DNA of 13,191 nucleotides from an uncultured Gemmatimonadota bacterium (GTDB taxonomy: Bacteria; Gemmatimonadota; Gemmatimonadetes; Gemmatimonadales; GWC2-71-9): the NCBI GenBank assembly GCA_913009915.1, contig CAJVYZ010000017.1, positions 1-13,191 of the forward strand, given 5' to 3'. The notes below the pieces were generated by a model. The model was given only the letters and a program-made list of their open reading frames with translations, was not told the origin of the DNA and did no database searches. Positions 1 through 13,191 of the stretch are shown in pieces; positions within the stretch are counted from its first letter, which is position 1; every line of letters begins with the position of its first letter. The position numbers and the translations under genes are program-made.

Positions 1-18
1 TTCTCTGTTTTCTTTTTC

Positions 19-75
19 ATGATACGGCGACCACCGAGATCTACACTCTTTCCCTACACGCCGCTCTTCCGATCT
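19..75 (+). other. Illumina P5/TruSeq universal adapter (sequencing artefact)
   Basis: Bases 19-75 match the P5 flow-cell plus read-1 primer adapter from its second or third base to its final GATCT. There is one obvious difference, C instead of A at base 61 (ACACGCCGCTC). Bases 1-18 are T-rich low-complexity sequence outside the adapter. Read leftwards in frame with the receptor gene, the adapter gives the peptide IGRAACRERV, a well-known contaminant tail in protein databases. This is not biological sequence. Real genome starts at base 76. Confidence 0.98.
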
Positions 76-1471
76 GGTCCTGCTGATACGACAGCCCGAC
101 CTCCGGGGCCAGCGCCCGCTCGGCCGACTGGGACAGGTTCTGCGTCCAGTTCAGCGTGTAGATGCGGTTCTCACCCAGCGTCCCGGACACGTTGATCGGG
201 TTTACCGGGTTGAAGCCGCGGGTTTGGTTCTGTCGGAAGATGGCGCTCGCCTTGAGCCGCGAGCCGGTGCCATAGGAATAGTTCAGGTTGCTGGTCAAAC
301 GCCAGTTCGAGTTGGTCGTTCCCGGCAGCCGTGAGCCACGGCAATCCTGCCCGTAGTTGCTGGCGATATCGGGATCGGCACTGCTCGAGAACGCGTCGCA
401 CTCACCGGTGTAGATGGCCCACTTCTGGACGTCGACGAAGCTGGTGTCCGATAGTGGGTTGCCCACATCCTGCGGCACCGCAATGGTCAAGTCCCGTCCC
501 GCCTGGACGAAGACCGGGTCCTTCTCCCGGTCCTGGCCGAAACCGGCCGACTGCCGGCCCTCGAGGTCGCCACCGAGGAAGAACGTCAGGCCCGAGGTGA
601 TGGGACCGGAAATGCTGCCGGTGATCCGGTTGAGCCCGTTCGACGCGCTGGTGAAGTCGTTGCTCTCGTAACCCAGCGAGCCGGTCCAGCTACGCCCGCC
701 GGAACGGGTCTGGACGGCGATGATGCCGGATTGGGCGTTGCCGAACTCGGCCGCAGTGCCACCGGTGGTGATCGACGCCTGCTCGAAGCTGTTGACCGCA
801 ACGGTGTTGACGGTGGGGCCAAAGCCGATGATGGCCCTGCCCGAGGTATTGCCCTGCCCGGTGATGTTGCGGCTGCCGGCCTGGGCCGGGACACCGTCGA
901 TGTACAGCGCCGCCTCGTCGGCCCGGCCGCCGCGGATGTACAGCGTGCCGCCGCCGGCACTCGCCACCACGCCCGGCTGCAGCGCCAGGACCGCGGTGAC
1001 CCGGTCGACCGGGAGATTCCTGGTGAACTCGCCGTCTACCCGCTGCTTGGTGGTGACCTCGTCTCGAGGCACCAGCGGGTTGACCGCGGCCACCACGGTG
1101 ATCTCTTCGACCTCGAAGGGCGTCGCCTCGAGGGTGATGTCCTGAGTGGCCGTCTGATTACTCAGGATCTTGAGCCCGTCGATCTGGGTCGCCTTGTAGC
1201 CGATGAAGCTGGCCTGAAGCGTGATCGTCCCGATGGGCACATTGTTCATGAAGTAGTAGCCGTCGGCATTCGTGGTGACGTTAAACGTCGACCCGACAAT
1301 GAATACCTGGGCGTTGGCGATGGGTGCGCCCGCTTGGTCACGCACCGTGCCTTCGAGCTTACCACTCACATTCTGGGCCAAAGCCGTGCCGGCTCCCAGG
1401 CCTGAAATGAGCGCCGCGAGCACGATGGTACGTGCCGTGCGGGCGAAGGCGTTCACACAACCTTGTGTCAT
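76..1471 (-). CDS. TonB-dependent receptor with N-terminal CarboxypepD_reg domain (3' truncated)
   Basis: This is an outer-membrane TonB-dependent receptor; the substrate is unknown. The start is ATG at 1471, set by AGGAGG 9 bases upstream; a longer open frame back to 1585 lacks such support. About 465 genuine residues remain. Residues 1-32 are a signal peptide (hydrophobic IVLAALISGLGAGTALA, cleavage near AQ). Residues 36-115 are a carboxypeptidase-regulatory-like Ig domain (GTVRDQAGAPIANAQVFIVG, then GYKATQI). Residues 122-129 (EEITVVAA) resemble a TonB box. The plug domain follows, with LQPGVV near 164-169, LYIRGGRADEAALYIDGVP at 177-195 and the QSGIIAVQTRSGG segment at 247-259. Early beta-barrel strands run to residue 465. 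Family members are often 900-1100 residues, so most of the barrel is missing because the contig ends in adapter. The last residues of the open frame (IGRAACRERV) are adapter-encoded. Confidence 0.92.
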
Positions 1472-1480
1472 GAGTAACGT

Positions 1481-1486
1481 CCTCCT
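1481..1486 (-). promoter_or_regulatory. Shine-Dalgarno of the TonB receptor
   Basis: AGGAGG on the minus strand, 9 bases before the ATG at 1471. It fixes the start of the receptor and gives the protein a normal signal peptide. Confidence 0.85.
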
Positions 1487-1821
1487 ACAGGGTGAACACA
1501 GGATTCCTTCTCCAAACAAAAAGCGAATGTGACGCACACGCCTCCCTTCCGGCGGGGTGCCTGGTGACCACGATAAGGTCGGCATAGGGCAGCGCCTGGG
1601 GCAGGCCGTGCCGGTACCGGATGTCGCTCAGCCACCGCGACTTATGCCCCCTCTGCTGGCACAGAAGGCGACCGCATGATGGCAACTTCGTGGGGGCGCG
1701 AACGCACTTGGCTCCGCGCCCGAGTTGGGCCAGCGACTGCGTCGAAACTACCTGCTCAGAGAGCAGCTATTGGTGTCGATCTGATCTAGGAAACGTCGAC
1801 CGCGGCCCGGCCGACAGCACC

Positions 1822-1850
1822 AATATGTGGTGACCCAGATCACCTGTCAA
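1822..1850 (-). promoter_or_regulatory. Sigma70-like promoter with palindromic operator in its spacer
   Basis: On the minus strand a perfect -35 hexamer TTGACA (1850-1845) is followed by a 17-base spacer and CATATT (1827-1822), 4 of 6 matches to TATAAT. The spacer begins with the imperfect-centre palindrome GGTGA-N6-TCACC (1844-1829). Its 5-6-5 geometry is that of Crp/Fnr-family sites (TGTGA-N6-TCACA). Transcription would run left towards the TonB receptor, giving a leader of roughly 340 bases before the ATG at 1471. The promoter match and the palindrome are seen directly. The regulator family and the target are inferences. Confidence 0.5.
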
Positions 1851-2050
1851 GCGAGCGAAACGGCCAGCCGACAACCGCCGTTTCCATCTTGTACGTGTGT
1901 CTCTCTCTGCAACTGCTATCGGGCCATTCAGTCCCACGGGAAGCAGGTCTCAGCCAGGGACGCGCCGCCCGACCCACTCCGAGCGGCAACCGGCTTGCCC
2001 GAAGCGGCAGCTATCATACTGCACGATCCCCATCTTGGCTAGGGGTGAAT

Positions 2051-3229
2051 TCAATTGGGCAAGATCAGCCGCTGCTGAGGGCTCTCGGGTGTGACCACGG
2101 GGCCCTCAGGCCCCCAATACATGTTGATCTCGCTGCGGACGCCGAACTCACCCGGGAGGTAGATCCCCGGCTCGATCGAGAAGCCCACCCCCGGCATCAG
2201 CTCGCGCTCGTCGTGGGTTTCGTAATCGTCCAGATGGGGCCCCGATCCATGCAACTCACGGTCTATCGAATGGCCCGTCCGATGCACGAAATATTCCCCG
2301 TAGCCGGCCGCTTCGATCACCCCCCTGGCCGCCCGGTCACCCTCGAATCCAGCGACGGGCCTGCCCGCCGCTATCCCCTGCCGAATGACCTCGATTGCGG
2401 CGTCCCTGGCGGAGCGGACCGTGCGCCACACTTCCTCCACTCGCTCCGGCGGGCTGTCCCCGGCAAAGGCCATCCACGTCTGGTCGGCGAACACCGTATC
2501 ACGGGTCCGGCCGCCCCACAGATCCAACAGCACCACATCACCGGGGCAAAGCCGGGCATCGCTCCCCACTCGCGGCTGGTAGTGGGGATTGGCCGCGTTG
2601 GCCCCGAAGGCCACGATCGGCAGCTCATTCAGCTCCAGCCCACCGGCCTCCATCGCCGCCACCACCCGGGACTGAACCGCCACTTCGCCCACGGCCAACC
2701 CGGGATCGGCCACTGTCTCGGCCAGCGCGCGCCGGGCCACGTCCGCGATCACTTCGGCGGCGAAGGTATGGTCCTCGATTTCACCGGCGCTCCAGGTGGC
2801 GGCAAAGCGCGTGACCAGAGGCGCCGAGGGGACCACGGTGGCCCCCAAACGGGTCAACAACTCGACCACCCCGGCCGGAATCCTGTCGAGGTAGGGCACG
2901 GCGTCGTCGGGAAATACCTCCATCGCCAGGGTGCGACCAGACACCAGCGGCCCCAGGGCGGCTTCGAGCTCCTGCCAGCGGGCATAGGGTACCATCCGGC
3001 CGGGAAATCCCTCCATCGGCTGGAGTTCGATCTTGTGCACCACCGCCACCGGCTCCCCCTCCCGGGGGATGAGGACGAACAAGCGCCGGGTCGCCATACC
3101 CTCCAACCCCAGGACCCGCGGGGTTACCGGATTGACGCCGTGAAAATCGAACAGCAACCAGCCGTCCACCGCCATCTCGCCCAGGGTGGACCGGACCGCA
3201 TCCAGGTCCAATCCCCGCATGTCTGCCAT
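2051..3229 (-). CDS. M24-family metallopeptidase (Xaa-Pro aminopeptidase-like)
   Basis: A cytoplasmic dinuclear-metal peptidase of the pita-bread fold, expected to remove an N-terminal residue before proline. At 392 residues it has the usual two parts: a creatinase-like N-terminal domain (about 10-145) and the catalytic M24 domain (about 150-390). All five metal ligands can be assigned: Asp236 (VVLLDLWG), Asp249 (VFADQTW), His320 (HRTGHSID), Glu353 (SIEPGIY) and Glu367 (VRSEINM). His216 (NPHYQP) matches a conserved substrate-side histidine. There is no signal peptide. The start ATG at 3229 has AGGAGG five bases upstream, overlapping the stop codon of the preceding gene, so the two are in one operon and probably translationally coupled. 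Dipeptidase or prolidase activity cannot be excluded. Confidence 0.93.
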   Translation of the reverse strand: MADMRGLDLDAVRSTLGEMAVDGWLLFDFHGVNPVTPRVLGLEGMATRRLFVLIPREGEPVAVVHKIELQPMEGFPGRMVPYARWQELEAALGPLVSGRTLAMEVFPDDAVPYLDRIPAGVVELLTRLGATVVPSAPLVTRFAATWSAGEIEDHTFAAEVIADVARRALAETVADPGLAVGEVAVQSRVVAAMEAGGLELNELPIVAFGANAANPHYQPRVGSDARLCPGDVVLLDLWGGRTRDTVFADQTWMAFAGDSPPERVEEVWRTVRSARDAAIEVIRQGIAAGRPVAGFEGDRAARGVIEAAGYGEYFVHRTGHSIDRELHGSGPHLDDYETHDERELMPGVGFSIEPGIYLPGEFGVRSEINMYWGPEGPVVTPESPQQRLILPN

Positions 3230-3238
3230 GGCTGCCTC

Positions 3239-3859
3239 CTAATAAGGATCGTTGATGTCGACCGCTTCCGAGCGCCAGAGGCATACCTCACCGCCCCAGG
3301 CACGGCATTGCTCGTGCACCATGGCGCCCTCGAATCCAGCCAACGCCCGTAGCAGCTCGCTCATGGCGGCTCCGATGAACTCGCAGGATACCTCGTTGGC
3401 CGGCGATGCGGCCAATTCTGCCCGGGCGGACAGCCGGTCCACCGCCAGCCGGACCCCCAGGAGCTCCTCGGCGACCACGGCCGCCTTGCGGGATCCCAAC
3501 CGGCGGCGCCAGCGCCGGGGGATGAAGAACAGCGCCAGGCGCCAGGATCGGGCCACCGACCGTGCTGCATAGCGGCCGGCGCGCCGGCCGGCATCGGCGT
3601 AGACCAGCCGAACATCGGGTCGCCGGTTGACCAGCTCGAATACCGCTCCCACTTCCGCCGGTTCTACCGCGGTCTTGTGGCGTGCCAACCCCCGGTACCG
3701 GTCAATCTGAGCCGATACCGTGGCATTGAGACCGAGGCGCTTGGCGATGATCTCGGTGCTCAATTCCTCTAAGCCGTCCTCCACGGGACGGTCGAGGTTG
3801 CGCATGGCCTCGAGCAGGCTGAGAGGCAGGATGGCTGACGTTCGCTCGGATGTCATCAT
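3239..3859 (-). CDS. Small protein with a C-terminal V4R-like domain (putative)
   Basis: A 206-residue soluble protein with no signal peptide. I do not recognise a named orthologue. The C-terminal part (about 125-197) resembles the V4R (4-vinyl-reductase) small-molecule-binding domain: a CEFIGAAMSELLRAL helix (Cys159), then a strand ending in EQCRAWGGEVCLW with Cys185 and Cys193, close to the family's E-C-x-A-x-G-x-x-x-C ending. Residues 95-125 are very basic (GRYAARSVARSWRLALFFIPRRWRRR) and could bind nucleic acid or membrane. The start is either of two adjacent ATG codons (3859 or 3856), and no strong Shine-Dalgarno is visible. Its stop is 9 bases before the M24 peptidase start. It is divergent from the ECF sigma gene, so the two may share regulation. 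The V4R call rests on pattern memory only. Confidence 0.65.
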   Translation of the reverse strand: MMTSERTSAILPLSLLEAMRNLDRPVEDGLEELSTEIIAKRLGLNATVSAQIDRYRGLARHKTAVEPAEVGAVFELVNRRPDVRLVYADAGRRAGRYAARSVARSWRLALFFIPRRWRRRLGSRKAAVVAEELLGVRLAVDRLSARAELAASPANEVSCEFIGAAMSELLRALAGFEGAMVHEQCRAWGGEVCLWRSEAVDINDPY

Positions 3860-3870
3860 GGTGTGGGGGC

Positions 3871-3937
3871 GGAACTTAGCCCCCTCGGCGGGGCCGGGGC
3901 CACCCCGGATGCCAGGCGCGGTGATGAAGGTTCCCCG
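3871..3937. promoter_or_regulatory. Divergent GGAAC motifs between the V4R-like and sigma-factor genes (weak)
   Basis: The 135-base divergent gap (3860-3994) carries GGAACTT on the plus strand (3871-3877) and GGGGAACC on the minus strand (3937-3930). GGAAC is the core -35 element of ECF sigma factors, and each motif points towards the gene it would serve. No matching ECF -10 element (for example the SigR GTT after about 18 bases) is evident for either. Treat this as a possible autoregulatory region only. Confidence 0.2.
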
Positions 3938-3994
3938 GGCAGGTGGTGTCCTCCTTGGTAGGCCAACCAGTCGCCACCCTCTGCCAGCTGTCCC

Positions 3995-4585
3995 ATGCCT
4001 ATGCCACTAACAGAGACCGCCGATCAATCCACTCCGGAGTCTTTCGAGAGAGAGGCTCTCCCCCATCTCGACACCTGCTTCCGGGTCGCCTGCCGCTTGA
4101 CCGGGGACCCCAGCAGGGCGGAGGACCTGGTTCAGGAAACCATGCTCAAGGCCTTCCGAGCCTGGCACCGCTTCAGACCCGGAACCAACGCCCGCGGCTG
4201 GTTGTTGACCATTCTGAGAAACAGTTTCATCAATCAGTACCGCAAGCAGAAACGAGAGCCGATCGGGGTCGACATCGATGCGGTGGATCCGATGGCCATC
4301 TACCGCAGGGTGGGGCAGACCGACCCCGAAGGTGAGTTCTTCGGCAAGCTGATCGACCGCAAGGTCTTGGACGCCATCGACAAGCTGGCAATCGAGTTCC
4401 GGGAAGTTCTGGTACTGAGCGACATCGAAGACCTCAGCTACGCCGAGATATCGAGTATGTTGGAGATACCGATCGGAACGGTGAAGTCCCGGTTGTTCCG
4501 GGCCCGCAGGCAACTGCAGGACCAACTCTACGACCATGCGGTGGCAATGGGCTACATATCCCCCCGGGAGCGCCAACTCCAATGA
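3995..4585 (+). CDS. ECF sigma factor, SigR/RpoE type
   Basis: A 196-residue group-4 sigma factor that would direct RNA polymerase to a stress regulon. Region 2 spans about 17-90: FEREALPHLDTCFRVACRLTG, then DLVQETMLKAFRAWHRFRPGTN (the -10 reading helix) and GWLLTILRNSFINQYRKQKREP. A linker of about 35 residues follows. Region 4 spans about 127-178 (LAIEFREVLVLSDIEDLSYAEISSML, then GTVKSRLFRARRQL, the -35 helix-turn-helix). The FINQYRKQKREP block and overall pattern resemble actinobacterial SigR. Starts at ATG 3995 or 4001 are both possible and neither has a clear Shine-Dalgarno. Its TGA overlaps the next gene's ATG (ATGA), and that gene encodes its predicted anti-sigma partner. It heads the nine-gene plus-strand operon and is likely to regulate it. 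Confidence 0.95.
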   Translation: MPMPLTETADQSTPESFEREALPHLDTCFRVACRLTGDPSRAEDLVQETMLKAFRAWHRFRPGTNARGWLLTILRNSFINQYRKQKREPIGVDIDAVDPMAIYRRVGQTDPEGEFFGKLIDRKVLDAIDKLAIEFREVLVLSDIEDLSYAEISSMLEIPIGTVKSRLFRARRQLQDQLYDHAVAMGYISPRERQLQ

Positions 4586-4842
4586 CCAAAGTACCGTCGA
4601 CGGTACTTGACTGCGACGAGGCCCTCGAGCTGTTGCACGAGTACCTGAAGCAACAGCTCACTCCGGAGCTTGCCGAGCGCGTGAGAGCTCACATCGAGAT
4701 GTGCCGCCCATGTCTCTCCCACTCACGGTTCGAGGCCAGTTACCTAAGAATGCTCGAGCACAAGCTCAAGAGCATCACCTGCCCCCCCGAGAGTCGTGAG
4801 CGGATACTCACCGCCCTCCACGGTGAACTCCCTCTCAGCTGA
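4582..4842 (+). CDS. RsrA-like zinc-binding anti-sigma factor (ZAS family)
   Basis: An 86-residue soluble protein with no transmembrane helix. It should sequester the adjacent sigma factor and release it on oxidation. Cys11, His37, Cys41 and Cys44 (DCDEA, then HIEMCRPC) occupy the same residue numbers as the zinc ligands of Streptomyces RsrA (Cys11, His37, Cys41, Cys44). In RsrA, disulphide formation involving Cys11 expels zinc and frees SigR. An extra Cys67 (SITCPPESRERI) lies in the C-terminal helix region. The start ATG overlaps the sigma stop codon, indicating translational coupling and near-equal synthesis. The known RsrA chemistry applies by homology; the actual inducer here is not shown by the sequence. 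Confidence 0.9.
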   Translation: MTKVPSTVLDCDEALELLHEYLKQQLTPELAERVRAHIEMCRPCLSHSRFEASYLRMLEHKLKSITCPPESRERILTALHGELPLS

Positions 4843-5629
4843 ACCGGTCGCCCTCTGGGCCGCCGCCCTCACCGCGAGCACCATCGCCGCGGTCGCCTGG
4901 CAACTCAAATCCCTGACCGCTCCCGGCGCCGTGGCGGCAGCCCTCGTCGGCCTGGCGCTGCTCTCGGGGACCGGGTGGGGTGGCGGCATCGTCCTGGGCA
5001 CCTTCTTCATCACCAGCACCGCCGCTTCCCGCACCTTCCCCTGGGAGAAGCAGTCGCCCACCTTCGGGGACAGCCGCCGCACCGCCTGGCAAGTCGCGGC
5101 CAACGGAGGCGCCGCCGCAGTGGGTGGACTGATTGGCATGGCCCCTGCCGGTCTGGGCTGGTGGATCGTCACCGCCGCGCTCGCCGGGGCGGCAGCCGAC
5201 ACCTGGGCCACCGAGGTCGGCAAAGCGACCGGGGGGACACCTCGGGATCTGCTCACCGGTGAGCCGGTCCCGCCGGGAACCAGCGGCGGGGTCACCACGG
5301 CCGGTACCCTGGCCGGTGCCGGCGGCGCAACGGTGATCGGGCTGGTGGCGGGAGCGGTGACCGGGTGGCCCGCCTTGGCGGTGGCCGGAGTCGTCATCGG
5401 GTTCGGCTCCATGATGGCCGACTCGGTACTGGGCGCGGCCTGGCAGGTACGCTACGCCTGCCCAGCCTGCCGAGCGGAGTGCGAGGAACCTAGGCACCGA
5501 TGTGGTGCCGCGGCTGAGTATCAACGGGGAATACCATGGCTCAACAACGACGCGGTGAACGCGGCCGCCACCACCATCGCCGCATCCGCTGGCGGGCTCT
5601 GGTGGTGGCTGGCGCGTGTGGCCTTTTGA
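4796..5629 (+). CDS. DUF92 / TMEM19 / VTE6-family integral membrane protein
   Basis: A 277-residue polytopic membrane protein. Plant VTE6 in this family is a phytyl-phosphate kinase; bacterial members are largely uncharacterised, so a prenyl-phosphate kinase role is only an analogy. Family blocks are clear: PTFGDSRRTAWQVAANGG (88-105), AADTWATEVG (133-142), PPGTSGGVTTAGTLAG (159-174), ADSVLGAAWQ (208-217) and WLNNDAVN (248-255). About six hydrophobic segments are visible (for example 17-36, 45-60, 104-135, 166-205). A loop at 222-236 carries CPACRAEC plus a later Cys, a possible metal or redox site. GTG 4796 is used here. An in-frame GTG at 4823 is equally possible; either overlaps the anti-sigma gene (47 or 20 bases). 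The last 94 bases overlap the next gene in another frame. Confidence 0.85.
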   Translation: MSGYSPPSTVNSLSAEPVALWAAALTASTIAAVAWQLKSLTAPGAVAAALVGLALLSGTGWGGGIVLGTFFITSTAASRTFPWEKQSPTFGDSRRTAWQVAANGGAAAVGGLIGMAPAGLGWWIVTAALAGAAADTWATEVGKATGGTPRDLLTGEPVPPGTSGGVTTAGTLAGAGGATVIGLVAGAVTGWPALAVAGVVIGFGSMMADSVLGAAWQVRYACPACRAECEEPRHRCGAAAEYQRGIPWLNNDAVNAAATTIAASAGGLWWWLARVAF

Positions 5630-6039
5630 TCGCCGCCTGTGGCGGCGATCGAAAGGCTTCCCCAACCGGACCACTGGGAGACCCCGTAACGCCACCGGGC
5701 CAAGGGGGCGGGGGCGGGGGCGGGGGCGGCAGCCTCAGCCCACTGGTAGGGGAGTGGCTCAACACGCTCATCGTGGAACTGAACGGCGACTTCCAGCGGA
5801 TAGAAACGACCTGGGTCTTCAGCAGCGATGGCAACTGTTCCCGGACGGTGGAGACGTTTTCGGTCCTGGAAGACCGGCTGCGCATCAGTCGGCGCAGCTG
5901 CACCTACCAGGCCGACACCCACCAGCTGGCCGTCCTTTACTCCGACGCCCAGGAAAACGTCCACTTCGATTTTTCCTTCCCCGAATTCTCCCGGGACTTG
6001 TTGCTGATCGGCCAGTTCCGCTTCCGTCGCATCTTCTAG
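5536..6039 (+). CDS. Predicted lipoprotein, function unknown
   Basis: A 167-residue protein with a long basic N-region (RRGERGRHHHRRIRWR), a hydrophobic stretch and a lipobox IAAC at 32-35, so it should be lipidated on Cys35 and exported. A flexible linker contains nine consecutive glycines (57-65). The mature domain (about 68-167) is rich in beta-like alternation (LVGEWLNTLIVELNG, ETTWVFSSDG, HFDFSFPEF), suggesting a small lipocalin-like barrel. Cys101 and Cys122 could form a disulphide. I do not recognise the family. ATG 5536 has GGGGAA about 6 bases upstream. The start lies 94 bases inside the DUF92 gene; no other start would leave a charged N-region before the lipobox. It ends 16 bases before the flavoprotein gene. 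Confidence 0.75.
   Translation: MAQQRRGERGRHHHRRIRWRALVVAGACGLLIAACGGDRKASPTGPLGDPVTPPGQGGGGGGGGGSLSPLVGEWLNTLIVELNGDFQRIETTWVFSSDGNCSRTVETFSVLEDRLRISRRSCTYQADTHQLAVLYSDAQENVHFDFSFPEFSRDLLLIGQFRFRRIF
5622..5656 (+). promoter_or_regulatory. 16-bp stem, 3-base loop hairpin at the DUF92 stop codon
   Basis: CCTTTTGATCGCCGCC (5622-5637) pairs with GGCGGCGATCGAAAGG (5641-5656) around the loop TGT: fifteen Watson-Crick pairs and one T-G. The DUF92 TGA stop (5627-5629) is in the left arm, and the hairpin also encodes the lipobox of the next protein. No T tract follows, so it is not a standard intrinsic terminator. It may act in mRNA processing, attenuation or control of downstream translation. Confidence 0.55.
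5704..5727 (+). repeat. (GGGGGC)x4 tandem repeat, potential G-quadruplex
   Basis: Four perfect copies of GGGGGC, giving four runs of five G with single-base C loops on the coding strand. They encode most of the polyglycine linker of the lipoprotein. Such runs are strong G-quadruplex formers in DNA and mRNA, and are prone to slippage that would shift the reading frame. Confidence 0.85.
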
Positions 6040-6055
6040 CCGAGGGTCGAGTCAC

Positions 6056-7273
6056 GTGGATATCACGGTCGACGCCCTGATCGTTGGCGCGGGGCCTGCC
6101 GGCAGTGTCACCGCCACCCTCCTGGCTGACGCGGGCCTCCAGGTATTGGTCGTGGACCGGGCCGCCTTCCCGCGTGACAAGCCGTGCGCCGAGTACCTGA
6201 GTCCGGCCGCGGTGCTCATTCTCGAGAGGCTCGGTGTACTGGGCACGCTGAAGGACGCCGGCGCCAACCCCCTCTCCGGAACGACGGTGGTCGGCGCCTA
6301 CGGCAGCCGGCTCACCGGCCTGTTCGCCAAGACGGGGAGCCCCCCCCTCCACCGCCCTACCGGACTGGCCGTTACCAGGCGGATTCTCGACGCAGCATTG
6401 GTCGACGCCGCCCGGAGCCGGGGCGTCACGGTCATGGAGCGGACCCGGGTGGTTGAGCTAATACGCCATCGGGGAGCGGTGACCGGAGCGGTGATCGCCA
6501 CAGCCGGAGGGAAAACAGCCACGGTCGCGGCCCCCGTCACGGTGGGCGCCGACGGCCTCCACTCGGTAGTGGCCCGCTGGTTCGGTGGTGTGAGGAGAGC
6601 GCCGCTCCGGCGCTGGGCCTTCGTGGGTCATTTCGCCGGCGTCACCGGCCTGGCAGACCGGGCGGAACTCCACGCCGGCACCGAGGGCTACGCCGGGCTC
6701 AACCCTATCGGCCCGGGCATCACCAATGTGTCCCTGGTAGTTCCCCGGCAAGTCGCCAGACGCGCGCGCGGCGATGTGGCGGACTTTTTTCATAGCACCC
6801 TCGACCGGTTCGACGGGATACGGAACCGGGTTCACCCTTCGGGTTCGCTGGGGCCGATCCGAACGGTGGGCCCGTTCGGGGTTCGAGCGCGACGGCCGGT
6901 GGTGGACGGCGGACTACTGGTCGGCGACGCGGCGGAGTTCTTCGACCCCTTCACCGGAGAGGGGATACACTCCGCCCTCCGGGGCGCCGAACTCGCCAGC
7001 TGGACTATCCTCGAAGCCACCCGAGGCCCGAAGCCATTCTCCGCCACGTCATTGAGCAGTTATCTTCGTGCCCGCCGCCGGGCGTTCTGGGGCAAATGGG
7101 TGGTCGAGCGCATGATCGGCTATGGTATGTTGATGCCACGACTGTTCGACCGGGCCGTCGAGCGCATCGGCAGGAAGGACCCGATGGCCCACACGTTGAT
7201 AGGAGTCACCGGCCACGTCGTCCCGCCGGGCGCGGTCCTGAATCCGGTATTTCTCACTAGGATGGTGCTGTGA
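6056..7273 (+). CDS. FAD-dependent oxidoreductase, geranylgeranyl-reductase / PHBH-fold family
   Basis: A 405-residue flavoprotein. FAD-binding signatures are in order: VGAGPAGS dinucleotide motif (10-17) with Asp34 at the end of the second strand, VGADGLHSVV DG motif (163-172), and GLLVGDAAEFFDPFTGEGIHSAL GD motif (286-308). KPCAEYLSP (42-50) matches the KPCG-type segment of geranylgeranyl reductases and related tailoring oxygenases. The basic C-terminal region (340-405) lacks a signal peptide or obvious transmembrane anchor. There is no WxWxIP, so it is not a typical flavin halogenase. Possible reactions are alkene reduction of an isoprenoid or oxygenation of an aromatic or polyketide substrate. 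It starts at GTG 6056 with GAGGG nine bases upstream. Its TGA overlaps the flavin reductase start (GTGA), which suggests the two work as a pair. Confidence 0.9.
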   Translation: MDITVDALIVGAGPAGSVTATLLADAGLQVLVVDRAAFPRDKPCAEYLSPAAVLILERLGVLGTLKDAGANPLSGTTVVGAYGSRLTGLFAKTGSPPLHRPTGLAVTRRILDAALVDAARSRGVTVMERTRVVELIRHRGAVTGAVIATAGGKTATVAAPVTVGADGLHSVVARWFGGVRRAPLRRWAFVGHFAGVTGLADRAELHAGTEGYAGLNPIGPGITNVSLVVPRQVARRARGDVADFFHSTLDRFDGIRNRVHPSGSLGPIRTVGPFGVRARRPVVDGGLLVGDAAEFFDPFTGEGIHSALRGAELASWTILEATRGPKPFSATSLSSYLRARRRAFWGKWVVERMIGYGMLMPRLFDRAVERIGRKDPMAHTLIGVTGHVVPPGAVLNPVFLTRMVL

Positions 7274-7752
7274 ACCCAGCGATCGACCCCGCGTTGTTCC
7301 GGCAACTGATGGGCCGTTTCGCCACCGGCGTCACCGTGGTCACCGTGGGGTCGCCCGGCGGGAAACTATCCGGCATTACGGTCAACAGCCTCAGTTCGGT
7401 CTCCCTCGACCCGCCGTTGGTGTCGATATGCATCGACCGGGGGGCGGACATGCACGCTACCCTCACCGGCGCAACGGGGTTCGTCATCAACATCCTCCGC
7501 TCCGATCAGGAGTCCGTCTCCCGCCGCTTCGCCGACGGCCGGCCCGACCGATTCGACGGCGTGGGCTACGGTCTGAGCAATGACGGACATCCCATCCTTG
7601 ACGGCGTGCTGGCACACCTCGAGTGCACCGTGCACGCGTCGATCGAAGCCGGCGACCATTCGGTATTCCTCGGCCGCGTGGTCGGCGGGACATCGGGCGA
7701 GGGACCTCCGCTCCTGTTTTATCGAGGGGGATACGGACTGGACGGCACGTGA
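7270..7752 (+). CDS. Flavin reductase-like FMN-binding protein (HpaC/RutF family)
   Basis: A 160-residue split-barrel flavin reductase that would use NAD(P)H to make free reduced flavin. Family features: FRQLMGRFATGVTVVT (10-25), GITVNSLSSVSLDPPLVSICID (35-56, flavin-phosphate loop), FVINIL (71-76), LAHLECTV (114-121), GDHSVFLGRVV (128-138) and the C-terminal PLLFYRGGYG (147-156). GTG 7270 overlaps the upstream TGA by four bases and has AGGA seven bases before it. Its own TGA overlaps the methyltransferase GTG. Its likely partner is the preceding flavoprotein. It could instead carry bound FMN and be a stand-alone oxidoreductase. Confidence 0.92.
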   Translation: MNPAIDPALFRQLMGRFATGVTVVTVGSPGGKLSGITVNSLSSVSLDPPLVSICIDRGADMHATLTGATGFVINILRSDQESVSRRFADGRPDRFDGVGYGLSNDGHPILDGVLAHLECTVHASIEAGDHSVFLGRVVGGTSGEGPPLLFYRGGYGLDGT

Positions 7753-8471
7753 GCGAGTCTCTCATCGCCCCGCACGGCAGGGAGCTGCTGGACCAGCCTG
7801 ATGCCGATCCGCGCCTGGTTCGCCGCAACTTGGCTGACCTGGTCAAAGCCAACAGGTGGCTGGGTGGACGCAGGGCACTGTCACTCGGACTGCAGCGGAC
7901 GATGGGACATCTCCCGGCGGGAACCCGATTGACCCTACTGGACATTGGAACCGGAAGCGGGGATTTGCCGGCGTATTGCCAGACCTGGGCCCGGGCTCGA
8001 GGCCTCACCATCAACCCGGTGGGACTTGAGCGAATACCCGCCGCCGCCCGGATCGCTGCCGGGAGCGGGTTGCCCACCTTCATCGGTTGTGCCAGTGCCT
8101 TTCCCGTCCGGCCGAAGTCGGTGGACATCGTCCTGGTAAGCCAGGTGGTACACCATTTCAACCGGGACGCCGCCGTCGAGCTGCTACGATGGTGTGACCG
8201 CTTTGCCCGCCGGGCCGTCATCATGGTGGACCTCCGGCGCTCGCGGATGGCGGCGGCAGGCTTCCAGATCGGTGCCCGGATTCTCGGATTCGCCCCGGTG
8301 ACTATCGACGATGGCCTGACCTCAATCGAGCGAGGTCTGACCGCGAGCGAAGCCCGCGCCCTGCTCGCCGATGCCGGGGTGTCAGCAGCGGTGACACGTG
8401 TTGCCCCGTATCGGCTGATCGCCACGTGGTCTCCGCGCGAACGGCAACTGGAGCCAGAATGCGAACGATAG
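7749..8471 (+). CDS. Class I SAM-dependent methyltransferase
   Basis: A 240-residue methyltransferase. Motif I is LTLLDIGTGSGDLP (61-74). The acidic end of the second strand is at VGLE (91-94), and the motif IV-like strand is VDIVLVSQVVHHF (125-137). The N-terminal NLADLVKANRWLGGRRAL (27-44) resembles the helical cap of methyltransferases found beside type III polyketide synthases and FAD tailoring enzymes, which points to small-molecule O- or C-methylation rather than RNA or protein work. That comparison is from memory. The open frame extends upstream to 7623, but GTG 7749 in a GTGA overlap with the flavin reductase stop is chosen because it matches the operon's pattern and the domain start. 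The 3' end overlaps the SRPBCC gene by 13 bases. Confidence 0.9.
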   Translation: MSESLIAPHGRELLDQPDADPRLVRRNLADLVKANRWLGGRRALSLGLQRTMGHLPAGTRLTLLDIGTGSGDLPAYCQTWARARGLTINPVGLERIPAAARIAAGSGLPTFIGCASAFPVRPKSVDIVLVSQVVHHFNRDAAVELLRWCDRFARRAVIMVDLRRSRMAAAGFQIGARILGFAPVTIDDGLTSIERGLTASEARALLADAGVSAAVTRVAPYRLIATWSPRERQLEPECER

Positions 8472-8926
8472 ATCGTTTACGGATACGGGCTCCGGCCAGC
8501 CGGGTCTTTGCCGCCGCCGCCGCCGTGGAACGCTGGCCCGACATCCTCCCCCACTACCGGTGGGTAACCCGGCAGGGCCGGGAGCAAGACGCGGAGATCG
8601 TCGAAATGGCGGCGTGGAGGCAGTTCGGCCTGTTCCAATATCCCACTTGGTGGCGATCGCGGATGTGGACCGACCCGGCGGGCCGGGCCATCCGCTACAA
8701 CCACATCGCCGGTATCACCAAGGGCATGGACGTCGAGTGGCGGCTCGAGGCAGACGGCAACGAGACGGAAGTCACCATCGTACACCAGTGGGACGGCCCG
8801 GCGTGGCCTCTCATCAAACGCCCGGCCGCCGACTGGGTCATAGGCCCGCTGTTCATCTCGGCCATTGCGTCGCGCACCCTCGCCGGCATCGGCCGGTTCG
8901 CGGAATCAGCGGAATCAGATGGATAG
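8459..8926 (+). CDS. SRPBCC-family protein (polyketide cyclase/dehydrase-like)
   Basis: A 155-residue protein with the START/Bet v1-like helix-grip fold, as in aromatic polyketide cyclases and in CoQ10-binding (COQ10/RatA) proteins. Visible signs: an N-terminal strand RLRIRAPASRVFAAAAAVERWPDILPHYRWV (7-36), the typical A-P-x-x-V-F and E-x-W-P-x-x-L-P signature; middle beta strands (46-113); and a C-terminal long helix (123-150) that would cap the hydrophobic cavity. ATG 8459 is fixed by GGAG five bases upstream (8450-8453) within the end of the methyltransferase gene. The frame's earlier start at 8426 lacks this. It overlaps the ketosynthase gene by 8 bases. The ligand is unknown; cyclisation or carrying of the operon's product is an inference. 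Confidence 0.88.
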   Translation: MRTIDRLRIRAPASRVFAAAAAVERWPDILPHYRWVTRQGREQDAEIVEMAAWRQFGLFQYPTWWRSRMWTDPAGRAIRYNHIAGITKGMDVEWRLEADGNETEVTIVHQWDGPAWPLIKRPAADWVIGPLFISAIASRTLAGIGRFAESAESDG

Positions 8927-10175
8927 CAACGGCAAGCCGCGCCGGGTGGTGATCACCGGCGTCGGCCCGCTCACCCCCATAGGCATCGGACTCGAGCCGT
9001 TCTGGCAGGGACTCCGCAACGCGGCCTCGGCCGTGGGCCCCGTGGAGCGGTTCGATCCGTCACCTTTCAAGAGCCGCATCGCGGCAGAAATCAGGGACTT
9101 TCACCCAGAGGATTTCCTGGAGGCACGCCGGGTCCGTCGGCTAGATCGTTACTCCCAGTTCGCCGTGGCGGCCACCCGGATGGCTCTGGGCGACGCCGAG
9201 CTCGATTGGGCGCGCGAGGATTCTGACCGGGTAGGTGCCATGATGGGCACGGCGCTGGGCGGCATCGCCTCGGCCGAGGAACAGCACGCCAGGTTCGTTG
9301 ACGGCGGGACCGCCGCCGTCAATCCGGCCCTGGCGTTGATGGTCTTTCCCGGGGCGGCCAGCTGCAACATTGCCATCGAGTTCGGGTTCACCGGGCCGAA
9401 CGCCACCAACGGCATGAGCTGCGCCTCGGGAACGATCGCCATCGGCGAAGCGTTCCGTGCCGTCCGCCGGGGAGATGCCGATGTCATGGTGGCCGGCGGC
9501 GCAGAGGCGCCCCTGGCGCCGCTGAGTTTCGGCGCCTTCGCCATCATCCGGGCGATGTCCACCCGCAATGACGACCCCGGATCGGCCAGTCGCCCCTTCG
9601 ACATCGGGCGCGACGGGTTCGTAATGGGTGAGGGCGCCGCCGTCCTGATCCTCGAAGAGCGACAACGCGCCGTAGCCCGGGGCGCGCCGATCTATGCCGA
9701 GGTGGTGGGCTTCGGCACCAGCAACGACGCCCATCACATGACGGCCCCACTCCCCGACGGCAGCCAGGCCGCCCGCTCGATCAAGATGGCGTTGGCCGAC
9801 GCGGCCGTCGCTCCGAGCGAGGTGAGCTACATCAACGCCCACGGCTCCTCCACTCCACTCAACGATCCAACGGAGGTCTCCGCCATCAAGCGGGTGTTCG
9901 GCGATCACGCCTACCGCGTGGCTTTGAGCGGAACCAAGGGCTACTACGGTCACGCCCTCGGCGCCAGCGGCGCCATCGAAGCGGCCATCTGCGCCCTGGC
10001 AATCGCCCGCGGGTGGCTCCCCCCAACCGTCAACCTGACCACGCCCGACCCCGCCTGCGACCTCGATCTGGTGACCGGATCGGGCCGTGACCTTGCGCCG
10101 CTCATCACCGTGAGCAATTCGTTCGGCTTCGGCGGCATCAATGCCGCACTGGTGTTCCGGCACCCGGACGATTAG
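8919..10175 (+). CDS. Beta-ketoacyl-ACP synthase, KAS II/FabF-like
   Basis: A 418-residue condensing enzyme with complete catalytic machinery: nucleophile Cys168 (NGMSCASGT), His308 (INAHGSSTPLND), Lys340 (GTKGYYGH) and His345, plus the SNSFGFGGINAAL glycine-rich end. The numbering is offset by only five from E. coli FabF (Cys163, His303, Lys335, His340), and length is normal. It should perform decarboxylative Claisen condensation of malonyl-ACP with an acyl primer. ATG 8919 (MDSNGKPRRVVITGVG) overlaps the SRPBCC stop by eight bases. No acyl carrier protein, chain-length factor or ketoreductase is in the window. The setting after flavoenzymes, methyltransferase and cyclase-like protein suggests specialised lipid or polyketide synthesis rather than the housekeeping fabF, which usually sits beside acpP and fabG. 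Confidence 0.95.
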   Translation: MDSNGKPRRVVITGVGPLTPIGIGLEPFWQGLRNAASAVGPVERFDPSPFKSRIAAEIRDFHPEDFLEARRVRRLDRYSQFAVAATRMALGDAELDWAREDSDRVGAMMGTALGGIASAEEQHARFVDGGTAAVNPALALMVFPGAASCNIAIEFGFTGPNATNGMSCASGTIAIGEAFRAVRRGDADVMVAGGAEAPLAPLSFGAFAIIRAMSTRNDDPGSASRPFDIGRDGFVMGEGAAVLILEERQRAVARGAPIYAEVVGFGTSNDAHHMTAPLPDGSQAARSIKMALADAAVAPSEVSYINAHGSSTPLNDPTEVSAIKRVFGDHAYRVALSGTKGYYGHALGASGAIEAAICALAIARGWLPPTVNLTTPDPACDLDLVTGSGRDLAPLITVSNSFGFGGINAALVFRHPDD

Positions 10176-10251
10176 GGGGTTCCGCCCAGTCGACGGTTCC
10201 TCTAGATTCGCGCCGTCCATTCATCTACCACTCCCAGTCTGAGAGCATCCT

Positions 10252-10941
10252 ATGGCTACACTCTCGCGCCGCCTCGTGGCGGAGGCGTTCGGCACCTTCG
10301 GTCTCGTGTTCGTCGGCAGCGCCGTCGTCGTGGTCAACGCCTTCCCCAGCGCCGCGTTCGGCCTCTTGGGGATCGCGGTGGCACACGCGTTCGTCTTTGC
10401 AATCATGATCACGGCCACGATGAACATTTCCGGCGGCCATCTCAATCCCGCCGTCACCTTCGGGCTCCTGGTGGCGCGCAAGATCGACTTGCGCACCGCC
10501 CTTCCCTACATCGCCGCCCAACTCGCCGGGGCCGCGCTGGGAGCACTGCTCGTCAAGTACGCCATCCCGTCCAACGTCGGCCGGGTCCTGAGTTACGGCA
10601 CGCCGGTCATCGCCAGCTCCATCACGCTGGGCCAGGCCATCACCATCGAAGCCGTGCTGACGTTCTTCCTGGTCTCGGCAGTCTTCGGCACCGCCGTGTC
10701 GCCCGAGGCTCCCAAGGTGGGGGGGTTCGGCATCGGCCTGGTGCTGCTGTTCGCCATCCTGGTGGGCGGGCCCCTGACCGGGGCGGCGTTGAATCCGGCG
10801 CGGGCGTTCGGCCCAGCGTTGGTGTCGGGCAACTGGCTGGGCCAGGCGGTGTGGTGGGTGGGACCGCTCCTCGGCGGGCTAGCCGCGGGCTTGCTGTGGA
10901 AGTTGGTGCTGCTTCCGCCGGAGAAGACCCAAGAGAGCTGA
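10252..10941 (+). CDS. MIP-family channel (aquaporin/aquaglyceroporin-like)
   Basis: A 229-residue inner-membrane channel with six hydrophobic helices and two half-helices carrying Asn-Pro-Ala boxes: GGHLNPAVTF (61-70) and GAALNPARAFGPAL (177-190). Arg184 after the second box fits the selectivity filter. Helix 2 begins HAFVFAI with His45. In helix 5, LTFFLVSAVFGTAV (136-149), the histidine typical of water-specific AqpZ/AQP1 (LLVIHGAT) is replaced by a hydrophobic residue, as in some TIP-like or broader-range channels. So glycerol, ammonia, urea or similar solutes are possible besides water. It begins 76 bases after the ketosynthase, with only a weak GAGAG upstream, and may be a separate unit. 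It converges with ccmD across a repeat array. Confidence 0.92.
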   Translation: MATLSRRLVAEAFGTFGLVFVGSAVVVVNAFPSAAFGLLGIAVAHAFVFAIMITATMNISGGHLNPAVTFGLLVARKIDLRTALPYIAAQLAGAALGALLVKYAIPSNVGRVLSYGTPVIASSITLGQAITIEAVLTFFLVSAVFGTAVSPEAPKVGGFGIGLVLLFAILVGGPLTGAALNPARAFGPALVSGNWLGQAVWWVGPLLGGLAAGLLWKLVLLPPEKTQES

Positions 10942-10948
10942 GCAGCTA

Positions 10949-11012
10949 GGGCGGTAAGGCGGTAGCTGCCAGTACCGCCTTACCGCCTTACCGCCCTACC
11001 GCCCTACCGCCC
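10949..11012. repeat. Five tandem 8-bp repeats (TACCGCCY) with inverted copy; bidirectional hairpin
   Basis: TACCGCCT occurs twice and TACCGCCC three times in unbroken tandem (10973-11012). Two inverted units, GGGCGGTAAGGCGGTA, lie at 10949-10964. GGCGGTAAGGCGGTA (10950-10964) pairs perfectly over 15 bases with 10973-10987 around an 8-base loop; register shifts allow alternative pairings. It lies between the converging aquaporin and ccmD genes and may end transcription on both strands, though no T tract is present. The ccmD stop codon (11006-11004) falls within it. Confidence 0.9.
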
Positions 11013-11135
11013 AAGGATATCCCGGTCGCTGCGGAGGGCGCGGAGCGCTCGGGTGATCAGACTTCCTCCATATACCAGATAGACCACGGCGGCGACGATG
11101 TAGGCCGCGATCATGTAGCCCGCGTTTTCCGGCAT
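11004..11135 (-). CDS. ccmD: CcmD-like small membrane protein of the haem exporter
   Basis: A 43-residue protein: short polar N-terminus, one transmembrane helix (about 8-25, MIAAYIVAAVVYLVYGGSL), then a basic cytoplasmic tail (TRALRALRSDRD). This is the usual CcmD pattern, which bridges the CcmABC complex and holo-CcmE. The start is ATG 11135, with AGGAGG six bases upstream and one base between it and the ccmC stop. A longer frame to 11207 overlaps ccmC and is rejected. The final residues LGR and the TAG stop are encoded by the flanking tandem repeat, so the C-terminus seems to have been set by the repeat. Identification rests on position, size and topology. Confidence 0.85.
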   Translation of the reverse strand: MPENAGYMIAAYIVAAVVYLVYGGSLITRALRALRSDRDILGR

Positions 11136-11136
11136 G

Positions 11137-11832
11137 TCAGGCCTCCTCGTCCAGTTGAGCCATGGCATGGCGGGCCAAGCCGTAACGCAGCACCACGAAA
11201 CCCACATACAACACCGTCGCGGCCAGGAACCCGAGCAGCAGGGTCCGCAGCATCTCCGGGGGCAGGGAGGGAGATGACGGCTTGAGAACGATGGGCATGG
11301 GGTGCAGCGTCCGGAACAGATACACGCTCAAGTGGATGAACGGCACCAACACCATGCCCATGATCCCCACGACCGCCGCAAATCTGGCCCGTTCGGCCGG
11401 GTCGTGGACGGCCGAGCGCAGGGTCATGTATCCCACGAACAACAGGAACAGGATGAGCGTCAGGGTCAACCGCGCATCCCACGTCCACCACGTGCCCCAG
11501 ATCGGCTTGCCCCAGATGGGTCCCGTTGTCAGCATGATGACACTGAAGACCAGGCCGACTTCGGCCGAGGACGCCGCGAACGCGTCGAGGCGCTCGTCCC
11601 GGAGCCACAGATAGAGAATGCTGACCAGGCCGACGAGGGTGAACGCCACCATGGCGCTCCAGGCCGCGGGAACATGCACGTAGAAGATCTTCTGCGCCGC
11701 GCCCTGCCTCACCTCGAGCGGGGTATAAGCCAAGGCGAGCAGGTAGATGCCCACCATGGCCACCAGACCCAATACCGTGAGGGCGATGCCCCACTTCATG
11801 ATGCCGCGACTGCTGCTGATAGTGGGCTTCAT
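11137..11832 (-). CDS. ccmC: Haem exporter/lyase subunit CcmC
   Basis: A 231-residue inner-membrane protein with six helices that presents haem at the periplasmic face for transfer to CcmE. The tryptophan-rich haem-handling motif WGTWWTWD is at 112-119. Conserved histidines are His53 (YVHVPAAW, first periplasmic loop) and His167 and His177 (IHLSVYLFRTLHP, third periplasmic loop), the expected axial ligand positions. The ATG overlaps the ccmB stop (ATGA), and the stop is one base from ccmD. No strong Shine-Dalgarno is seen, which fits translational coupling. Length and order match system I cytochrome c maturation. Confidence 0.96.
   Translation of the reverse strand: MKPTISSSRGIMKWGIALTVLGLVAMVGIYLLALAYTPLEVRQGAAQKIFYVHVPAAWSAMVAFTLVGLVSILYLWLRDERLDAFAASSAEVGLVFSVIMLTTGPIWGKPIWGTWWTWDARLTLTLILFLLFVGYMTLRSAVHDPAERARFAAVVGIMGMVLVPFIHLSVYLFRTLHPMPIVLKPSSPSLPPEMLRTLLLGFLAATVLYVGFVVLRYGLARHAMAQLDEEA
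11142..11147 (-). promoter_or_regulatory. Shine-Dalgarno of ccmD
   Basis: AGGAGG on the minus strand inside the last codons of ccmC, six bases before the ccmD ATG. It supports the 43-residue start. Confidence 0.8.
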
Positions 11833-12509
11833 TCGTCGACGACCGCCGGGAAGATGAGGACACAGAGCGTAATGAACACCACGTCATACAAGGCTAGAAT
11901 TCTAAGCCAGCCGATCATTTCGCTCAATGGACGGCCGGCGAACATGCGAGTCGTCGTTTGTACCGCCCCGATGAGCGGCGGCACCATGAACGGCAGCAAC
12001 AGCATGGGCAACATCAGCTCGGCAAACCGGGTTCGCACCGTCATGGCGCTGAACAAGGTTCCCACGGCCACGAACCCGATGGTCGCCAGGACGATGAGCC
12101 CGATCAGTCCCGTGAGGATGCCCCACACGGGCACATTGAAAAACAGCACGAACAGCGGGAGCGCCACGGCCTCGACCATACCGACGAACGCGAGGTTGGA
12201 GATCAGCTTGCCCACATAAATGGCGCTGCGTGACACCGGAGCGAGCAGGAGGCCTTCCAGCGCCGCGTTCTCCTTCTCCAAGTTGAACCCGCGATTCAGC
12301 GCGATCATGCCGGCGAACGCAAAGGTGATCCACAACACGCTCGGTGCCAGCACCGAGCTGGAAACCAGCGACGCGTCGCGGGCAAAGTTGAAGATGATCA
12401 ACACCAACGCGGCAAACACCACGGCCGAAAGAATAGCCGTCTTGCTACGGACCTCGATGACGATGTCCTTCCCGGCCACCGCCGCGGCAACCCGCAGCCA
12501 GCTATTCAC
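11829..12509 (-). CDS. ccmB: Haem exporter ABC permease CcmB
   Basis: A 226-residue membrane permease, the usual length for CcmB, with six hydrophobic segments. The typical block between helices 2 and 3 is present: FAGMIALNRGFNLEKENAALEGLLLAPVSRSAIYVGK (65-101). It pairs with the CcmA ATPase; the CcmAB complex releases holo-CcmE from CcmC. It starts at GTG 12509 within GTGAATAG, overlapping the ccmA stop by eight bases, and ends in an ATGA overlap with ccmC. All junctions in this operon are overlapping or nearly so. Confidence 0.95.
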   Translation of the reverse strand: MNSWLRVAAAVAGKDIVIEVRSKTAILSAVVFAALVLIIFNFARDASLVSSSVLAPSVLWITFAFAGMIALNRGFNLEKENAALEGLLLAPVSRSAIYVGKLISNLAFVGMVEAVALPLFVLFFNVPVWGILTGLIGLIVLATIGFVAVGTLFSAMTVRTRFAELMLPMLLLPFMVPPLIGAVQTTTRMFAGRPLSEMIGWLRILALYDVVFITLCVLIFPAVVDE

Positions 12510-13138
12510 GCAACAGACTTTCGTATTCCGGCAGGAAGCTGCCGAGCGGCGGCGGCGGAGACTCGCTCCTGATGACGGCGCCTTCTATCATCACCATCAT
12601 GTGACTTGCGATATCCCACACCTCGGCAAACTGGTGGCTGACAACCACGGCGCCGAGACCCTGGGACCGCCGACTGGTGAGCACGTCCTGGATATGCTTG
12701 GCCGCCGGGGCGTCGAGGCCGGTGAACGGCTCGTCCAGCAGGAGGATCTCGGGCTCAGCCAGCAACGCGCGAGCCAGCGCCACGCGTTGCACCATCCCCC
12801 GGCTGAGCGACCGCACCGGCTGGTGAGCCTTGTGCTCGAGGCCAACCGCGGCCAGCGCGGCCAGCGCCGCCCCACGGGGTTCGGCCAACCCGTAGATCCG
12901 TGCGGTAAACGCCAGGTTCTCCGCCGCCGTCAAATCGTCGTATAGAAAAGACTGGTGGGAAAGCAGCCCGATCGGCCGCCGCACCTCCGGGTCGGATGAC
13001 TTCAAGTCGCGGCCCTTGACCGCGACCCGGCCGGAGGTCGGCCGTACCAGGCCGCCAAGCATGCGGAGGAGGGTGGTCTTGCCGGCGCCGTTGGGACCGA
13101 AGACCGCCACCAGCCCGCCGCCGCCCACGGGGCTATCG
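12502..13138 (-). CDS. ccmA: Haem exporter ABC ATPase CcmA (5' truncated)
   Basis: ATP-binding subunit for cytochrome c maturation. Numbering the open frame from GTG 13143: Walker A GPNGAGKTT at 16-24, Q-loop LLSHQSFLYDD near 60-70, signature SRGMVQRVALARALL at 114-128 (LSRGMVQR is typical of CcmA), Walker B ILLLDEPFTGLD at 133-144, and H-loop VVVSH at 166-170. About 25-30 residues of the true N-terminus are missing. Upstream of 13138 the frame stays open but reads HSFPARRSSVL, a slightly mutated form of the adapter-derived peptide HSFPTRRSSDL. The apparent GTG start at 13143 is therefore inside degraded adapter and is not the real start. The operon promoter is outside the window. Confidence 0.93.
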
Positions 13139-13191
13139 AGCACCGAAGAGCGGCGAGCCGGGAAAGAGTGCAGCGCCGGTCGGTCCCCGCC
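13139..13191 (-). other. Degraded Illumina adapter at the right contig end (artefact)
   Basis: Read on the minus strand, these 53 bases align without gaps to the last 53 bases of the P5/TruSeq adapter found at 19-75. I count 36 identities, including exact runs CACTCTTTCCC and CGCTCTTC. The same C-for-A variant seen at base 61 also occurs here. Most differences are changes to G or C. The frame yields HSFPARRSSVL. Adapter with many miscalls is much more likely than native sequence, but low identity leaves some doubt. Confidence 0.8.

Follow-up and report, generated by a model that had tools for sequence, protein, structure and literature searches.

A conserved ketosynthase, SRPBCC, methyltransferase and flavin-enzyme core in Gemmatimonadota as a candidate counterpart of type III polyketide synthase operons

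In hidABC operons, described for hierridin B in cyanobacteria and for alkylresorcinols in Planctomycetota, a methyltransferase (MT) gene is followed by that of a FAD oxidoreductase and then by that of the chain-building enzyme, a type III polyketide synthase (T3PKS), according to the accessible parts of two reports (PMC10896814, PMC8086630). Type II aromatic polyketide synthases (PKSs) combine KSalpha, a chain length factor (CLF, a Cys-less ketosynthase partner) and an acyl carrier protein (ACP) with proteins such as TcmN, WhiE, and ZhuI. For Gemmatimonadota, the accessible part of one source includes an antiSMASH table of six strains with no type II or III PKS cluster (PMC11271474). Here we analysed a window of 13,191 nucleotides, contig 17 of a Gemmatimonadota genome (3.47 Mb, 676 contigs, 76.5% complete), in which a ketosynthase (KS) and an SRPBCC protein are encoded next to an MT and flavin enzymes. 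A Gemmatimonadetes MAG carries a 97% match to the SRPBCC protein.

Nine open reading frames on the forward strand (3995-10175) were found on re-reading where the initial annotation had placed them, and its account of the overlaps and the single gap between them was reproduced from the coordinates. An ECF sigma factor gene of SigR/SigH-like type (3995..4585) overlaps by 4 bases (4582-4585) a gene for an RsrA-like zinc-finger anti-sigma factor (4582..4842), which in turn overlaps that of a DUF92 integral membrane protein (4796..5629) by 47 bases if the latter starts at GTG 4796, or by 20 if it starts at GTG 4823. A putative lipoprotein gene (5536..6039; lipobox-like LIAAC, seen by eye) overlaps DUF92 by 94 bases and is separated by a 16-base gap from the gene of the FAD enzyme (6056..7273). 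The latter overlaps by 4 bases that of a short-chain flavin reductase of the two-component type (7270..7752), which overlaps the class I SAM MT gene (7749..8471) by another 4, the MT starting at GTG 7749 and the reductase stop lying at 7750-7752. The SRPBCC gene (8459..8926) overlaps the MT by 13 bases and the KS gene (8919..10175) by 8. The domain names given earlier to the nine products agreed with Pfam and NCBIfam, the Pfam matches being Sigma70_r2 and r4, zf-HC2, DUF92, FAD_binding_3, Flavin_Reduct, Methyltransf_11 (from a query that began at 7752, one codon short), Polyketide_cyc, and ketoacyl-synt N and C; the lipoprotein had no Pfam match. The putative operon is adjoined by a divergent V4R-like gene, hyp206 (3239..3859, reverse strand), and, after 76 bases, by a gene named aquaporin-like by eye (10252..10941, forward strand), which is probably a mere neighbour. 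Sigma-70 promoters and terminators showed no excess over shuffled sequences, and Rfam gave zero matches.

The KS was sought in the genomes of 101 relatives, and 60 loci around its orthologues were fetched, representing part of the KS-bearing genomes and including several loci cut by contig ends. The genes for the FAD enzyme, flavin reductase, MT, SRPBCC protein, and KS were contiguous, in this order and on one strand, in 52 of these 60 same-order loci, and the co-occurrence of these five core genes is therefore not due to chance. Among the other eight, L052 and L057 lack the MT, L072 and L080-L082 lack the flavin reductase, L068 has its core cut by the contig start, and in L086 some 2.8 kb separate MT from SRPBCC. 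Both hyp206 and DUF92, a frequent associate, were present in 49/60 loci each, some loci ending before reaching them, and the aquaporin-like gene in 40/60. The lipoprotein gene was found in 11/60, in eight of which it overlaps DUF92 by 73-100 bases. Since the full nine-gene set occurs in only eight of the 60 loci (L033-L035, L038, L040, L043, L045, and L059), what is conserved as a unit comprises fewer than nine genes. The initial annotation would have been refuted by an order confined to this contig; the order of the five-gene core extends well beyond the contig, and the order half of that test was therefore passed. The view that KS, SRPBCC, MT, and flavin enzymes form a conserved biosynthetic set was borne out, and no named pathway matching it was found. 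A literature search, with subscription journals mostly outside its range, returned no description of the putative operon. We conclude that it is a real and deeply conserved gene set with no assigned pathway.

A further 25 loci, chosen for their match to SRPBCC, represent other orders; two of them, L188 and L189, belong to one genome. An MT-FAD-SRPBCC-KS arrangement was seen in 14 of the 25, and L189, L194, L195, and L196 fit it but are cut by contig ends. In one family, SRPBCC and KS stand without adjoining MT or FAD genes (L249, L252, L253, and L255); an MT is present elsewhere in three of these four genomes and was not found in G213. In L250, the sequence ahead of SRPBCC and KS is about 1.2 kb long, and L246 and L247 have SRPBCC alone, with no KS. 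In the 14 other-order loci tested, DUF92 had no match, a sigma factor match (L190) and a flavin reductase match (L193) were both unlinked to the core, and the flavin reductase had no match in the remaining 11 other-order loci. Among 298 genomes sampled across the phylum, SRPBCC was detected in 171 at E values up to 1e-10 and the MT in 182 at values up to 1e-20, the best 12 and best 9 first-look candidates per genome, respectively, being scored and some genomes being incomplete. In public protein data, at least 7,995 clusters match the SRPBCC profile (8,000 scored, E up to 1e-5), which does not imply orthology; the best 120 all match at 7e-73 or better. Apart from 'Bacterium HR33' and 'MAG: bacterium isolate DBS2-1.bin69', the best 80 of 192 confirmed loci all bear titles of Gemmatimonadota groups; the patterns of this outside-phylum search were derived from the window's order, and other phyla may also be carriers. 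A plasmid search with SRPBCC gave no match.

The KS is a second FabF of its genome. In the 26 aligned orthologues, 58-75% identical to the KS of the window, the catalytic residues C168, H308, K340, and H345 are conserved, and MSCASG is found in all and KGYYGHALGASG in most. The SRPBCC protein, of 155 residues, resembles polyketide aromatase/cyclases (ARO/CYC) by profile and fold: its best sequence-profile matches among solved structures are aromatase/cyclases, and its helix-grip fold is most like theirs, with START proteins of other function scoring almost equally in the fold search. The catalytic Arg of TcmN is R69; the corresponding position is Met in 27/27 SRPBCC sequences, and Tyr35 is retained. 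The FAD enzyme, a predicted ring oxidase or reductase, is nearest in fold and profile to halogenases, e.g., Bmp2, FasV, PltA, and ChlB4. FADH2-dependent halogenases carry a P..S.G motif, which occurs in none of the 27 FAD enzyme sequences, and a halogenase identity was rejected. The PRK06202-like MT scored 128 bits on the PRK06202 model, under its cut-off of 243.

A relation to T3PKS emerged from the sampled genomes. T3PKSs, called by PF02797 over its cut-off, were found in 32 of the 298: in 18 of the 23 genomes with an MT and no SRPBCC, in 4 of the 171 with SRPBCC, and in 10 of the 104 with neither. Fisher's test gave 4e-8 for SRPBCC against T3PKS and 9e-11 for the 23 MT-only against the 104 neither genomes, values that ignore relatedness; phylogeny confounds the pattern, part of the genomes being incomplete as well, and 7 of the 23 MT-only genomes were counted partly for a more distant MT in their own T3PKS operon. 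Five of the 23 (G087, G143, G265, G310, and G315) have no T3PKS over the cut-off. The nine genes include no T3PKS, the genome of the window, as far as it is complete, gave no PF02797 match, and no T3PKS match adjoined the core in 20 SRPBCC-type loci of other orders.

Eighteen T3PKS loci were fetched from the 32 genomes, and seven of them (L229, L230, L233, L235, L236, L239, and L240) have the arrangement MT-FAD-T3PKS, with an MT and a FAD enzyme homologous to those of the window. Of the others, L234 and L241 have an MT alone, L237 has a weak FAD match, and eight have neither. When 12 genomes were scanned whole with the MT and FAD profiles, the adjoining MT and FAD genes were the best matches in all seven MT-FAD-T3PKS genomes, a second FAD in G157 scoring 132 vs 136 bits; a better-scoring MT-FAD pair lies elsewhere in G187, G224, and G146, whereas strong matches are missing from G080 and G272. 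The gene order in G286 is MaeB, BamA-MT-FAD-SRPBCC-KS-rpoD, SSB polA. In G187 and G224, which belong to its genus, and in G146 of another genus, BamA-MT-FAD is followed by rpoD with SRPBCC and KS missing, and a T3PKS lies on a different contig with no MT or FAD match adjoining. In trees, the FAD and MT proteins of these three group with the SRPBCC-KS type, and the FAD enzymes of T3PKS operons lie apart; some forks are weakly supported, L237 forms a long branch, and the T3PKS-linked MT of L241 falls on the SRPBCC-KS side of a weak fork. Because the three syntenic cases were found through their T3PKS, they illustrate replacement and do not prove it.

The most likely reading, in which we place moderate confidence, is that the core makes an alkylresorcinol- or hydroquinone-like phenolic lipid, with KS and SRPBCC standing in for the T3PKS. 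Its basis is the observed gene content, gene order, active-site residues, fold likeness, and the tendency of the sampled genomes to have either SRPBCC or T3PKS; from these we infer the substrate, the ring formation, the product, and the functional nature of the swap. The KS, using the housekeeping ACP, would elongate a fatty acyl-ACP with a small number of malonyl-ACP units and leave the keto groups unreduced, and the SRPBCC protein would hold the poly-beta-keto chain and cyclise and aromatise it. The MT would then methylate the ring and the FAD enzyme oxidise it, supplied by the flavin reductase where present. By extending and cyclising the chain, KS and SRPBCC would thus do the job of the T3PKS in hierridin-type operons. 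Several observations argue against a phenolic lipid: the Met at the TcmN Arg69 position, the near-equal START proteins in the fold search, the KS score above the FabF cut-off, the absence of CLF and ACP matches from 83 loci, the five MT-only genomes with no T3PKS, and the four SRPBCC-KS loci of one family with no adjoining MT or FAD. Likewise, G110 and G142 keep SRPBCC with neither KS nor MT found, the opposite of the cases of SRPBCC-KS loss, and six SRPBCC genomes of genus g28 have no MT match, two loci fetched from it (L052 and L057) lacking the gene. More tentatively, a lone FabF-type KS, with neither CLF nor a dedicated ACP close by, and a small SRPBCC cyclase could constitute a minimal aromatic PKS, a non-homologous and repeatedly exchanged replacement of T3PKS that provides a phenolic lipid for the large share of Gemmatimonadota carrying SRPBCC (171/298).

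Alternatively, a specialised FabF might make an unusual acyl chain, with SRPBCC as a START-type lipid carrier and with the MT and the FAD enzyme methyl-branching, hydroxylating, or saturating the aliphatic chain, and no aromatic ring would be formed. We consider this unlikely, although it is the strongest of the rivals: it leaves the T3PKS pattern and the homologous MT-FAD pairs of T3PKS operons unexplained, and aromatase/cyclases head the profile matches of SRPBCC to solved structures.

An isoprenoid- or quinone-tailoring pathway appears improbable. Here, a geranylgeranyl reductase (GGR)-like FAD enzyme would saturate or oxidise a prenyl chain, DUF92 would act as a VTE6-like prenyl-phosphate kinase, the MT would methylate a quinone, and SRPBCC would be a COQ10-like carrier. 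The GGR-type motif DPFTG[EQ]G is indeed present in 24/27 FAD sequences, the other three showing Asp or Leu-Asp differences, and the best NCBIfam model for the enzyme is TIGR02032 with 140.8 bits; DUF92 accompanies 49/60 loci, and some relatives of SRPBCC are labelled RatA or COQ10 by their sources. However, such a pathway has no place for the ketosynthase, the TIGR02032 cut-off of 158.8 is unreached, and DUF92 was not found in the 14 other-order loci. In addition, the quinones named for Gemmatimonadota in the accessible part of one source are MK-6, MK-8, and MK-9, with saturated forms unmentioned there (PMC11651109).

Least probable, and in our view very doubtful, is the proposal of the initial annotation that the whole operon is an oxidation-induced pathway governed by a SigR/RsrA-type redox switch: the overlapping sigma and anti-sigma genes do lie upstream on the same strand, but only 24/60 loci (23/49 among those reaching the divergent gene) have the sigma gene in this place, and the pair therefore is accessory and not the core link to the ketosynthase set. 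The assignment of the pair itself stood in part, the zinc/redox set C11, H37, C41, and C44 of the anti-sigma being present in 12/12 aligned orthologues, whereas both proteins fall under the curated cut-offs (41.5 vs 62.5 bits on the RsrA model TIGR03988; 162.5 vs 251.55 on TIGR02947 for the sigma factor). Among 48 genomes of the same family for which a KS orthologue is listed, the sigma gene was within 8 kb in 28, farther on the same contig in 2, on another contig in 9, some possibly split by contig ends, and without a match in 9; conversely, of the 46 same-family genomes that have the sigma gene, 7, several of them incomplete, lack a listed KS orthologue. L089 has an extra sigma match, weak (28%) and on the opposite strand. 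A SigR-like site, GGAA-N16-20-GTT, precedes the sigma gene in 6/23 loci with a scannable region (L089, the 24th, having none), and GGAAC...GGTT-like sites in L046, L048, L049, L051, and L054, which share similar upstream sequence, favour redox control; none was seen by eye in the intergenic region before the sigma gene of the window. With this loose pattern in 6/23 and no clear shared site in a dyad scan, a SigR-type promoter common to the loci was rejected. The 7-mer GCGGAAC recurs in 13/23 regions before the sigma gene. Judged by sequence, a redox switch may govern the putative operon in part of one family as a non-defining part; such a switch concerns control and not chemistry, and can be compatible with the other readings.

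With SRPBCC in 171/298 genomes and at least 7,995 matching clusters, the pathway looks common yet without an assigned function. If the phenolic-lipid reading is true, a FabF relative and a 155-residue cyclase do type III PKS work, and the rules for CLF-free iterative condensation become directly testable.

Compared with SigR/RsrA, the actinobacterial thiol-oxidation switch, the window pair shares an ECF sigma factor and an HxxxCxxC anti-sigma with an extra N-terminal Cys, but it scores below both curated cut-offs and is not tied to the core genes. The FAD enzyme is like the FADH2-dependent halogenase/geranylgeranyl reductase family in fold, profile, and the flavin reductase of the putative operon, the latter being core in the window's order; it differs from the halogenases in lacking P..S.G and in having, in 24/27 sequences, the GGR-type motif. 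The KS resembles FabF in its TIGR03150 score (520.9 vs a cut-off of 493.75 bits) and its 41% identity to the FabF of fatty acid synthesis (FAS) in the same genome, whereas it lies outside the FAS locus and belongs to a group of orthologues 58-75% identical to it. With type II aromatic PKSs, the locus shares a KAS-fold KS with intact catalytic residues, adjoined by an ARO/CYC-like SRPBCC, a methyltransferase, and a flavin enzyme. In contrast to these systems, its KS is FabF-like and the TcmN Arg69 position is Met. Moreover, the 83 loci contained no CLF, with one KS match in 81 and none in 2, and no ACP match to the single query, the AcpP of the genome, which a divergent ACP could escape. The hidABC operons are matched in gene order by the seven Gemmatimonadota MT-FAD-T3PKS loci (PMC10896814, PMC8086630). 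In the core described here, SRPBCC and the FabF-like KS occupy the position of the T3PKS, and the loci of the window's taxonomic order differ further by the added flavin reductase and the gene arrangement.

In 49 of the 60 loci from the window's taxonomic order, the operon has a divergently oriented neighboring gene (3239-3859 of the window, minus strand) that is V4R-like by profile matches in relatives. V4R was matched by 14 of 21 relatives, with E-values of up to 1 and a best value of 3.8e-6, and no V4R match was found for the window's own copy. The gene product could be a small-molecule sensor. Adjoining the gene at 3868-3882 is a GCGGAAC-TTAGC-like word, which recurs beside the V4R-like gene at the equivalent place in relatives and is possibly the promoter of that gene. 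The 7-mer GCGGAAC was contained in 13 of the 23 intergenic regions scanned upstream of the sigma gene.

Additional genes were seen in relatives. A B12-binding radical SAM protein is encoded between the DUF92 and FAD genes in one locus (L075:7549-9051), and gaps of similar size are present in L070, L078, L088, L089, and L091. In L080, where the operon has no flavin reductase, a UbiE-like methyltransferase gene was recognized by eye in the region 8781-9656 (minus strand), divergent from the FAD gene. Downstream of the aquaporin-like gene of the window, short TACCGCCT-type direct repeats were noted by eye at 10945-11010.

At the start of the contig, window positions 15-76 resemble, by eye, an Illumina adapter. 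This stretch falls within the ORF at 41-1585 and is taken to be an assembly artefact.

In two loci from other taxonomic orders, L246 and L247, the SRPBCC gene is retained, flanked by a CDF-like transporter gene and rpoD, and the ketosynthase and methyltransferase genes were not found. SRPBCC may have a separate role of its own.
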